Shown here piece by piece: positions 1 through 64,000 of a stretch of DNA of 64,000 nt. Origin of the DNA: Jiangella alba (GTDB lineage: Bacteria; Actinomycetota; Actinomycetes; Jiangellales; Jiangellaceae). The notes under the pieces are model-generated. The model worked only from the letters and a program-made list of their open reading frames with translations. It was not told where the DNA came from and did no database searches. The position numbers were made by a program, and so were the translations under genes. The first letter of the stretch is position 1; the number at the start of each line of letters is the position of its first letter. Location: contig NZ_FNUC01000003.1 in assembly GCF_900106035.1 (NCBI RefSeq), positions 682,001 through 746,000 of the forward strand. Direction: 5' to 3'.

Positions 1-614
1 ATGGACGTCCAGAGTGCGGCATCGTGGACGGTGGCGCCATGCGTGGAGCCGATGTCGGGCAGCGGGTGGGCGCGCGGCGGGACCGGGCCGGCGCCGTCCG
101 GGCGGACCGCGCTGACCAGGGAGGTCTCGAACTCGCCGGCGTGCCCGGGGACGTTGGCGGCGTCGCCCGCGAAGCGCCAGTAGTCGACGTGGGCGACGGC
201 GAGCCGGTGCCGGGTCGACGCGGCCGCCGCGGCCGCGTGGCAGACGCCGACGTTGCCGCCGTGCCCGTTGACCAGCACCACCCGGCGCCCGCCGCCCGCC
301 GCGATCGAGCGCAGCAGGTCGAGCAGCACCGCCAGCAGCGTCTCCGGGGTCAGCGACAGCGTGCCGCCGAACGGCAGGTGGTGGTCGGACGCGCCGAACT
401 GGAGGGTGGGCGCGAGGACGAGAGGGCGTGCGGCCCGCTCGGCGGCCAGCGTCGCGGCCCGCTCGGCCGCCGTCGCCGCCAGCAGCGCGTCGGTGCCGGT
501 GGCGAGGTGCCGGCCGTGCTGCTCGATGGCGCCGACCGGGAGGACGACGAGCGCCTCCGGCAGCACCTCGTTCAGCGTCTCGCGGGACACGTCGGCCCAG
601 TGGATGACGGTCAT
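1..614 (-). CDS. creatininase family protein (3' end beyond window)
   Basis: The gene reads leftwards off the window, leaving at least 204 residues; the family is usually about 240-260, so the C-terminus is missing. Creatininase-fold amidohydrolases use a di-metal centre to cleave cyclic amides or related C-N bonds. The family signatures are visible: VGAIEQHG (E31, H33), a downstream Asp (D42), the NGHGGN loop (H118) and GHAGEFETS (E161), which together supply the metal ligands. The ATG at 614 overlaps the TGA of the upstream oxidoreductase as ATGA, so the two are translationally coupled. The substrate is unknown. Its neighbours (Gfo/Idh oxidoreductase, RidA, secreted hydrolase) suggest degradation of a nitrogen-containing sugar-like compound, which is inference. 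Confidence 0.88.
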   Translation of the reverse strand, partial: MTVIHWADVSRETLNEVLPEALVVLPVGAIEQHGRHLATGTDALLAATAAERAATLAAERAARPLVLAPTLQFGASDHHLPFGGTLSLTPETLLAVLLDLLRSIAAGGGRRVVLVNGHGGNVGVCHAAAAAASTRHRLAVAHVDYWRFAGDAANVPGHAGEFETSLVSAVRPDGAGPVPPRAHPLPDIGSTHGATVHDAALWTS

Positions 615-1596
615 GCGGTGACTCCTTGCGTCGCGACCCGCTCGGCGAGGGCCAGTGCGGCGAGGCCGGCGGCGAGGTCGGGGTCCGGGCCGTCCGCGGC
701 GCCGCGGACGAGGGCGGCGAAGCGGGCCACCTGCAGGTCGAAGTCGCGGGTCGTCCGGTCGCCGGGGAACTCGACCGTCTCGGCGCCGTCTGCCGTGGCC
801 AGGCGCAGCGCGAACGTCGACCCGTCCAGGGTGGCCAGCCCGCGCGGCCCGAGGAAGGTCAGCTCGCACCGCGGCAGCGCGTCGGTCAGCCAGCCGAACT
901 CCACCAGCACCTGGTGGCCGCCGGGGTGCCGCAGCCGCGCGCCGGTGAGGTTCGGCGCCGGCAGGCCGGGGTCGGTGCGCAGCGACCACGCGTCGTCGAC
1001 GGTGAAGGCGCCGGGCCCGAGCAGGTGCGCCAGCCAGTCGAAGACGTGCGCGCCCTCGTGCACGACCGGCGTCCCGTGCCGCAGCGTGCGCCGCATCCGC
1101 TCCAGGTGCTCGGCGTCGCCGGCCACCCGGGGCTCGTCGTACACGTGCGCGCGCACCAGCAGCGGCCCGCCGAGCACGCCGTCGTCGATCCACGCCTTGA
1201 GCCGCGCGAGCGCGGGGTCGTGGCGGTAGGTGAGGCCGATCTGCAGCCGCCCGAGCTCGGCGCCGGTGAGCGCCGAGTACACCGCGGCGGCCGCCACCGA
1301 CGTCGCGACGGGCTTCTCGGCGAGGACGAACCGGCCGGCCCGCAGCGCGGCGATGGCCAGCTCCGGCGTCGCCCACGGCGGGGTCGCCAGCACGACACCG
1401 TCCGGCCCGGCTCCCAGCGCGTCGTCGAGGCTCGCCCCGACGAGCACGTCGGAGCCCACCAGCGGCGCGACCGCCTCGCGGTGCGCGGCCACCGGGTCGG
1501 CGACGGCGACCAGGCGGACGTCGGGGAGCGCAGCAGGGCGGGCAGGTGCGCGCCACGGCCGATGTCACCGAGGCCGACCAGCGCGACCGCGACCAT
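611..1596 (-). pseudogene. Gfo/Idh/MocA-family NAD(P)-dependent oxidoreductase, interrupted by a one-base frameshift
   Basis: The N-terminal Rossmann segment (MVAVALVGLGDIGRGAHLPA) starts at the ATG at 1596 after a GGGGGA ribosome site. About 24 codons later the frame breaks at the four-G run 1523-1526. Adding one base there restores a smooth join to the rest of the protein (from about 1520 to 611). That part contains the family EKP motif (LAEKPVATS) and the C-terminal alpha/beta domain. Restored length is about 328 residues, normal for the family. These enzymes oxidise or reduce sugars and inositols with NAD(P). It lies upstream of and overlaps the creatininase gene. Either the gene is inactivated or the base is a sequencing error; the intact remainder favours a recent event or an error. 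Confidence 0.8.
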
Positions 1597-1942
1597 CCCG
1601 TCCCCCAACTTTCGCAATATCGAAATTAGAAACGCGAATACGAAGATAAGGCAGCCAGCGCGCCTTGGCAAGGTCGGCCGCCCTGAAGATCCGGACGAAG
1701 CGGACATCCGAGTGACGGTGAGCCTTGCCAAGCGCATCGCCAGGCTTGCCAAGGCGGGTCGACGGCCCCCGGTCGCGGGGGACGGTTGCCCGCGGGCTGG
1801 GTGACACCTGCGCCAACTGTTGCCGCCCACGTCACCCGCCCCAGACAGTCCCAGCCCCAGCAAGGGCGATCGGGGCTGACGGTGCTGGTGTGGAGCCGCA
1901 GCCCAGCACGCGCATCGGGCTGCAATGGAATCGTCCATGCAG
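1597..1942. other. intergenic region upstream of the oxidoreductase, with three CTTGCCAAG-type motifs
   Basis: No gene is supported here. The right-hand part follows the 3' end of the IclR gene. Three copies of the nonamer CTTGCCAAG are present: inverted at 1664-1672, direct at 1724-1732 and direct at 1745-1753, the last two exactly 21 bp (two helical turns) apart. They lie upstream of the oxidoreductase promoter. A short GC hairpin is visible around 1764-1781. Confidence 0.45.
1611..1624. promoter_or_regulatory. candidate IclR operator 1 (TTCG-N6-CGAA)
   Basis: The sequence TTCGCAATATCGAA is an inverted repeat with 4-bp arms and a 6-bp AT-rich spacer, 14 bases upstream of the oxidoreductase start. 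It sits where the promoter should be. The same TTCG-N6-CGAA pattern recurs at 2834 and 3386, each time upstream of a gene of this locus, which is why it is proposed as the site of the local IclR regulator. Confidence 0.55.
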
Positions 1943-2755
1943 TCAGCGCAGGTCGTCGAAGCCCAGCTTCCGCGAGACCGTCTTGCCGATCTCGACGACA
2001 CCGGCGATGGCCTCTTTGCGGCGCTGGCCGGTGAGGTCGCGGGAGAACCCGGTGACGCCGACGGCGCCGGCCACCAGGCCGCCGGCGTCGAAGAACGGCG
2101 CGGCGACGCAGGCGATCTCGGCCTGCTCCTCCTCGTCCTCCAGCGCGTAGCCGCGTTTACGAACGCCGGCCAGCTCGGCGAGGAACGCCTCGCGCGTGGG
2201 CTCGGCGGCGCGCGGGCCGCGGCCCGGCGTGAGGTGGCCCAGCAGCGGCTCGAGGTCGCGCTCGGGCAGGTGGGCGGCGATGGCCTTGCCCAGTGCCGTG
2301 AGGTTGTACGGCGCCACCTTGCCGGGGTAGGTGTCGAACTGGATGAACCCGGGCGTGGCCGCCTTCGCGACGTAGACCACGGAGTCGCCGGTGAGCACGC
2401 CGATGTGCACCGGCATGCCGACGAGGTCGGCGAGGTCGCGCAGCTCGCGCTGCGCCACCGAGGAGAGGTCGACCTTGCGCACCAGCTGCGTGGCCAGGCC
2501 GTAGAGCCGCAGCGTCGGCCGCCAGAAGTGGCTGCGCCCGACCACCCGCCGCTGCGCGTAGCCGCGCTGCTCCAGCGTGTAGACGATGGAGGCGCACGTG
2601 GCCAGTGGGATGTTCGTGCGCTTGGCCAGCGCGGTGAGGGTCATGCCGTCCTCGGACTCGACCAGTGTCTCCAGTACGGTCAGTGCCCGCGCGACGGCCG
2701 GCGACGGTGCGCGGTCCTGGCCCGCCGTGCCCTCGTTGACGTCTTTGCCCGGCAT
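1943..2755 (-). CDS. IclR-family transcriptional regulator
   Basis: This is a DNA-binding regulator of about 270 residues with an N-terminal winged helix (roughly residues 18-75, including LTALAKRTNIPLATCASIVYTL). A C-terminal IclR effector-binding domain (about 90-265) contains typical elements such as NLTALGKAIAAHL. The ATG at 2755 is chosen over the in-frame ATG at 2770 because GGGAG lies seven bases before it. It is divergent from the RidA-like gene and shares a short promoter region with it. TTCG-N6-CGAA sites occur in that region and before two flanking genes. This suggests it controls the whole 1-7700 locus, including itself; the effector is unknown. Confidence 0.9.
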   Translation of the reverse strand: MPGKDVNEGTAGQDRAPSPAVARALTVLETLVESEDGMTLTALAKRTNIPLATCASIVYTLEQRGYAQRRVVGRSHFWRPTLRLYGLATQLVRKVDLSSVAQRELRDLADLVGMPVHIGVLTGDSVVYVAKAATPGFIQFDTYPGKVAPYNLTALGKAIAAHLPERDLEPLLGHLTPGRGPRAAEPTREAFLAELAGVRKRGYALEDEEEQAEIACVAAPFFDAGGLVAGAVGVTGFSRDLTGQRRKEAIAGVVEIGKTVSRKLGFDDLR

Positions 2756-2833
2756 TCGTGCTCCCTGCATCCGAGGCCCCGAGCCTACGGGATCTCACCT
2801 GTGTCACTCTATCTTCTGTTTGCCGTAGTCAAG

Positions 2834-2847
2834 TTCGATAGTCCGAA
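2834..2847. promoter_or_regulatory. candidate IclR operator 2 in the divergent iclR/ridA region
   Basis: TTCGATAGTCCGAA matches the TTCG-N6-CGAA pattern of sites 1611 and 3386. It lies between the divergent regulator and the RidA-like gene, just upstream of the AAGGAG ribosome site of the latter. This position would allow autoregulation and repression of the enzyme gene. Confidence 0.55.
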
Positions 2848-2858
2848 GGAGATGTCAC

Positions 2859-3323
2859 GTGACCAGCGACGACCGTCACGCGTCCGCGCCCGCCGTCCCG
2901 CCGCCGGCCGGTCCGCAGCGCCCGTCCATCGCCCGCGCCCGGCAGATCGGCGACCTGCTCGCCACGTCCGGCCAGACCGCGGTCGGCCCCGGCGGCGCGC
3001 TGATCGCGTCCGGCCGGCTCGGCGACCAGGTCGACCTCGAGACCGGACGGCAGTGCGCGTGGCAGTGCACGGCCAACGTGTTCGAGGCCGTCCGTGCCGA
3101 ACTCGGCAGCTTGGAGCGGGTGGCGGAGGTCGTCAAGCTGACGGTCTTCGTAGCCAGCGCGCCGGGCTTCATCGAGCAGCACCTCGTGGCCGACGCCGCC
3201 ACCGCCTACGTCCAGCACGTGCTCGGACCGGACGCCGGGATGCACGCGCGCTCGGCCATCGGCGTCGCCGAGCTGCCCACCGGCAGCCCGGTGGAGGTGG
3301 AGGCGCTGATCCGCGTGCGCTGA
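2859..3323 (+). CDS. RidA/YjgF/YER057c-family protein (enamine/imine deaminase-like)
   Basis: This 154-residue protein begins at a GTG eight bases after AAGGAG. RidA-family proteins are small trimeric cytoplasmic enzymes that hydrolyse reactive enamines and imines to ketones and ammonia, or act in related catabolic steps. The chorismate-mutase-like fold pattern is visible: TSGQTAVGPGG early, NVFEAVRAELGSLERVAEVVKLTVFVAS in the middle and SAIGVAELPTGSPVEVEAL at the end. The last segment resembles the usual R-x-A-V-x-V-x-x-L-P stretch, but the canonical catalytic Arg position reads S-A-I here. It may therefore belong to a non-deaminating Rid subfamily. The locus context suggests a role in amino- or imino-sugar breakdown. 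Confidence 0.85.
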   Translation: MTSDDRHASAPAVPPPAGPQRPSIARARQIGDLLATSGQTAVGPGGALIASGRLGDQVDLETGRQCAWQCTANVFEAVRAELGSLERVAEVVKLTVFVASAPGFIEQHLVADAATAYVQHVLGPDAGMHARSAIGVAELPTGSPVEVEALIRVR

Positions 3324-3385
3324 CCGCCGACCTCTTGTCGGGTTCATGGGTTCACCGCTATCGTCTCGGTTATTCAGAAGATAAC

Positions 3386-3399
3386 TTCGAAATATCGAA
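3386..3399. promoter_or_regulatory. candidate IclR operator 3 upstream of the secreted hydrolase
   Basis: TTCGAAATATCGAA (arms TTCGA/TCGAA) lies 24 bases before the GTG start of the hydrolase, in an AT-rich island. It is flanked by a second inverted repeat, TCAGAAG at 3374-3380 and CTTCTGA at 3407-3413. The core matches sites 1611 and 2834. Confidence 0.6.
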
Positions 3400-3422
3400 A
3401 AATCAACTTCTGAGGAGACGCC

Positions 3423-5924
3423 GTGGCGCCACACCTGACCCGAAGAACGGCACTGACCCTCGGCGGCGCGCTCGCCGGTGGGCTGATCGCGAATCCAGGT
3501 GCGGCCGCGGCCGCACCTGGATCGGTCCTCCGGACGGCGGCGGCAGCCGCCGCCGGCCCGCACGGCTCCGGCGAGCCGACCGCCGAGGAGGCGAAGACCT
3601 GGTGGACGCCGCAGCGTCAGGTCTGGACCCCGATCGGCTGGAAGGGACACCTCTTCCGGTTCGACCAGTTCTACAACGGCACGACTGTGTGCCAGCCGGC
3701 CATCGCGCTGCCGCCCAGCGGCGCGGCCACGCTGAAGCCGTACCTCGCTCAGTACCGCGGCATGGACTTCCAGGTCACGCCGGTCATGCCGCAGGGCGGC
3801 GGCTTCCCGCCGCTGGCCGAAGAGCCGTACTACCTGCACCGCTCCGACTTCGGCGTCGGCATCCAGGGCTGGCTTGAGGACGTCGAGACGCCGGTCCTGT
3901 GGACCGAGTGGCGCCGCCAGGAGGGCCTGGTGCTGCGTCAGTACGCGTTCGCTCACGTGCCGGGCGCACAGCCGATCGACGAGCCCGGCGGGCCGATCTA
4001 CGCGTGGCAGCGCTACGCGGTCGAGTGGGTCGACGCGCACGACAAGCCGGACACCTTCCAGTTCGCGCTGCGCCTGAGCCGGGTCTACCTGCAGCACCAC
4101 ATCGGGCCGCCGGAGCAGCAGGAGGCGTTCGTCACGATCCAGGCGACGCCGGCCGCCGCGCCGCTGGCCGGGCCGTTGCGCACGGACCGCATCTGGAACC
4201 CGGACGGCCGCCCGCTCACCGTCCGCGTCTACGACGAGACCGGCGCCGTCCGGATGGTCGTCGGGACGCCGGCCGGCGCCACCATCGCGCTGGTCGAGGC
4301 CGAGAACCAGCCCGGCGTCTACGACCTGCGCCTGGCCGTCCCCGCGGTGGAGGGCACGCACCTCGACGTGCTGCTGCCGATGCTGTCGCAGCCGGTCGCC
4401 GACGCCGACGCCGAGTGGGCGCTGGGCTGGGACGGCGCGCTGGCCGAGTGCGAGGAGTTCTGGTCGCCGCAGCCGGAGACGGCGTCGGTCATCTCGACCG
4501 GGGAGCACCAGGTCGACCAGTTCTTCCGGCGCAGCGTCCAGCTGGCCGAGATCATCGCCGAGAAGAGCCCGGACAGCGGGCAGTTCACGTTCCTCACCGG
4601 GTCGTTCGGCTACGACCTGCTGTGGAGCACGCCGACGTCGATGGTCAGCCACATGTTCCTCGACCTGCTCGGGCGGCACGAGGTAGTGGACCGGCACACC
4701 GACCTGTTCCGCGCGGTGCAGGGCGTGCGGCAGCCGCCGGGCGCGGCGTACCGCAACTTCAGCGCCGACGGGTTCTTCGCGACGCCGCTGTCGCTGCAGT
4801 CCTTCGACTGGCTCGGCGACCACGGCGCGATCCTGGAGGGCGCCGCCCGGCACGCGCTGCTCAGCCACGACGAGGCGTTCCTGGAGCGCTGGCTGGACCC
4901 GATCATCGCGGGCTGCGACTTCATCAAGCGGGCCTGCGAGTACACCGACCACGACGGCGTGCCCGGGCTGATGCCGGCGGCGGCGTCCAACGACACCGGC
5001 GTCGAGCAGCAGTCGATCTGGATCCAGGTGTGGAACTACAAGGCGCTGGCCAGCTCCGTCCGGCTGCTGCGCCGGATCGGGCACCCGCGGGCGGACGAGT
5101 TCGGCGCCGTCGCCGACCGGTTCCGGACGGCGTTCGGTGACGCGCTGCGGGCCGCCGCCGCGGAGGCGCCGACCTGGACCGACCCGGACGGCGAGGAGCA
5201 CCCCGTCCTGCCCACCAAGTTCTCCGGCCCGGCCAGCCCGTGGCCGTTCCTGGAGGCGTTCGACACCGGTGCCCTGACGGCGGTCTGGGCCGGACTGCTG
5301 CCCGCCGACGACCCGCTGATGCGCTCGTACGTCGAGTTCTTCCGGGTCGGCCCGAACACCCGCGTCTTCGACCCGCACCACCACACCGCCCTCGACCGCG
5401 TCGTCCTCGACCACGAGCAGAGCAGCGGCGAGCCCTGCTACAGCTGGAACCTGTTCCACACCTGGCAGCTCGGCGACCGCGACCGCTTCCTCGAGGGCAT
5501 GTACGGGCTGATCAGCGGCGCCGTCTCGCCGGACACCTACATCGCCAGCGAGCACCGCAATGCGATGTACGGGTCGCTGTTCGTGCAGCCGCTGATCACC
5601 TGGACCGCGCGGCACGCCGTCATCGACGACAGCCTGGTCGACGACGAGATCCACCTGCTGCGGCTGTGCCCGCTGGCGTGGGTCAGCGCGGACCACGAGA
5701 CCACGTTCGAGCGGATGCCGACGCTGCACGGCCCGGTGTCGCTGCGGTTCCGGCTGTCCGAGGACGGGAAGTCGCTCACCGTCGGCTACGACGGCGACTG
5801 GGCGGACCGCGGTCCGCGCCGGACGCTGCTGCACCCGCCGGCACTGCCCGGCCTGAAGTGGGTCCTGGTCAATCGGCAGCGCTACGCCGCCGATGACGTC
5901 ATCGTCCTCAAGCCCGGCCGATAG
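3423..5924 (+). CDS. Tat-exported (alpha/alpha)6-barrel glycoside hydrolase-like protein
   Basis: This 833-residue protein starts at a GTG after AGGAG. The N-terminus carries a twin-arginine signal (TRRTALTLGG, then a hydrophobic Ala/Gly run), so export of a folded protein is expected. A beta-rich N-terminal domain (to about 350) is followed by a helical region. That region has paired aromatic and acidic motifs (DLLWSTPTSMVSHMF, DHDGVPGLMPAA, IWIQVWNYKALASSVRLLRR, EPCYSWNLFHTWQLGD) typical of six-hairpin glycosidases. I cannot assign a CAZy family or substrate. It has its own putative IclR operator and is followed after nine bases by a VCBS-repeat protein, so the two are likely co-secreted. 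The signal-peptide region contains a 30-bp perfect DNA palindrome. Confidence 0.75.
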   Translation: MAPHLTRRTALTLGGALAGGLIANPGAAAAAPGSVLRTAAAAAAGPHGSGEPTAEEAKTWWTPQRQVWTPIGWKGHLFRFDQFYNGTTVCQPAIALPPSGAATLKPYLAQYRGMDFQVTPVMPQGGGFPPLAEEPYYLHRSDFGVGIQGWLEDVETPVLWTEWRRQEGLVLRQYAFAHVPGAQPIDEPGGPIYAWQRYAVEWVDAHDKPDTFQFALRLSRVYLQHHIGPPEQQEAFVTIQATPAAAPLAGPLRTDRIWNPDGRPLTVRVYDETGAVRMVVGTPAGATIALVEAENQPGVYDLRLAVPAVEGTHLDVLLPMLSQPVADADAEWALGWDGALAECEEFWSPQPETASVISTGEHQVDQFFRRSVQLAEIIAEKSPDSGQFTFLTGSFGYDLLWSTPTSMVSHMFLDLLGRHEVVDRHTDLFRAVQGVRQPPGAAYRNFSADGFFATPLSLQSFDWLGDHGAILEGAARHALLSHDEAFLERWLDPIIAGCDFIKRACEYTDHDGVPGLMPAAASNDTGVEQQSIWIQVWNYKALASSVRLLRRIGHPRADEFGAVADRFRTAFGDALRAAAAEAPTWTDPDGEEHPVLPTKFSGPASPWPFLEAFDTGALTAVWAGLLPADDPLMRSYVEFFRVGPNTRVFDPHHHTALDRVVLDHEQSSGEPCYSWNLFHTWQLGDRDRFLEGMYGLISGAVSPDTYIASEHRNAMYGSLFVQPLITWTARHAVIDDSLVDDEIHLLRLCPLAWVSADHETTFERMPTLHGPVSLRFRLSEDGKSLTVGYDGDWADRGPRRTLLHPPALPGLKWVLVNRQRYAADDVIVLKPGR
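3493..3522. repeat. 30-bp perfect palindrome inside the Tat signal-peptide coding region
   Basis: The 15-base arm ATCCAGGTGCGGCCG (3493-3507) is followed immediately by its exact reverse complement (3508-3522) with no loop. In the mRNA it could fold back on itself about 70 bases after the start codon. It encodes the Ala-rich part of the signal peptide and is unusual for coding DNA. Confidence 0.85.
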
Positions 5925-5933
5925 GAGCTCCCG

Positions 5934-7700
5934 ATGAGACGTTCCCTCCCGTTAGCCCTCGCCGCGGTCCTGGTCGCCGGCCTCGGCGCCGCCGCCGTGC
6001 CGTCGTCCGCCGCGCCCCGCCCGAAGCCGCACCGGGTGGTCGACCTCGACGTCGCGTGGAAGGCGCCGCTGCGCGCGCAGTCGTCGCGGACCTTCGCCGC
6101 CGCCGTCCCCGGTGACATCACCGGCGACGGCCTGGCCGACGCCGTCGTCCGCGACCCCGGCCCGGACAGCGGCAGCCTGCGCGTCTACGCCCACGACGGC
6201 AGCGCCGCCGGCACCAACCCGTGGCCGGCGTTCACCGTGACGTCCGGCGACTGGGACTTCGCCGACGTCCTGCAGCTCGCCGACGTCACCGGCGACGGGT
6301 TGCTCGACGTCGTCGCCCGCGACCCCGACACCGGCAACGGCACGCTCTGGATCTACCCGAACGACGGCTCCGGCGGCGACGACCCGTGGCCGACGCGGGT
6401 GTCGGCCGGGCGCAACTGGAACACCTACGACCAGATCCTGCTCGGCGACGTCACCGGCGACGGCCGGCCGGATCTGCTCACCCGCGAGCCCGGCGCCGCC
6501 GCGGGCACGCTGTGGCTGCACCCGCACAACGGCTCGGCCACCGGGAACCCGTGGACCCGCCCGCGGTACTGGGCCGGCACCGGCTGGAATCTCGCCAACG
6601 TCATGACCTCGGCCGACATCACCGGCGACGGCAACGCCGACATCCTGGTGCGCGACGGCGGGGGAGCGCTCTGGGTCTACCCGCACAACGGCAACACCAG
6701 CACCAACCCGTACACCTCGCGCTACGGAGCCGGCACCGGCTGGAACCTGGCGACGCTGCTGATCACCGCCGACGCGACCGGCGACGGGCGGCCGGACGTC
6801 GTCGCGCGCAACGCCGGCGGCGGACTGCTGGTGTACCCGCACAACGGCGCGGGCGCCGGGAGCAACCCGTACACCGTCGCCCCGTACTCCGCCGGGACCG
6901 GCTGGGACGCGTCCGACGCGCTGCTGGCCGGCGACGTCACCGGCGACGGACGCGACGACGTGCTCGGCCGGGCCAAGGCGGGCGAGCTGTGGGTGTATCC
7001 GACGGGCGCCGGCGAGCCGTGGTCCGAGCGGTTCGCGGCCGGTTCGACGTGGGCGTTCGAGAACGCGCTGCTGCTCGGCGACGTCAACGGGGACGGCCGG
7101 CCGGACCTGGTGGTGCGGGACCGCGCCGCGACCAACGGCACGCTGTGGATCTACCCGAACACCGGCGCGACGTCGTCGAACCCGTGGACGGCGCCGCGGT
7201 ACTTCGGCGGGACCGGCTGGAACACCGTCACCCAGTTGGCGCTGGGCGACCTCACCGGCGACGGCCACCCGGACATCCTGGCCCGCGACCGCCGCGGCGA
7301 GCTGTGGATCTATCCGCACAACGGCGGCTCGGCGGCGGCGAACCCGTGGACCGCGGGGCGGCACTGGGCCGGCAGCGGCTGGACCACCGCGACGACCCTG
7401 AAGCTGGCCGACGTCGACGGCGACGGCCGCCCCGACCTCGTCGACCACGAGCAGGACGGCACGCTGTGGGTCTACCCGACCAACGGCGGGGCGCCGATCC
7501 AGATCGGCGGCGACTGGTCGGTCGCGGACGTGCTCGCCACCGGCGACGTCACCGGTGACGGCCGTCCCGACCTCGTCAGCCGCGACGCCGCCGGCGATCT
7601 GTGGCTGCACCCGCACGACGGCTCGACGACGTCCGACCCGTGGACGACCCGCGAGCCCGCCGGCACCGGCTTCGACTGGGCCTCGGCGCTGCTGCTCTGA
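5934..7700 (+). CDS. secreted FG-GAP/VCBS-repeat protein
   Basis: A 588-residue protein with a classical signal peptide (MRRSLPLALAAVLVAGLGAAAV) and about ten tandem repeats, each centred on a Ca-binding loop of the type D-x-T-G-D-G-x-x-D. The loops run from GDITGDGLADAVV through GDVTGDGRPDLV, with repeated LWIYPHNG strands between them. Such repeats build a beta-propeller like that of integrin alpha subunits and often bind Ca2+ and polysaccharide. It follows the secreted hydrolase by nine bases with the ribosome site AGGAG, so it belongs to the same transcript. No catalytic motif is visible. A carbohydrate-binding or adhesive partner role is inference. Confidence 0.88.
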   Translation: MRRSLPLALAAVLVAGLGAAAVPSSAAPRPKPHRVVDLDVAWKAPLRAQSSRTFAAAVPGDITGDGLADAVVRDPGPDSGSLRVYAHDGSAAGTNPWPAFTVTSGDWDFADVLQLADVTGDGLLDVVARDPDTGNGTLWIYPNDGSGGDDPWPTRVSAGRNWNTYDQILLGDVTGDGRPDLLTREPGAAAGTLWLHPHNGSATGNPWTRPRYWAGTGWNLANVMTSADITGDGNADILVRDGGGALWVYPHNGNTSTNPYTSRYGAGTGWNLATLLITADATGDGRPDVVARNAGGGLLVYPHNGAGAGSNPYTVAPYSAGTGWDASDALLAGDVTGDGRDDVLGRAKAGELWVYPTGAGEPWSERFAAGSTWAFENALLLGDVNGDGRPDLVVRDRAATNGTLWIYPNTGATSSNPWTAPRYFGGTGWNTVTQLALGDLTGDGHPDILARDRRGELWIYPHNGGSAAANPWTAGRHWAGSGWTTATTLKLADVDGDGRPDLVDHEQDGTLWVYPTNGGAPIQIGGDWSVADVLATGDVTGDGRPDLVSRDAAGDLWLHPHDGSTTSDPWTTREPAGTGFDWASALLL

Positions 7701-7711
7701 CCCCGCACGAA

Positions 7712-7760
7712 CGACGGCCGGCCGGCGCCCTGCCTCGAGGAGGGCGCCGACCGGCCGTCG
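7712..7760. terminator. strong bidirectional hairpin terminator
   Basis: A 20-bp stem with one mismatch (arms 7712-7731 and 7741-7760, starting CGACGGCCGG and ending CCGGCCGTCG) encloses a 9-base loop. It lies between two convergent genes, 12 bases after one stop and 14 before the other, so it can serve both. There is no U-tract, as is common in actinomycetes. Confidence 0.85.
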
Positions 7761-7773
7761 GTGTCTGTGCCGG

Positions 7774-9045
7774 TTACTTGTCCGAGCCGGGGTCGTCGAC
7801 CAGTTCGGCGTCGACGACGTCGTCGGACTTGCTGGAGCCGCCGACCGCGGGGGTCGGGTCGACCGGGGCCAGGCCGCCCAGCAGGCTGCGCAGCTGGCTG
7901 AGGTGCGCGGTGATGCTGTCGCGCTGGCGGTTCAGCTCGGCCACCTCGCGCTTGGCGGCGGTCAGCGTGGTCGTGGCCTCGGACTTGGCCTCGCCGACGG
8001 TGTTCTCGGCGTGCGCCTTGGCCTCGGCGACCAGCTGCTCGGCGTTGCGCTTGGCGCCGGCCACCAGGGCCTTGGCCTGCTCGTCGGCCTCGCGGCGGAC
8101 CTTCTCGGCGCGCTCGTGCGCGGCGGCCGCACGGGCCTCGGCGTCGGTGGCGCGGTTCTCGGCGTCGTGCACCAGCTTCTGCGTCTCGGCGACGGACGCC
8201 TCGTACCGCTCGTTGATCTCGCGCTCGAGCTCTTCGCGCTTGGCGACCAGGCGCAACTCGTGCTCGGTGTTCTCCTTCTCGGCCTTCAGCTGCGCCTCGT
8301 CGAGGATCGCCTGGGCCTTGGCGCGCATGGCCTCGGCCTCGCGCTTGGCGGTGGTGCGCTGGTCGTCGACCTCGCGCTTCGCCGTGGCGCGCAGCTCGGT
8401 GACCTCGCGCTCGGCGACCGCACGCAGCCGGCTCAGCTCGCGCTCGGCCTGCGCCCGGCGCTCGCTGGTCTCGTGCTCGATGGCCGAGCGGACCTTGGCG
8501 GCCTCGCGCTTGGCGGTCTCGACCAGGTTCGAGGCCTCGCGGTTGGCGGCCGAGCGGACCTCCTCGGCCTCGATGCGGGCCTCGTCGATGAGCTCGTCGG
8601 CGGATCGCTTGGCGTTGGCCTGCAGCTCGCTGGCCTCGTTCTCGGCCGCGGTGCGCAGCTCGGTGGCGATGACCTGCGCCTCGGCGCGGGTCTCGCTGGC
8701 CTCGGCGTCGGCCTGCGCGATGAGCTCGCTGGCCTGCTCTTCGGCGAGCCGGAGCAGCTGCTCGATGCGGGCGCCGAGGCCGGAGTAGGTGGGTCGCTCG
8801 ACCTCGCGGAGCTCGGTGCTGGCCTCGGCCAGCTCCTGGCGGAGCCGGACGACCTGCTTGTCGAGATCATTGGCGCGGCCGCGCGTCTGCGCGAGCGTCG
8901 CCTCCAGTTGCCGTACGTGCTGCTCGACCTGAATGCGGTCGAAACCACGCATCGCGATGGTGAACCCGCCCGTCGGCGAGCCGTCGAAGATCGACAGGCC
9001 GTCCGCGCCTATCTCCCTGACCGCCACTTCCCTTACCTCGCTCAT
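7774..9045 (-). CDS. DivIVA-like coiled-coil protein
   Basis: This protein of about 423 residues begins with a globular stretch (SIFDGSPTGGFTIAMRGFDR) related to the DivIVA N-terminal lipid-binding segment. It continues as an almost uninterrupted acidic/basic coiled coil rich in AKREA/AEREV heptads to about residue 385, with a short acidic tail. Actinobacterial homologues help organise polar growth or the cytoskeleton, often annotated as DivIVA, FilP/Scy-like or cellulose-binding proteins. ATG 9045 is chosen because GAGG lies six bases upstream; in-frame starts at 9057 and 9084 lack this. It is monocistronic, shares a terminator with the VCBS gene and is divergent from mce. Confidence 0.82.
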   Translation of the reverse strand: MSEVREVAVREIGADGLSIFDGSPTGGFTIAMRGFDRIQVEQHVRQLEATLAQTRGRANDLDKQVVRLRQELAEASTELREVERPTYSGLGARIEQLLRLAEEQASELIAQADAEASETRAEAQVIATELRTAAENEASELQANAKRSADELIDEARIEAEEVRSAANREASNLVETAKREAAKVRSAIEHETSERRAQAERELSRLRAVAEREVTELRATAKREVDDQRTTAKREAEAMRAKAQAILDEAQLKAEKENTEHELRLVAKREELEREINERYEASVAETQKLVHDAENRATDAEARAAAAHERAEKVRREADEQAKALVAGAKRNAEQLVAEAKAHAENTVGEAKSEATTTLTAAKREVAELNRQRDSITAHLSQLRSLLGGLAPVDPTPAVGGSSKSDDVVDAELVDDPGSDK

Positions 9046-9394
9046 GTTCTCCCTCATCGGGGTGCCACCCCGCGGGGCAGGCACACGTCACTGGTGTGTC
9101 GAAATCCGTCGAGGTGCTTGCCCGGGTCTTCCCCGTCACGGACGCCGAGCCCCTCGAATAGCAACGCAGAGTACTCCGAAACTGCGCCGGTGCCGATGGC
9201 GGTGGAACGTCCGCACACCGCGGGCTGACGGCTTCGAGGGGATCGGTCGGGGCGGTCGGGCTGGGGCATCCCTCCGGAGGTCGACGTCTGGCCTCCAAGG
9301 TCCACACGTTAGTTGTCCAAATGCGAACTCACCACCGGTTGGGGCAGATCGGCCGAATTCTCGTCGAGCCGTCTCAGGGCCGTAATGTTCAGGC
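9046..9394. other. divergent promoter region between the DivIVA-like gene and mce
   Basis: About 350 bases with no supported gene. The region contains GC-rich sequence with an A/T-richer patch around 9308-9325, and the -10-like TAATGT next to the mce start. No riboswitch or operator could be recognised. Confidence 0.5.
9383..9388 (+). promoter_or_regulatory. -10 element of a probably leaderless mce transcript
   Basis: TAATGT ends exactly six bases before the ATG at 9395, so transcription would begin at or next to the start codon. No Shine-Dalgarno sequence precedes the ATG. No convincing -35 hexamer was seen. The same arrangement occurs before five other genes of the window. Confidence 0.5.
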
Positions 9395-9835
9395 ATGGGG
9401 CTGTTCACGACGATCGACCACGTCGGGGTGGCGGTCGCCGACCTCGACGCCGCCGTCGAGTGGTACCGCGAGCACTTCGGCATGGTGCTCGAACACGAGG
9501 AGCGCAACGAGGAACAAGGTGTGCGCGAGGCCATGCTGCGGGTGTCCGACGGCGACGACGGACCGCGGCTGCAGTTGCTCGCGCCGCTGACGCCCGACTC
9601 CGCCATCGCGAGGTTCCTCGACACCCGCGGGCCCGGCATCCAGCAGCTCGCCTACCGCGTCGACGACGTCGAGGCGGCGGCCGCGACGCTGCGCGAGCGG
9701 GGGCTGCGGCTGCTCTACGACACCGCCCGCCGCGGCACGTCCGGGTCGCTGGTGAACTTCGTGCACCCGAAGGACGCCGGCGGCGTACTCGTCGAGCTCG
9801 TCCAGCTAGGCTCGAAGTCAAGCGGAGTGACCTGA
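9395..9835 (+). CDS. mce: methylmalonyl-CoA epimerase
   Basis: A 146-residue glyoxalase/VOC-fold protein that interconverts the 2R and 2S epimers of methylmalonyl-CoA in propionate and branched-chain degradation. Typical motifs are [18 protein letters not shown] with the metal-ligand His, [15 protein letters not shown] with a second ligand region, and [18 protein letters not shown] with the terminal Glu. Length is normal. It is followed after 14 bases by a thiolase and then meaB, giving an acyl-CoA group that fits with icmA 7 kb downstream. It appears to be translated from a leaderless mRNA. Confidence 0.93.
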
Positions 9836-9849
9836 GTCGAGGAGGACGC

Positions 9850-11024
<1,175 letters not shown>

Positions 11025-11028
<4 letters not shown>

Positions 11029-11981
11029 CACCGCCCGTGGCCGGGGCCGGCCTGGTCGAGCGGGCGGCCGGCGGCGACCCCCGCGCCGTCGCCCGGCTGG
11101 TCACGCTGGTCGAGAACGGCGCGTCCGACCTGCGCGAGCTGACCGCCGAGCTCGTCGCGCACGCCGGCTCCGCGGCCGTCGTCGGCATCACCGGCTCGCC
11201 CGGCGTCGGCAAGTCCACCGTCACGTCGGCGCTGGTCGGTGCCTACCGCGCGCAGGGCCTGCGGGTCGGCGTGCTGGCCGTCGACCCGTCCTCGCCGTTC
11301 ACCGGCGGCGCGCTGCTCGGCGACCGCGTCCGCATGCAGGACCACGCCACCGACCGCGGCGTGTTCATCCGGTCCATGGCCACCCGCGGGCACCTCGGCG
11401 GGCTGGCGTGGGCCACGCCGCAGGCCGTCCGCGTGCTCGACGCCGCCGGCTGCGACGTCGTGCTGATCGAGACCGTCGGCGTCGGGCAGTCCGAGGTCGA
11501 CGTCGCCGCGCTGGCCGACACCACGCTGGTGCTGCTCGCGCCCGGCATGGGCGACGGCGTCCAGGCGGCCAAGGCCGGCATCCTCGAGGTCGGCGACGTG
11601 TTCGTCGTCAACAAGGCCGACCGCGACGGCGCCGACCAGGTCGTCCGCGACCTCCGCGGCACCGTCCGGCTGGCCGAGCGCGCGCCGGGCGACTGGCGGC
11701 AGCCGATCGTCAGCACCGTCGCCGCCCGGGGCGAGGGCATCGACGACGTCGTCGAGGCCATCGCCGCGCACCGCACCTGGGCGGCCGGCAGCGGCGAGGC
11801 CGAGCGGCGCCGGGTCCGCCGCGCCCGCGACGAGATCGAGGCCATCGCCGTCACCGACCTCCGCCGCCGCTTCGCCGGCGTGCACGGCGACGAACGGCTC
11901 GACGACCTCGCCCGCGCCGTGCTGGCCGGCGAGCTGGACCCGTACGCCGCCGCGGAGAAGATCGTCGACGCCGTGTCATGA
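11025..11981 (+). CDS. meaB: MeaB-type GTPase, chaperone of a B12-dependent mutase
   Basis: A 318-residue G3E-family P-loop GTPase. MeaB/ArgK proteins protect and reload methylmalonyl-CoA or isobutyryl-CoA mutase with adenosylcobalamin. The Walker A motif GSPGVGKST lies near residue 57, followed by the family's [18 protein letters not shown], the switch segment [14 protein letters not shown] and the NKAD guanine-specificity motif. The start is the GTG overlapping the thiolase stop (GTGA); the frame is open further upstream but only inside the thiolase gene. The likely client in this window is IcmA; a methylmalonyl-CoA mutase elsewhere is also possible. Confidence 0.92.
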
Positions 11982-12085
11982 TCCGGCGTGGCGCTGGGGT
12001 CTTTGGCCCAACGTGAGGTACAAAGTCAGGAAGCAGCGCGCGTGGCGGCCGTCGTCCGCGTGCCCCGGTACGAAAGGATGATGCA

Positions 12086-12238
12086 GTGAGGAAAGCGCTC
12101 ATCATCCTGGGTATCGCGTTTCTGGTGTACTTCGTGCTGACCGAGCCCGAGGGACTGGCCGACCTGCTCGGCGAGATCGGCAACGGCATCGCCGACTTCT
12201 TCGACGCCGTGATGACGTTCTTCACCGAGTTGTTCTGA
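12086..12238 (+). CDS. small membrane protein of 50 residues
   Basis: A GTG at 12086 preceded by AAAGGATG opens a 50-codon frame: a short basic N-terminus (MRKAL), one hydrophobic segment (IILGIAFLVYFVLT) and an acidic amphipathic tail ending DFFDAVMTFFTELF. The gene ends 10 bases before the PH-domain protein gene and is probably co-transcribed with it. I do not recognise a family; single-pass proteins of this kind are often paired with bacterial PH-domain membrane proteins. Coding character is supported by strong third-position G/C. Confidence 0.7.
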   Translation: MRKALIILGIAFLVYFVLTEPEGLADLLGEIGNGIADFFDAVMTFFTELF

Positions 12239-12248
12239 GCCCGGCGCC

Positions 12249-12947
12249 ATGTGGACGCCCAGGAGAGCGGCCGACGGTCTGAGCGACGGGTTCATCCGCT
12301 GGCTCGACCGCGTCGCCGAGGACGGCCTGATCCGGCTGTTCTGGCGCAACTTCACCTCCTGGTTCGGGCACCGGCTGGTCAGGCGGAAGCTGGTGGCCGG
12401 CGAGGAGATCGTCGCCGAGTGCAAGCACAGCGCGATCCTCTACGGGCTGCCGGCGCTGGCCGCGCTGGGCGGCGTGCTGCTGCTCGTCGTCGCACCGTTC
12501 ATGCAGGCCCGCACCGCCTGGCTGCCGCTCGCCGGTGCGGCCGGGCTGCTCGGGTACGCGCTGATCAAGTCGCTGTACATCGCCCGCGACCGCTTCGTCG
12601 TCACCGACTCCCGGGTGTTCCGCGTGTGGGGGCTGTTCTCCCTCAACGAGGCCGAGATGGAGATCGTCCGGCTGCTCGACATCACCGTCGTGCGGCCGTG
12701 GTGGCTGCGGCCGTTCCGCTCCGGCCACCTGGTACTCGAGAACGCCGCCCAGGAGCAGGGCGTGCGCGACATCCACTTCATCCCGCGGCCCAACGACGTC
12801 GCCCGGGTCATCCACGCACTGCGGCGCGAGGCCACCGGCGCGTCGGCGCCCGCGGCCGAGGAACCCAAGAAGAAGAACCCGCGGCGGCCGGACCATCCGC
12901 GCAACCCGGGACCGGCCACCGCCCGCCGCCGCCAGGGCGTCTACTAG
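12249..12947 (+). CDS. bacterial PH-domain membrane protein
   Basis: A 232-residue protein with two adjacent transmembrane segments (about 64-84, AILYGLPALAALGGVLLLVV, and 92-112, WLPLAGAAGLLGYALIKSLY). A cytoplasmic bPH-type beta domain follows (RDRFVVTDSRVFRVWGLFS, MEIVRLLDITVV). This order is typical of YdbS/YdbT-like bPH_2 proteins of unknown function. The C-terminus is a basic, Pro/Lys/Arg-rich tail (EEPKKKNPRRPDHPR), probably cytoplasmic. It follows the 50-residue membrane protein closely and precedes marR by 11 bases. Confidence 0.8.
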   Translation: MWTPRRAADGLSDGFIRWLDRVAEDGLIRLFWRNFTSWFGHRLVRRKLVAGEEIVAECKHSAILYGLPALAALGGVLLLVVAPFMQARTAWLPLAGAAGLLGYALIKSLYIARDRFVVTDSRVFRVWGLFSLNEAEMEIVRLLDITVVRPWWLRPFRSGHLVLENAAQEQGVRDIHFIPRPNDVARVIHALRREATGASAPAAEEPKKKNPRRPDHPRNPGPATARRRQGVY

Positions 12948-12958
12948 GTTGGGTGCCC

Positions 12959-13465
12959 ATGGCCGAGCCATTGGACCTGGATTTCGACCCGATCGAGCGC
13001 GCCGCGTCGATCTGGCGGGAGCGGTTCGGCCCGTCCGAGGCCATGGCCGCGGCCACGTCGATCATGCGGGTGCAGCAGCTGCTGATCGGTGAGTTCGACC
13101 GTATCTGCCGCCCCTACGGCCTCACCTTCGCGCGCTACGAGGCGCTCGTGCTGCTCAGTTTCAGCCGCACCGGCGCGCTGCCGATGGCCAAGATCGGCGA
13201 GCGGCTCATGGTGCACCCCACCAGCGTCACCAACACCATCCAGCGGCTCGAGGGCGCGGGCTTCGTCACCCGCGAGCCCAACCCGCGCGACGGCCGCGGC
13301 ACGCTGGCCCGCATCACGCAGTCCGGCCGCGACGCCGTCGGCCGCGTCACCACCGAGCTGATGGAGGCCGAGTTCGGCCTGCGCGCCCTCGGCGGCGACG
13401 ACCGCAAGCAGGTGTTCGACATCCTGCGCGGCCTGCGCGTGGCGGCAGGCGACTTCAGCGACTGA
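12959..13465 (+). CDS. MarR-family transcriptional regulator
   Basis: A 168-residue winged-helix regulator. After an N-terminal helix (PIERAASIWRERFG), the MarR core shows LTFARYEALVLLSF, the recognition helix region MVHPTSVTNTIQRLEGAGFV and the wing with the conserved Arg/Asp (REPNPRDGRG). MarR proteins bind DNA as dimers and respond to small phenolic or lipophilic ligands. ATG 12959 is preferred. Its last 11 bases overlap the 3' end of the convergent tetR gene, leaving no room for a terminator. Confidence 0.88.
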   Translation: MAEPLDLDFDPIERAASIWRERFGPSEAMAAATSIMRVQQLLIGEFDRICRPYGLTFARYEALVLLSFSRTGALPMAKIGERLMVHPTSVTNTIQRLEGAGFVTREPNPRDGRGTLARITQSGRDAVGRVTTELMEAEFGLRALGGDDRKQVFDILRGLRVAAGDFSD

Positions 13466-14045
13466 TCGCGCTGAAGCCGTCGAGGTAGTCGTCGGTGTCG
13501 ATGCCGAGCAGGTGCCGCTGCGCGACGAAGCCGATCATGACGCCGTACATGGTGCGCGCGACCTGCTGGCTGTCGGCGTCGGCGGCGAGGTAGCCGGCCT
13601 CGCGCCAGCGGTCGGCCAGCTCGGCCCACAGGCCGATGATGCGGTCGGCGATGGTGGTGACGATGCCGCGGATCTCCATGTCGCGGACCGCCTCTGACCA
13701 CACGTGCAGCGCCATCTTCGTCCGGTCGACCTCGCCGGCGGTGACGTGCTCGGTGATGTGGACGAGGGCGCGTCGCAGCGCCTCGTCCGGCCGGGGGACC
13801 GGATCTTCGCCCAGCAGCTCCTGGAACGCGTCCTCGGCCGTGCCCGCGATGCCTTCCGCCGTGGTGCGCACGAGGTCGGCCTTGCTGGGGAAGTACCGGT
13901 AGACCGCGCCGGCGGACAGGCCCGACTCGGCGAAGACGTCCTGCATGGACGTGGCGTGGAAGCCCTGGCGGCTGAAGCAGCGCCAGGCGGCTTCGAGGAT
14001 CTGCTGTCGCCGGGCGGCGAGGTGGGCTTCGGAGACACGGGGCAT
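13455..14045 (-). CDS. TetR-family transcriptional repressor
   Basis: A 196-residue TetR protein with an N-terminal HTH (residues about 12-58: QQILEAAWRCFSRQGFHATS, then SGLSAGAVYRYFPSKADLV) and a helical ligand domain. It is divergent from a membrane protein gene. Two near-identical palindromes, GAACGATCGTTC at 14062-14073 and GAACGGTCGTTC at 14115-14126, sit in the 103-bp intergenic region and are the likely operators, so it probably represses itself and the membrane protein. A TACGAT -10 element six bases upstream of the ATG suggests a leaderless mRNA. Confidence 0.9.
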   Translation of the reverse strand: MPRVSEAHLAARRQQILEAAWRCFSRQGFHATSMQDVFAESGLSAGAVYRYFPSKADLVRTTAEGIAGTAEDAFQELLGEDPVPRPDEALRRALVHITEHVTAGEVDRTKMALHVWSEAVRDMEIRGIVTTIADRIIGLWAELADRWREAGYLAADADSQQVARTMYGVMIGFVAQRHLLGIDTDDYLDGFSAISR

Positions 14046-14051
14046 GGCTCC

Positions 14052-14057
14052 ATCGTA
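14052..14057 (-). promoter_or_regulatory. -10 element of probably leaderless tetR transcript
   Basis: On the minus strand TACGAT lies six bases before the ATG at 14045. The first GAACGATCGTTC operator covers the region just upstream, so repressor binding would block this promoter directly. Confidence 0.5.
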
Positions 14058-14061
14058 AAAC

Positions 14062-14073
14062 GAACGATCGTTC
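14062..14073. promoter_or_regulatory. TetR operator 1
   Basis: GAACGATCGTTC is a perfect 12-bp palindrome immediately upstream of the tetR -10 element. It overlaps the edge of a TTGACA-like -35 box (14074-14079) facing the membrane protein gene. Confidence 0.7.
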
Positions 14074-14114
14074 TTGACACCTCGGCGGTCCGGGAGGAGA
14101 GTGGTCCTATTGGA

Positions 14115-14126
14115 GAACGGTCGTTC
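14115..14126. promoter_or_regulatory. TetR operator 2
   Basis: GAACGGTCGTTC differs from operator 1 by one base. Its position, 22 bases before the membrane protein start and just before GGAGG, would block transcription of that gene. Confidence 0.7.
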
Positions 14127-14148
14127 GTTTTAGCTTGTTGGAGGAACC

Positions 14149-15144
14149 ATGCGCAGGGTCATCGGCATCGCGCTGGGCCTGTCCATCGCCATCGGGGTTC
14201 TGGTCACCGCGTTCGTGTGGCCCAGTTCGGAGATCGCGCCACGCGACGTGCCCATCGCCGTCGCCGGGCCACCCGAGGCGGTCGCCGCGGTGTCGGAGCA
14301 GCTCGACGAGGCGGTGCCGGACGGCTTCTCGATCGACGCCGTGTCGTCGGAGGACGAGGCCCGGTCGGCCATCGCGGACCGGGATGTGTACGGCGCGATC
14401 GTCCTGTCGCCGTCCGGCCCGCCGACCGTTCTGACGGCCTCTGCCGCCAGCCCCGTCGTGGCGCAGCTCCTGCAGGGCGTGGCGACGTCGATGGCGTCTG
14501 AGTCGGCGTCCGGGCCGGCCGCCGGGCCGGTCGTCGAGGACGCCGCGCCGCTGCCGTCCGACGACGCCCGCGGCGCCGGCTTCAGCGCGGGCGCGCTGCC
14601 CATGGTGTTCGGCGGCATCGCCATCGGCGCCGCCATGAGCTTCGTCGTCGCCGGAGTCTGGCGCCGGGTGGCCGGTGCGACGATGGCGGCGATCGGCGGC
14701 GGTGCGATGGCCGTGCTGGTCATGCAGAGCTGGCTCGGCGTGCTCGAGGGCAACTGGTGGGCGAACGCCGGCGTGTACGCGTTGATCCTCGGTGCGACCT
14801 CGTTCACGCTGATCGGCCTGAACGCGGCGCTGGGGCACGTCGGTGCGGCGCTCGGTGCCGCGACCATGCTGCTGCTGGGCAACCCCCTGTCCGGCGTGAC
14901 ATCGGCGCCGGAGCTGCTGCCGTCCGGGTGGGGGACGTTCGGTCAGCTCCTGCCGCCGGGTGCGGGTGGGACGCTGCTGCGGTCGTCGGCGTTCTTCGAC
15001 GGGGCGGGGGCACTGCAGCCGGTGCTCGTGCTGTCCGGCTGGGTCGTCGTGGGTCTGCTGCTGGCGGCGGTGGGGGCGCGGCGTGGCGCTTCGCCCGCGG
15101 CGTCGCCGGCCGTGCCCGTCGGTGAGGCCACGTTGGCCCGCTGA
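14149..15144 (+). CDS. ABC-2/YhgE-like multipass membrane protein controlled by TetR
   Basis: A 331-residue protein with an N-terminal transmembrane helix (IGIALGLSIAIGVLVTAFV). An extracytoplasmic domain (about 27-130) follows, then about five further hydrophobic segments from residue 150 to 320 (MVFGGIAIGAAMSFVVAGVW through VLVLSGWVVVGLLLAAVGA). This topology resembles YhgE/Pip or ABC-2-type exporter permeases, which often sit beside a TetR regulator. No ATPase gene is adjacent. The ATG follows TTGGAGG. Drug or lipid export is a guess from context only. Confidence 0.7.
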   Translation: MRRVIGIALGLSIAIGVLVTAFVWPSSEIAPRDVPIAVAGPPEAVAAVSEQLDEAVPDGFSIDAVSSEDEARSAIADRDVYGAIVLSPSGPPTVLTASAASPVVAQLLQGVATSMASESASGPAAGPVVEDAAPLPSDDARGAGFSAGALPMVFGGIAIGAAMSFVVAGVWRRVAGATMAAIGGGAMAVLVMQSWLGVLEGNWWANAGVYALILGATSFTLIGLNAALGHVGAALGAATMLLLGNPLSGVTSAPELLPSGWGTFGQLLPPGAGGTLLRSSAFFDGAGALQPVLVLSGWVVVGLLLAAVGARRGASPAASPAVPVGEATLAR

Positions 15145-15146
15145 GG

Positions 15147-15385
15147 CACGTTGGCGCCTGCCCCCTGCTGCTTCCAGTGTCGGGGGCGCGGGTGGCCGCC
15201 TCAAGCGGACCTCTTTGGACGGCGCTTCGCGCGACGGAGGACCGCTTGACCCGGCCGCCCGCGCCCCCGTTCAAGCAGCGTCAGGGGGCCGGCCGGAGAA
15301 TGGGCCTGGGCTTCCATGCCTGCTGGGGTCCGGGTCGGCTGGCCGCTCACTGGCCGTAGGCGGGTTGTCGGCTACCGGCTCGGGC
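15147..15385 (+). repeat. dispersed intergenic repeat, copy A
   Basis: This stretch matches 40419-40649 on the opposite strand over most of its length. Shared blocks include CTGCCCCCTGCTGC, CCGCCTCAAGCGGACCT, the block around GGCGCTTCGCGCGACGGAGG, and CTGGCCGCTCACTGGCCGT. Within it, arms at about 15182-15211 and 15237-15266 (GGGGGCGCGGGTGG and CCGCCCGCGCCCCC) can form a long imperfect hairpin. No transposase is present. Confidence 0.75.
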
Positions 15386-15530
15386 GCTGGTTCGGGTCGG
15401 CTGGCCGCCGTCTGGCTCGCTCGGGTGTGGCTACCGGATCCGCTGTGGGTCGCGGTTCGCTGGCCGCTCGTCCTTGCGGTGGTGTTCCGGCCGCCGGCTC
15501 CGCTGATGGTCGCGGTTCGCTGGCCGCCGT
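15331..15530 (+). repeat. degenerate tandem repeat of about 60 bp
   Basis: The block CGCTG-x-x-GGTCGCGGTTCGCTGGCCGC occurs at 15441 and again exactly 60 bases later at 15501. Less perfect units containing GGGTCGGCTGGCCGC occur near 15335 and 15394. It does not preserve a coding pattern. Confidence 0.6.
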
Positions 15531-15663
15531 CGGTCGGCTGTCCCTTGCGTCCGCCGGGTCGCGCAGTGGTGTCAGCCGCAGTCGGACATGTCGGTGTGGG
15601 CGTCGCCGAGCGTGCTGATGGGAGTACGCCGGCCAGGCCGGGCGGGTCGGCTCCAGATACGCG

Positions 15664-15713
15664 TGACCATCCAAGAAACGGGTCACCAGGACGACCTGGT
15701 TCTTGGATGGTCA
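15664..15713. terminator. long intergenic hairpin
   Basis: Perfect 14-bp arms TGACCATCCAAGAA (15664-15677) and TTCTTGGATGGTCA (15700-15713) enclose a second inner stem ACCAGG/CCTGGT. It is too far (520 bases) from the nearest upstream stop to be that gene's usual terminator, so it could be a structured RNA or a mobile hairpin repeat. Confidence 0.6.
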
Positions 15714-16017
15714 TCGGCGGTGACGCGGGCGCGCGCTGTGGGCCCGCCGACCGTTCGCTGAGGCCCGGGAAAGCGGCGCACGCCCCGGGAACCGGCGGAC
15801 AGGCCCCGTTTCGCGGTCTCGAGCGCCGGTTTCCGGGGCGTCAGGCGAAATCCCGGGCGTCAACGTCCTGGCCTGCCGTCACGTCCGCAGCCCGGATCAC
15901 GATCGCCTCGGCACAGCCCGCGTCGCCGGCGAGGGGACGGGCTGCGGCGTTGGTGACTCGGGTTTCGTCGTCACCACCATGACGTCCACGTCGTCATCCC
16001 ACGTGGCGGGAAACACG

Positions 16018-16079
16018 TGGTAGCTCGACCCCTCCCGGCCCGGGTGGGGCCCACCCTACGGGCGGGCACCGACAACGTC
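16018..16079 (+). repeat. 61-bp direct repeat, copy 1
   Basis: Bases 16026-16078 are identical to 25291-25343 (53 of 53), and similarity extends about eight bases further left with one mismatch. The repeat includes the self-complementary core GGGTGGGGCCCACCC. It lies 100 bases beyond the rrf2 stop. Confidence 0.85.
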
Positions 16080-16180
16080 GCGCCGCGAACGATGCCGTCC
16101 GCCGGCTACCGCGCTCCGCTCGGATCTGCGTCCGTCCGCTGGCCGCCAGGCCCGCCCAGCCGGCGGCCGGTGGGGCAGGC

Positions 16181-16648
16181 TCAGCGGCGGGTCCAGGAAT
16201 CGGGGCGTTTCTGCAGCTCGATGACGTGGTCCGGAAGGCGGTCGGCGATGACGTCGGCGACGGTGGTGTGTTCCAGGACGTCGCGCAGACTGGCCCGGAC
16301 CGCCACCCACACGCGGGTGAGCGGCTGCGCCGGCCCGGGGTAGATGGTGTCCTCGGGCGGCATGCCGCGCACCGCGGCCAGCGGGCCCTCGGTGGCCCGG
16401 ACGATGTCGGCGAGGGTGATCTCGGCCGCCGGTCTGGTGAGGCGGTACCCGCCCGTGGCACCGCGCTGGGCATCGAGGATGCCGGCCCGGCGCAGGTCGC
16501 CGAGGATGGTCTCGAGGAACTTGCCGGGGATGTCCTGCGCCTCCGCCAGCTGCTGCCGGGTGGCCGACGACGGCTGCTGGGAGGCGAGCTGGACCACCGC
16601 CCGGACGGCGTAGTCGGCGCGCGCTGTGATGTGCACGAGCCCGATCAT
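16181..16648 (-). CDS. Rrf2-family transcriptional regulator without cluster cysteines
   Basis: A 155-residue regulator with the Rrf2 winged helix (HITARADYAVRAVVQLA, DIPGKFLETILGDLRRAGIL, RGATGGYRLTRPA). Many Rrf2 proteins (IscR, NsrR, RsrR) bind an Fe-S cluster through Cys residues, but this protein contains no Cys at all, so another signal must be sensed. The ATG at 16648 is used; the GTG at 16636 (VHITARAD) matches the usual family N-terminus and is an alternative. It is divergent from icmA, and the palindromic TTACTAGGACGTCCAACTAA lies between them, making icmA its probable target. Confidence 0.88.
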   Translation of the reverse strand: MIGLVHITARADYAVRAVVQLASQQPSSATRQQLAEAQDIPGKFLETILGDLRRAGILDAQRGATGGYRLTRPAAEITLADIVRATEGPLAAVRGMPPEDTIYPGPAQPLTRVWVAVRASLRDVLEHTTVADVIADRLPDHVIELQKRPDSWTRR

Positions 16649-16673
16649 CCCACTGCGGGTACGATGGAGCCAG

Positions 16674-16693
16674 TTACTAGGACGTCCAACTAA
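16674..16693. promoter_or_regulatory. candidate Rrf2 operator in the rrf2/icmA region
   Basis: TTACTAGGACGTCCAACTAA is a near-palindrome around a perfect GGACGTCC core, with the A/T-flanked form typical of Rrf2-family boxes. It starts 26 bases upstream of the regulator start and ends 15 bases before icmA, close to the AUG of the latter. Confidence 0.55.
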
Positions 16694-16708
16694 AATGGAG
16701 ACCCCATC

Positions 16709-18418
16709 ATGGATGCCCGTGAGATCGAGGACGGCCGCCGGCGCTGGCAGGCCAGGCTCGACGCCGCGGTCGCGGCCGGCAAGGTCCGCGACACCGACTT
16801 CACCACGCTGTCCGGCACCGAGGTCGACCCCGTCTACGGGCCGCCTGACGGCGTCGACGATCCCCGGTTCGAGCGCATCGGCTGGCCCGGCGAGTACCCG
16901 TTCACCCGCGGCCTCTACCCGACGGGGTATCGCGGGCGGGCGTGGACGATCCGCCAGTTCGCCGGGTTCGGCAGCGCGCAGCAGACCAACGAGCGCTACA
17001 AGATGATCCTGCGCTCCGGCGGCGGCGGGCTGTCCGTCGCGTTCGACATGCCGACGCTCATGGGCCGCGACTCCGACGACGCGCGCAGCCTCGGCGAGGT
17101 CGGCCACTGCGGCGTCGCCATCGACTCCGCGGCCGACATGGACGAACTGTTCGCCGGCATCCCGCTGGGCGACGTCACCACGTCGATGACGATCAGCGGG
17201 CCGGCGGTGCCGATCTTCTGCATGTACGTCGTGGCCGCCGAGCGGCAGGGCGTCGCCGTCGGCGACCTCAACGGCACGCTGCAGACCGACATCTTCAAGG
17301 AGTACATCGCGCAGAAGGAGTGGCTGTTCGAGCCCGAGCCGCACCTGCGCCTCATCGGCGACCTGATGGCGTACTGCGCGGCCGAGATCCCGGACTACAA
17401 GCCGCTGTCGGTGTCGGGCTACCACATCCGCGAGGCCGGCTCGACGGCCGCGCAGGAGCTCGCGTTCACGCTGGCCGACGGCTTCGGCTACGTCGAACTC
17501 GGGCTGTCGCGCGGCCTCGACGTCGACGTGTTCGCGCCCGGGCTGTCGTTCTTCTTCGACGCCCACGTCGACTTCTTCGAGGAGATCGCCAAGTTCCGCG
17601 CCGCCCGCCGCATCTGGGCGCGGTGGATGCGCGACGTCTACGGGGCGACGACGGAGAAGGCGCAGTGGCTGCGCTTCCACACCCAGACGGCGGGCGTCTC
17701 GCTGACCGGGCAGCAGCCGTACAACAACGTCGTCCGCACGGCGGTCGAGGCGCTCGCCGCGGTCCTAGGCGGCACGAACTCGCTGCACACCAACGCCCTC
17801 GACGAGGTGCTGGCGCTGCCGACGGAGTCCGCGGCCGAGATCGCGCTGCGCACCCAGCAGGTGCTGATGGAGGAGACCGGCGTCGCCAACGTCGCCGACC
17901 CACTCGGCGGCTCGTGGTACGTCGAGGCGCTCACCGACCGCCTCGAGGCCGAGGCCGAGGAGATCTTCGACCGCATCCGCACCATGGGCGAGCGCGACCG
18001 CCGCTGGCACGACGCCTACGGCCCGATGACGGCGGGCATCCTGCGCGGCATCGAGGACGGCTGGTTCACCGGCGAGATCGCCGAGTCGGCGTTCCAGCAC
18101 CAGCAGCGGGTCGAGAAGGGCGACAAACGCGTCGTCGGCGTCAACGTCCACACCGGCAGCGTCACCGGCGAGCTCGACATCCTGCGGGTGTCGCACGAGG
18201 TCGAGGACGTCCAGCGCGAGGTGCTGACGAAGCGGCGGGCGGTCCGCGACGACGCCGCCGTGCGGGCCGCGCTGGCCGCCATGGTCGAGGTCGCGCGCAC
18301 CGACGCGAACATCGTCCCCGCCATGCTCGACGCCGCCCGGGCCGAGGCCACGCTGGGCGAGATCTGCGACGCGCTGCGCGCGGAATGGGGGGTGTACTCC
18401 GAGCCGGCCCGGTTCTGA
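16709..18418 (+). CDS. icmA: isobutyryl-CoA mutase large (substrate-binding) subunit
   Basis: A 569-residue TIM-barrel subunit of an adenosylcobalamin-dependent acyl-CoA mutase, lacking the C-terminal B12-binding domain that resides on a separate small subunit. Its residues mark it as isobutyryl- rather than methylmalonyl-CoA mutase. The substrate-pocket Tyr of methylmalonyl-CoA mutase is Phe (F84 in TIRQFAGF), and the carboxylate-binding Arg is Gln (Q202 in YIAQKEW). These correspond to Phe80 and Gln198 of Streptomyces IcmA, both with the same offset of four. It interconverts isobutyryl- and n-butyryl-CoA. No icmB is visible in the window. The ATG follows GGAG; expression is probably controlled by the divergent Rrf2 protein. 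Confidence 0.9.
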   Translation: MDAREIEDGRRRWQARLDAAVAAGKVRDTDFTTLSGTEVDPVYGPPDGVDDPRFERIGWPGEYPFTRGLYPTGYRGRAWTIRQFAGFGSAQQTNERYKMILRSGGGGLSVAFDMPTLMGRDSDDARSLGEVGHCGVAIDSAADMDELFAGIPLGDVTTSMTISGPAVPIFCMYVVAAERQGVAVGDLNGTLQTDIFKEYIAQKEWLFEPEPHLRLIGDLMAYCAAEIPDYKPLSVSGYHIREAGSTAAQELAFTLADGFGYVELGLSRGLDVDVFAPGLSFFFDAHVDFFEEIAKFRAARRIWARWMRDVYGATTEKAQWLRFHTQTAGVSLTGQQPYNNVVRTAVEALAAVLGGTNSLHTNALDEVLALPTESAAEIALRTQQVLMEETGVANVADPLGGSWYVEALTDRLEAEAEEIFDRIRTMGERDRRWHDAYGPMTAGILRGIEDGWFTGEIAESAFQHQQRVEKGDKRVVGVNVHTGSVTGELDILRVSHEVEDVQREVLTKRRAVRDDAAVRAALAAMVEVARTDANIVPAMLDAARAEATLGEICDALRAEWGVYSEPARF

Positions 18419-18483
18419 CGGGTGGACGGCCCGCCGGTGATCTGTCACCATGCGGGCAACAGCGCTCCGACCAGGGAGGTCGC

Positions 18484-18660
18484 ATGTTGGTACCGATCCT
18501 GCTGGCCGTGATGATCGCCATCCTGCTCGCGCACGCCTACCCGTTGCGCCGCCGCGTCGCCGACGAACCCGCCCGCCGGGCCGCGCCCGCACCGCTCGTC
18601 CCGGTGCCTCGCGCGCACGCCGTCGACGCCCGTCACTGGAACAGCGCCTACTGGGACTGA
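18484..18660 (+). CDS. small membrane-anchored protein of 58 residues
   Basis: An ATG eight bases after GGGAGG opens a 58-codon frame. The protein has one N-terminal hydrophobic helix (MLVPILLAVMIAILLAHAYP), a basic stop-transfer segment (LRRRVADEPARR) and a Pro/Ala linker ending in HWNSAYWD. It lies 65 bases after icmA and 46 before the thioredoxin-like gene, all in the same direction. No family recognised; the ribosome site and codon pattern support a real gene. Confidence 0.65.
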   Translation: MLVPILLAVMIAILLAHAYPLRRRVADEPARRAAPAPLVPVPRAHAVDARHWNSAYWD

Positions 18661-18706
18661 CGGACCCATGTGGCAGCCGGGCGGTTGATCGGTGGAGGAT
18701 AGGGGC

Positions 18707-19645
18707 ATGAGCTCGCAGAGTTTCAGCCGCCCCGGCGCCGTCGACCTGTCCGCCCTGAACGGCGGCGGGACGCCGCAGCAGGCCACGCCGGGCGCCTCCG
18801 GCGGTGGCTACGTCATCGACGTCACCGAGGAGACGTTCCAGTCCGAGGTGCTCACCCGGTCCATGTCCGTGCCCGTCGTCATCGACTTCTGGGCCACCTG
18901 GTGCGAGCCCTGCAAGACGCTCTCGCCCATCCTCGAGCGCCTGGCCGCGCAGCACGAGGGCCGGTTCGTCCTCGCCAAGATCGACGTCGACGCCAACCAG
19001 GCCATCGCGCAGGCCGCGCAGGTGCAGAGCATCCCCACCGTCGTCGCCGTGCTGCGCGGGCAGCTGGTCCCGATGTTCCAGGGCGCCATCCCCGAGGCAC
19101 AGGCCCAGCAGGTCATCGACCAGCTGCTGCAGATGGCCGTCGCCAACGGCGTCGCCGGGCGGGCCGACCCCATCCCGGGCGCCGGCGGCGCCGACCCGGC
19201 CGAGGGCGACGACCCGGTCGAGGAAGAGCCGATCGACCCCCGGTTCGAGGCCGCCTACGACGCCATCAACGCCGGCGACTTCGACAAGGCGGCCCAGGCG
19301 TACCAGCAGGTGCTGGCCGAGACGCCGGCCGACGCCGAGGCGAAGGCCGGGCTGGCCCAGGTCGAGCTGCTGCGCCGCACGGCGGGCGCAGACCCGGCCG
19401 GGGCGCTCGCGGCGGCCGACGCCGCCCCTGCCGACGTCGGCGCACAGCTGCTGGCCGCCGACATCGAGGTCGTGTCGGGCCGGGTCGACCAGGCGTTCGA
19501 CCGCCTCATCGGCACCATCCGCCGCGTCTTCGGCGACGACCGCGAGCAGGTCCGTGCCCGCGTCGTCGAGCTGTTCGACATCGTCGGCGGCGCCGACCCG
19601 CGCGTCGTCAAGGCGCGGTCGGCGCTGGCCAGCGCGCTGTTCTAA
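18707..19645 (+). CDS. CnoX/YbbN-like thioredoxin-TPR protein
   Basis: A 312-residue cytoplasmic protein with a thioredoxin domain at about residues 35-145. Its active-site motif WCEPC (C66, C69) keeps both Cys, so redox activity is possible. A C-terminal TPR-like helical region (about 175-312; FEAAYDAINAGDFDKAAQAY, AKAGLAQVELLRR) follows. In E. coli the homologue CnoX protects proteins from over-oxidation and hands them to GroEL; many such proteins have lost the Cys pair. The ATG 18707 follows GGAGG by eight bases; an in-frame GTG at 18692 is less likely. Confidence 0.87.
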   Translation: MSSQSFSRPGAVDLSALNGGGTPQQATPGASGGGYVIDVTEETFQSEVLTRSMSVPVVIDFWATWCEPCKTLSPILERLAAQHEGRFVLAKIDVDANQAIAQAAQVQSIPTVVAVLRGQLVPMFQGAIPEAQAQQVIDQLLQMAVANGVAGRADPIPGAGGADPAEGDDPVEEEPIDPRFEAAYDAINAGDFDKAAQAYQQVLAETPADAEAKAGLAQVELLRRTAGADPAGALAAADAAPADVGAQLLAADIEVVSGRVDQAFDRLIGTIRRVFGDDREQVRARVVELFDIVGGADPRVVKARSALASALF

Positions 19646-19703
19646 CCCGGCGACGGCAGCGGGCCGGCGAACACGTCGCCGCGCCCCGCGGCCGCGTGCG
19701 CTC

Positions 19704-19764
19704 GTTGATCATGGAGAAGGTCGGCTTCCCGGCGACCCGGGACCCGACTTTCGCCATGATCGAC
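19704..19764. repeat. long imperfect hairpin with GATCATGG/CCATGATC arms
   Basis: Arms 19704-19725 (GTTGATCATGGAGAAGGTCG) and 19743-19764 pair with about four mismatches or wobbles, and an inner TCCCGG/CCGGGA stem extends the helix. It lies 58 bases after the thioredoxin-like gene and may act as its terminator. The GATCATGG core recalls hairpin repeats scattered in other actinomycete genomes; I cannot check this here. Confidence 0.6.
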
Positions 19765-20046
19765 CGTCGGTGTGGGGCTTGAGGGGCTGGTGGGGCTCGT
19801 GTGGGCCGGCCGCGCTGGCTCGGGGCGGCGGCGTCACGGGGGTGGCCGTGCGGCGGCGGCCGGGAGGCTGGCGTGTGGGGGTGGGGTCGGCGTGGGCGGG
19901 GCGTGGTGTCGGCGGCGTGGGTCGGGGCGTGGTGCCGGCCGGGTAGCCGACGAGTGACCGGGGCGCGGACGCCCCAGCGGGTCACGGGTTCGCATCGGTG
20001 ACTTGACGGGACCGGGCGCGGCACGATCCAATGTCCACCACATCCC

Positions 20047-20058
20047 GGAAACGTTTCC
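20047..20058. promoter_or_regulatory. LacI-family operator 1
   Basis: GGAAACGTTTCC is a perfect 12-bp palindrome with the central CG characteristic of LacI/GalR operators. It is 65 bases before the regulator start. Confidence 0.75.
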
Positions 20059-20080
20059 CGCTCCGCATCACGGCACTACT

Positions 20081-20094
20081 CGGAAACGGTTCCG
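20081..20094. promoter_or_regulatory. LacI-family operator 2
   Basis: CGGAAACGGTTCCG repeats the same motif with one central mismatch. Its centre is 35 bases from operator 1, suggesting that two repressor dimers bind on nearly the same face or loop. It lies between the promoter region and the ribosome site of lacI. Confidence 0.75.
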
Positions 20095-20122
20095 ACCCCG
20101 ATCCACGAGGAGGTGGACACAC

Positions 20123-21127
20123 GTGTCGCAGCGCCGTCGGCCGACGATTCACGAGGTGGCCAAGGTCGCCGGGGTCTCGATCTCCTCGGTGTCGCGCGCG
20201 CTCAACGGCAACACCTCCAACGCCGACATGGTCGCCCGGGTGAACGCCGCGGTGCGGGAGGTCGGCTACGTCCCGAGCGTCGTCGCGCAGTCGCTGAAGA
20301 CGCGGCACACGGGGCAGGTCGCGTTCGCGATGGAGGACATCGGCAACGCCGCGTACCTGGAGATGGTCCGCCGCATCCAGCCGACGCTGCGGGACGAGGG
20401 CTACCGGCTGCTGCTGCACAGCACCGCCGCCGACGTCGAGGACGAGCTGGGGGTGCTGGCCAGCCTCAGCCAGAACTACGTCGACGGCCTCATCCTGTGC
20501 CCGCTGCGCGTCACCGACCGCCACGTCGAGGCGCTGCGGCAGACCGCCGTCCCGGTCGTGGTCATCGGCCTGCTGCCGGACGACGTGCCGGTGGACAACG
20601 TGCGGGCCGACTCGCGGGTGGGCGCGCAGCTCGCGGTCGAGCACCTGGCCGAGGCCGGCGCCCGCCGCATCGCGTTCATCGACGGCCCGCTCGACACCGT
20701 CCCCGGCCGGGCCCGCTACGACGGCTACCGCAGGGGGCTCGCGGCGGTCGGCCAGGAGGCGGACGACGCGCTGATCCGGTTCACCGACTTCCGGTTCGAC
20801 GCCGGGCGCGAGACGGCGCGCGAGCTGCTCACCGAACACCCGGACATCGACGCGGTGCTGGGCGCCAACGACCTCATCGCGATGGGCGTCCTGCACGCGC
20901 TGCGCGAACTCGGCCGCGACGTCCCCGGCGACGTGCGGGTGGTCGGCATGGACGACACCCCGCTGGCCGCCACCAGCTTCCCGCCGCTGTCCAGCGTGTC
21001 CCTCGGCTCGGCCGACCGCGGCCGCATCGCCGCGGAACTGCTGCTGCGCCGGCTCGACGGCGACGACGCGCCGCCCGAGCGGGTCACCGTCCCGCCGTCG
21101 CTGACCGTCCGGGAGAGCAGCCGATGA
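20123..21127 (+). CDS. LacI-family regulator of the ribosyl-compound locus
   Basis: A 334-residue repressor. The N-terminal HTH (TIHEVAKVAGVSISSVSRALNG) contains the LacI hinge-type S-x-x-T/S-V-S-R pattern, and a periplasmic-binding-protein-like effector domain follows (about 60-330). It starts at a GTG after GAGGAGG. The ATGA overlap with the first permease shows it is the first gene of the transporter operon, so the two upstream palindromes allow autoregulation of the entire array. The effector should be the imported compound or a breakdown product. Confidence 0.9.
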   Translation: MSQRRRPTIHEVAKVAGVSISSVSRALNGNTSNADMVARVNAAVREVGYVPSVVAQSLKTRHTGQVAFAMEDIGNAAYLEMVRRIQPTLRDEGYRLLLHSTAADVEDELGVLASLSQNYVDGLILCPLRVTDRHVEALRQTAVPVVVIGLLPDDVPVDNVRADSRVGAQLAVEHLAEAGARRIAFIDGPLDTVPGRARYDGYRRGLAAVGQEADDALIRFTDFRFDAGRETARELLTEHPDIDAVLGANDLIAMGVLHALRELGRDVPGDVRVVGMDDTPLAATSFPPLSSVSLGSADRGRIAAELLLRRLDGDDAPPERVTVPPSLTVRESSR

Positions 21128-22059
21128 GCGCCACCGCCACCGCGCGACGGCCCGCGACCCGGCCCACCGAGCCGAAGCGCAAGAACTTCCTCGGCCTGGA
21201 CCGCGACGGGCTGCTGCTCGCCGTGCCGGCCCTCATCCCCGTCGTGCTGTTCAGCATGTACCCGCTGCTGCGCGGCATCTACCTCGGGTTCACCGACGCC
21301 GAGGCCGGCCGCAACAGCGAGACCGCCTTCACCGGCTTCGACAACTACAGCCAGCTGCTCGGCGACTCGTACTTCTGGGACTCCTTCCGCATCGGCCTGA
21401 TCTGGGCGTTCGGCGTCACGGTCCTGCAGTTCTTCGCCAGCCTCGGCCTCGCGCTGCTGCTCAACCAGAAGCTGCGGCTGCGCTGGCTGGCCCGCACGCT
21501 GGCGCTGGTGCCGTGGGCGATGCCGCCGGTCGTCATCGGCATCATGTGGCGGCTGGTGTACCACCCCAACGCCGGCATCCTGAACAGCACGCTCAAGGAC
21601 CTCGGGATCATCGACTCCAACGTCGAATGGCTCAGCTCGCTGTCGCTGGCGCTGCCCGCCGTCATCGTCGTCGGCGTGTGGTCGGGCATGCCGCAGACGA
21701 CGGTGGTGCTGCTGGCCGGCCTGCAGAGCGTGTCCGAGGAGCTGAAGGAGGCGGCCGCGGTCGACGGCGCGGGGCCGTGGCAGCGGTTCCGCAACGTGAC
21801 GTGGCCGGCGCTGCGCCCCATCGTCACGGCGATGACGACGCTCGACTTCATCTGGAACTTCAACTCCTTCAGCCTCGTGTACGTGCTCACCGAGGGCGGA
21901 CCCGGCGGCTCGACCCGGCTGCCGATGCTCTTCGCGTACGAGGAGGCGTTCCGCTACGGCAACTACGGCTACGCGGCCGCGCTGGGCAACGCGATGGTGC
22001 TGGTGATCGCCGTGTTCGTCGTGTTCTACCTGCGACGGCGCTACCGGGAGGAGGGCTGA
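21124..22059 (+). CDS. ABC transporter permease, MalF type (CUT1)
   Basis: A 311-residue inner-membrane protein with six transmembrane segments starting at about residue 28 (LLLAVPALIPVVLFSMYPLL). The EAA loop for ATPase docking is EELKEAAAVDGAGPWQRF at about 215-232. It is the first of two permeases of a CUT1 carbohydrate importer. There is no ATPase gene in the locus, so a shared MsiK-type ATPase encoded elsewhere is expected. The start overlaps the lacI stop (ATGA). Confidence 0.92.
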   Translation: MSATATARRPATRPTEPKRKNFLGLDRDGLLLAVPALIPVVLFSMYPLLRGIYLGFTDAEAGRNSETAFTGFDNYSQLLGDSYFWDSFRIGLIWAFGVTVLQFFASLGLALLLNQKLRLRWLARTLALVPWAMPPVVIGIMWRLVYHPNAGILNSTLKDLGIIDSNVEWLSSLSLALPAVIVVGVWSGMPQTTVVLLAGLQSVSEELKEAAAVDGAGPWQRFRNVTWPALRPIVTAMTTLDFIWNFNSFSLVYVLTEGGPGGSTRLPMLFAYEEAFRYGNYGYAAALGNAMVLVIAVFVVFYLRRRYREEG

Positions 22060-22061
22060 CG

Positions 22062-22898
22062 ATGCGCGGCTTCCGCACGCTGGCGACGCCGGCGAAGTAC
22101 GTGGCGCTGGTGGCGTACCTGGTGTTCCTGGCCTTCCCGCTGCTCTGGCTGATCTCGACGGCGTTCAAGCCGCCGCAGGAGATGGCGCTGATCGATCCGA
22201 CGATCATCCCGGCCGAGCCGACGCTGGACAACTTCCGGCTCGCGTTCGAGCAGCAGCCGCTGGCCCGGGCGCTGTTCAACACGCTGATCATCGCCGGCAC
22301 CTCGGCGCTGGTGACAGTGCTGCTGTCGATCCCGGCGGCCTACGTGATGGCGCGCTACCGCTCGGTGCTGAGCCGGATGACGATGCTCTGGGTGCTGCTG
22401 AGCCAGATGTTCCCGTTCATTCTGGTGATCATCCCGTTGTTCCTGTTACTGCGCGACGCCGGGCTCTACGACACGCAGCTCGGCCTGATCATCGTCTACG
22501 TCGTCTGGAGCATGCCGTTCGCGCTGTGGATGCTGCGCAGCTACGTCGTCGGCATCCCCGTCGAGCTGGAGGAGGCCGCCGCCATGGACGGCGCCGGCAA
22601 GCTCCGCACGCTCAAGGACATCGTCGCGCCGCTGCTGGTGCCCGGTGTGGTCGCGGCCGCGCTGTTCGCGTTCGTGTCGGCGTGGAACGAGTTCCTGTTC
22701 GCCCTGGTCCTGCTCCGCACGCCGGAGCTGCAGACCATCTCACTGACGCTGGTGAAGTTCATCGGGGCGGAGGGGGTGGCGCGGCTGGGCCCGCTGGCGG
22801 CCGCCGCGCTCGTCGCCACCGTCCCGAGCCTCGTCTTCTTCGCCATCATCCAACGCCGTCTCGTCGGGGGCATGCTCGGCGGCGCGGTGAAGTCCTGA
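22062..22898 (+). CDS. ABC transporter permease, MalG type (CUT1)
   Basis: A 278-residue six-helix permease that pairs with the preceding one. The EAA loop VELEEAAAMDGAGKLRTL is clear at about 165-185, and the N-terminus (YVALVAYLVFLAFPLLWLIS) is the usual first helix. It follows the MalF-type gene by two bases with GGGAGGAGGG as ribosome site, inside the previous gene's end. Confidence 0.92.
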   Translation: MRGFRTLATPAKYVALVAYLVFLAFPLLWLISTAFKPPQEMALIDPTIIPAEPTLDNFRLAFEQQPLARALFNTLIIAGTSALVTVLLSIPAAYVMARYRSVLSRMTMLWVLLSQMFPFILVIIPLFLLLRDAGLYDTQLGLIIVYVVWSMPFALWMLRSYVVGIPVELEEAAAMDGAGKLRTLKDIVAPLLVPGVVAAALFAFVSAWNEFLFALVLLRTPELQTISLTLVKFIGAEGVARLGPLAAAALVATVPSLVFFAIIQRRLVGGMLGGAVKS

Positions 22899-22927
22899 CC
22901 ACCCACATCACCACCCCAGGAGGGATC

Positions 22928-24229
22928 GTGCGCAGAGCAGCAACGATCGTGTCCGCCGGCGTCGTCAGCGCCGGCCTCGTGCTGGCCGGTTGCGGCTCCG
23001 GTGACGGAGACGGCGACGGCGCCGGGACGGGCGGCGACGGCCCGGTGACGCTGACCTTCCAGAGCCTGGCCTTTCAGCCGGAGTCCATCGAGGCGAACCA
23101 GCAGATCATCGAGCAGTGGAACGCCGACAACCCCGACATCCAGGTCGAGTACCTGCAGGGTGACTGGGCCTCGGTGCAGGACCAGCTGGTGACGGCGTTC
23201 GAGGGCGGCACCGCGCCGGACCTCGTCCACTACGAGTCGTCCTACCTGCAGGACTTCGCCGACCGCGGCTGGATCCTCGACATCACCGACCTCGTCCCCG
23301 ACGAGATGACCGACGACATCCTCGACGGCGCGTGGGAGGCGGTCACGTTCGACGACTCCGTCTACGCGGTGCCGTTCCTGCTGGACGCGCAGGTGATCTT
23401 CGCCAACAAGGCGCTGCTCGACGCGGCCGGCATCGCGGTGCCCGCGCCGGACGACCCGTGGACGTGGGACGAGTTCGCCGACATCTCGACGCAGCTCACC
23501 GACGCCGACACGTTCGGCGTGGCGTGGACGCTGAAGGACCCGGCCAACCGGATGCTCAACCTCGCCATGAACTTCGGCGGCGGGTTCTTCGAGGAGTCCG
23601 ACGGCGCCAGCACGGCGATCTTCGGCGACGCGGAGAAGGAGGCGTTCCAGCGCATCCACGACCAGCTCTACGTCGACAAGAGCGCCGCGACCGACGCCAT
23701 CGGCATGGGCGGCTCCGACCCGCTGCCGGGCTTCTTCGCCGGCCAGTACGCCATGCTCCCGAAGGGCATCTGGTTCCGTCAGCAGATCATCGACCAGGCC
23801 CCCGAGGGCTTCGAGTACGTGACGATCCCGGCGCTGGAGGGCGACTCCCAGACGCAGGCGGCGGCGCCGCAGACGATCTCCGTCGCGGCCGAGTCCGAGC
23901 ACCCCGAGGAGGCGATGGCGTTCCTCGAGTACATGCTCAGCCCGGAGAACCAGGCGCTGCTGGCCAAGGGCGACTGGATGATCCCGGCCAGCGCCGCGGC
24001 CGCCGAGGACCCCGTCCTCACCGAGACGCCGGACTGGCCCGTCGCGGCCGCGTCCGGGACGTTCCTCGAGCAGGCGCCGTTCCAGCGGGTCCGCGGCTAC
24101 GAGGAGTGGAAGAACAAGGTCGCCAACCCGTCGATCGAGGAGTTCTTCGCCAACGCGATCTCGCTGGACGACCTCGGCACCCGGCTGACCGAGGACGGCA
24201 ACGAGATCCTGGAGCGCTACAACCGCTGA
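22928..24229 (+). CDS. ABC transporter substrate-binding lipoprotein (CUT1)
   Basis: A 433-residue extracellular lipoprotein. The signal peptide ends in the lipobox LAGC with C22 as the lipid-modified residue, followed by an acidic Gly/Asp linker and a family-1 solute-binding fold (NQQIIEQWNADNPDIQVEYL, PDLVHYESSYLQDFA, EEAMAFLEYMLSPENQ). Family 1 proteins normally bind oligosaccharides or glycosides. It starts at a GTG after AGGAGGG. Being placed after the permeases and before four ADP-ribosylglycohydrolase-type genes, its ligand is likely a ribose-containing glycoside; this is inference. Confidence 0.92.
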   Translation: MRRAATIVSAGVVSAGLVLAGCGSGDGDGDGAGTGGDGPVTLTFQSLAFQPESIEANQQIIEQWNADNPDIQVEYLQGDWASVQDQLVTAFEGGTAPDLVHYESSYLQDFADRGWILDITDLVPDEMTDDILDGAWEAVTFDDSVYAVPFLLDAQVIFANKALLDAAGIAVPAPDDPWTWDEFADISTQLTDADTFGVAWTLKDPANRMLNLAMNFGGGFFEESDGASTAIFGDAEKEAFQRIHDQLYVDKSAATDAIGMGGSDPLPGFFAGQYAMLPKGIWFRQQIIDQAPEGFEYVTIPALEGDSQTQAAAPQTISVAAESEHPEEAMAFLEYMLSPENQALLAKGDWMIPASAAAAEDPVLTETPDWPVAAASGTFLEQAPFQRVRGYEEWKNKVANPSIEEFFANAISLDDLGTRLTEDGNEILERYNR

Positions 24230-24262
24230 CGGCGGTGGCGCGGTGAGGGTGGAGAGGTGTCG

Positions 24263-25216
24263 ATGAAGGACCGCGCGAGGGGGTGCCTGCTCGGGCTCGC
24301 CGTCGGCGACGCCATGGGCGCCCCCGCGGAGAACCTGACGGCCGAGCAGATCGCGGCCCGCTGGGGCACGGTGACGGGCTTCCTCACCGACCGGCCGTCG
24401 GGGACCGACGACACCGAGTACGCGGCATTCAGCGCGCTGCTGCTGCTCGACCACGGCGCCGCGCTGACCAGCGACGACGTCGCCGACGCGTGGATCACCC
24501 ACCTGGCCGGGCAGACGGGCGGGTTCTCCGGCGCCGGGTTCAGCGAGCTCGGCACCATCGAGAACCTGCGGGCCGGGCTGCGGCCGCCGGCCAGCGGGCG
24601 GCACCTGCACTCGTGGAGCGACGGGCTGGCGATGCGGGCCGCGGTGCACGGCGTGTACGCGGCGGGGGATCCCGCGCTGGCCGCGCGGCTCGCCGCCGTC
24701 GACGGCGCGGTCAGCCACGCCGGCGAGGGGATCCATGCCGGGGTCGCGGTGGCCGCCGCGGTCGCCGTCGCGATGACGGGGCGCGCGTCGGCCGCCGAGG
24801 TCGCGGCCGCCGCGCTGGCCGCCGTCCCGGACGACTCGTGGACGGCGCGCTCGCTGCGCTCGGCGCTGGTCCACGCCGGGGACATGCCCGCGCTGCTGGA
24901 CGCCGTCGTCGTCCGGTCGTATCCGTGGACGGACCTGGGGCCGGAGGCGGTCGCCCTGGCGTTCGGCGCGTTCCTCGCGGCGGGCGGCGGGTTCGCCGGC
25001 TCCGTCACAGGGGCCGTGTCGATGGGCCGCGACGCCGACACCACCGCCGCGATCGCCGGCGCACTGGCCGGGGCGCTCGGCGGGCTGGGCGCGGTGCCGG
25101 CGGAATGGCAGGCGCAGATCGGGCCGGTGACCGGGCGGTGCCTGGGCGAGGTGGTGGCGGGGCTGCATCCGCTGGACCTGGCCGACCGGCTGGCCGAGCA
25201 CCTGGAGGACGCGTGA
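24263..25216 (+). CDS. ADP-ribosylglycohydrolase-family protein 1
   Basis: A 317-residue all-helical ADP-ribosylglycohydrolase (ARH/DraG fold) protein. Enzymes of this fold use two Mg2+ ions to cleave N- or O-glycosidic bonds to ADP-ribose or related ribosides. Both metal-binding motifs are intact: GTDDTEY (T48-D49-D50-T51) and GRDADT (255-260), with GCLLGLAVGDAMGAP at the N-terminus. ATG 24263 is chosen because GGAGAGG precedes it at good distance; a GTG two codons earlier is possible. It is the first of four such genes in tandem after the transporter. Confidence 0.9.
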   Translation: MKDRARGCLLGLAVGDAMGAPAENLTAEQIAARWGTVTGFLTDRPSGTDDTEYAAFSALLLLDHGAALTSDDVADAWITHLAGQTGGFSGAGFSELGTIENLRAGLRPPASGRHLHSWSDGLAMRAAVHGVYAAGDPALAARLAAVDGAVSHAGEGIHAGVAVAAAVAVAMTGRASAAEVAAAALAAVPDDSWTARSLRSALVHAGDMPALLDAVVVRSYPWTDLGPEAVALAFGAFLAAGGGFAGSVTGAVSMGRDADTTAAIAGALAGALGGLGAVPAEWQAQIGPVTGRCLGEVVAGLHPLDLADRLAEHLEDA

Positions 25217-25282
25217 GGGGACGGCTGGGGCGGACGGCGCGGGCCGGTGGCGTGCGGCAGGTGCGCGGCGTGCTGTGCGCGG

Positions 25283-25343
25283 TGGTAGGTCGACCCCTCC
25301 CGGCCCGGGTGGGGCCCACCCTACGGGCGGGCACCGACAACGT
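25283..25343 (+). repeat. 61-bp direct repeat, copy 2
   Basis: Bases 25291-25343 are identical to 16026-16078. This copy sits in the only sizeable gap (190 bp) of the transporter/ADP-ribosylglycohydrolase array, between family members 1 and 2. Confidence 0.85.
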
Positions 25344-25406
25344 TCGACGCGCGCGGAACTCGCCGGCGCGCGCCGGTGGGTGCGGTGCGCGGTGGGAGGA
25401 CGGCTC

Positions 25407-26456
25407 GTGACGGAACGGCAGGAACGCAGGGCCGGGGCGCTGCTCGGGCTCGCCATCGGCGACGCCGCGGGGTGGCCGTCGGTGCGGCACCGGGCGGTGC
25501 TGCTGCCGCCGTGGACCCGGCGGTTGCACCGCGAGCTCGACGCGTTCGCGGAGACACAGCAGGTGACGACGCTGCCGGTGCCGTTCGCGCTGAACCAGCC
25601 GACGGCGCCGCTGCGGCTGGGCCCGTCCGACGACGCGGAGTGGGTGGCGTGGACGCTGACCCGCCTCGGCACGACGACCGGCCCGCTGACCCGCGCCGAC
25701 GTTCACGCGTACTGGCGGACGGCGGTGACGGAGGGGACGCTGCCGCGCGGCCGGATCAGCGTCGCGACCGCGGCCGACGCACTGCGGCGGGATGTCGACC
25801 CGCCGGTGACGGGGCACGACAACCCACACCACTTCGACGACGCCGGGGCGGTGCGGGCGGTCGCGGCCGGGTTGGTGGCCGCCGGACCCGCGGAGGCGGC
25901 GACCCTCGCCGGGTGGGACGCCGAGGTGACGAACTCCGGCGACGGCGTGGCCGCGGCACGGGCGGTCGCCGCGACGATCGCGCGGCTGGTCCGCGGCGAA
26001 CCGCTGGCCACCGCCTGGGCGGCGGCAGCGGAACACCTGACGCAGGACACCCTCCTGACCGACAACCTGGCCCGAGCGGTGACGAGCACAGCCGACGCCA
26101 CCAGCGCGGCCGACGCCGTCCCGCTGCTGGACGAGCCGGCCGGTCACGTCTACAGCTACGGCGTCGCCGCGGCGCAGACGCTGCCGGTCGCCGTCGCGCT
26201 GGCGCTGGCCGCCGAGCGCGGCGGGGAACCACCCATCGCCGCGATCACCGCCGCCGCCTGCCTGCCCGCGACCGCCGACAGCGCACCCGCGCTGACCGGA
26301 GCGCTCACCGGTGCGGCCCGCGGCCTGAGCGCGCTACCCACCACGTGGGCCGAGCGGTGCCGGCGACTCGCCGGTTGCTGCGCGGCCGATCTGGCCGGAC
26401 TCGACCTGGTCGAGCTGGCAGGTTCCATCGAGGAGAGGACGACTCGTGACCACTGA
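25407..26456 (+). CDS. ADP-ribosylglycohydrolase-family protein 2 (degenerate metal site)
   Basis: A 349-residue member of the same fold (GALLGLAIGDAAGWP at the N-terminus) starting at a GTG after GGGAGGA. The first metal motif reads PSDDAEW (S74-D75-D76-A77), losing the Thr on either side. The second, normally G-x-D-x-D-S/T, is PATADSAPAL, so one of the two Asp ligands is replaced by Thr and only D291 remains. It may be a non-catalytic partner or bind metal differently. Its last 11 bases overlap the next gene. Its C-terminus is Cys-containing (LAGCCAADL). Confidence 0.85.
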   Translation: MTERQERRAGALLGLAIGDAAGWPSVRHRAVLLPPWTRRLHRELDAFAETQQVTTLPVPFALNQPTAPLRLGPSDDAEWVAWTLTRLGTTTGPLTRADVHAYWRTAVTEGTLPRGRISVATAADALRRDVDPPVTGHDNPHHFDDAGAVRAVAAGLVAAGPAEAATLAGWDAEVTNSGDGVAAARAVAATIARLVRGEPLATAWAAAAEHLTQDTLLTDNLARAVTSTADATSAADAVPLLDEPAGHVYSYGVAAAQTLPVAVALALAAERGGEPPIAAITAAACLPATADSAPALTGALTGAARGLSALPTTWAERCRRLAGCCAADLAGLDLVELAGSIEERTTRDH

Positions 26457-27591
26457 CGCACTCATCGACACCGCGGTCGGATGCATGACGGGAGCCGCCG
26501 TCGGCGACGCGCTCGGTGGTGCGACGGAGGGGTGGTCGCCGCAGCAGATCCGGGACCGGTGGGGCGGCTGGGTCGAGGGCATCGTGCCGCCGTACTACGA
26601 GGACTGGCGCACCGCGCGGCCCATCGCGCCGTACCACAAGGGCGACGGCCACGTCACCGACGACACCCTCATGACGCACCTGGTGGTCGACGTGTACGAG
26701 CAGGCCGGGGCGCACCTGACGGCGTACGACGTGGCCGAGCGGCTGGTGCCGCTGATGATCGGCCGCAAGGTCTGGATCCCCGAGCTGGAGGCCGAGGCGC
26801 TGCCGCTGCAGCGGGTCTTCCTGGCGGAGAAGTTCATGGCGCTGCGGCTGCACTGGGGGCACGCCGACCCGCGTGAGGCCGGCGTCGGCAACGCGGTGAA
26901 CTGCGGCGCGGCCATGTACATCGCGCCGGTCGGCATCGTCAACGCCGCCGACCCGGACGCCGCCTACGCCGAGGCCATCGACGTCGCCGGTGCGCACCAG
27001 TCGTCCTACGGGCGCGAGGCGGCCGGCGTCATGGCGGCCTGCGTGGCCGCGGCCGCGGCGCCCGGCGCGACGATCGATGACGTGCTGTCGGCGGCGGTCC
27101 GGCTGGCGAAGGACGGGACGAGGGCCGGCATCGAGGCGGTGCTGGAGACGGCGGCGTCGATCGGGCACTGGACCGAGGCGGTCGAGTCGGGCAAGCTGCG
27201 TGCCGCCGTCGCCCCCTACGACACCGTCGGCGACGACTACCGCAACCAGGGCCTCGGCGCGCGCCGCCCGAGCCGCGTGCACACCATCGAGGAGCTGCCG
27301 GTCGCGCTGGGCCTGCTCGCCATCGCCGGGGGCGACTGGCGCGACGCCGTCATCGGCGGCGTCAACTACGGCCGCGACTCCGACTCGATCGCGTCGATGG
27401 CCGGGGCCGTCGCCGGAGCGCTGGGCGGCCGCGCCGCGGTGCCGGCCGACCTGGTGACGACGGTCGCGGCGGCCAGCAGGGTCGACCTCGTCGGGCCGGG
27501 GGAGCGGCTGGCCGCGGTGACGGCGCGGGTACGGGCGGCCGACGCGGCCCGGCGGGTGGCCGTCGACGCCGCGTTCGGCGGGCTGGCCTGA
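26446..27591 (+). CDS. ADP-ribosylglycohydrolase-family protein 3
   Basis: A 381-residue protein with an intact two-metal site: VTDDTLM (T71-D72-D73-T74) and NYGRDSDSIASMAGAVAGAL near the C-terminus, plus GCMTGAAVGDALGGA at the start. It is longer than classical DraG-type enzymes because of a central insertion (YEQAGAHLTAYDVAERLVPL through IPELEAEALPLQRVF). The GTG start lies within the 3' end of gene 2 and follows GAGGAGAGG. Most likely it is a true glycohydrolase of the pathway. Confidence 0.9.
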   Translation: MTTDALIDTAVGCMTGAAVGDALGGATEGWSPQQIRDRWGGWVEGIVPPYYEDWRTARPIAPYHKGDGHVTDDTLMTHLVVDVYEQAGAHLTAYDVAERLVPLMIGRKVWIPELEAEALPLQRVFLAEKFMALRLHWGHADPREAGVGNAVNCGAAMYIAPVGIVNAADPDAAYAEAIDVAGAHQSSYGREAAGVMAACVAAAAAPGATIDDVLSAAVRLAKDGTRAGIEAVLETAASIGHWTEAVESGKLRAAVAPYDTVGDDYRNQGLGARRPSRVHTIEELPVALGLLAIAGGDWRDAVIGGVNYGRDSDSIASMAGAVAGALGGRAAVPADLVTTVAAASRVDLVGPGERLAAVTARVRAADAARRVAVDAAFGGLA

Positions 27592-28928
27592 TGCGGCTCA
27601 CCTGGATCCAGCCGGAGGACCTGGTCGGGCACGCGTTCGCCCAGGCCGGCGAGGACGGCGTCGACGTCGCGGACCTGCGGGCCCGGTGGACGGTGGCCGG
27701 CGGCGACGACGCGCCGGTGCGGTCGGGCGCCTCCGAGACCCCCGCGCCACCGGAGCTGCGGGCGCTGGCCGCGCAGCTGCTGGACGAGCTGGACCGGCGG
27801 CCGTCGCCGTACGACGAGGCCGAGCCGACGGCGCTGGACGAGCTGCGGGCGGGCTGGCCGGCGGGTGCGCGACGGGAGGCCGCCGACGCCGGCCGCGTCC
27901 ACGGCGCCTGGCTCGGCCGCGCCGCCGGCTGCCTGCTCGGCAAGCCGGTCGAGAAGATCTCGCGGGCCGGGATCCGGGAGATCCTCGAGGCGACCGGCCG
28001 CTGGCCGCTGACCGGCTGGTTCACCGCGGTCGGCCTGCCCGGCGACGTCGCCGCCCGCCATCCGTGGAACCGCCGCAGCGCGACGACCAGCCTGGCCGAG
28101 AACATCGACGGCATGCCCGAGGACGACGATCTCAACTTCCCGATGCTCAACCTCGCCCTGCTGGAGGACCGCGGCGCCGGGCTCACGACGGAGGACGTCG
28201 CGCAGCGGTGGCTGGCCGAGCTGCCGGCCGGGCGGGTGTTCACCGCCGAGCGGGTCGCCTACCGCAACCTGCTGCTCGGCCACCTGCCACCGGCCACCGC
28301 GACGGTGCGCAACCCGTTCCGCGACTGGATCGGCGCGCAGATCCGCGGCGACGTGTTCGGCTGGGCCCGGCCCGGCGACCCCGCCGGCGCCGCGGCGCTG
28401 GCCTGGCGCGACGCCGTCCTCAGCCACACCCGCAACGGCGTGTACGGCGAGCTGTTCGCGGCCGCGGCGTGCTCGGCCTCGCTGGTCGCGGCGACGGTGG
28501 ACGAAGTGCTGGACGCCGGGCTGTCGGTGGTCCCGGCGGCGTCGCGCTACGCCAAGGCGGTCCGCTTCGCCCGCGAGACCGCCGCGAAGGAACCGGACTG
28601 GGAGGCCGTCGTCGACGCGATCGAGGCGCGCTACGGGCACCTGCACTGGGTGCACGTCCTGAACAACGCCGCGCTGGTGGTGGCCGCGCTGGTGCACGGC
28701 GGCGGCGACTACGAGCGGTCCATCACGGCCGTCGTCAGCGGCGGCTGGGACACCGACTCCAACGGCGCCACCGTCGGCTCGATCGTCGGCGGGCTGACCG
28801 GCGCCGCCGCGCTGCCGCAGCGGTGGACCGCGCCGCTGCGCAACCGCGTCGGCACGACGCTGGCCGGGTTCGACGGCATCGGCTTCGACGCGCTCGCGGC
28901 CCGGACGGTGGCGGTGAGTGCGCCGTGA
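27591..28928 (+). CDS. ADP-ribosylglycohydrolase-family protein 4 (divergent, N-terminally extended)
   Basis: A 445-residue member with an extra N-terminal domain of about 100 residues before the core. The usual VGDALG motif is [12 protein letters not shown], the first metal motif is the acidic variant PEDDDLNF (177-181), and the second is [14 protein letters not shown]. These variants define a recognisable separate subfamily that keeps enough Asp residues to bind metal. Its ATG shares one base with the preceding stop (TGATG), and its own stop overlaps the ribokinase GTG (GTGA), showing tight coupling. Confidence 0.87.
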
Positions 28929-29812
28929 TCGCCGTCCTGGGCAGCGCGAACATGGACCTCGTCGCGACCGTCGACCGCGCGCCGGGCCGCGGCGAGACCG
29001 TCACCGGCCGCGACTTCACCACCGTCCCCGGCGGCAAGGGCGCGAACCAGGCGCTCGCGGCCGCGCGGGCCGGCGGCGACGTCGCGTTCCTCGGCGCCGT
29101 GGGCGACGACGACTTCGGCCGGCGCATCACGGCGCTGCTGGCCGGCGCCGGGATCGACGTGTCCGGGCTGGCGGTGAGCGACCGGCCGACCGGGACCGCG
29201 CACATCACCGTCGACGCGACCAGCGACAACTCGATCGTCGTCGTGCCGGGCGCGAACGGGACGGTGACGGAGCTGACCGACGCGCACCGGGCCGCCGTCG
29301 ACGCCGCGGACCTGCTGATGCTGCAGCTGGAGCTGCCGCTCGTGCTGGTCACGCAGGCCGCGCGGTACGCGCGCGAACGCGGCGTGCGGGTGGTGCTGAC
29401 GCCGGCGCCGGCGGTGCCGCTGCCGGCCGAGCTGCTGACCGCGGTCGACGTCCTGGTGCCGAACGAGCACGAGGCGGCGCTGCTGGCCGGCGTCGCGGAC
29501 CCCGTCGAGGCGGCGCACGCGCTGGCCGGGCGCGGCGGCGACGTGGTCGTCACGCTGGGCGCCCGCGGGGCGCTGCGGGTCAGCGGCGCGGCGACGACGC
29601 AGGTGCCGGCGTTCGAGGTCGAGGCGGTCGACACGACGGCGGCCGGCGACACCTTCGCCGGGGTGCTCGCGGTCGGCCTGGCCGAGGGCCTGGAGTGGCC
29701 GGACGCGCTGCGACGGGCGTCGGCGGCGGCCGCGCTGTCGGTGCAGCGGCCGGGCGCGTCGTCGTCGATGCCGGACCGCGCCGAGATCGACGCATTCCTC
29801 GCGGAGGGCTGA
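28925..29812 (+). CDS. rbsK: ribokinase (PfkB family)
   Basis: A 295-residue PfkB-family sugar kinase, best matching ribokinase: GSANMDLV at the start, the ribose-binding GGKGANQA (36-43), and the C-terminal anion hole and catalytic base [11 protein letters not shown] (D242). It converts D-ribose to ribose 5-phosphate. Here it is embedded directly after four ADP-ribosylglycohydrolase-fold genes in a transporter operon. This is the strongest hint that the imported compound releases ribose. A pseudouridine or other nucleoside kinase activity cannot be excluded. Confidence 0.9.
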
Positions 29813-31716
29813 TGCTGAACCCGTACGTCCCGCGGCCCATCGACCGCCCGGCGGCCGTGCCGCTGGACCCGGACGCCGACCTGTCGGTGCTGGACGAGGC
29901 GAAGATCCTCGCCGCGCCGGACGACCCGGCGGACTGGCCGGCCTGGCGGGCGGCGCTCACCCGCTGGCGGTCCGAGGCGCGCGAGCGGACGGCCTACGAC
30001 GGCTCGCGCTACGACGCCGAGCGGACCGACGGCTTCGTCGTCGCGCTGGCCTGGCTCTGGGACGAGCTGCTGTACGACCACGCGACCGGCCGGTTCGACG
30101 TCGACGGCTACCTGGCCGCGGCGACCCGCGAGCTCGGCGGCTTCGACGGCGTCGTGCTCTGGCACGCGTACCCGAACGAGGGCATCGACGAGCGCGACCA
30201 GTTCGCCTTCTTCGACGTGCCCGAGCTGCCGTCCGTCGTCGCCGCCTTCCAGGCCGCCGGGGTGCGGGTGTTCGTGTCGTACTACCCGTGGGAGCCGTCC
30301 CGACCAGATGCGGTCGTCGCGCTGGTCGAGCGGCTGGGCGCCGACGGCGTCTTCCTGGACAGCTCGAAGGAGGGCTCGGCCGAGGTCCGGGCCGGGCTCG
30401 ACGCGCTGCGGCCGGGGCTGTCGATGGAGGGCGAGTCGCGGCTGCCGCTGGCCCGCGTGCACGACCACACGATGTCGTGGGCGCAGTGGTTCGCCGACTC
30501 GCCGGTGCCGGGCGTGCTGCGCGCGACCTGGTTCGAGCGCCGGCACGTGCTGCACCACACCCGCCGCTGGAACCACAGTCACCTCGACGAGCTGCAGTCG
30601 GCCTGGCTGAACGGCTCCGGGATGCTCGTGTGGGAGACGGTGTTCGGCGTCTGGGCCGGCTGGAGCGCGCGGGACCGGTCGCTGCTGCGCTCGATGCGAC
30701 GGGTGCAGCGCGAGTACCGCGACTGGCTGCAGGCCGAGGACTGGACGCCGCTGGCCGACCACCCCGGCGGCGGCGCACCGGTGTACGCGTCGCGGTGGGT
30801 CCACGACGGTGTGGCGCTGTGGACCGTGGTCAACCGGAGCGACGCCGACTGGTCCGGCCCCTGGCTGACGGTGGCCGCGACGGGCCCGTTCACCGAGCTC
30901 ACGACCGGTGCGGCGCTCTCGGTGACGAAGGACGACGACGGGCGGACGGTTGTCGGCGGCCGGCTCCCGGCCGGTGGCGTCGCGGCGGTGCTCGCGGCGG
31001 ACGTCGCGCCGGGCTCCGTCGCCGTCTCGGCAGACAGCACGTTCCCGCGCCGGCCGGCCGTCCGCGTCCCGGCGCCGCTGGTGGCCGTCGCCGAACCGCC
31101 GCCCGGCCTGGCCCGGGTGGACGGCGGCCGCTACGACCTCGTCGTCCGGTACCGCGTCCGCGAGACCGGCCTCTACGACGAGGCCCCCTACGTCGACGAG
31201 TGGAAGCCGCTGCCGCCCCGGCTGCACGCCGAGGGCACCGCGCACCGTCGCGCCGAGCTGGCGCCGTTCGCGATCGGCCGCACCGAGGTCACCAACGACG
31301 AGTTCGCCGCGTTCCTCGCCGCCACCGGCTACCCGCCGCTGCGCCCGGAGCGGTTCCACGCGCAGCGGCACGGGCCGGACCCCGTCACGCACGTCGACCT
31401 CGCCGACGCCCGCGCGTACGCCGCGTGGGCCGGGCTGCGGCTGCCGACCGAGGACGAGTGGCAGGTCGCGGGCGAGGCCGGGCTGCTGGAGCGCGGCACG
31501 CCCGCCGTCTGGAACCTCACCGAGAGCGAGCACACCGACGGCCGCACCCGGTTCGTCGTCCTCAAGGGCGGCTCCGACTGGCTGCCGACCGGCTCGGACT
31601 GGTACTTCGACGGCGGCCGCCGCACGCCGGACTTCTCGGCGAAGTACCTGCTCATGGGCGCCGGGCTGGACCGCTCACCGTCCGTCGGGTTCCGCTGCGC
31701 CGTGGGGCTCGCGTGA
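29812..31716 (+). CDS. hydrolase-like domain fused to an FGE/SUMF1-type domain
   Basis: A 634-residue protein with no signal peptide. Residues about 30-330 look like a TIM-barrel glycoside-hydrolase-like unit ([41 protein letters not shown]). A beta segment follows to about 420. The C-terminal 200 residues match the formylglycine-generating-enzyme/SUMF1 fold ([46 protein letters not shown]). The Cys pair of true formylglycine-generating enzymes is not seen, so this domain is more likely a binding or hydroxylase-like module. The ATG shares one base with the ribokinase stop. Its job in the pathway is unknown. Confidence 0.7.
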
Positions 31717-32903
31717 CCGCCGGGCCGCTGGCCGGGCTGCGGGTCGTCGACGCCGCGACGCTGTTCGCCGGGCCGATCGCGGCGATGCACCTGGGCGACA
31801 TGGGCGCCGACGTCGTCAAGGTCGAGCACCCGCGCCGCCCGGACCCGTCCCGCGGGCACGGGCCGGCGAAGGACGGCCAGAACCTGTGGTGGAAGACGCT
31901 CGGCCGGAACAAGCAGACGATGACGCTGGACCTGTCGCACGAGCGCGGCCAGGAGGTGTTCCGGCGGCTGGCCCGTGAGTCGGACGTCGTCATCGAGAAC
32001 TTCCGGCCCGACACGCTGGAGCGGTGGAACCTCGGCTACGACGCGCTGGCGGCGGACAATCCGGGGCTGATCCTGGCGCGGGTGACCGGGTTCGGGCAGG
32101 TCGGCCCGTACCGGCGGCGGCCCGGCTTCGGCACGCTGGCCGAGGCGATGAGCGGGTTCGCCGCGATGACCGGCGAGCCGGACGGCCCGCCGACGCTGCC
32201 GCCGTTCGGGCTGGCCGACGGCATCACGGCGCTGGCGACGGCGTTCGCGGTGACGTCCGCGCTGCACGCCCGGGCCGCGACCGGACGCGGGCAGGTCGTC
32301 GACCTCGCGATCGTCGAGCCGATGCTGTCCGTGCTCGGGCCGCAGCTCACCCGGTGGGACCAGCTCGGGACGGTGCAGCCGCGCACCGGCAACCGGTCGG
32401 CGAACAACGCGCCGCGCAACACGTACCAGTGCGCCGACGGTCGCTGGGTCGCGGTGTCGACCAGCTCGCAGAGCATCGCCGAGCGGGTCATGCGGCTGGT
32501 CGGCCGGCCCGACGTCGTCGACGAGCCGTGGTTCGCGACCGGCGCCGGCCGGGCCGCGCACGTCGAGGAGCTGGACGCCGCGGTCGGCGCCTGGGTGTCG
32601 TCGCGGACACGGGACGAGGTCGTCGCCGAGTTCGAGCGGGCCGAGGCCGCCGTCGCGCCGGTCTACGACGCGTCGGACATCGTCGCCGACCCGCAGCTGG
32701 ACGCGCTGGGGACGGTGCTGCGGCTGCCCGACGACGACCTCGGCGAGGTCGCGATGCAGAACGTGCTGTTCCGGCTCTCCGAGACGCCCGGGACGGTGCG
32801 GTGGACCGGGCGGGCGCACGGCGCCGACACCGTGGCCGTGCTGGGGTCGCTCGGGTACAGCCCGGACGAGATCGCCTCGCTGCGGACCGAGGGCGTCGTA
32901 TGA
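31713..32903 (+). CDS. family III CoA-transferase (CaiB/BaiF)
   Basis: A 396-residue CoA-transferase that moves CoA between organic acids through an Asp-bound anhydride. Signatures are [31 protein letters not shown], the [13 protein letters not shown] strand and the catalytic Asp D169 in [13 protein letters not shown]. Its GTG overlaps the preceding stop (GTGA) and its stop overlaps the CitE-like start (ATGA). The pair CoA-transferase plus CitE-like lyase suggests that a dicarboxylic or hydroxy acid is activated and then cleaved. Confidence 0.92.
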
Positions 32904-33742
32904 ACCTGACCCTGCTCTACGTGCCCGCCGACCGGCCCGACCGCGCGGCGAAGGCGCTCGCGTCGGCGGCCCACGTGGTGATCCTCGACCTGGAGGACGC
33001 GGTGGCGCCGTCGGCGAAGGCGGCCGCCCGGGCGTCGGCCGCGGCGCTGCTGGCGGACGCCGGGCCGGGCCGGGCCGTGCAGGTGCGCGTCAACGCGCCC
33101 TCGACGCCGTGGGGCGGCGACGACCTCGCCATGGTCGCCGGGCTGCCGTCGTTCGTGGGGGTGCGGGTGCCGAAGGTGTCCTCGCCGGCGGACGTCGCGG
33201 CGGTGCGGTCGGCGGTGCGGTCGGCGGCGGGGGAGCGGCCGGTGCACGTGCTGCTGGAGACGGCGGCCGGTGTCGAGGCGGCGTACGCCGTCGCGTCGGC
33301 GCCGGGCGTGGCGTCGATCGGGCTGGGCGAGGCCGACCTCGCCTCCGACCTGGGCGTGTCCGGCCCGGACGGGCTGGCGTGGTGCCGGCAGCGGCTGGTG
33401 GTCGCGGCGCGGGCGGCCGGGCTGCCGCCGCCGGCGATGGCCGTCTGGACCGACCTGCGCGACGACGACGGGCTGGCCGCGTCGTGCCGGGCGGGGCGCG
33501 CGCTCGGCTTCGTCGGGCGGTCCGCGATCCACCCCCGGCAGCTGCCCGTCATCGAGGCCGCCTTCCGCCCGTCGCCGGACGAGGTCGCCCGCGCGGCCGA
33601 GGTGGTCGCCGCGGTCGAGGCCGCGGCGGCCTCCGGCTCCGGCGTCGCCGTCCTCCCCGGCGGCCGCTTCGTCGACGTCGCCATGGTCGAGCAGGCCCGC
33701 CGGGTGCTCGCGCTCGCCGGCGACGTTGTCGGACCCCGCTGA
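32900..33742 (+). CDS. CitE-like HpcH/HpaI-family aldolase/lyase
   Basis: A 280-residue TIM-barrel protein of the citrate-lyase beta-subunit-like family, which cleaves or forms C-C bonds in malyl- or citramalyl-CoA-type esters. Seen are LYVPADRPDRAAKA (CoA/substrate Arg), VVILDLEDAVAP, the metal Glu in LLETAAGVEAAY, GEADLASDLGV with the second acidic ligand, and GFVGRSAIHPRQ. It overlaps the CoA-transferase stop, implying consecutive steps. It is the last intact gene of the array. Confidence 0.9.
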   Translation: MNLTLLYVPADRPDRAAKALASAAHVVILDLEDAVAPSAKAAARASAAALLADAGPGRAVQVRVNAPSTPWGGDDLAMVAGLPSFVGVRVPKVSSPADVAAVRSAVRSAAGERPVHVLLETAAGVEAAYAVASAPGVASIGLGEADLASDLGVSGPDGLAWCRQRLVVAARAAGLPPPAMAVWTDLRDDDGLAASCRAGRALGFVGRSAIHPRQLPVIEAAFRPSPDEVARAAEVVAAVEAAAASGSGVAVLPGGRFVDVAMVEQARRVLALAGDVVGPR

Positions 33743-33755
33743 CAGACCTGGCTCC

Positions 33756-33995
33756 ATGGGGATCCGGGTTCAGCACGGCGACCTGCTCGCCGCGCAGTTC
33801 AAGGCGGCGCACCCGGACATGTTCGCGGCCTACGCAGCGGCGGCGCGGGCGGGCGAGCTGCGGCTGCGGTCGATCGCCGTTCCGCCGCTGGGGTGTGGGC
33901 TCGGCGGCCTCGACTGGGCCGACGTCGAGCCGATGGTCAGGCGCGGGCTCGGCGCGCTGCCGGGCGTCGAGGTCCTCCTGTACCCGCCCGTCTAG
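33756..33995 (+). pseudogene. shrunken DarG-type macrodomain relic
   Basis: Seventy-nine codons with the hallmarks of the DarG DNA-ADP-ribosyl glycohydrolase macrodomain: an initial beta strand and GDLL, AAQFKAAHPDMFAAYAAAAR, then RSIAVPPLGCGLGGLDWADV and a final VEVLLYPP. A complete domain has about 150 residues. Here about 20 residues with the N-V-N-x-x-x-x-M-G-x-G ribose loop are missing after GDLL. A second block of about 40 residues is missing after the GEL in AARAGELRLRS. Both losses keep the frame. It cannot form the usual active site. No DarT toxin is adjacent. It starts 13 bases after the CitE-like gene. Confidence 0.7.
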
Positions 33996-33998
33996 GGT
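33993..33998 (+). promoter_or_regulatory. -10 element of a probably leaderless prmC-like transcript
   Basis: TAGGGT ends six bases before the GTG at 34005 and overlaps the TAG stop of the macrodomain relic. No ribosome site is present before the GTG, in keeping with leaderless translation. Confidence 0.4.
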
Positions 33999-34004
33999 GG
34001 CCGT

Positions 34005-34760
34005 GTGCTGGATGAGGGGGTCGTGGCCCGGCTGCGGGCCGCGGGGTGTGTGTTCGCGGAGGACGAGGCGCGGCTGATCGCCGAGACCGCGCGCACCCCG
34101 GCCGAGGCCGAGGCGATGATCGCCCGGCGGGTCGCGGGCGAGCCGCTCGAGCATGTGCTGGGCTGGGCCGCGTTCGCTGGGCTGCGCGTCGCCGTCGGGC
34201 CGGGGGTGTTCGTGCCGCGGCACCGCAGCGAGCTGCTGGTCGGCCTCGCGCGGGAGCGGGTGCGGCCGGGTGCGGTGGTGGTCGACCTCGGGTGCGGGAC
34301 GGGGGCGCTGGGGCTGGCCGTGGTGCACGGCATCGACGGCGTCGAGCTGCACGCGGCCGACGTCGACCCCGACGCGGTCGCGTACGCCCGCCGCAACGTC
34401 GAACCGGCCGGCCACGTCCACCAGGGCGACCTCTACGACGCCCTGCCGCAGGTGCTGCGGGGGCGGGTCGACGTGCTGCTGGCGAGCCCGCCGTACGTGC
34501 CGACGGCGGCCATCGCGCTGATGCCGCCCGAGGCCCGCGACCACGAGCCGCGCACCGCCCTCGACGGCGGCGGCGACGGGCTCGACCTCGTCCGCCGCAT
34601 CGCCGCCGGGGCGCCGGACTGGCTGCGCGCCGGCACCGGCGTCCTGCTGATCGAGCTGAGCACCGGCCAGGCCGCGGCGGCCGCCGGCGCGGTGAGCGAC
34701 GCGGGCCTGACGTCCGCACAGCACCACGACGACGAGGCGGCCGTCGTCACCGGGACGTGA
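34005..34760 (+). CDS. PrmC/HemK-like N5-glutamine methyltransferase homologue
   Basis: A 251-residue class I SAM methyltransferase: VVVDLGCGTGALGLAVV is the SAM loop, preceded by the PrmC-type region VAGEPLEHVLGWAAFAGLRVAVGPGVFVPRHRSE... of the PrmC_rel group. The catalytic N-P-P-Y of true release-factor methyltransferases is S-P-P-Y here (LLASPPYVP), so the substrate may not be a release-factor glutamine. The protein is shorter than PrmC and lacks part of the N-terminal helical domain. It ends at a terminator shared with the M14 peptidase. Confidence 0.83.
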   Translation: MLDEGVVARLRAAGCVFAEDEARLIAETARTPAEAEAMIARRVAGEPLEHVLGWAAFAGLRVAVGPGVFVPRHRSELLVGLARERVRPGAVVVDLGCGTGALGLAVVHGIDGVELHAADVDPDAVAYARRNVEPAGHVHQGDLYDALPQVLRGRVDVLLASPPYVPTAAIALMPPEARDHEPRTALDGGGDGLDLVRRIAAGAPDWLRAGTGVLLIELSTGQAAAAAGAVSDAGLTSAQHHDDEAAVVTGT

Positions 34761-34763
34761 GAA

Positions 34764-34803
34764 CGGGGAGTCGCCACCTCCGCAGCGGGACGGCGACTCC
34801 CCG
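34764..34803. terminator. bidirectional hairpin terminator
   Basis: Perfect 12-bp arms CGGGGAGTCGCC (34764-34775) and GGCGACTCCCCG (34792-34803) with a 16-base loop lie between the convergent methyltransferase and M14 peptidase genes. Confidence 0.85.
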
Positions 34804-34808
34804 CGGGA

Positions 34809-37334
34809 CTACTGCCAGAGCGCGTTCGCGACCTGCGGGAACAGCCCTTCCGGATGCGAGCGGTAGAGCGGCTCGGTGGCGAACAGCGTGACGTCGGCGC
34901 CGCCGGCCACGCCGCTGACGACCACCGGCTGACCGGCGACGGCCTCGTGGCCGATCCAGTGGCCGGCCAGGAAGAAGCCCTCGCCGCCGAAGCTCTGGTC
35001 GACGCGCACACCCGCGCCCAGGCCGGTGAAGTGCTGCGGGTTGCTGACGAACGACGACGGCGACGCCGTGCCGGTGACGGGCGAGGCGGGGTCGTTCGTC
35101 ACCGTGACGATGCCGTTGGCGGAGTTCCACTCGCGCGGGTCGACCAGCCCGACGGCCAGGAGATCGGCGCGGTCGCTGAACGTCCAGCCGCCGGCGCCGC
35201 GCCCGACGATCGTGCCGCCGGCCGCCCGCCAGGCCGCGAACGCCGCCTGCCGCGCCGCGTCCAGCTGCCGCGGGTCGAACCCGGTGGTCGACACGTACAG
35301 GGCGTCGAAGTCGGCGAACGCGTACGTCCCGGCGTTGAACCCGGCCGCGGTGACGTTCGTCGTGGCGAAGCCCATGCGGGCCAGCGCGTGCAGCTCGTCG
35401 GCCGGTGCGCTGGTGCCGACCAGCGCGACGTCCACCGGTACCGCGCCCCGCAGCGCCGCCGCGCCGACGGCGGAGAACGCGATGCCGTACGTCGCCGCCG
35501 CGTCCTCGACGAGGGAGCGGGCCGAGCCGGGCACCGAGAAGACCCCGGACGCCGTGCGCCGCACCGGGACACCGGCGTCGACGAACGCGTTCACCGCACG
35601 GATCCCGGCCAGCGTTCCGGCGGTGAACCCGTAGTGCGCCGGCCGCCCTGGCGGCACGTATCCCGTCGGCGCCACGGCCGAGATCGGCGACAGCGCGCGG
35701 GCGTCCAGCGACGACCCGGCGGGCACGGTCGCGACGTCCGTGCCCCACAGGTACGCCTGGCTCCACGCCGAGATGTCGTACATGGTGGGGAAGTTCGTGG
35801 TGACGTCGCGGCCGACGTCGAGGATGGTGCTGGCCAGGCCACGCTTGGCCTGGTGCAGGTCGACGACGTACGAGCCGGCCGGGTAGGTGGCGCCGCCGGC
35901 GGTGAACGGCCGCCGCGCCTGGTGCACCTCGACGTCGTTGTCGAGGAGGAACTGCGCCAGTCGCGCGGCGGCCGCGTCTCCGCGCCGCTCGGCCGGTATG
36001 ACGTAGGCCCGCGGGTAGTCCTGCAGGAACGTCTTCCCGTTGTCGCCGAGCGCCAGTGACAGGGCGAGGTCGTCGTCGATCGGCCGCGACGACTCGCCGG
36101 CCTCGCCGCGCCGGAAGATCTCCAGCTGGTCGGCGAGCAGGCTCATCCGGTTCTCGTACGCCCACGCGAAGTTGGCCTCGATGGTGGCGCGAGCCACGGC
36201 GGTGTTGATGCGGGTGTTCTCGTGCCGCAGCACGGGGTCGGCGATGCCGCGCGGGTTCAGCGGGATCTCGACGGTGTGCCCGACGGCGCCGTGCAGCATC
36301 GCGTACATGGGGGTGAAGATCGGCGGCCAGTCGTCCCAGCCGTCGGTCTGGTTGCGGAACGGGATGTTCACCTCGGTCACGCGCGGCTCGCCGAGCGCCA
36401 GCACCGCCTCCTCCATGGCCAGGCCGTTGCGGATGGCCTGGCGGATGTAGAGGTCGTACTCGTAGTTCTCGCCGTGCGGCCCGGTGGTCGGCTCGATCAG
36501 CGTCGTGCCGGTGTAGCCGTGCTCGTCCAGCATGGTCAGCGGGTCGTAGCGGATCAGCTGGGCGCGGACGGCGCGCGACTCGGGCTGCGAGGCGGTGATG
36601 TAGTCGCGGTTGATGTCGAACCCGTTGCCGTTGGCGCGGGTGCCCGCGACCCGGCCGTCCGGGTTGTTCGTGACGACCATCGCGATGACGTGCTGGTCGA
36701 GCAGCTCCGTGACCTCGGGGTCGGACGAGAACGCCAGCTCGTCGAGCACCTGCAGCGTCGCGTCGGTGCCCTCCCACTCGTTGCCGTGGATGTTGCTGTT
36801 GACGAACAGCGGCGACTTCCAGTCGTCGTACTCGCCGGCCTCCATGGCGGCGATCGCGGCGTCGGGGTCGGCGCTGCGCAGGTCGGACAGCCGCTGCCAC
36901 TCCGCCCACTCGGCGTCACTCATCGGGGAGGTGACGACGACGAGGTGCAGGTCGCGGCCGAGCGCGGACTGCCCGATGATCTCGACGCTGACACGGTCGC
37001 TGTCCTGCAGCGCCCGCAGCGCCGGCGCGACGGCGTGGTACGGCGTCAGGTTCAGCGGGATCGACGCGTCGGCGGGGTTCTCCGGCACGTCGACGATGAC
37101 GTCGTCGCGCGGCTGCCCGGGCAGCTGGCCGGGGGCGGCGGCGACCGCCGACAGCAGCGTCGCCGCGTCGGTCGTGCCGAGCGACGGCGTCAGCTCCGAC
37201 GCCTGCGTGCGGTCCTCGGGGGTGCGCAGCGCCGGGGCCGGCGCGCCGTCGTCGGGGGCGGCCGGAGCGGACAGCGCCGCCGTCACCGTCAGCACGAGTC
37301 CGGCGAGGCCGGCGGGCAGCGAGCGAGTCCACAT
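34809..37334 (-). CDS. secreted M14 zinc carboxypeptidase
   Basis: An 841-residue exported protein with a signal peptide (MWTRSLPAGLAGLVLTVTAA). The M14 catalytic domain spans about 85-420: the Zn ligands H183 and E186 in NIHGNEWEG, the substrate-binding stretch NPDGRVAGTRANGNGFDINR, and further conserved YTGTTLIEP and HTVEIPLNPRG. The remaining 400 residues form a glutamine-amidotransferase-like or accessory region (TGYVPPGRPAHYGFTAGTLA, FADFDALYVSTTGFDPRQLD). It probably removes C-terminal residues from peptides outside the cell. The ATG at 37334 follows AAGGGG; more upstream starts would place residues before the signal peptide. It is divergent from the S8 protease. Confidence 0.9.
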   Translation of the reverse strand: MWTRSLPAGLAGLVLTVTAALSAPAAPDDGAPAPALRTPEDRTQASELTPSLGTTDAATLLSAVAAAPGQLPGQPRDDVIVDVPENPADASIPLNLTPYHAVAPALRALQDSDRVSVEIIGQSALGRDLHLVVVTSPMSDAEWAEWQRLSDLRSADPDAAIAAMEAGEYDDWKSPLFVNSNIHGNEWEGTDATLQVLDELAFSSDPEVTELLDQHVIAMVVTNNPDGRVAGTRANGNGFDINRDYITASQPESRAVRAQLIRYDPLTMLDEHGYTGTTLIEPTTGPHGENYEYDLYIRQAIRNGLAMEEAVLALGEPRVTEVNIPFRNQTDGWDDWPPIFTPMYAMLHGAVGHTVEIPLNPRGIADPVLRHENTRINTAVARATIEANFAWAYENRMSLLADQLEIFRRGEAGESSRPIDDDLALSLALGDNGKTFLQDYPRAYVIPAERRGDAAAARLAQFLLDNDVEVHQARRPFTAGGATYPAGSYVVDLHQAKRGLASTILDVGRDVTTNFPTMYDISAWSQAYLWGTDVATVPAGSSLDARALSPISAVAPTGYVPPGRPAHYGFTAGTLAGIRAVNAFVDAGVPVRRTASGVFSVPGSARSLVEDAAATYGIAFSAVGAAALRGAVPVDVALVGTSAPADELHALARMGFATTNVTAAGFNAGTYAFADFDALYVSTTGFDPRQLDAARQAAFAAWRAAGGTIVGRGAGGWTFSDRADLLAVGLVDPREWNSANGIVTVTNDPASPVTGTASPSSFVSNPQHFTGLGAGVRVDQSFGGEGFFLAGHWIGHEAVAGQPVVVSGVAGGADVTLFATEPLYRSHPEGLFPQVANALWQ

Positions 37335-37551
37335 GAGGCGGCCCCTTGGGACGTGGCGGCTGAGGGTCTGGTCATCCTGTCGTCTCCGGGCGGGCGGTGA
37401 CAAGAGGGTGATTTCTCCTGATTCAGAGTGACAAGGCAGGCCGACTTGCCGTCAAAGCTTCCAATCGAGGCGATATCGGCCATAGGTTACGGGGCAACCC
37501 CGTCTGACCGGCGGGGCCTTGTCATGCCGTACGACTGAACGAGGAGCGCCG

Positions 37552-40308
37552 ATGACACGACCATCGAGAGCGCCGGGGAGGCGGGCCGTCACCCGGCGCG
37601 CCGGACTCGCCGCGACCGCCGCGGTGGCCCTGGCCGCCGGGACGCTCGGCACCGTCGCCGCCGGCACCGCTGCGCCCGCGAGCGACGGCTACCTCGGCAC
37701 GCTCGCCGAGCTGGCCGGGCTGCCGGAGCCGTCCGGTGAGCTGACGCACGAGCCCACCGGCGCGTGGTTCGTCGAGCTGACCGCGAAGCCGGTCGCCGAC
37801 GGCGGCAGTCGCGCCACGGCGCAGCGCCAGCAGGACCGCGTCCTTGCCGAGGCCGATGCGCTGGGCGCCGACGTGGAGGTCCGCTACACCTACGACCGGC
37901 TGTGGAACGGCCTGTCGGTGACGGCGTCCGAGGCCGACATCAGCCGGCTGGCCGGCTCGGCCGAGGTCGCCGCGGTGTACCCCGTCGTCACGGTCGACGC
38001 GCCCGACCCGGCGACGTCCGAGCCCGCCATGGACTCCGCGCTCGGCATGACCGGCGCCGACATCGCGCAGAGCGAGCTGGGCTTCACCGGCGACGGCCTC
38101 AGGGTCGGCATCGTCGACACCGGCATCGACATCGACCACCCGGACCTCGGCGGCGGCGGCACGCCCGGCGAGACGACCTTCCCGACCAGCCGCGTCGTGG
38201 CCGGCTACGACTTCGTCGGCGACGACTACAACGCCGACGACACCTCCGCCGCCTACCAGCCCGTCCCCAGTCCCGACGACAACCCGGACGACTGCAATGG
38301 ACACGGCAGTCACGTCGCCGGCATCGTCGGCGCGAGCGGCGACAGCGCGGCCGGCGGCGTCACCGGCGTGGCGCCCGAGGTCGAGTTCGGCGCGTACCGC
38401 GTGTTCGGCTGCGGCGGTTCCACGACGTCCGACATCATCCTGGCCGCGCTGGAGCGGGCACACGCCGACGACATGGACGTCGTCAACATGAGCCTCGGCG
38501 CCGGCTTCGTCACCTGGCCGGAGTACCCGACGGCCACGGCCAGCGACGCGCTGGTCGACGACGGCGTCGTGGTGGTCGCGTCGATCGGCAACAACGGCAC
38601 GTCCGGCACCTGGTCCGCGGGCGCACCGGGCGTCGGCGACAAGGTCATCGGCGTCGCGTCGTTCGACAACACCGAGTACGACGCGCGCATGTTCACCGTC
38701 AGCCCGGACGGCCGCGAGGTCGGCTACGCCGAGGCGAGCGGCGCGCCCAGCGCACCCACGTCAGGCGACGTCCCGCTGTCGCGCACCGGCACGCCCGACT
38801 CCACCCAGGACGGGTGCACCGCGGCCGGGGCGCTGCCCGACCTGACCGGCACCGTCGCGCTGATCGAGCGGGGCACCTGCCCGTTCTACGAGAAGGCGCA
38901 CAACGCCCAGCAGGCCGGCGCGGCCGCCGTCGTCCTCTACAACAACGTGCCCGGCGCGTTCGCGCCGACGGTGGCGCCGCCGACCCCGGCCGACCCGCCC
39001 ATCACCGTCCCCGTCGTCGCCGTCGACCAGGAGACCGGCATCGAGCTGGACGGCCGCATCGCCGCCGGCGCCACGACGCTGACCTGGACCGACCAGACCA
39101 CCACCGTCGAGAACTCGACCGGCGGGCTGATCTCGTCGTTCAGCTCCTACGGCATGGCGTCGGACCTGTCGCTGAAGCCGGACCTCGGCGCGCCGGGCGG
39201 GCTGATCCGCTCGACCTACCCGCTCGAGGGCGACGGCTACGCCGTCATCTCCGGCACCTCCATGGCGTCGCCGCACGTGGCCGGCGCGGTCGCGCTGCTG
39301 CTGCAGGCGCACCCGTCGCTGTCGCCGGAGCAGGTCCGCGACGTGCTGCAGAACAGCGCCGACCCGGCCGACTGGTCGCTGGTCCCGGGCGCCGGGTACG
39401 TCGAGCCGGCGCACCGTCAGGGCGCGGGCATGCTCGACATCGACGACGCGATCCTCGCGCCGGTCGCGGTGGCGCCGGGCAAGCTGTCGCTCGGTGAGAG
39501 CGAGGCCGGGCCGTCGACGCAGACCCTCACGCTGACCAACGACGGCGACGAGGACGTCACGTACGAGCTGTCGCACGCCGACGGCATCACCACGGCGGGC
39601 GCGCCGAACAACCCGCAGTTCTTCGAGGGTGGCGCGTCGGTGGCGTTCTCGGCGTCGTCGGTGACGGTGCCCGCGGGGTCGTCCGCCTCGGTCGAGGTGA
39701 CGGTGACCGCGCCGGCCGAGCCGGACCTCGGCCAGTACGGCGGCTGGGTCGTCCTGACGCCGGCCGAGGGTGAGCCGCTGCGGGTGCCGTTCGCCGGCTT
39801 CGTCGGCGACTACCAGCAGCTGCCGGTGCTCACCGACGCCGGGTTCGGGCTGCCCGCGCTGGGCGACGTCACGGCCTGCGAGCGCTACGTCGGCGTCAAC
39901 TGCACCATGGGCGGCGAGTTCGACCTGCTGCCCGAGGGCGCGACGTTCTCCATGACCGAGGGCGACTACCCGGTCGTCATCGCGCACCTGGAGCACGCGG
40001 CGCAGAACGTGTCGGTGCAGCTGTTCCACGCCAAGGCCGACGGCACGGCGGGGCGCCCGTACGCGGGTGGCCGCCTGAACACCGTCCTCTCCGAGGACTT
40101 CGTCGGGCGCAGCAGCGCGGCGACCGCGTTCAACGCCTACACCTGGGACGGGACGCGGCCCCGCGGCAACGGCACCGACCGGCGCGTCCCCGTGCCGGAC
40201 GGCCGCTACGTCCTGCGCCTGACGGCCACCAAGCCGCTCGGCGACCCGTCGAACCCTGACCACGTCGAGACCTGGGACTCCCCGGTCGTCATCGTCGACC
40301 GGGACTGA
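37552..40308 (+). CDS. secreted S8 subtilisin-like serine protease with PA insert
   Basis: A 918-residue protein with a signal peptide (about 1-42), an I9-type propeptide (VELTAKPVADGGSRATAQRQ... to about 150) and a subtilisin domain. The triad is visible: Asp in VGIVDTGIDIDHPD, His in NGHGSHVAGI and Ser in ISGTSMASPHVAGA. A protease-associated (PA) domain is inserted before the Ser (LIERGTCPFYEKAHNAQQAG). The C-terminal 300 residues form Fn3-like beta domains (TQTLTLTNDGDEDVTYELSH). The ATG follows GAGGAG by six bases; an earlier TTG is unlikely. It is likely a scavenging protease working with the divergent M14 enzyme. Confidence 0.92.
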   Translation: MTRPSRAPGRRAVTRRAGLAATAAVALAAGTLGTVAAGTAAPASDGYLGTLAELAGLPEPSGELTHEPTGAWFVELTAKPVADGGSRATAQRQQDRVLAEADALGADVEVRYTYDRLWNGLSVTASEADISRLAGSAEVAAVYPVVTVDAPDPATSEPAMDSALGMTGADIAQSELGFTGDGLRVGIVDTGIDIDHPDLGGGGTPGETTFPTSRVVAGYDFVGDDYNADDTSAAYQPVPSPDDNPDDCNGHGSHVAGIVGASGDSAAGGVTGVAPEVEFGAYRVFGCGGSTTSDIILAALERAHADDMDVVNMSLGAGFVTWPEYPTATASDALVDDGVVVVASIGNNGTSGTWSAGAPGVGDKVIGVASFDNTEYDARMFTVSPDGREVGYAEASGAPSAPTSGDVPLSRTGTPDSTQDGCTAAGALPDLTGTVALIERGTCPFYEKAHNAQQAGAAAVVLYNNVPGAFAPTVAPPTPADPPITVPVVAVDQETGIELDGRIAAGATTLTWTDQTTTVENSTGGLISSFSSYGMASDLSLKPDLGAPGGLIRSTYPLEGDGYAVISGTSMASPHVAGAVALLLQAHPSLSPEQVRDVLQNSADPADWSLVPGAGYVEPAHRQGAGMLDIDDAILAPVAVAPGKLSLGESEAGPSTQTLTLTNDGDEDVTYELSHADGITTAGAPNNPQFFEGGASVAFSASSVTVPAGSSASVEVTVTAPAEPDLGQYGGWVVLTPAEGEPLRVPFAGFVGDYQQLPVLTDAGFGLPALGDVTACERYVGVNCTMGGEFDLLPEGATFSMTEGDYPVVIAHLEHAAQNVSVQLFHAKADGTAGRPYAGGRLNTVLSEDFVGRSSAATAFNAYTWDGTRPRGNGTDRRVPVPDGRYVLRLTATKPLGDPSNPDHVETWDSPVVIVDRD

Positions 40309-40321
40309 CCCGTCCTGCGGT

Positions 40322-40369
40322 ATGAGGGGCGGTTTGCTGGTGCCATAGCCCCAGCAAACCGCCCCTCAT
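40322..40369. repeat. hairpin repeat H1 (terminator of the S8 protease)
   Basis: Perfect 19-bp arms (40322-40340, ATGAGGGGCGGTTTGCTGG, and 40351-40369) with a 10-base loop TGCCATAGCC, 13 bases after the protease stop. The inner core GGCGGTTTGCTGG and the loop are shared with hairpins at 60783 and 61959. Confidence 0.88.
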
Positions 40370-40418
40370 CGCGCCGAGACGAGCGCACGAGCGGCCCGTG
40401 GACCCGTCACCACAGCGG

Positions 40419-40649
40419 AGCCGGTAGCCGGGGACCGACCACGGCCAGTGAGCGGCCAGCGGAGAAGAAGCGCAGCGGACCGGGAAGCCGGGCCCATTTT
40501 CGGCCGGCCCCTGACGGTGCTTGAACGGGGGCGCGGGTGGCCGGGTCAAGCGGTCCTCCGTCGCGCGAAGCGCCCGAGTAGAAGGTCCGCTTGAGGCGGT
40601 CCCCCCGCGCTCCCGACAATGGAGGCAGCAGGGGGCAGGTCAACGTGGC
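40419..40649 (-). repeat. dispersed intergenic repeat, copy B
   Basis: Read on the minus strand, this region matches 15147-15385 over nearly its whole length with scattered substitutions. It sits directly behind a truncated antitoxin gene. It has no open frame of its own with a recognisable product. Confidence 0.75.
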
Positions 40650-40680
40650 AGACGCGTTCTTGATCAGTGGGGAGAACGGC

Positions 40681-40785
40681 TCACCGCAGAAGGCGCGAAG
40701 GGAGGCCCTCCGCAGTGGCACGGGCGCGCAAGGCGGCATGGGTGTCCTCGGGGACGTTGCCTACCTGGACGCGGCGGCCGGTCAT
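40681..40785 (-). pseudogene. truncated FitA/VapB-type ribbon-helix-helix antitoxin
   Basis: A 34-codon frame matches the N-terminus of FitA-like antitoxins (GRRVQVGNVPEDTHAALRAR, then ATAEG). The expected continuation L-S-L-S-E-Y-L-L-R-E is replaced by LPSRLLR and a stop, and the C-terminal toxin-binding part is absent. No PIN-domain toxin follows; instead the dispersed repeat copy B begins about 30 bases further on. This looks like the remnant of a toxin-antitoxin pair cut off at its 3' side. Confidence 0.65.
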
Positions 40786-40802
40786 CTGACCATGCTGACA
40801 CG

Positions 40803-42680
40803 TCAGTGCGACGTCGCGGGTCGGAGCCAGAGCGTGCCCAGCGGCGGCACCCGCAGCACGGCGGAGGCGGGGCGGCCGTGCCAGGGCTCGTCGGTGGCGA
40901 CGACCTGGCCGAGGTTGCCGACGTCGGAGCCGCCGTAGAGCGAGGCGTCGGTGTTCATGAGCTCCTGCCACGGCCCCGCCTGAGGCAGTCCCAGCCGGTA
41001 GCCCTCGTGCGGCCGCGCGTTGAAGTTCGCGACGCACGCCAGCAGCTCGCCGTCGGGGCCGTGGCGCAGGAACGAGAACACGTTGCCGGTGGCGTCGTTG
41101 GCGTCGATCCATTCGAAGCCGGCCGGGTCGGAGTCGAGCGCCCACAGCTCCGGCGCCGTCCGGTAGACCGCGTTGAGGTCGGTGACCAGCCGCTGCACCC
41201 CCGCGTGCGCCGGGCGGTCCAGCAGCCACCAGTCGAGCTCGCGCTCCTCGGCCCATTCGGACTCCTGGGCCAGCTCGCCGCCCATGAACAGCAGCTGCTT
41301 GCCCGGGTGCGCCCACATGTAGGCGTAGAACGCGCGCAGCGTGGCCAGCTGCTGCCAGCGGTCGCCGGGCAGTTTGCCCAGCAGCGACCCCTTCCCGTGT
41401 ACGACCTCGTCGTGGGAGAGGGGGAGGACGAAGTTCTCGCTGAACGCGTACATCATCGAGAACGTCAGCTGATGGTGGTGGTACTGCCGGTGGATCGGGT
41501 CGCGCGACAGGTACGCCAGCGAGTCGTGCATCCAGCCCATGTTCCACTTCAGGCCGAACCCGAGACCGCCGAGATGGGTGGGACGGGTGACGCCGGGCCA
41601 GGCGGTGGACTCTTCGGCGACGGACACGATGCCCGGCACCGAGCGGTACGCGGTGGCGTTGGTCTCCTGCAGGAACGCGATGGCGTCGAGGTTCTCGCGG
41701 CCGCCGTGCACGTTGGGCAGCCACGCCCCCTCGGGCCGCGAGTAGTCGAGGTACAGCATGGACGCGACGGCGTCGACGCGCAGGCCGTCGACGTGGTACT
41801 CGGTCAGCCAGTAGAGGGCGTTGGCCACGAGGAAGTTGCGCACCTCGGGGCGGCCGAAGTCGAAGACGTACGTGCCCCAGTCGGGGTGCTCGCCGCGGCG
41901 CGGGTCGGCGTGCTCGTAGAGCGGCGTGCCGTCGAACCGGGCCAGCGCCCAGTCGTCGCGCGGGAAGTGCGCCGGCACCCAGTCGAGCAGCACGCCGATG
42001 CCGGCCTGGTGCAGGGTGTCGACGAGGAACTTGAAGTCGTCGGGGTGGCCGAACCGCGCCGTCGGCGCGTAGTACGACGTCACCTGGTAGCCCCACGACC
42101 CGCCGAACGGGTGCTCGGCGACGGGCAGGAACTCGACGTGGGTGAAGCCCAGCTCGGTGACGTACGCCGCCAGCTCGACGGCCAGCTCGCGATAGGACTT
42201 CCCGCGCCGCCACGACCCCAGGTGCACCTCGTACACCGACATCGGGTGCGCGTGCGCCGACGGGGGCCGCCGGGCCAGCCACACCTCGTCGTTCCACTCA
42301 TAGCGCGACTCGTGCACGATCGACGCCTGCGCGGGCGGCACCTCGGTGCGGAACGCCATGGGGTCGGCCTTGTCGCGCCAGTGGCCGTCGGCGCCGTGCA
42401 CCTTGAACTTGTACAGCGCGCCGTCGCCGACGCCCGGCACGAACAGCCCCCACACGCCGCCGCCCAGGCGCGTCATGGTGTGCCCGCCGCCGTCCCAGCC
42501 GTTGAACTCGCCGGCCACCTGGATCAGCCGCGCGTTCGGCGCCCACACCGTGAACGCGGTGCCCGCGACGCCGTCGATGGTGACGACCCGGGCGCCCAGC
42601 ACCTCCCAGAGCCGCTCGTGCCGGCCTTCACCGATGAGGTGGAGGTCGACCTCGCCCAGGAGCCGCTGTGCGTCGATCAT
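40803..42680 (-). CDS. glgB: 1,4-alpha-glucan branching enzyme
   Basis: A 625-residue GH13 enzyme that forms alpha-1,6 branches in glycogen. It has an N-terminal CBM48 ([20 protein letters not shown]), the GlgB-specific VYEVHLGSW, and the catalytic residues in [13 protein letters not shown] (Asp nucleophile), VAEESTAWP (Glu) and [12 protein letters not shown] (Asp). It is shorter than GlgB proteins with a duplicated N-terminal domain, so only one CBM48 is present. It lacks a ribosome site and has TAGGCT six bases before the ATG, indicating a leaderless mRNA. In many actinomycetes glgB follows mak; here 10 kb of aminosugar genes lie between. Confidence 0.94.
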
Positions 42681-42686
42681 CCGCCG

Positions 42687-42692
42687 AGCCTA
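42687..42692 (-). promoter_or_regulatory. -10 element of a probably leaderless glgB transcript
   Basis: On the minus strand TAGGCT is six bases upstream of the ATG at 42680. It lies in the 26-bp gap behind the rpiR stop, so glgB can be transcribed on its own. Confidence 0.45.
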
Positions 42693-42706
42693 TCGGCCGC
42701 CGGGGG

Positions 42707-43555
42707 TCAGTAGAGGCGACCCATGATCACTTCCGACACGCGCGCCGCGGCGAGCTCGGCGGCCGGCCCGAGCCGTTCCAGGCAGCCGCGCATCAGGATC
42801 TCGAGCACGAACACCTGCACCAGGACGGAGTCGAGCGTGCCGATGGTGCCCTCGCTCGCGACCTGGAGCACGATGTCGGAGAGCTTGGCGACCGGCGAAC
42901 GGGACGCGTTGGTCACCGAGATCACGGTGGCACCCTGCTCCTGTGCCAGCCGGACGCAGGCCGTGACGTCCTTCGCGCTGCCGGTCCGGCTGAACGCCAG
43001 CACGACGTCCGACGCGTCCAGCAGCGCCGTCGCACCGAGCAGCACGTGCAGGTCGGCGTGCGACTCGGCCCGGACCCCGATGCCGAGCAGGTGGTGCGCC
43101 GCGGCCTGCGCGGCGATGCCGGAGGCCCCGAGCCCGACGCAGACGACCCGGCGCGCCGCGCTGATGGCGGCGGCCGCGCGGTCGACCCTGGCCGGATCGA
43201 GCAGCCGGGCCGTGCGGTTCAGCAGGTCGGCGCTGGTGGACGCGGCGAGCTCGATGCCGTTCTCGGCGGTGCCGCCCGCGGTGGCCTCCTCGGCGGCGAG
43301 CTCCCGGGCGATGCGGATGCGCAGGTCCTGGTAGCCCTTGAACTGCAGCCGGCGGCAGTAGCGGCTGATCGTCGCCTCGCTGACGCCGGCGCGGTCGGCG
43401 AGCTCGGTGATCGACATGCTGATGGCCTCGTCGGGCGACCTGGTCAGCACGTCGGTGATCTTGCGTTCGGCCGCCGACATCGACGGCAGCCGGTCGGTGA
43501 GGAACGCGAGCTGACGTGGGCCGCGGGAGGTGGCTGCGGAGCCGGCAGATGCCAT
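42707..43555 (-). CDS. RpiR-family transcriptional regulator
   Basis: A 282-residue regulator: an HTH_6 domain at about 15-85 (ITELADRAGVSEATISRYCR) followed by a SIS phosphosugar-binding domain at about 125-255 (VVCVGLGASGIAAQAAAHHL, DVVLAFSRTGSAKDV, GATVISVTNASRSPVAKLSD). RpiR/MurR regulators sense sugar phosphates, often of aminosugars. It is divergent from the hydrolase/transporter/NanE operon and most likely controls it. TATACT lies seven bases before its ATG. AT-rich palindromes in the intergenic region are candidate operators. Confidence 0.92.
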   Translation of the reverse strand: MASAGSAATSRGPRQLAFLTDRLPSMSAAERKITDVLTRSPDEAISMSITELADRAGVSEATISRYCRRLQFKGYQDLRIRIARELAAEEATAGGTAENGIELAASTSADLLNRTARLLDPARVDRAAAAISAARRVVCVGLGASGIAAQAAAHHLLGIGVRAESHADLHVLLGATALLDASDVVLAFSRTGSAKDVTACVRLAQEQGATVISVTNASRSPVAKLSDIVLQVASEGTIGTLDSVLVQVFVLEILMRGCLERLGPAAELAAARVSEVIMGRLY

Positions 43556-43562
43556 GCGGCCG

Positions 43563-43568
43563 AGTATA
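43563..43568 (-). promoter_or_regulatory. -10 element of a probably leaderless rpiR transcript
   Basis: On the minus strand a perfect TATACT hexamer ends seven bases before the ATG at 43555. There is no Shine-Dalgarno sequence. Confidence 0.5.
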
Positions 43569-43572
43569 GAGC

Positions 43573-43600
43573 GAAAATTTTCTTCATCTCAAATCTGAAG
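43573..43600. promoter_or_regulatory. candidate RpiR operator region
   Basis: An AT-rich island holds the palindrome GAAAATTTTC (43573-43582) and the inverted repeat CTTCA-N9-TGAAG (43582-43600). It lies between the two divergent starts, next to the rpiR -10 element. Both forms resemble A/T-rich RpiR/MurR binding sites. Confidence 0.5.
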
Positions 43601-43618
43601 TGATGACGAACTTGCCTC

Positions 43619-43647
43619 TTGACAGGTTCTGCGGCGGTGTGGAGACT
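43619..43647 (+). promoter_or_regulatory. candidate promoter of the aminosugar operon
   Basis: TTGACA (43619-43624) and GAGACT (43642-43647) are separated by 17 bases. The position 68 bases before the hydrolase start and downstream of the putative RpiR sites is plausible. Confidence 0.4.
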
Positions 43648-43714
43648 TGCGGCATTCGCGCTGGTCCGAAGCGGACCACCCCCACCGCCCCCGTGCCACG
43701 AAGGCAGGTCGCCG

Positions 43715-46216
43715 ATGAGTTCGCCGCGCCTACGCGCCTCCCGCCGCGCCGTCATCCCGATGATCATCGGACTGCTGGCGGCCCTCCTGCCCGGCGCCGG
43801 CCTGTCCGTGCCGGCCCACGCGGAGGAGGAGACCGTCCTCAGCGACGGCTTCGAAGCCGGCAACGACTGGACGCTCTACACCAACGGAACCGACGGGACC
43901 TTCGGCCTCACCGCCGACCCCGTGCACAGCGGGTCCGCGGCGCTGACGATGGGCGCGGGCGCGAACCCCACCCAGAGCGAGGTCGGCGTCGCGGCGATCC
44001 GCTCCGGCCTGTCCGTCGCCGAGGACTCCAGCGTGCTGTCGTTCTGGTACTACGCGGGCGGCGACGCGACCTACCGGGGCCTGTCGGTCGAGCTGCACAC
44101 GTCGGCCAAGGTGCACAGCACCCTGCTGCCCGACGTCGTGCAGCTGGGCGCCTGGCGGCAGGTCAGCGTCCGGTTCACCGACGTCGCGCCGGAGCTGGCC
44201 GGAGCGACCGCCACCACCGTCGTGATCAAGGCCATCACCGACCCGGCGGCCGGCCGGTCCTCGTTCACCCTCGACGACGTCGAGGTGCGCAACGGCGTCC
44301 CGGTCGTGGTGCCGGCGCCCGAGCTGCTGGCGGCGAGCCCGGCGCCCGGAGCCACCGAGGTCGGCCGCGACCGCGTGGTCACCGTCTACTTCGACCAGCC
44401 GCTGGACCCGGCCACGGTCGCCGAAGAGAACGTCACCGTCGTCCGTGGCCGGAGCGCCCAGCCGGTCGCCGGTGCCGTGCGCCACCTCACCGGCGCCCGG
44501 GCGGTCGCGTTCGTCCCCGACCGCCCGCTGCTGCCCGGCACGACCTACACGGTGCGCGTCGACGGCGTCCGCAGCCTCGGCGGTCCCGCTCTCGCGGCGC
44601 CGGTGACGACCACGTTCACCACCGGCGCCAGGATGACGTCGGCCGAGCAGTCCTTCGCCGACGACTTCACCGAGATCGGCGACTGGCGGCTCTACAGCAA
44701 CGCCGCGGGGCCGGCCACCCAGACCCTGACCGCCGACCCGGCCCTCGCGCCCGGCCAGGCGCTCACCGCGAGCGCGTCGGACCCCGCGCAGGCGTTCGTG
44801 CTCTCGCACCTCCACCCGCTCCCGGTGGTCGACGAGAACAGCGTGCTCAGCTTCTCCTACTTCGTCACCGGCACCGCCGGCGCCGCGGAGCTGCAGGTCA
44901 TGCTCACCTCGGCCGACGGGCGGAGCAAGCAGGTCAGCCTGGACGCCGGCGAGGTGCGCACCGGCGAGTGGGCCACGGCGAGCGTGGCCGTCCCCGAGGT
45001 GTCCCGGTCGCTCACCGGGTTCCCGCTGACGTCGATGGAGATCAAGCTGGCCACCGCGACCGGCGGTGACGCGCGATTCAGCATCGACCGGGTGCGGGTC
45101 GGCTCCGACCCGGCCGCCTTCGAGCTGCTGCCGCCCGCCGAGAGCGGCGAAGGGCGGCCGCGGCTCAGCGACGTGCCGGCCGCCGACCGGCAGCGCATCC
45201 GCGACCTCGCCGACCACATCCTCACCACCCAGAACCCGGACGGCACCATCCCGGTCGGCCCCGAGGGCCTCAACTCCACCCGGTACGTGGGCTACTTCAG
45301 CACCTTCGCCGCGCTGGGCCTGGTCCGTGCGTACGAGCTCACCCGCGACCAGCGCTACCTCGACGGCGCCCTGCTCTACGCCGGCTGGTACCGCGACCAC
45401 CTGAACCCGGACGGCAGCATGAACGACTTCGCCGGGACGTGGCCGGACCTGACCGACACGCTGACCGCGGACTCGGTCGACTCCTACGCCTCCACGTACC
45501 TGCTGCTGCTCGAGCACCTGGTCCAGGTGCAGGGGAGCCGGGCCGCCCAGGACGCCACGCTGGACGAGTGGTTTCCGATCGCCCAGCGGGTGTTCGGCGC
45601 CCTCAACGGCACCTACGTGGCGAACGGGCAGACCGAGGTCAGGCCCGGCTACCCCGTGCAGTTCATTCAGGACAACTCCGAGACGTGGTTCGGCCTGCAG
45701 GCGATGGCCTGGCTGGCCGGGGCGGCCGGGGACGCGCCCACCGCCAGGGTCGCCACGGCGCTGGCCGGACGCACCCAGTACGGCATCCGGCAGGCCTACC
45801 TGCGCGACGCGACGAACGACTACGGCGTCGCCGTCACCCGGCCGTCCTGGGAGGTCCAGCCGACCGGCCCGCTGGACACCTGGTACCCGGACGCGCTGTC
45901 CAACGTGCTGCCGCTCGGCGTGATCGGCGGCGGCCCCGGACAGCCGGACGGTGGCGACGCCGCCCTGCTGCGACGGCTGGTCCAGCAGTTCGACGTCGAA
46001 CGCGACGACACCCGCCCGACCCACATCAACGACACCCAGATGTACCTGTGGTGGGCGATGGCCGGGCTCACCACCGGTCAGCCCGAGCTGGCCAGGCACT
46101 TCGCCGGTCGGTACGACGACGCCGAGGGCGTCGGCAACCCGGCGGCCCTCGGGTTCGCCGCCGCCCACCTGATTCGAGTGCTGTCCTTCCCGTACGACGA
46201 CACGCTCTGGTTCTAG
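43715..46216 (+). CDS. secreted multidomain hydrolase with (alpha/alpha) barrel
   Basis: An 833-residue exported protein with a signal peptide (RRAVIPMIIGLLAALLPGAG). Two similar beta-jelly-roll domains (DGFEAGNDWTLYTNG at the first, DDFTEIGDWRLYSNA at the second, about residues 40-190 and 305-460) flank a Big_5/SbsA-type Ig domain (SPAPGATEVGRDRVVTVYFD). The C-terminal 360 residues are helical with repeated aromatic motifs (YFSTFAALGLVRAYEL, DSYASTYLLLLEHLV, SETWFGLQAMAWL, DTWYPDALSNVLPL) typical of six-hairpin glycosidases or lyases. It probably releases the aminosugar taken up by the following transporter. The CAZy family cannot be assigned. ATG 43715 is preferred since upstream starts precede the signal peptide. 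Confidence 0.75.
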   Translation: MSSPRLRASRRAVIPMIIGLLAALLPGAGLSVPAHAEEETVLSDGFEAGNDWTLYTNGTDGTFGLTADPVHSGSAALTMGAGANPTQSEVGVAAIRSGLSVAEDSSVLSFWYYAGGDATYRGLSVELHTSAKVHSTLLPDVVQLGAWRQVSVRFTDVAPELAGATATTVVIKAITDPAAGRSSFTLDDVEVRNGVPVVVPAPELLAASPAPGATEVGRDRVVTVYFDQPLDPATVAEENVTVVRGRSAQPVAGAVRHLTGARAVAFVPDRPLLPGTTYTVRVDGVRSLGGPALAAPVTTTFTTGARMTSAEQSFADDFTEIGDWRLYSNAAGPATQTLTADPALAPGQALTASASDPAQAFVLSHLHPLPVVDENSVLSFSYFVTGTAGAAELQVMLTSADGRSKQVSLDAGEVRTGEWATASVAVPEVSRSLTGFPLTSMEIKLATATGGDARFSIDRVRVGSDPAAFELLPPAESGEGRPRLSDVPAADRQRIRDLADHILTTQNPDGTIPVGPEGLNSTRYVGYFSTFAALGLVRAYELTRDQRYLDGALLYAGWYRDHLNPDGSMNDFAGTWPDLTDTLTADSVDSYASTYLLLLEHLVQVQGSRAAQDATLDEWFPIAQRVFGALNGTYVANGQTEVRPGYPVQFIQDNSETWFGLQAMAWLAGAAGDAPTARVATALAGRTQYGIRQAYLRDATNDYGVAVTRPSWEVQPTGPLDTWYPDALSNVLPLGVIGGGPGQPDGGDAALLRRLVQQFDVERDDTRPTHINDTQMYLWWAMAGLTTGQPELARHFAGRYDDAEGVGNPAALGFAAAHLIRVLSFPYDDTLWF

Positions 46217-46247
46217 AGCCGCGCGCCCTAGCAGAAGGAACCTTCCC

Positions 46248-47540
46248 GTGAACCGTTCCCGCCTTGCCCGGCGAGCGATCGCCGCTGCTCTCGTCCTGAC
46301 CATCGCGGCCTGCGGCGGCCCGAGCTCGTCGCCGTCCGGCTCCGGTGAGGACGACACCGAGCTCGTGTTCTGGCACTACTTCACCGACCGCGAGGAGCTG
46401 CTGCAGCAGTTCGCGGACGAGTACGAGGCCGAGACCGGGGTGAGCATCGACCTCGTGCTCGTCCCCGGCGACACGCTGGGGCAGAAGTTCCAGGCCGCGG
46501 CCCAGGCCGGCACGCTGCCGGACCTCTCCGCGGCGTGGGCCGGCGTCGGCGAGGAGACGGCGCCGTACGCCCGCGAGGGCCAGATCGCCGACCTGTCCGA
46601 AGCGATGGCGGCCGGCTGGTCCGACCGGTTCGAGCCGAGCCTGCTGGCGGCCGCCTCCTTCCCGGAGGGCAACGGCTTCGACGTCCCGCCCGGGCCGTAC
46701 CTGGTGCCGCTGGACAGTACGAACATGCAGATCCTCTACAACAAGGAGATGTTCGCCGAGGCCGGCATCAACGAGCCGCCGACCACGTGGGACGACTTCA
46801 TCGCCGCCGGCCAGCAGCTGGCGGAGGCGGGATTCGAGCCGTTCACGGCCGAGTTCGGGCAGTGGCCGCTGAGCTCGTTCTCCCAGGTCTACCAGTGGAA
46901 CGTCATCGGCGAGGAGGACCTGAAGGCCACCTTCGGCGGGACCATGCCCTACACCGCCGAACCGTGGGTGCGCATGCTGGGCCTGTTCGAGCAGCTCGGC
47001 CAGGCCGGGATCCTGGCCGACGGCACCATCACGAACGACGCACCGGCGGCGGAGTCGCTGTTCGTCAACGGGCAGGCGGCCATGCTGTTCGACGGGTCCT
47101 GGGCACTCGGCGTGTTCAAGCAGCAGAACCCGTCGTTCACCGACTACGGCGTCTTCGTCCCGCCGTCGGCCGGTGACCAGCCGGTGCGGCTCCCGGGCGG
47201 CGTCGGCGCCATGGTCTTCGCCGTCGGGTCGTCGCCGCACCGGGACGAGGCGGTCGAGTTCCTGCAGTGGCTGACCGACACCGACCGGCAGCGCACCTAC
47301 GCCTCCGAGAGCCTGAACCTGCCGGCCAACACCGACGCGGTCGACGACGGGCTGGACGAGAACCTGGCCGCGTTCGCGGCGGCCGGCGACATGGTGGCGC
47401 CGACGCTGCCGAGCCCCATGCCGGGTGAGGTCGAGACCACCATGACCAAGGGGATCCAGCGCATCCTGCAGGGCCAGGACACCCCGGAGGGAGTGGCCGC
47501 GCTCATGCAGAAGGCGGCCGAGACCGGCCAGGCGCAGTGA
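46248..47540 (+). CDS. ABC transporter substrate-binding lipoprotein (aminosugar locus)
   Basis: A 430-residue lipoprotein with lipobox IAAC (C22) and a family-1 binding fold (TELVFWHYFTDREELLQQFA, PLDSTNMQILYNKEMFAEAG, GQAAMLFDGSWALGVFKQ). The N-terminal pattern and the FDGSW motif resemble binding proteins for N-acetylglucosamine or chitobiose-type ligands; the exact ligand is unknown. It starts at a GTG after GAAGGA, 31 bases after the hydrolase, and overlaps the first permease gene. Confidence 0.92.
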   Translation: MNRSRLARRAIAAALVLTIAACGGPSSSPSGSGEDDTELVFWHYFTDREELLQQFADEYEAETGVSIDLVLVPGDTLGQKFQAAAQAGTLPDLSAAWAGVGEETAPYAREGQIADLSEAMAAGWSDRFEPSLLAAASFPEGNGFDVPPGPYLVPLDSTNMQILYNKEMFAEAGINEPPTTWDDFIAAGQQLAEAGFEPFTAEFGQWPLSSFSQVYQWNVIGEEDLKATFGGTMPYTAEPWVRMLGLFEQLGQAGILADGTITNDAPAAESLFVNGQAAMLFDGSWALGVFKQQNPSFTDYGVFVPPSAGDQPVRLPGGVGAMVFAVGSSPHRDEAVEFLQWLTDTDRQRTYASESLNLPANTDAVDDGLDENLAAFAAAGDMVAPTLPSPMPGEVETTMTKGIQRILQGQDTPEGVAALMQKAAETGQAQ

Positions 47541-48469
47541 GCACCTCCACCGTCGAGCGGCGACCGGCCGCGGCCGAGGCGACGCGGCCGCGGCGGCGCC
47601 GCCGGTCCGGTGAGGCGCTGGTCGGCTACCTGCTGGTCGCCCCGGTCGTCGCGCTGTTCGTCGTGTTCTCCGCCTATCCGCTGCTGCGGACCGCGCAGAT
47701 CAGCCTCACCGACTGGGACGGCCTGTCCTCGCACTTCGACTACGTCGGGCTGGCCAACTACTCCCGGGCGCTGACCGACCGGATCTGGGGGATCTCGCTG
47801 TGGCACGGGCTGCTGTTCGCCGTCGTCGCGCTGACGGTGATGCAGGGCATCGGGCTGGCGCTGGCCGTCGCCGTGGCGAGGCTGGTCCGGTCGGCGGGGA
47901 TCTACCGGGTCGTCTTCTACCTGCCGCCGATCCTCTCCGCCATCGTCGTGGCGCTGGTCTGGAAGTGGTTCTACCAGCCGCACGGCGGCCCGCTGAACGA
48001 GCTGCTGGCCTCCGTCGGCCTGGACTCCGTGGCCCGGCCCTGGCTGTCGGACTCGTCGACGGCGCTCTGGGCGGTGTCGGCGGCGTCGGTCTGGCAGGGC
48101 GTCGGGACGCCGTTCCTGTTCTTCCTCGCCGCGGTGCAGGCCGTGCCGACCGAGCAGCTGGAGGCGGCCACGATGGACGGCGCCGGCGCGTGGCGGCGGT
48201 TCCGCGCCGTGACGCTGCCGTCGATCATGCCGGTGATCGGGCTGGTCAGCGTGCTGACGCTGCTCGGCGCCATGCAGATCTTCAACCTCGTGCTGGCGAT
48301 GACGAACGGGGGACCGGGCTATGACACCGAGGTGCCGGTGCTGAACATCTACCGGAACGCGTTCGAGCTGGGCGAGTTCGGCTACGCGACCGCACAGTCG
48401 ATCATCTTCGGCCTGGTGCTGTTCGTCGTGTCCGGCGTGGCCATGGTCCTGTCCCGGCGAAGGAGCTGA
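47537..48469 (+). CDS. ABC transporter permease, MalF type (aminosugar locus)
   Basis: A 310-residue six-helix CUT1 permease with a basic N-terminus (RPRRRRRSGEALVGYLLVAP) and the EAA loop TEQLEAATMDGAGAWRRF at about 208-225. The GTG overlaps the stop of the binding protein gene (GTGA). As with the other CUT1 set, no ATPase gene is present, so a shared ATPase is expected. Confidence 0.92.
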   Translation: MSTSTVERRPAAAEATRPRRRRRSGEALVGYLLVAPVVALFVVFSAYPLLRTAQISLTDWDGLSSHFDYVGLANYSRALTDRIWGISLWHGLLFAVVALTVMQGIGLALAVAVARLVRSAGIYRVVFYLPPILSAIVVALVWKWFYQPHGGPLNELLASVGLDSVARPWLSDSSTALWAVSAASVWQGVGTPFLFFLAAVQAVPTEQLEAATMDGAGAWRRFRAVTLPSIMPVIGLVSVLTLLGAMQIFNLVLAMTNGGPGYDTEVPVLNIYRNAFELGEFGYATAQSIIFGLVLFVVSGVAMVLSRRRS

Positions 48470-48471
48470 TC

Positions 48472-49302
48472 GTGACGAGGACCAGCAGGCTCGGCACGAC
48501 GGTCACCCACCTCGGCCTGATCGTCTGGGCCGTCGGCTCGGTGCTGCCGATGCTGTACATGCTGTCGGCGTCGTTCCAGCCCACCGAGGACATCTACGCC
48601 GGCATCTCGCTGTGGCCGGGCCGGTGGACGGCCGACAACTACCGTCAGTCCTGGCAGGGCGCGGACTTCGGCGTCTACCTCGGCAACAGCGTGCTCTACA
48701 CCACCGTGACGACGGCCGCCGTGCTGGTGCTCGGGGCGAGCGCGGCCTACGCCTTCGCCCGGCTGCGCTTCCCCGGCCGGGAACTGATCTACACGGCGTT
48801 GCTGGTGTTCCTGTTCCTGCCCATCCCGGGTGTCTTCATCCCGCTCTACACCGTGCTGGTGAGCCTGAACCTCGCCGACACCCGGCTCGGCTACATCCTG
48901 CCGCTGATCAACGCCTCGCTGCCGGTCGCGGTCTTCATCATGCGCCGGTTCTTCGAGCAGTTGCCGGACGAGCTCGACGACGCCGCCCGGATGGACGGCG
49001 CCGGTGCGATCACGATCTTCTGGCGGATCGCGGTCCCGCTGGCCCGCCCGGCCCTGGCCACCGTGGCCATCCTCACGGTGCTGAACTCGTGGAACGAGTT
49101 CGTGCTGGCGTTGATCGTCTTCTCGGACGAGAGCCTGATGCCGTTGCAGGTGGGGCTGCAGACCTTCCAGGGCACCTACTTCGCCCAGTACGGGCTGATG
49201 ATGGCCGCGCTGACCATCTCGACGGTGCCGGTCGTGATCGTCTACCTGCTGTTCCAGCGCAACATCATCAAGGGCATCACCGCCGGGGCGGTGAAGGGAT
49301 GA
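48472..49302 (+). CDS. ABC transporter permease, MalG type (aminosugar locus)
   Basis: A 276-residue CUT1 permease (VLPMLYMLSASFQPTEDIYA at the first periplasmic loop, EAA loop DELDDAARMDGAGAITIF, terminal FQRNIIKGITAGAVKG). It starts at a GTG after AAGGAG, two bases beyond the MalF-type stop, and its stop overlaps the ATG of the kinase gene (ATGA). Confidence 0.92.
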   Translation: MTRTSRLGTTVTHLGLIVWAVGSVLPMLYMLSASFQPTEDIYAGISLWPGRWTADNYRQSWQGADFGVYLGNSVLYTTVTTAAVLVLGASAAYAFARLRFPGRELIYTALLVFLFLPIPGVFIPLYTVLVSLNLADTRLGYILPLINASLPVAVFIMRRFFEQLPDELDDAARMDGAGAITIFWRIAVPLARPALATVAILTVLNSWNEFVLALIVFSDESLMPLQVGLQTFQGTYFAQYGLMMAALTISTVPVVIVYLLFQRNIIKGITAGAVKG

Positions 49303-50319
49303 CCGCCGGCCTGGTGCTCGCGGTCGACGGTGGCCAGTCGTCCACGCGCTGCCTGCTCGGCACCCGCGACGGCAGGCTGCTCGCCTGGGCGACCGGCCCG
49401 CCCGTGCGCCACGACGCCGCCCCCGGCGCGGCCGACGACCTGCGCGCCGTCATCGACCGGCTGCTGGCCGACGTGACGGCGTCAGCCGGCGCCGCGCCGG
49501 ACGACGTCGTCGCCGCGCACCTGAGCCTGACGTCGGGGCTGGCGGTCGCGCGCGCCCAGGCCGGGCGCCGGTTGCCGGCCGCCACCGTGACCGCCGACAG
49601 CGACGCGGTCGGGGCGCTCGCGACCGTCACGACCGGGGCCGGAGCCGTGCTCGCGGCCGGCACCGGCGTGGTGGGCATGGCCCTCGGGCCTGGCGGGCAG
49701 CGGGTCGAGGTGAGCGGCTGGGGCGCCGACCTCGGCGACGAGGGCGGCGCCTACTGGCTCGGGCTGCGGCTGCTGCGGGCCGCCACCCACGCCGCGGACG
49801 GCCGCGGACCCCGCAGCCCGCTCATCGACCGCGTGCCCGCCCTGCTCGCGGAGGCCGGCATCGACGACGCGGCGCAGCTGCGCGGGCTGCCCGGCTGGAT
49901 CGCCTCCGGCCGGCTGGGCCGTCCGGCGATCGCCCGGCTCGCGGCCGACGTCGCCGCGGCGGCCGCCGGCGGTGACCCGGTCGGGTCCCGGCTCGCCGAC
50001 CGCGCCGGAGCGGAGCTGGCCCGCTGCGGCGACGCCCTGCTGCGCGCCGCCGGCTTCCTGCCCCGTCCGCCGCGGCTGGTGCTCGCCGGAGGCGTGCTCG
50101 AGGCCGGCGGGCCGGTCGCCCGACAGCCTCGCCCGGCGGCTGGCCGAGACCCAGCCGCAGGTCGCCCTGGTCCGCCCCGAGGCGCCGCCGGTCGTGGGCG
50201 CGTACCTGCTCGGGCTGCGTACGGCGGGCGCCGATCCGGACCAGCGGCTGCGCCGCGCGGCCATCGAGAGTTTCGACGCACTGATGCGAGATCGACGTCC
50301 CATGGATGAGGAGAGATGA
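49299..50319 (+). CDS. BadF/BadG-type sugar kinase (N-acetylglucosamine kinase-like), one-base frameshift near the 3' end
   Basis: An ASKHA-fold kinase: ATP/phosphate loop LAVDGGQSSTRCLLG, GTGVVGMALG and GWGADLGDEGGAYWLG, then LVLAGGVLEAGGPVA. These enzymes phosphorylate GlcNAc, ManNAc or related aminosugars. At the CCC run 50119-50121 one extra C shifts the frame. Removing it continues the protein as DSLARRLAETQPQVALVRPE to TGA 50317-50319, which overlaps the nanE ATG as ATGA, exactly like the other genes of the operon. Without correction the frame ends at 50309 with an Arg/Pro-rich tail. The restored length is about 339 residues. Sequencing error or recent mutation are both possible. Confidence 0.82.
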
Positions 50320-51050
50320 CGTACCAGCACAACGCCAGCACCCGCCCGGTCCGGTCGGACCCGCCGTGGGAGGCCACCTTGGCCAGCATCGACGGAGGCG
50401 TCGTCGTCTCCTGCCAGGCCGGGCCGGAGAGCCCCCTGAACAGCCCGGGCATCCTGGCGGCGCTGGCCCAGTCCGCCGAGCGAGGCGGCGCGGCCGGGTT
50501 CCGGGTCGACGGGCCGGCGAACATCGCCGCGATCCGTCCCGGCAGCGACCTGCCGATCATCGGCATCCGGAAACGCCACGCCCCGGGCTCGGACGTCTAC
50601 ATCACGCCGACGCTGGGCGATGCGCAGGAGATCGTCGCGGCCGGCGCCGACATCGTCGCGCTGGACGGGACCCCGCGCCCGCGGCCCGGCGGCGAGCGGC
50701 TGGAGACCATCGTCGAGCGCATCCACGACGACCTGCGGGTTCCGGTGATGGCCGACATCGCCACCGGCGACGAAGGACTGGCCGCCCACGACGCCGGCGC
50801 CGACCTGGTCGCGACGACGCTGGCCGGCTACACCACGCCGGGCGACCGGCGCACCGGGCCGGCGTTCGACGTCCTCGACCGGCTGGCGGCCGCCGGCGCG
50901 CGGTGCGTGGTCGAGGGCCGGATCTGGACCGTCGAGGACGTCCGGCGCTGCTTCGACGCGGGCGCCTACGCCGTGGTCATCGGCTCGGCCATCACCGTCC
51001 CGGAGTTCATCACCCGGCGCTTCGTCGGCGCCACGAGGAGGGCACGTTGA
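50316..51050 (+). CDS. nanE: N-acylmannosamine-6-phosphate 2-epimerase
   Basis: A 244-residue TIM-barrel epimerase that converts ManNAc-6-phosphate to GlcNAc-6-phosphate. Family features are the substrate loop VVSCQAGPESPLN, GFRVDGPANI, IGIRKRHAPGSDVYITPT, VALDGTPRPRPGG, VMADIATGDEGLAAHDAGAD, VATTLAGYT, and VVEGRIWTVEDVRRCFDAGA. The presence of nanE next to an aminosugar kinase shows that the pathway passes through ManNAc-6-P, as in sialic acid or ManNAc use. No nanA lyase, nagA or nagB is visible in the locus. Its stop overlaps the TTG start of the next gene. Confidence 0.93.
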   Translation: MTYQHNASTRPVRSDPPWEATLASIDGGVVVSCQAGPESPLNSPGILAALAQSAERGGAAGFRVDGPANIAAIRPGSDLPIIGIRKRHAPGSDVYITPTLGDAQEIVAAGADIVALDGTPRPRPGGERLETIVERIHDDLRVPVMADIATGDEGLAAHDAGADLVATTLAGYTTPGDRRTGPAFDVLDRLAAAGARCVVEGRIWTVEDVRRCFDAGAYAVVIGSAITVPEFITRRFVGATRRAR

Positions 51051-51796
51051 CCAGCACCGACACGGCGATGGCCGGCTACTTCGACGTCTTGTCCGCCCTG
51101 CTGCGGGACCTGCGCGAGCAGGAGTGGGACGCGTTGCGGCGCGCCGCCGACCTCTGTGCCGAGGCGGTCGCCGCCCGGGGCGTCATCCACATCTTCGACA
51201 CCGGTCACCTGCTGTCGCACGAGATGATCTGCCGCACCGGCGGGCTGGTGGCCTACACCCCGCTGCGCATCGCCGGGACCGTCGACAACGCCAACCCGCA
51301 CCGCGGCGCCGCCGCCCCGGCCGGTGAGGACGCCGACCGGCTGCTGGTGCAGTGGGCGCTCTCGGCCGGCACGCTGCGACGCGGCGACGTGCTGGTGATG
51401 AGCTCGGTCTCGGGAACGTCGGCCCTCGTGGTCGAGCTCACCCTCGCGGCCCAGGCCCGCGGCGTGACCGTCATCGCCGTCACCGCGGTGCGGCACTCCA
51501 GCAGGCTCGCGCCCGGGCACTCCACGGGCAAGCGGCTGCACGAGATCGCCGACCTCGTGCTGGACGACCACGCCGACTACGGCGACAGCATGCTCGAGGT
51601 GGCCGGGCTCGGCCAGCGGATCAACCCCGCCTCGGGCGTGACCGGCGCGGTGCTGATGTGGGCGCTCAACGCCGGGATCGTCGAGCGGCTGGTCGCCCGC
51701 GGGGTGGAGCCCAGCGTCTACACCAGCGTGCACCTGCCGGGTGGCCCGGGCCGGCTGGCCGAGGTCGAGGAGCGGTACCGGGTGGAGGGCCGGTGA
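51047..51796 (+). CDS. SIS-domain sugar-phosphate protein 1
   Basis: A 249-residue protein with one SIS (sugar isomerase) domain: GVIHIFDTGHLLSHEMICRTGG, VLVMSSVSGTSALVVELTLA and GVTVIAVTAVRHSSRLA. An N-terminal helix (AMAGYFDVLSALLRDLREQEW) precedes it. Related proteins are called DUF2529/YfeU-like and are of unclear function; isomerase, etherase and regulatory roles are all possible. The start is a TTG directly overlapping the nanE stop (TTGA), supported by GAGGAGGG six bases upstream. It is a distant paralogue of the following gene. Confidence 0.82.
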   Translation: MTSTDTAMAGYFDVLSALLRDLREQEWDALRRAADLCAEAVAARGVIHIFDTGHLLSHEMICRTGGLVAYTPLRIAGTVDNANPHRGAAAPAGEDADRLLVQWALSAGTLRRGDVLVMSSVSGTSALVVELTLAAQARGVTVIAVTAVRHSSRLAPGHSTGKRLHEIADLVLDDHADYGDSMLEVAGLGQRINPASGVTGAVLMWALNAGIVERLVARGVEPSVYTSVHLPGGPGRLAEVEERYRVEGR

Positions 51797-52539
51797 GCGA
51801 GTACGACGCCTACCTCGACCGGGTGGCGGCGGCCCTCGACACCGCGCGAACCCAGCGGCGGACCGTCGAGACCGCCGCCACGTGGATGGCCGACGCCATC
51901 GCCGGCGGCCGGGTCGTGACAGTGTTCGGCGCCAGCCATGCCGGCCTGCTCGCGCAGGACCTCATGTATCGCGCGGGTGGACTGGCCGCGATCGACGCCG
52001 TGCTGCCGCGTCAGCTCATGCTCGACACCCGGCCGGTCACCGACACCACGCGGTGGGAGCGCCGCCCCGGGTTCGGCGCCGAACTGTTCGCCGGCCGCGG
52101 CCTCGAACCCGGCGACGTCGTGATCCTGATCTCGGTGTCGGGCCGCAACCCGGTCATCGTCGAGGCCGCGACCACGTGCGCGGCGGCGGGCGCCAAGGTC
52201 GTCGGCGTGACCAGCCTGGAGTACTCCCGGTCGGTCACCGGCCGTGGCGGCCCGCGGTTGTTCGAGGTCGCCGACCTCGTGATCGACCTCCCGGGCCGGC
52301 CCGGCGACGCCGCCGTCCAGCTTGCCGAGGACTGCTGGGCCGGGCCCACCTCGTCGGCGGTGGGCGCCGCCGTCCTGCACGGCCTCTGCGTCACCGCCGC
52401 GGCGCAGCTGGTGCGGCGCGGCGTCGAGACACCGGTGTTCCAGTCGGCGAACACCGACGACGGCGACGCGGCCAACGCGCGGCTGCTGGCGCGGTACCGC
52501 GACCGGGTCGGCTACCTGCAGGGCTTCGGCACACCCTAG
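51793..52539 (+). CDS. SIS-domain sugar-phosphate protein 2
   Basis: A 248-residue SIS protein of the same size and layout as its neighbour: RVVTVFGASHAGLLAQDLMYRAGG, VVILISVSGRNPVIVEAATT, GAKVVGVTSLEYSRSVT, and PVFQSANTDDG near the end. Its GTG overlaps the preceding stop (GTGA). A heterodimer of two SIS paralogues is a reasonable model. It ends the aminosugar operon. Its TAG stop lies inside the CTAG that also supplies the TAG stop of the convergent mak gene. Confidence 0.85.
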   Translation: MSEYDAYLDRVAAALDTARTQRRTVETAATWMADAIAGGRVVTVFGASHAGLLAQDLMYRAGGLAAIDAVLPRQLMLDTRPVTDTTRWERRPGFGAELFAGRGLEPGDVVILISVSGRNPVIVEAATTCAAAGAKVVGVTSLEYSRSVTGRGGPRLFEVADLVIDLPGRPGDAAVQLAEDCWAGPTSSAVGAAVLHGLCVTAAAQLVRRGVETPVFQSANTDDGDAANARLLARYRDRVGYLQGFGTP

Positions 52540-53932
52540 CCGCCGGCCAGCCGCTCGACCGCGGCCAGCGGGATCGGCAGCCAGCTGGGCCGCCGCCGGG
52601 CCTCGAAGACCACCTCGTAGACCGCGGTGTCGGTCTCGTAGGCGGCCAGCAGCTCCGGCTCGTCGCGCGGGTCGAGCTGCGCCGCCGACACGTAGCCGGC
52701 GCAGAACGCCTCGCTGTTGCGCTGCGTCCACTCGTGCGCACGGTAGGCCAGCTGGTCGTGCGCGGGGTCGTCCGGCGGGTGGTCGGTGATCAGCAGGTGC
52801 CGGGCTGCGTAGTCGAACGAGCGGAGCATCTGCGCGATGTCGCGGACGGGGGAGTGCATGGCCCGGCGCTCGGCCGCGGGCGCCATCAGCTCGCCCTCGA
52901 AGTCGATCAGCTTCCAGCCCAGCACGGTGCGCAGCACCTGGCCCAGGTGGTAGCTGCCGTGGACGCGCTGGACGGCGACCTCGACGGTGCGCTCGCGCAG
53001 CACGTCGTAGTGCGAGCGGAGCCCGATGGCGAACGGCTCGAGCTCGGGCACGGTCGCGACGGCGGCGTCGAGCCGGCGGGTCATGGCGTCGGCCAGCTCG
53101 TGCAGTCCGGACGGCGCCATGGTGCCGCTGGGCAGCACCTCGGCCAGCGTCTCGTGCACCCGCGCCGTCGCCATGCCCAGGCGGTACGCCTCGGCCGCGA
53201 AGTCGCCGCCCACCTCGTCGGCGTGGAGGTCGCCCTCGGCGTAGAGGTCGCGCACGCTCGCGGTGGCCAGCGCCCAGCCGTCGGACGCCGTGGTCAGGAA
53301 GCCGCGCAGCATCGCCAGGCTGCCCGACCGCGGCGCGTCGTCGCCCGGCCCCGACCAGTCGCCGTCGACCCAGCCCAGGAACGGCGCGACCAGCGTGCTG
53401 CCGGCGTCGGTGAGCGCCTCGTTCAGCTCGACGTCGGGGTTCAGGCCGGGGTCGACCCGGCGGAACACCTTGAGCAGCGCCGCGTTGCCGTAGGCCAGGC
53501 TGGTGTTGTGGTGCTCGCCGGGCAGCACCAGCGACGGCTCGCCGTACGGCACCTTGACGTCGGGCTTGACGCGGAAGCGCAGGCCCGCCGTCCGCGGCGC
53601 GTCGTCGGCGAAGTGGTCCAGCAGGGCCGCCGTCGCCTCCTTGTCGTGCAGCGCGTCGTAGACGTGGCCGTCGGCGGTGTGGCCGAGATGGACGTGGTCG
53701 AGGCGGTCGGCGCGCTGGGTGTGCACCGACAGCGGCACCTGGTACACGTCGGCGCCGTCGGCGTGCGTGACCTCGGCCAGCAGGTGCCACACCCGCGGCT
53801 CGCCGTCGTGCAGCAGCGTGGCCGCCACCGGCCGGACCTCCAGCGGGGCGGACCGCCCGCCGGTGAACCAGTGCTGGTGCGGCAGCCAGTCGGGCAGCAG
53901 CGCCATCGCCTCGGAGAGCCGCGCGTCGGCCG

Positions 53933-53936
<4 letters not shown>
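52536..53936 (-). CDS. mak: maltokinase
   Basis: A 466-residue aminoglycoside-phosphotransferase-like kinase that makes maltose 1-phosphate from maltose and ATP, the step after TreS. Seen are the N-terminal cap (WLPHQHWFTGGRSAPLEVRP), LKVFRRVDPGLNPDVELNEAL, the catalytic loop VHGSYHLGQVLRT (in place of H-G-D-x-H-x-x-N the sequence has HGSYHLGQ) and the metal-binding IDFEGE. The GTG start overlaps the treS stop (GTGA). Its 3' end overlaps the convergent SIS gene by four bases. The usual acceptor enzyme GlgE is not encoded nearby. Confidence 0.9.
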
Positions 53937-55633
<1,697 letters not shown>

Positions 55634-55770
55634 GGCCGGCACCATTCGATGGTAGAGGCGGTACGCACGATACCTCTCGGGACGACGTGTCGGGTGCGGG
55701 CGTCGGCCCGCCCGATGAGCCATTCTTCATACCCACCCCGACGCGGGCAAACCGCCTCGTCCGGGGTCGG

Positions 55771-56439
55771 TCAGAGGCTGTCCAGGATCTCGCGCATGCG
55801 GTCGATCTCGATGCCCTGCTCGACGCTCACGTCGCCGGCCAGCTCCAGCACGAGCGTGTTGGAGCCGCTGTTCAGTTCGGCGGCGGCCATGTCGATGGCG
55901 CCGGCGTGGTGCTGGCTCATGTAGGTGAGGAACAGCTCGTCGAACTCCGCGCCGCTGGTGTTGCCCAGCTGCTCCAGCTGCAGCGGCGTGATCATGCCGG
56001 GCAGGCCGTGGTCGTGGTCGGCGCTCTCGGCCGGGACCGGCAGGTCGCGCTCGGTGAGCCAGTTCTCCAGGACGGCGATCTCCGGGCCCTGTGCGGCCAT
56101 GACGCGGTCGGCGACCAGCAGCACGCGTTCGTCCTGCGCGCGGTCGGCGGCCAGCTCGGCCATCGTGACGGCCTGACGGTGGTGCGGGATCATCTGCTCG
56201 ACGAACCGGACGTCGGTCTCGCTGTGGCCGCCCTCGACGATCTCGAGGTCCTCGCCCGGCTCGACGACGTCCGCCGTCTCGCCCGGCCGTCCCGGCTGGA
56301 TCACCCGGGAGTCGGCCGTGACGGTGGACGTGCTCGGCGCGGCGCCGCGGCCGGTGTCGTCGTCGCCGCTGCACCCGGCCAGCGTGAGCAGGGCGGCGAC
56401 CGCTGCAGCGGTGGTCGTGCCGAGGGTCGCGCGCCGCAT
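55771..56439 (-). CDS. DUF305-family lipoprotein
   Basis: A 222-residue exported protein with lipobox LAGC near residue 23, an acidic linker, and the DUF305 four-helix core. Two histidine motifs are visible: FVEQMIPHHRQAVTMAEL and YMSQHHAGAIDMAAAEL. DUF305 proteins resemble ferritin-like helical bundles and are often linked to metal (copper) handling; function unproven. The ATG follows GGAGG. It stands alone between treS and the divergent LVIVD protein. Confidence 0.9.
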   Translation of the reverse strand: MRRATLGTTTAAAVAALLTLAGCSGDDDTGRGAAPSTSTVTADSRVIQPGRPGETADVVEPGEDLEIVEGGHSETDVRFVEQMIPHHRQAVTMAELAADRAQDERVLLVADRVMAAQGPEIAVLENWLTERDLPVPAESADHDHGLPGMITPLQLEQLGNTSGAEFDELFLTYMSQHHAGAIDMAAAELNSGSNTLVLELAGDVSVEQGIEIDRMREILDSL

Positions 56440-56634
56440 CGTTCCTCCAGGTGGCCGGGGGACGGACCGGGCCAGCGTACGGCCGAATCGGCGCCGGCCG
56501 AAGCGTGTCAGAAACCGGACACGTCGAGGTTTCGCAGGTATGTGACAGAAGTATGGCCAATCGGATCGAATGCCGTTATTGTTCGGCCCTGACCTTGATC
56601 GGCCCAGTCCTCTCTACCCCGGTGAGGTGTGCGC

Positions 56635-58143
56635 ATGATCGGACATCGTTGGAGAAGGAGGGCGGCCGGGCTTTCCGTCGCCGCCCTGGTGAGCAGCGGT
56701 CTGGCCCTCGGAGCCATCGGGACCTCCGCCGCCGACGACGGTGAGCTCCTGCGGGACTCGTCCAGCGAGGAGTGCGCCAACGCCGAAGCGCTCGAGGGCG
56801 CCGGCGACAACTTCGAGGAGAACTGCCTCACCGAGTCGGAGCTCGCGGACGCCCAGGCGTCGTCGGGCATCCTGCCGGTCGGCGGCGTGGCCGGTTCGCC
56901 GAACCTCAGCCTGGAGACGAACCTGCCGAAGAGCGGCGCGTTCAGCGCCGAGGGCGCGTTCAACTCCGACCTCGCGTTCCAGGGCAAGTACGCCTTCGCC
57001 GGCAACTACGAGGGCTTCACGGTCTACGACATCCGCAACCCGCGCAAGCCGCAGCTGGTCGTCCAGGTGGTCTGCCCGGGTTCGCAGAACGACGTCTCCG
57101 TCTACGGAGACCTGCTCTTCCTGTCCACGGACTCCCGCTGGACCGACGACTCGTGCAGCGCGACGAACCTGCCGAGCGTCGGCGACACGGCCGGCCGGGA
57201 CTACTGGGAGGGCATGAAGATCTTCGACATCAGCGACCCGCGCAACCCGCGGTACGTCTCGTCCGTCGAGACCAAGTGCGGTTCGCACACGCACACGCTG
57301 GTGCCGGGTGACGACAGCGTCTACATCTACGTCTCGTCGTACGGCCCGAACGCCGGACTGGCCGACTGCCAGCCGCCGCACGACAAGATCTCGATCATCG
57401 ACGTCCCGCTGGACGACCCCGAGTCGGCGCACGTCGCGGCCGAGCCGGTGCTGTTCCCGGACGCCGCCAACCAGGGCCGCAACACCAGCGGCTGCCACGA
57501 CATCACCGCCTACCCGCACCTCGGCCTGGCCGCCGGCGCGTGCATGGGCGACGGCATCGTCATGGACATCACCGACCCGCTCGACCCGGTGATCCTCGAC
57601 CAGGTGCGCGACGCGAACTTCGCGTTCTGGCACTCGGCGACGTTCAACAACGACGGCACGTCGATCATCTTCACCGACGAGCTGGGCGGCGGCAGCGGCC
57701 CCACCTGCAACCCGACGATCGGCCCGAACCGCGGCGCCAACGCCATCTACACGTGGGACGGCGACTCGCTGGAGTTCGCGTCGTACTACAAGATCCCGCG
57801 TGAGCAGGCGGCCACGGAGAACTGCGTGGCGCACAACGGCTCGCTGATCCCGGTGCCGGGCAAGGACATCTTCGTCCAGGCGTGGTACCAGGGCGGCATC
57901 TCGGTGTTCGACTTCACCGACCCGTACAACCCCACCGAGTTCGCCTGGTTCGACCGCGGCCCGCTCGACGCCGACCGGCTGATCCTCGGCGGCGCGTGGT
58001 CGACGTACTACTACAACGGCTACATCTACTCGAACGAGATCCAGCGCGGCTTCGACGTCTTCAACCTCAGGGACCCGAGGGTCGCGCCGGCCAAGGGCAC
58101 GCGCTACGACGAGTTCAACGCTCAGACGCAGCCCGTGTACTGA
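56635..58143 (+). CDS. secreted LVIVD-repeat beta-propeller protein
   Basis: A 502-residue exported protein. The signal peptide (RRRAAGLSVAALVSSGLALG) is followed by an LVIVD-type propeller with repeated strands such as FTVYDIRNPRKPQLVVQV, MKIFDISDPRNPRYVSSV, GIVMDITDPLDPVILDQV and ISVFDFTDPYNPTEF. Such repeats are predicted to form a cell-surface propeller of unknown ligand. Several Cys (about 8) could form disulfides outside the cell. The ATG at 56635 follows GGTGAGG; a GTG two codons earlier is possible. It is followed by a clear terminator. Confidence 0.87.
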   Translation: MIGHRWRRRAAGLSVAALVSSGLALGAIGTSAADDGELLRDSSSEECANAEALEGAGDNFEENCLTESELADAQASSGILPVGGVAGSPNLSLETNLPKSGAFSAEGAFNSDLAFQGKYAFAGNYEGFTVYDIRNPRKPQLVVQVVCPGSQNDVSVYGDLLFLSTDSRWTDDSCSATNLPSVGDTAGRDYWEGMKIFDISDPRNPRYVSSVETKCGSHTHTLVPGDDSVYIYVSSYGPNAGLADCQPPHDKISIIDVPLDDPESAHVAAEPVLFPDAANQGRNTSGCHDITAYPHLGLAAGACMGDGIVMDITDPLDPVILDQVRDANFAFWHSATFNNDGTSIIFTDELGGGSGPTCNPTIGPNRGANAIYTWDGDSLEFASYYKIPREQAATENCVAHNGSLIPVPGKDIFVQAWYQGGISVFDFTDPYNPTEFAWFDRGPLDADRLILGGAWSTYYYNGYIYSNEIQRGFDVFNLRDPRVAPAKGTRYDEFNAQTQPVY

Positions 58144-58156
58144 CGCCGTCAACGGC

Positions 58157-58191
58157 ACGAGCGGACGGCGACCCGGTCGCCGTCCGCTCGT
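58157..58191. terminator. hairpin terminator of the LVIVD gene
   Basis: Perfect 16-bp arms ACGAGCGGACGGCGAC (58157-58172) and its reverse complement (58176-58191) with the three-base loop CCG, 14 bases after the stop codon. Confidence 0.88.
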
Positions 58192-58223
58192 CCGCCGGTA
58201 AGGCCCGCGTAACAGTCAGCGAC

Positions 58224-58229
58224 TAGCGT
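58224..58229 (+). promoter_or_regulatory. -10 element of a probably leaderless glgP transcript
   Basis: TAGCGT ends six bases before the GTG at 58236, with no ribosome site. The same spacing is found before glgB, mce, tetR and prmC-like genes. Confidence 0.45.
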
Positions 58230-58235
58230 TGGACC

Positions 58236-60785
58236 GTGCGCGCGATCCGACGACTCATGGTCCGTACCGTCCTGCCCGAGCCGCTGGCCGCGCTCGGCGA
58301 ACTCGTCACCAACCTGCGGTGGTCGTGGCACCAGCCGACGCAGGAGCTGTTCGCCGCCGTCGAGCCCGACCTGTGGGCCGAGGTCGGCCACGACCCCGTG
58401 CGGCTGCTCGGCGAGGTGCGCCCGGAGCGGCTGGCCGAGCTGGCCGCCGATCCCGCGTTCCTGGGGCTGGTCCGGGCCGCCCACGACGACCTCCAGCAGT
58501 ACCTGACCGAGGCGCGCTGGTACCAGGACCACGACGGCGGCGCCCCGCGCGGCGTCGCGTACTTCTCGCCGGAGTTCGGCATCACCCACGTGCTGCCGCA
58601 GTACTCCGGCGGCCTGGGCATCCTGGCCGGCGACCACCTGAAGGCGGCCAGCGACCTCGGCGTGCCGATCATCGGCGTCGGGCTGCTGTACCGGCACGGG
58701 TACTTCGTGCAGTCGCTGTCGCGTGAGGGCTGGCAGCAGGAGCGCTACCCCGTCGTCGACCCCGACAACCTGCCGCTGGCGCGGCTGCGCGAGGCCGACG
58801 GCACGCCGGCGCAGGTCACCGTCGGCATGCCGGGTGGGCGGGTGCTGACCGCCGCCGTGTGGGTGGCGCAGGTCGGCCGGGTGCCGCTGCTGCTGCTCGA
58901 CTCCTACATCGACGACAACGGGCCGGTCGAGCGCGACGTCACCGACCGGCTGTACGGCGGCAGCCGCGAGCACCGGCTGCTGCAAGAGATGCTGCTCGGC
59001 GTCGGCGGCGTGCGGGCGGTGAGGGCGTACTGCCGCATCACCGGCGCGCCGGCGCCGGAGGTGTTCCACACCAACGAGGGGCACGCCGGCTTCCTCGGGC
59101 TCGAGCGCATCCGCGAGCTGGTCGAGGAGCGCGGGCTGACGTACGAGGCGGCGGTCGAGTTCACCCGGGCCGGCACCGTGTTCACCACACACACGCCGGT
59201 GCCCGCCGGCATCGACCGGTTCCCGATGGACCTCGTCCGCGAGCACTTCGGCGGCGACAACGCCAGCCCGAGCCTGTCCGTCGAGCACATCCTGGCGCTG
59301 GGCGCCGAGGACTACGAGGGCGGCGACCCGTCCGTCTTCAACATGGCCGTCATGGGGCTGCGGCTCGCGGCCCGCGCCAACGGCGTCAGCACCCTGCACG
59401 GCGAGGTCAGCCGCGGCATGTTCGCCGGGCTGTGGCCGTCGTTCGACGAGCGCGAGGTGCCGATCGGCTCGATCACCAACGGCGTGCACGCGCCCACGTG
59501 GGTGGCGCCGGAGATCCTGCGGCTGGAGGAGAAGGCCGTCGCCGGCGGCGGCTGGACGGCCGCCACGGCCACCGTCTCCGACGCCGACCTGTGGACGACG
59601 AAGCGGGCGCTGCGGGCCCGGCTGGTCGACGCGGCGCGCACGCGGCTGCGCGACGCGTGGCGCGGGCGCGGTGCGTCGGAGGCCGAGCTGGGCTGGATCG
59701 ACGACGTCCTCGACCCCGGCGTCCTCACCATCGGCTTCGCCCGCCGGGTGCCGTCGTACAAGCGGCTCACGCTGATGCTGCGCGACCCCGGCCGGCTCAA
59801 GGCGCTGCTGCTGCACCCGGAGCGTCCGGTCCAGTTCGTCATCGCCGGCAAGGCGCACCCGGCCGACGACGGCGGCAAGCGGATGATCCAGGAGATGGTC
59901 CGCTTCGCCGACGACCCCGAGATCCGGCACCGCATCGTGTTCCTGCCCGACTACGGCATCGGCATGGCGCAGGACCTCTACCCGGGCTGCGACGTGTGGC
60001 TGAACAACCCGCTACGCCCGTACGAAGCGTGCGGCACGTCCGGCATGAAGGCGGCGCTCAACGCCGGGCTGAACCTGTCCATCCGCGACGGCTGGTGGGA
60101 CGAGTGGTCCGACGGCCTCAACGGCTGGGACATCCCGTCCGCCGAGGGCGTCGAGGACCCGTCCTACCGCGACGAGCTGGAGGCGACGGCGCTCTACGAG
60201 CTGCTGGAGAACGAGATCGCGCCCCGCTTCTACGACGTCGACGGCGAGGACGTCCCGCGCCGCTGGGTCGACCAGCTGCGCCACACCCTCACCACGCTCG
60301 GCCCGAAGGTGCAGGCCACCCGCATGGTCCGCGACTACGTCGAGCGGCTCTACCGGCCGGCGGCGCAGGCCGGGCGCACGCTGAACGCCGACTTCGACGG
60401 CGCGGTCTCGCTGGCGGACTGGAAGGAGCAGGTCCGCGCCGCCTGGCCGCAGGTCCGCGTCGAGCACGTCGAGACCACCACCGCCGACACCTTCGAGCGC
60501 GGCCAGACGCTGCGGCTGCACGCGTTCGTCACCCTCGGCCCGCTCACCCCCGACGACGTCGACGTCCAGGTCGTCCACGGCCCCGTCGACGACGCCGACA
60601 CGCTGCGCGAACCCGCCGTCACCCCCATGACGCTGAGCGAACGCCAGGACGACGGCGCCTACCGCTTCGACGGCGAGGTGCAGCTCGACCGCACCGGCGC
60701 CTTCGGCTACACCGTCCGCATCGTCCCACGTCACGCCCTGCTGGAGGACGGCGCCGAGCTCGGGCTGGCCGCGCTCCCGCAGTGA
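58236..60785 (+). CDS. glgP: alpha-glucan (glycogen) phosphorylase
   Basis: An 849-residue phosphorylase that removes glucose 1-phosphate from alpha-1,4-glucans. It has the actinobacterial N-terminus (RAIRRLMVRTVLPEPLAALG), the active-site motif VFHTNEGHAGF, and YKRLTLMLRDPGR. The PLP region is ACGTSGMKAALNAGLNLSIRDGWWDE, with the Lys as cofactor attachment site. The length matches the mycobacterial/streptomycete type. The GTG start is supported by conservation of the N-terminus. Its stop codon forms the first bases of hairpin H2. It is convergent with the AbiEi/DUF559 gene. Confidence 0.94.
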   Translation: MRAIRRLMVRTVLPEPLAALGELVTNLRWSWHQPTQELFAAVEPDLWAEVGHDPVRLLGEVRPERLAELAADPAFLGLVRAAHDDLQQYLTEARWYQDHDGGAPRGVAYFSPEFGITHVLPQYSGGLGILAGDHLKAASDLGVPIIGVGLLYRHGYFVQSLSREGWQQERYPVVDPDNLPLARLREADGTPAQVTVGMPGGRVLTAAVWVAQVGRVPLLLLDSYIDDNGPVERDVTDRLYGGSREHRLLQEMLLGVGGVRAVRAYCRITGAPAPEVFHTNEGHAGFLGLERIRELVEERGLTYEAAVEFTRAGTVFTTHTPVPAGIDRFPMDLVREHFGGDNASPSLSVEHILALGAEDYEGGDPSVFNMAVMGLRLAARANGVSTLHGEVSRGMFAGLWPSFDEREVPIGSITNGVHAPTWVAPEILRLEEKAVAGGGWTAATATVSDADLWTTKRALRARLVDAARTRLRDAWRGRGASEAELGWIDDVLDPGVLTIGFARRVPSYKRLTLMLRDPGRLKALLLHPERPVQFVIAGKAHPADDGGKRMIQEMVRFADDPEIRHRIVFLPDYGIGMAQDLYPGCDVWLNNPLRPYEACGTSGMKAALNAGLNLSIRDGWWDEWSDGLNGWDIPSAEGVEDPSYRDELEATALYELLENEIAPRFYDVDGEDVPRRWVDQLRHTLTTLGPKVQATRMVRDYVERLYRPAAQAGRTLNADFDGAVSLADWKEQVRAAWPQVRVEHVETTTADTFERGQTLRLHAFVTLGPLTPDDVDVQVVHGPVDDADTLREPAVTPMTLSERQDDGAYRFDGEVQLDRTGAFGYTVRIVPRHALLEDGAELGLAALPQ

Positions 60786-60834
60786 TGGTGGGCGGTTTGC
60801 TGGTGCCAGAGCGCCAGCAAACCGCCAGCCATCA
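60783..60834. repeat. hairpin repeat H2, containing both flanking stop codons
   Basis: Arms 60783-60803 and 60814-60834 pair over 21 bp with two mismatches around a 10-base loop TGCCAGAGCG. The core GGCGGTTTGCTGG matches H1 and H3. The TGA of glgP (60783-60785) opens the stem, and the reverse-strand TGA of the convergent gene (60832-60834) closes it. It should terminate both. Confidence 0.88.
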
Positions 60835-61893
60835 CCGGTTGCCGGCCAGATAGGCCGCCTCGATCTCCCGCAGGACGGCGGCCGGCTCGCTCCGAAGCCG
60901 TGCGGGGGAGACCGGCAGCACCCGCCAGCTGAGCGCGGCGTAGCGGGCCCGGCGCTCTTCGGTGCGCGCCGGCGCGTCTCCGAAGCCGTGGAAGCTGCGC
61001 GAGTCGACCTCGACGACGAGGCGGGCCCGTTGCCAGCAGGCATCGGGGTGGATGCCGCGGTGGCCGGGGAGTACCTGATTCCAGCGCGGCTCGGGCAGCA
61101 CCCGGCTGGCGCCGACGAGGTCGCGCAGCTCGCATTCGGGTGCGGACCGGCAACCGGCCTCGATGTCCTTCATCGCGAACCGGGCAAGCGCGCCGCCGCG
61201 ACGCGGGGCGGCGGCCACCTCGGCCCGCAGGGCGGTGAGCGCGGCCCGGCGGCGCTGCACCACCTCGCACATGAGCGCGCGCACGTTGCGCAGGGCGAGG
61301 GTGCGGTGCAGGTCCGGCTCGTCCCAGCAGCCCGGGCACCCGTCGGGCGAGCGGCACACCGGCTGCCAGCCCGCCGGTAGAAGGGCGGAGCGGACGACGG
61401 TCTCGACCACGGCGCGAGCAGCGGGCACGATCGGGACGGCGCCCGGCGCCGGCGTCTCGTCGAGCCGGTCCAGCAACACATCGAGCGGCACGTCGACCAC
61501 GTCCTCGTCGATCCACCAGCGCGCTCGCGGCATCCGGGTCGTGCGGCAGATCCGGACGAAGCCCAGGTCACGGCGGCCTGACGGGGCTGGGACGAGCACG
61601 TCCACGGCGTCGCCCGCGGGTGGCCCGTAGCGCAGGCCGTTCAGCTCACACGCCCACGCACCGCTGATCGCGGCGCCGGGCCCGCCGTGCAGGACGGCCG
61701 CCCGGCGCCGGTGCGACGAACCGAGCGGTCCGTTGAAGGCGGCGTAGATCCCGGGGAGGACCCGCGTCCACGGACCGCCGGGTCGCAGGGCATGGCGGAC
61801 CGCGTCCGGGCTCATGCCGGCGGCCAGAGCCTGCCTGCGGGTGATCAGCCCGTCCTGGGCGAGTGCGAGCGAGCGCGCGCGGTCACGGGACAC
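60832..61893 (-). CDS. AbiEi-like N-terminal domain plus DUF559 (PD-(D/E)XK-like) protein
   Basis: About 353 residues. The N-terminal part (ALAQDGLITRRQALAAGMSP and WTRVLPGIYA) matches the AbiEi antitoxin winged-helix region. The C-terminal 110 residues (ARLVVEVDSRSFHGFGDAPA, RRARYAALSWRVLPVSPARL) resemble DUF559/very-short-patch-like nuclease folds with the E-V-D core. Such proteins are very common as solitary genes in actinomycetes; whether they are antitoxins, nucleases or regulators is unclear. No AbiEii toxin is adjacent. The start is uncertain: GTG 61893 fits the family, but the frame is open to a TTG at 61953; neither has a ribosome site. Confidence 0.75.
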   Translation of the reverse strand: MSRDRARSLALAQDGLITRRQALAAGMSPDAVRHALRPGGPWTRVLPGIYAAFNGPLGSSHRRRAAVLHGGPGAAISGAWACELNGLRYGPPAGDAVDVLVPAPSGRRDLGFVRICRTTRMPRARWWIDEDVVDVPLDVLLDRLDETPAPGAVPIVPAARAVVETVVRSALLPAGWQPVCRSPDGCPGCWDEPDLHRTLALRNVRALMCEVVQRRRAALTALRAEVAAAPRRGGALARFAMKDIEAGCRSAPECELRDLVGASRVLPEPRWNQVLPGHRGIHPDACWQRARLVVEVDSRSFHGFGDAPARTEERRARYAALSWRVLPVSPARLRSEPAAVLREIEAAYLAGNR

Positions 61894-61958
61894 CCCGCGA
61901 TCTTGCGTGAGCCGGGAGCGCGGCGGAAGAGCGAGTTCGTCACCTGTGGACAACCATG

Positions 61959-62004
61959 GATGGCGGTTTGCTGGTGCCAGAGGGCCAGCAAACCGCCAGC
62001 CATC
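61959..62004. repeat. hairpin repeat H3 (terminator of the lipoprotein gene)
   Basis: GGCGGTTTGCTGG (61962-61974) and CCAGCAAACCGCC (61985-61997) form a 13-bp stem around the loop TGCCAGAGGG; the outer GATGG/CCATC pair imperfectly. It begins four bases after the stop of the minus-strand lipoprotein gene. Core and loop match H1 and H2. Confidence 0.85.
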
Positions 62005-62007
62005 GGG

Positions 62008-62544
62008 TCAGTAGGTGTAGCCGCCGCCGGTGTCCTCGCTGGACGGGGCGGAGCCGTCGGCGGTGACGGCGTGCCACACGAAGTGGGTGCCCTGGAAGTC
62101 GTCCTCGAAGCCGTCGCCGGTGAAGGAGCCGGGGCCGGAGTCCTCGGAGAACGTGTACAGCGGCTTGCCGTCGATGGTGAGCTGGTCACTGCCGTCCGGA
62201 CGGGCGACCACGCCGAAGGTGCCGGTGACCCCGGAGACGTCGGACGGGACGTCGGACGAGGTGGCGGCGACCGGCGGCCAGAAGTCCTCGCAGCCGTCGA
62301 CGCAGTGGATGGTGCCGTCGGCCTCGGCGTCGGTCGTGTAGAGCGTGTTGCCGTCGGCGTCGGTGAGGACGGTGCCGAAGTCGGAGATCTCCCGGGTGCC
62401 GACGATCCCGTCCGTCGTCTGCGTCTCGGACGTCGTGGACCCGGAGTCCGAGGACGAGCCGCAGGCGCTCAGTGCGAGCAGGGCCGCGGCCGCCACGCCG
62501 ATCAGGCGGAGCCGCCGGGGCCCGGTGTGCAGCGAAGTGTTCAT
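62008..62544 (-). CDS. lipoprotein with Yx(F/W/Y)xxD-type secreted repeats
   Basis: A 178-residue exported lipoprotein (lipobox LSAC near residue 27) with a Ser/Thr-rich linker. Two repeats of the COG4315 type follow: NTLYTTDAEADGTIHCVDGC...FWPPV and KPLYTFSEDSGPGSFTGDGF. In the first repeat two Cys (CVDGC) are conserved. Proteins of this type are widespread in actinomycetes and of unknown function. The ATG has no strong ribosome site. Hairpin H3 lies directly after the stop. Confidence 0.88.
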   Translation of the reverse strand: MNTSLHTGPRRLRLIGVAAAALLALSACGSSSDSGSTTSETQTTDGIVGTREISDFGTVLTDADGNTLYTTDAEADGTIHCVDGCEDFWPPVAATSSDVPSDVSGVTGTFGVVARPDGSDQLTIDGKPLYTFSEDSGPGSFTGDGFEDDFQGTHFVWHAVTADGSAPSSEDTGGGYTY

Positions 62545-62576
62545 ACCAGTGGTACGGCCGAGCCGCCCGCGGGGAT

Positions 62577-64000
62577 TCAGTCGATCACGCGCAGCAGCAG
62601 ACAGGACCGGCCGGTCAGCCGCACCCGGCCGGCCGCGCGGTGCCGCCGTCCCTCGGCCGAGCCGGACGCGGTGTCGAGCACGACCTCGTACGACGCCGCC
62701 CAGAACCGGCCGGGCAGCCGCACGTCGAGGGCGTCGGCGCCGGCGTGGACGTAGAGCAGGAACGACTCGTCCAGGATCGGCTCGCCGCGCACGCCGCGCG
62801 ACCGGATGCCCTCGCCGTTCAGGTACATGCCGAGCGTGCGCAGCGACCCGTCGTGCCACTCGGCCTCGGTCATCTCCGCACCCGACGGCGCGAACCACGC
62901 GATGTCCTTGCGGCCGCCCTCGACCACCGGGACGCCCTCGAAGAACCGGCGCTGCCGCACGACCGGGTGGGCGCGGCGGAACCGCAGCAGCCGGCGGACG
63001 TGCTCGAGCAGGTCGGGGTGCTCGGCGGCCAGCGACCAGTCGATCCAGCTGATCTCGTTGTCCTGGCAGTACGCGTTGTTGTTGCCGCGTTGCGTGCGCC
63101 CGGCCTCGTCGCCGGAGAGCAGCATGGGCACGCCGGTCGACAGCAGCATCGTCGTCAGCATGTTCTTCACCTGACGCAGCCGCAGCTCGCGTAGGGCCGC
63201 GTCGTCGGAGTCGCCCTCGACGCCGTGGTTCCAGGACCGGTTGTTGTCCGTGCCGTCCCGGTTCTCCTCGCCGTTGGCCTCGTTGTGCTTGCGGTCGTAG
63301 GAGACGAGGTCGCGCATGGTGAAGCCGTCGTGCGCGGTGACGTAGTTGATCGACGCATACGGGCGGCGGCGGTCGTCGGCGTACAGGTCGGACGAGCCGG
63401 AGAGGCGGAACGCGAGGTCGCGGACGCCGGCCGCGGCGCCGCGCCAGTGGTCGCGGACGGAGTCGCGGTAGCGGTCGTTCCACTCGGTCCACAGGTGCGG
63501 GAACTCGCCGACCTGGTAGCCGCCGGGCCCGACGTCCCACGGCTCGGCGATCAGCTTCACCTCGCGCAGCACCGGGTCCTGCCCGATGACCGTCATGAAC
63601 GAGCCGAGCATGTCGACGTCGTGCATCGACCGGGCCAGCGCCGACGCGAGGTCGAAGCGGAAGCCGTCGACGTGCATCTCGCCGACCCAGTACCGCAGCG
63701 AGTCCATGACCAGCCCGAGCACCTGCGGGTGGGCGACGCGGAAGGTGTTGCCGGTGCCGGTGTAGTCGAGGTAGCGGGACCGGTCGGCGGGGTCGACGTG
63801 GTAGTACGCCTCGTTCGCGATGCCGCGGTAGGCCAGCGTCGGGCCGCCGTCGCCCTGCTCGGCCGTGTGGTTGTAGACGACGTCGAGGATCACCTCGAGC
63901 CCGGCGTCGTGCAGCGCGCGGACCATCGCCTTGAACTCGTCGACCTGCTCGCCCCGGGTGCCCGCCGACGAGTACGCGTTGTGCGGCGCGAAGAACGCCA
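62577..64000 (-). CDS. glgX: glycogen debranching enzyme GlgX (5' end beyond window)
   Basis: The last 474 residues of a GH13 debranching enzyme/isoamylase. It hydrolyses alpha-1,6 branches of glycogen trimmed by phosphorylase. Visible are VILDVVYNHTAEQ, the nucleophile region HVDGFRFDLASALAR, the acid/base VKLIAEPWDVGPGGYQ, YVTAHDGFTMRDLVSY, and the GlgX-typical LSGDEAGRTQRGNNNAYCQD. The frame remains open to the window edge (AFFAPHNAYSS... is coding), so the N-terminal CBM48 and first third of the enzyme are outside. It joins glgP, glgB, treS and mak as the glycogen/trehalose set of this region. Confidence 0.93.
   Translation of the reverse strand, partial: AFFAPHNAYSSAGTRGEQVDEFKAMVRALHDAGLEVILDVVYNHTAEQGDGGPTLAYRGIANEAYYHVDPADRSRYLDYTGTGNTFRVAHPQVLGLVMDSLRYWVGEMHVDGFRFDLASALARSMHDVDMLGSFMTVIGQDPVLREVKLIAEPWDVGPGGYQVGEFPHLWTEWNDRYRDSVRDHWRGAAAGVRDLAFRLSGSSDLYADDRRRPYASINYVTAHDGFTMRDLVSYDRKHNEANGEENRDGTDNNRSWNHGVEGDSDDAALRELRLRQVKNMLTTMLLSTGVPMLLSGDEAGRTQRGNNNAYCQDNEISWIDWSLAAEHPDLLEHVRRLLRFRRAHPVVRQRRFFEGVPVVEGGRKDIAWFAPSGAEMTEAEWHDGSLRTLGMYLNGEGIRSRGVRGEPILDESFLLYVHAGADALDVRLPGRFWAASYEVVLDTASGSAEGRRHRAAGRVRLTGRSCLLLRVID

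Follow-up and report, generated by a model that had tools for sequence, protein, structure and literature searches.

A broken DarG-type macrodomain gene between CitE-like and PrmC-like genes of Jiangella alba, very probably a decaying pseudogene

A short open reading frame that keeps the hallmarks of an antitoxin while lacking large parts of the corresponding domain raises the question of whether it is a gene in decay or a minimised protein that the cell still uses. Such a frame, of 79 codons plus a stop, lies on the forward strand at positions 33756-33995 of the window, meaning here the whole stretch of 64,000 nucleotides of Jiangella alba DNA that was analysed. It is present as a single copy in the genome, starts 13 bases past the stop codon (33742) of the preceding gene, and contains both of the DarG hallmark stretches from which the original prediction started. 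Homology to DarG-type macrodomains is far above chance. The NCBIfam profile antitoxin_DarG (NF048014), which describes the DNA ADP-ribosyl glycohydrolase antitoxin, matches the frame in two stretches (69.3 bits, E 3.3e-19), and the macrodomains of Thermus and Mycobacterium DarG, whose structures are solved (PDB 5M31/5M3E for Thermus and 5M3I for Mycobacterium tuberculosis), match it with E of about 5e-16. The Pfam Macro profile (PF01661) also scores above its gathering cut-off (25.8 bits vs 22), the match being confined to profile positions 80-117. Since the 69.3 bits obtained with NF048014 fall well short of the curated cut-off of 250 for full-length members, the frame is, as judged from its sequence, a homologous fragment of the DarG family and not a functional member.

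Three pieces of the macrodomain are retained, all on the forward strand. The N-terminal piece, MGIRVQHGDLLA (33756-33791), corresponds to the first strand of the macro fold and could be followed codon by codon against a copy found in a congener, designated G007. The middle piece, AQFKAAHPDMFAAYAAAARAGELRL (33792-33866), aligns with relatives and with G007, and the C-terminal piece, RSIAVPPLGCGLGGLDWADVEPMVRRGLGALPGVEVLLYPPV (33867-33992), was recognised through homology to the solved DarG macrodomains and alignment with relatives, 25 of which were aligned with the remnant as a whole. These pieces, which include the AVPPLGCGxGGLxW motif and the AxQFK helix, are alike in the remnant and in DarG, the differences residing in what is missing between them. 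Intact relatives have about 149-151 residues when counted from the start as far as the YPP end. At the first junction (33786-33794, +) about 21 residues have been lost, or 63 bp when measured directly against G007, among them those of strand 2 and of the loop that binds ribose. At the second junction (33855-33872, +), the distance in intact relatives (L082, L083 and L085) corresponds to a loss of about 51 residues. Two strands and a long helix went with them, as did the NFPTKxHW motif, so that three of the six beta strands and one helix are missing from the remnant. The absence of the ribose-binding loop had been correctly read from the sequence beforehand; the second block, put at 40 residues, had been underestimated. 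The C-terminal, DarT-inhibiting domain of DarG is absent as well, the frame stopping where the macrodomain ends.

In Thermus DarG, ADP-ribose is contacted by N8, L9, T20, N22, V31, Q34, T79, G117, G119, N120 and G121, the K80A mutant is inactive, and the N22A, K29E and G119E mutants are strongly impaired (PMC5179494). According to the alignment, the remnant has no equivalents of T20, N22, K29, V31, T79 and the catalytic K80. The ribose-binding NTVN...VMGKG loop, to which T20, N22 and K29 belong, is deleted in the window and persists in a modified form, DAVNIRGVMGEG, in G007, while the catalytic lysine, located in NFPTKxHW, falls inside the deleted 51-residue block. The remnant is not predicted to adopt the macro fold: its AlphaFold2 model, with a pTM of 0.43, contains three helices but lacks strands altogether, vs a pTM of 0.89 and six strands for an intact relative. 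It would thus be expected to have neither catalytic nor ADP-ribose-binding function.

Both internal deletions are in frame, as originally noted, with the 79-codon frame staying open across the junctions, an outcome that would arise by chance in about 1 of 9 cases. For the first deletion a cause can be proposed, because the block that the window lacks is still present in G007, with a 6-bp GGCCGC direct repeat at either edge, the two lying exactly 63 bp apart; replication slippage or recombination between them probably gave rise to the form found in the window. In the surrounding 24-kb stretch, a repeat of at least 6 bp at this spacing is expected by chance at only 0.7% of positions. The junction of the second deletion (GAGCTGCGGCTGCGG) also looks repetitive, and its undeleted form is absent from the sequences compared.

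The site itself was compared across 12 genomes of the genus, including that of the window (G000). On its left is a gene for an HpcH/HpaI aldolase, CitE-like (32900-33742, +; Pfam PF03328, E 3e-34), and on its right one for a PrmC-related N5-glutamine methyltransferase (34005-34760, +; TIGR03704, 341 bits vs a cut-off of 249). Both genes are present and adjoin each other in all 12 genomes. In ten of them the spacer, of 15 to 150 bp, holds no macrodomain. In G007, a second macrodomain copy occupies the identical site between the same two genes and is broken in the opposite way, with the N-terminal half and the ribose loop kept and the C-terminal half lost. What comes after this N-terminal half in G007 belongs to a dispersed repeat of about 200 bp. 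The G007 genome contains many further copies of it, either partial or near-full, and the better of these show 78-86% identity. The window and G007 hold complementary remnants, and relatives thus show at this locus either an independent disruption (G007) or an empty site (10 genomes), which is the pattern looked for in a pseudogene. No intact copy was seen at the locus in the 12 genomes, so that the ancestral form has to be inferred; a full-length copy in relatives was one of two outcomes that the original prediction had named as speaking against it. A different macrodomain protein, of full length, is encoded by every congener at some other place in the genome.

The two copies are most simply explained by descent from one gene at this site, since the two species resemble each other at the end of the CitE-like gene and at the beginning of the macrodomain, and the 35 codons that they have in common show 84% nucleotide identity, a value like that of the two flanking genes (85-86%). 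In a tree built from four genes of the operon, the window falls into one group with G009, G010 and G004, none of which has the macrodomain gene, and G007 lies outside, branching deeper; the window's closest relatives are G009 and G010. With this topology, one ancestral gene followed by several losses would be the simplest history. The patchy presence, with G004, G009 and G010 devoid of the gene in spite of being nearer to the window than G007, could instead be taken to mean that already broken pieces entered the site separately in the window lineage and in G007. This is highly unlikely, given that the two copies have the same context at their start and have diverged as much as the genes around them.

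The other explanation to be weighed is that the cell still produces a minimised peptide derived from the macrodomain, perhaps by co-translation with the CitE-like gene that ends 13 bases before it, and retains it for a task other than catalysis, for example partner binding. The open frame, the two in-frame deletions, a GC content at third codon positions (GC3) of still 95% and a pN/pS below 1 in the part common to both copies speak for it and, together with the lack of an intact copy at the locus, count against a pseudogene. The open frame is nevertheless weak evidence of function, because about half of all 80-codon windows lack stops anyway (47-57% across the whole window, in any frame). This serves as a warning that, in DNA so rich in GC, an open frame tells little about function. 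Concerning selection, the pN/pS, whose calculation had been proposed as a check, is 0.29 with a 95% range of 0.09-0.72 over only 35 codons and is similar to that of neighbouring genes; it would fit a recent loss and would also fit some constraint, separating neither. Moreover, most of the divergence between the window and G007 probably predates the deletions, in which case the ratio would cover mostly the time before the short form existed. No clear ribosome-binding site precedes the remnant, and its ATG corresponds to a CTG at the same position in G007, meaning that the start codon is not common to both copies.

The distribution of the short form points in the same direction. A contiguous match was found in no other of the 393 genomes of the class searched, and in a scan of 84,980 species genomes the matches listed comprised only full-length relatives or split matches. 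The idea that the short form is a normal separate family, the second contrary outcome foreseen, was accordingly rejected. Nothing useful on DarG genes that are orphaned or broken in this group came out of a literature search. Given that the ribose loop has gone together with the catalytic lysine and half of the core strands, and that the prediction shows no macro fold, the proposal of a macrodomain maintained for binding is not supported, and a peptide retained for some other non-catalytic purpose is very improbable; that the 79 residues are still translated and have gained such a role in this one species is scarcely credible. A decaying pseudogene of a DarG-type macrodomain is very probably the correct reading. 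It is favoured because the open frame says little, the short form is unique, the predicted fold is poor and the start codon is not shared, and the decay that had been suggested from the outset is borne out by the independent break in G007, the ten empty sites and the repeat signature at the first deletion. The complementary breaks in two congeners are the useful part of this case, pointing to decay over miniaturisation. What is seen appears to be a gene decaying in the ordinary way, not a miniature protein of a new kind, with accessory genes for ADP-ribose removal coming and going at a fixed site.

In the pseudogene model, the ancestor common to the window and G007 would have had a DarG-type macrodomain gene flanked by the CitE-like and PrmC-like ones. 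This gene would have been about 150 codons long, unless it encoded a longer DarG, and its product, going by its family, would have removed ADP-ribose from DNA. In the window lineage two internal deletions, the first probably by slippage between short direct repeats, would have cost the gene its catalytic core as well as the ribose loop; in G007 the dispersed repeat would have come to stand in place of the second half of the macrodomain; and in G004, G009 and G010 the gene would have been lost. The 79 codons that remain in the window would stay open owing to the very GC-rich DNA and a fairly recent loss.

Whether this ancestor belonged to a toxin-antitoxin system is a separate matter. A fuller history, compatible with the pseudogene, would have a complete DarT-DarG pair residing here, with DarT being lost first and the released antitoxin decaying afterwards. 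The retained pieces are indeed much closer to the DarG macrodomain than to the stand-alone actinobacterial macrodomain of the SCO6735 type (61.9 vs 25.2 bits), which belongs to the same ALC1-like macrodomain class (PDB 5E3B; PMC9411070), and an intact DarT-DarG pair, matched by both the Pfam DarT and Macro profiles, exists in another genus of the same family (G017, locus L002). The macrodomain of that pair is of the same type as the remnant, but it forms part of an intact two-gene system at another place, whereas the window holds broken pieces of one gene. DarT itself (PF14487) gave no match in the window genome or in the 11 congeners, in agreement with its reported absence and excluding a copy hidden elsewhere in the window genome, and no DarT remnant lies between the CitE-like gene and the macrodomain in either the window species or G007, both copies having an equally short gap to CitE. 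The remnant in the window, furthermore, stops where the macrodomain does, nothing of the C-terminal domain of DarG following it, and a lone DarG-like macrodomain is known elsewhere (L076, an open frame of 170 residues). A former pair is thus tentatively plausible, at somewhat less than an even chance. Because neither the site nor the genus shows any trace of DarT, the sequences compared are equally compatible with an ancestral macrodomain gene that stood alone. Of the proposal that a toxin-antitoxin system has decayed here, the decay of a macrodomain stands and the toxin-antitoxin half is left without a trace of its toxin.

The genes upstream had been considered striking company, the remnant being placed 13 bases after a set of ADP-ribosylglycohydrolase genes. 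The 13-base gap is real; the gene that it separates from the remnant is, however, the CitE-like one. The upstream operon is headed by three consecutive genes of the ADP-ribosylglycohydrolase family (25275-28928, +; Pfam PF03747), followed by those for a PfkB-type kinase, an FGE-sulfatase-domain protein, a family III CoA-transferase and the HpcH/HpaI aldolase. The neighbourhood carries no functional meaning, because the glycohydrolase genes occur in all 12 genomes, with or without the remnant and mostly without it, and end 4.8 kb upstream of it; a link between the two was rejected, and the proximity is incidental. The three genes and the PfkB kinase gene behind them, conserved in all 12 genomes, more likely form a metabolic operon than a protein-modification system.

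Repeats are a feature of the spacer elsewhere in the genus. A 70-bp dispersed palindrome (TTGATCTTGGAGT, about 44 bp, ACTCCAAGATCAA) fills the CitE-PrmC spacer in six of the ten empty sites (G009, G002, G011, G001, G006 and G003). Copies with exact arms number 38-72 in five congeners and 1-11 in five, with none in the window genome or in G010, an uneven spread that looks like that of a small mobile or REP-like element. The repeat of about 200 bp in G007 (contig C10, 30033-30238; L115), which occupies the place of the C-terminal half, has CCTTGGCAAGG/CCTTGCCAAGG arms and recurs at about ten other places of that genome in partial or near-full form; when the G007 copy was used as query, positions 1663-1758 of the window gave a weak match (72%) to this CCTTGGCAAGG repeat. 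Finally, comparison of the spacers revealed a TAGGGT-like box just ahead of the GTG start of the PrmC-like gene in most congeners. In the window it lies at 33993-33998 (+), with the TAG stop codon of the remnant inside it, and it resembles the -10 element expected for a leaderless transcript.
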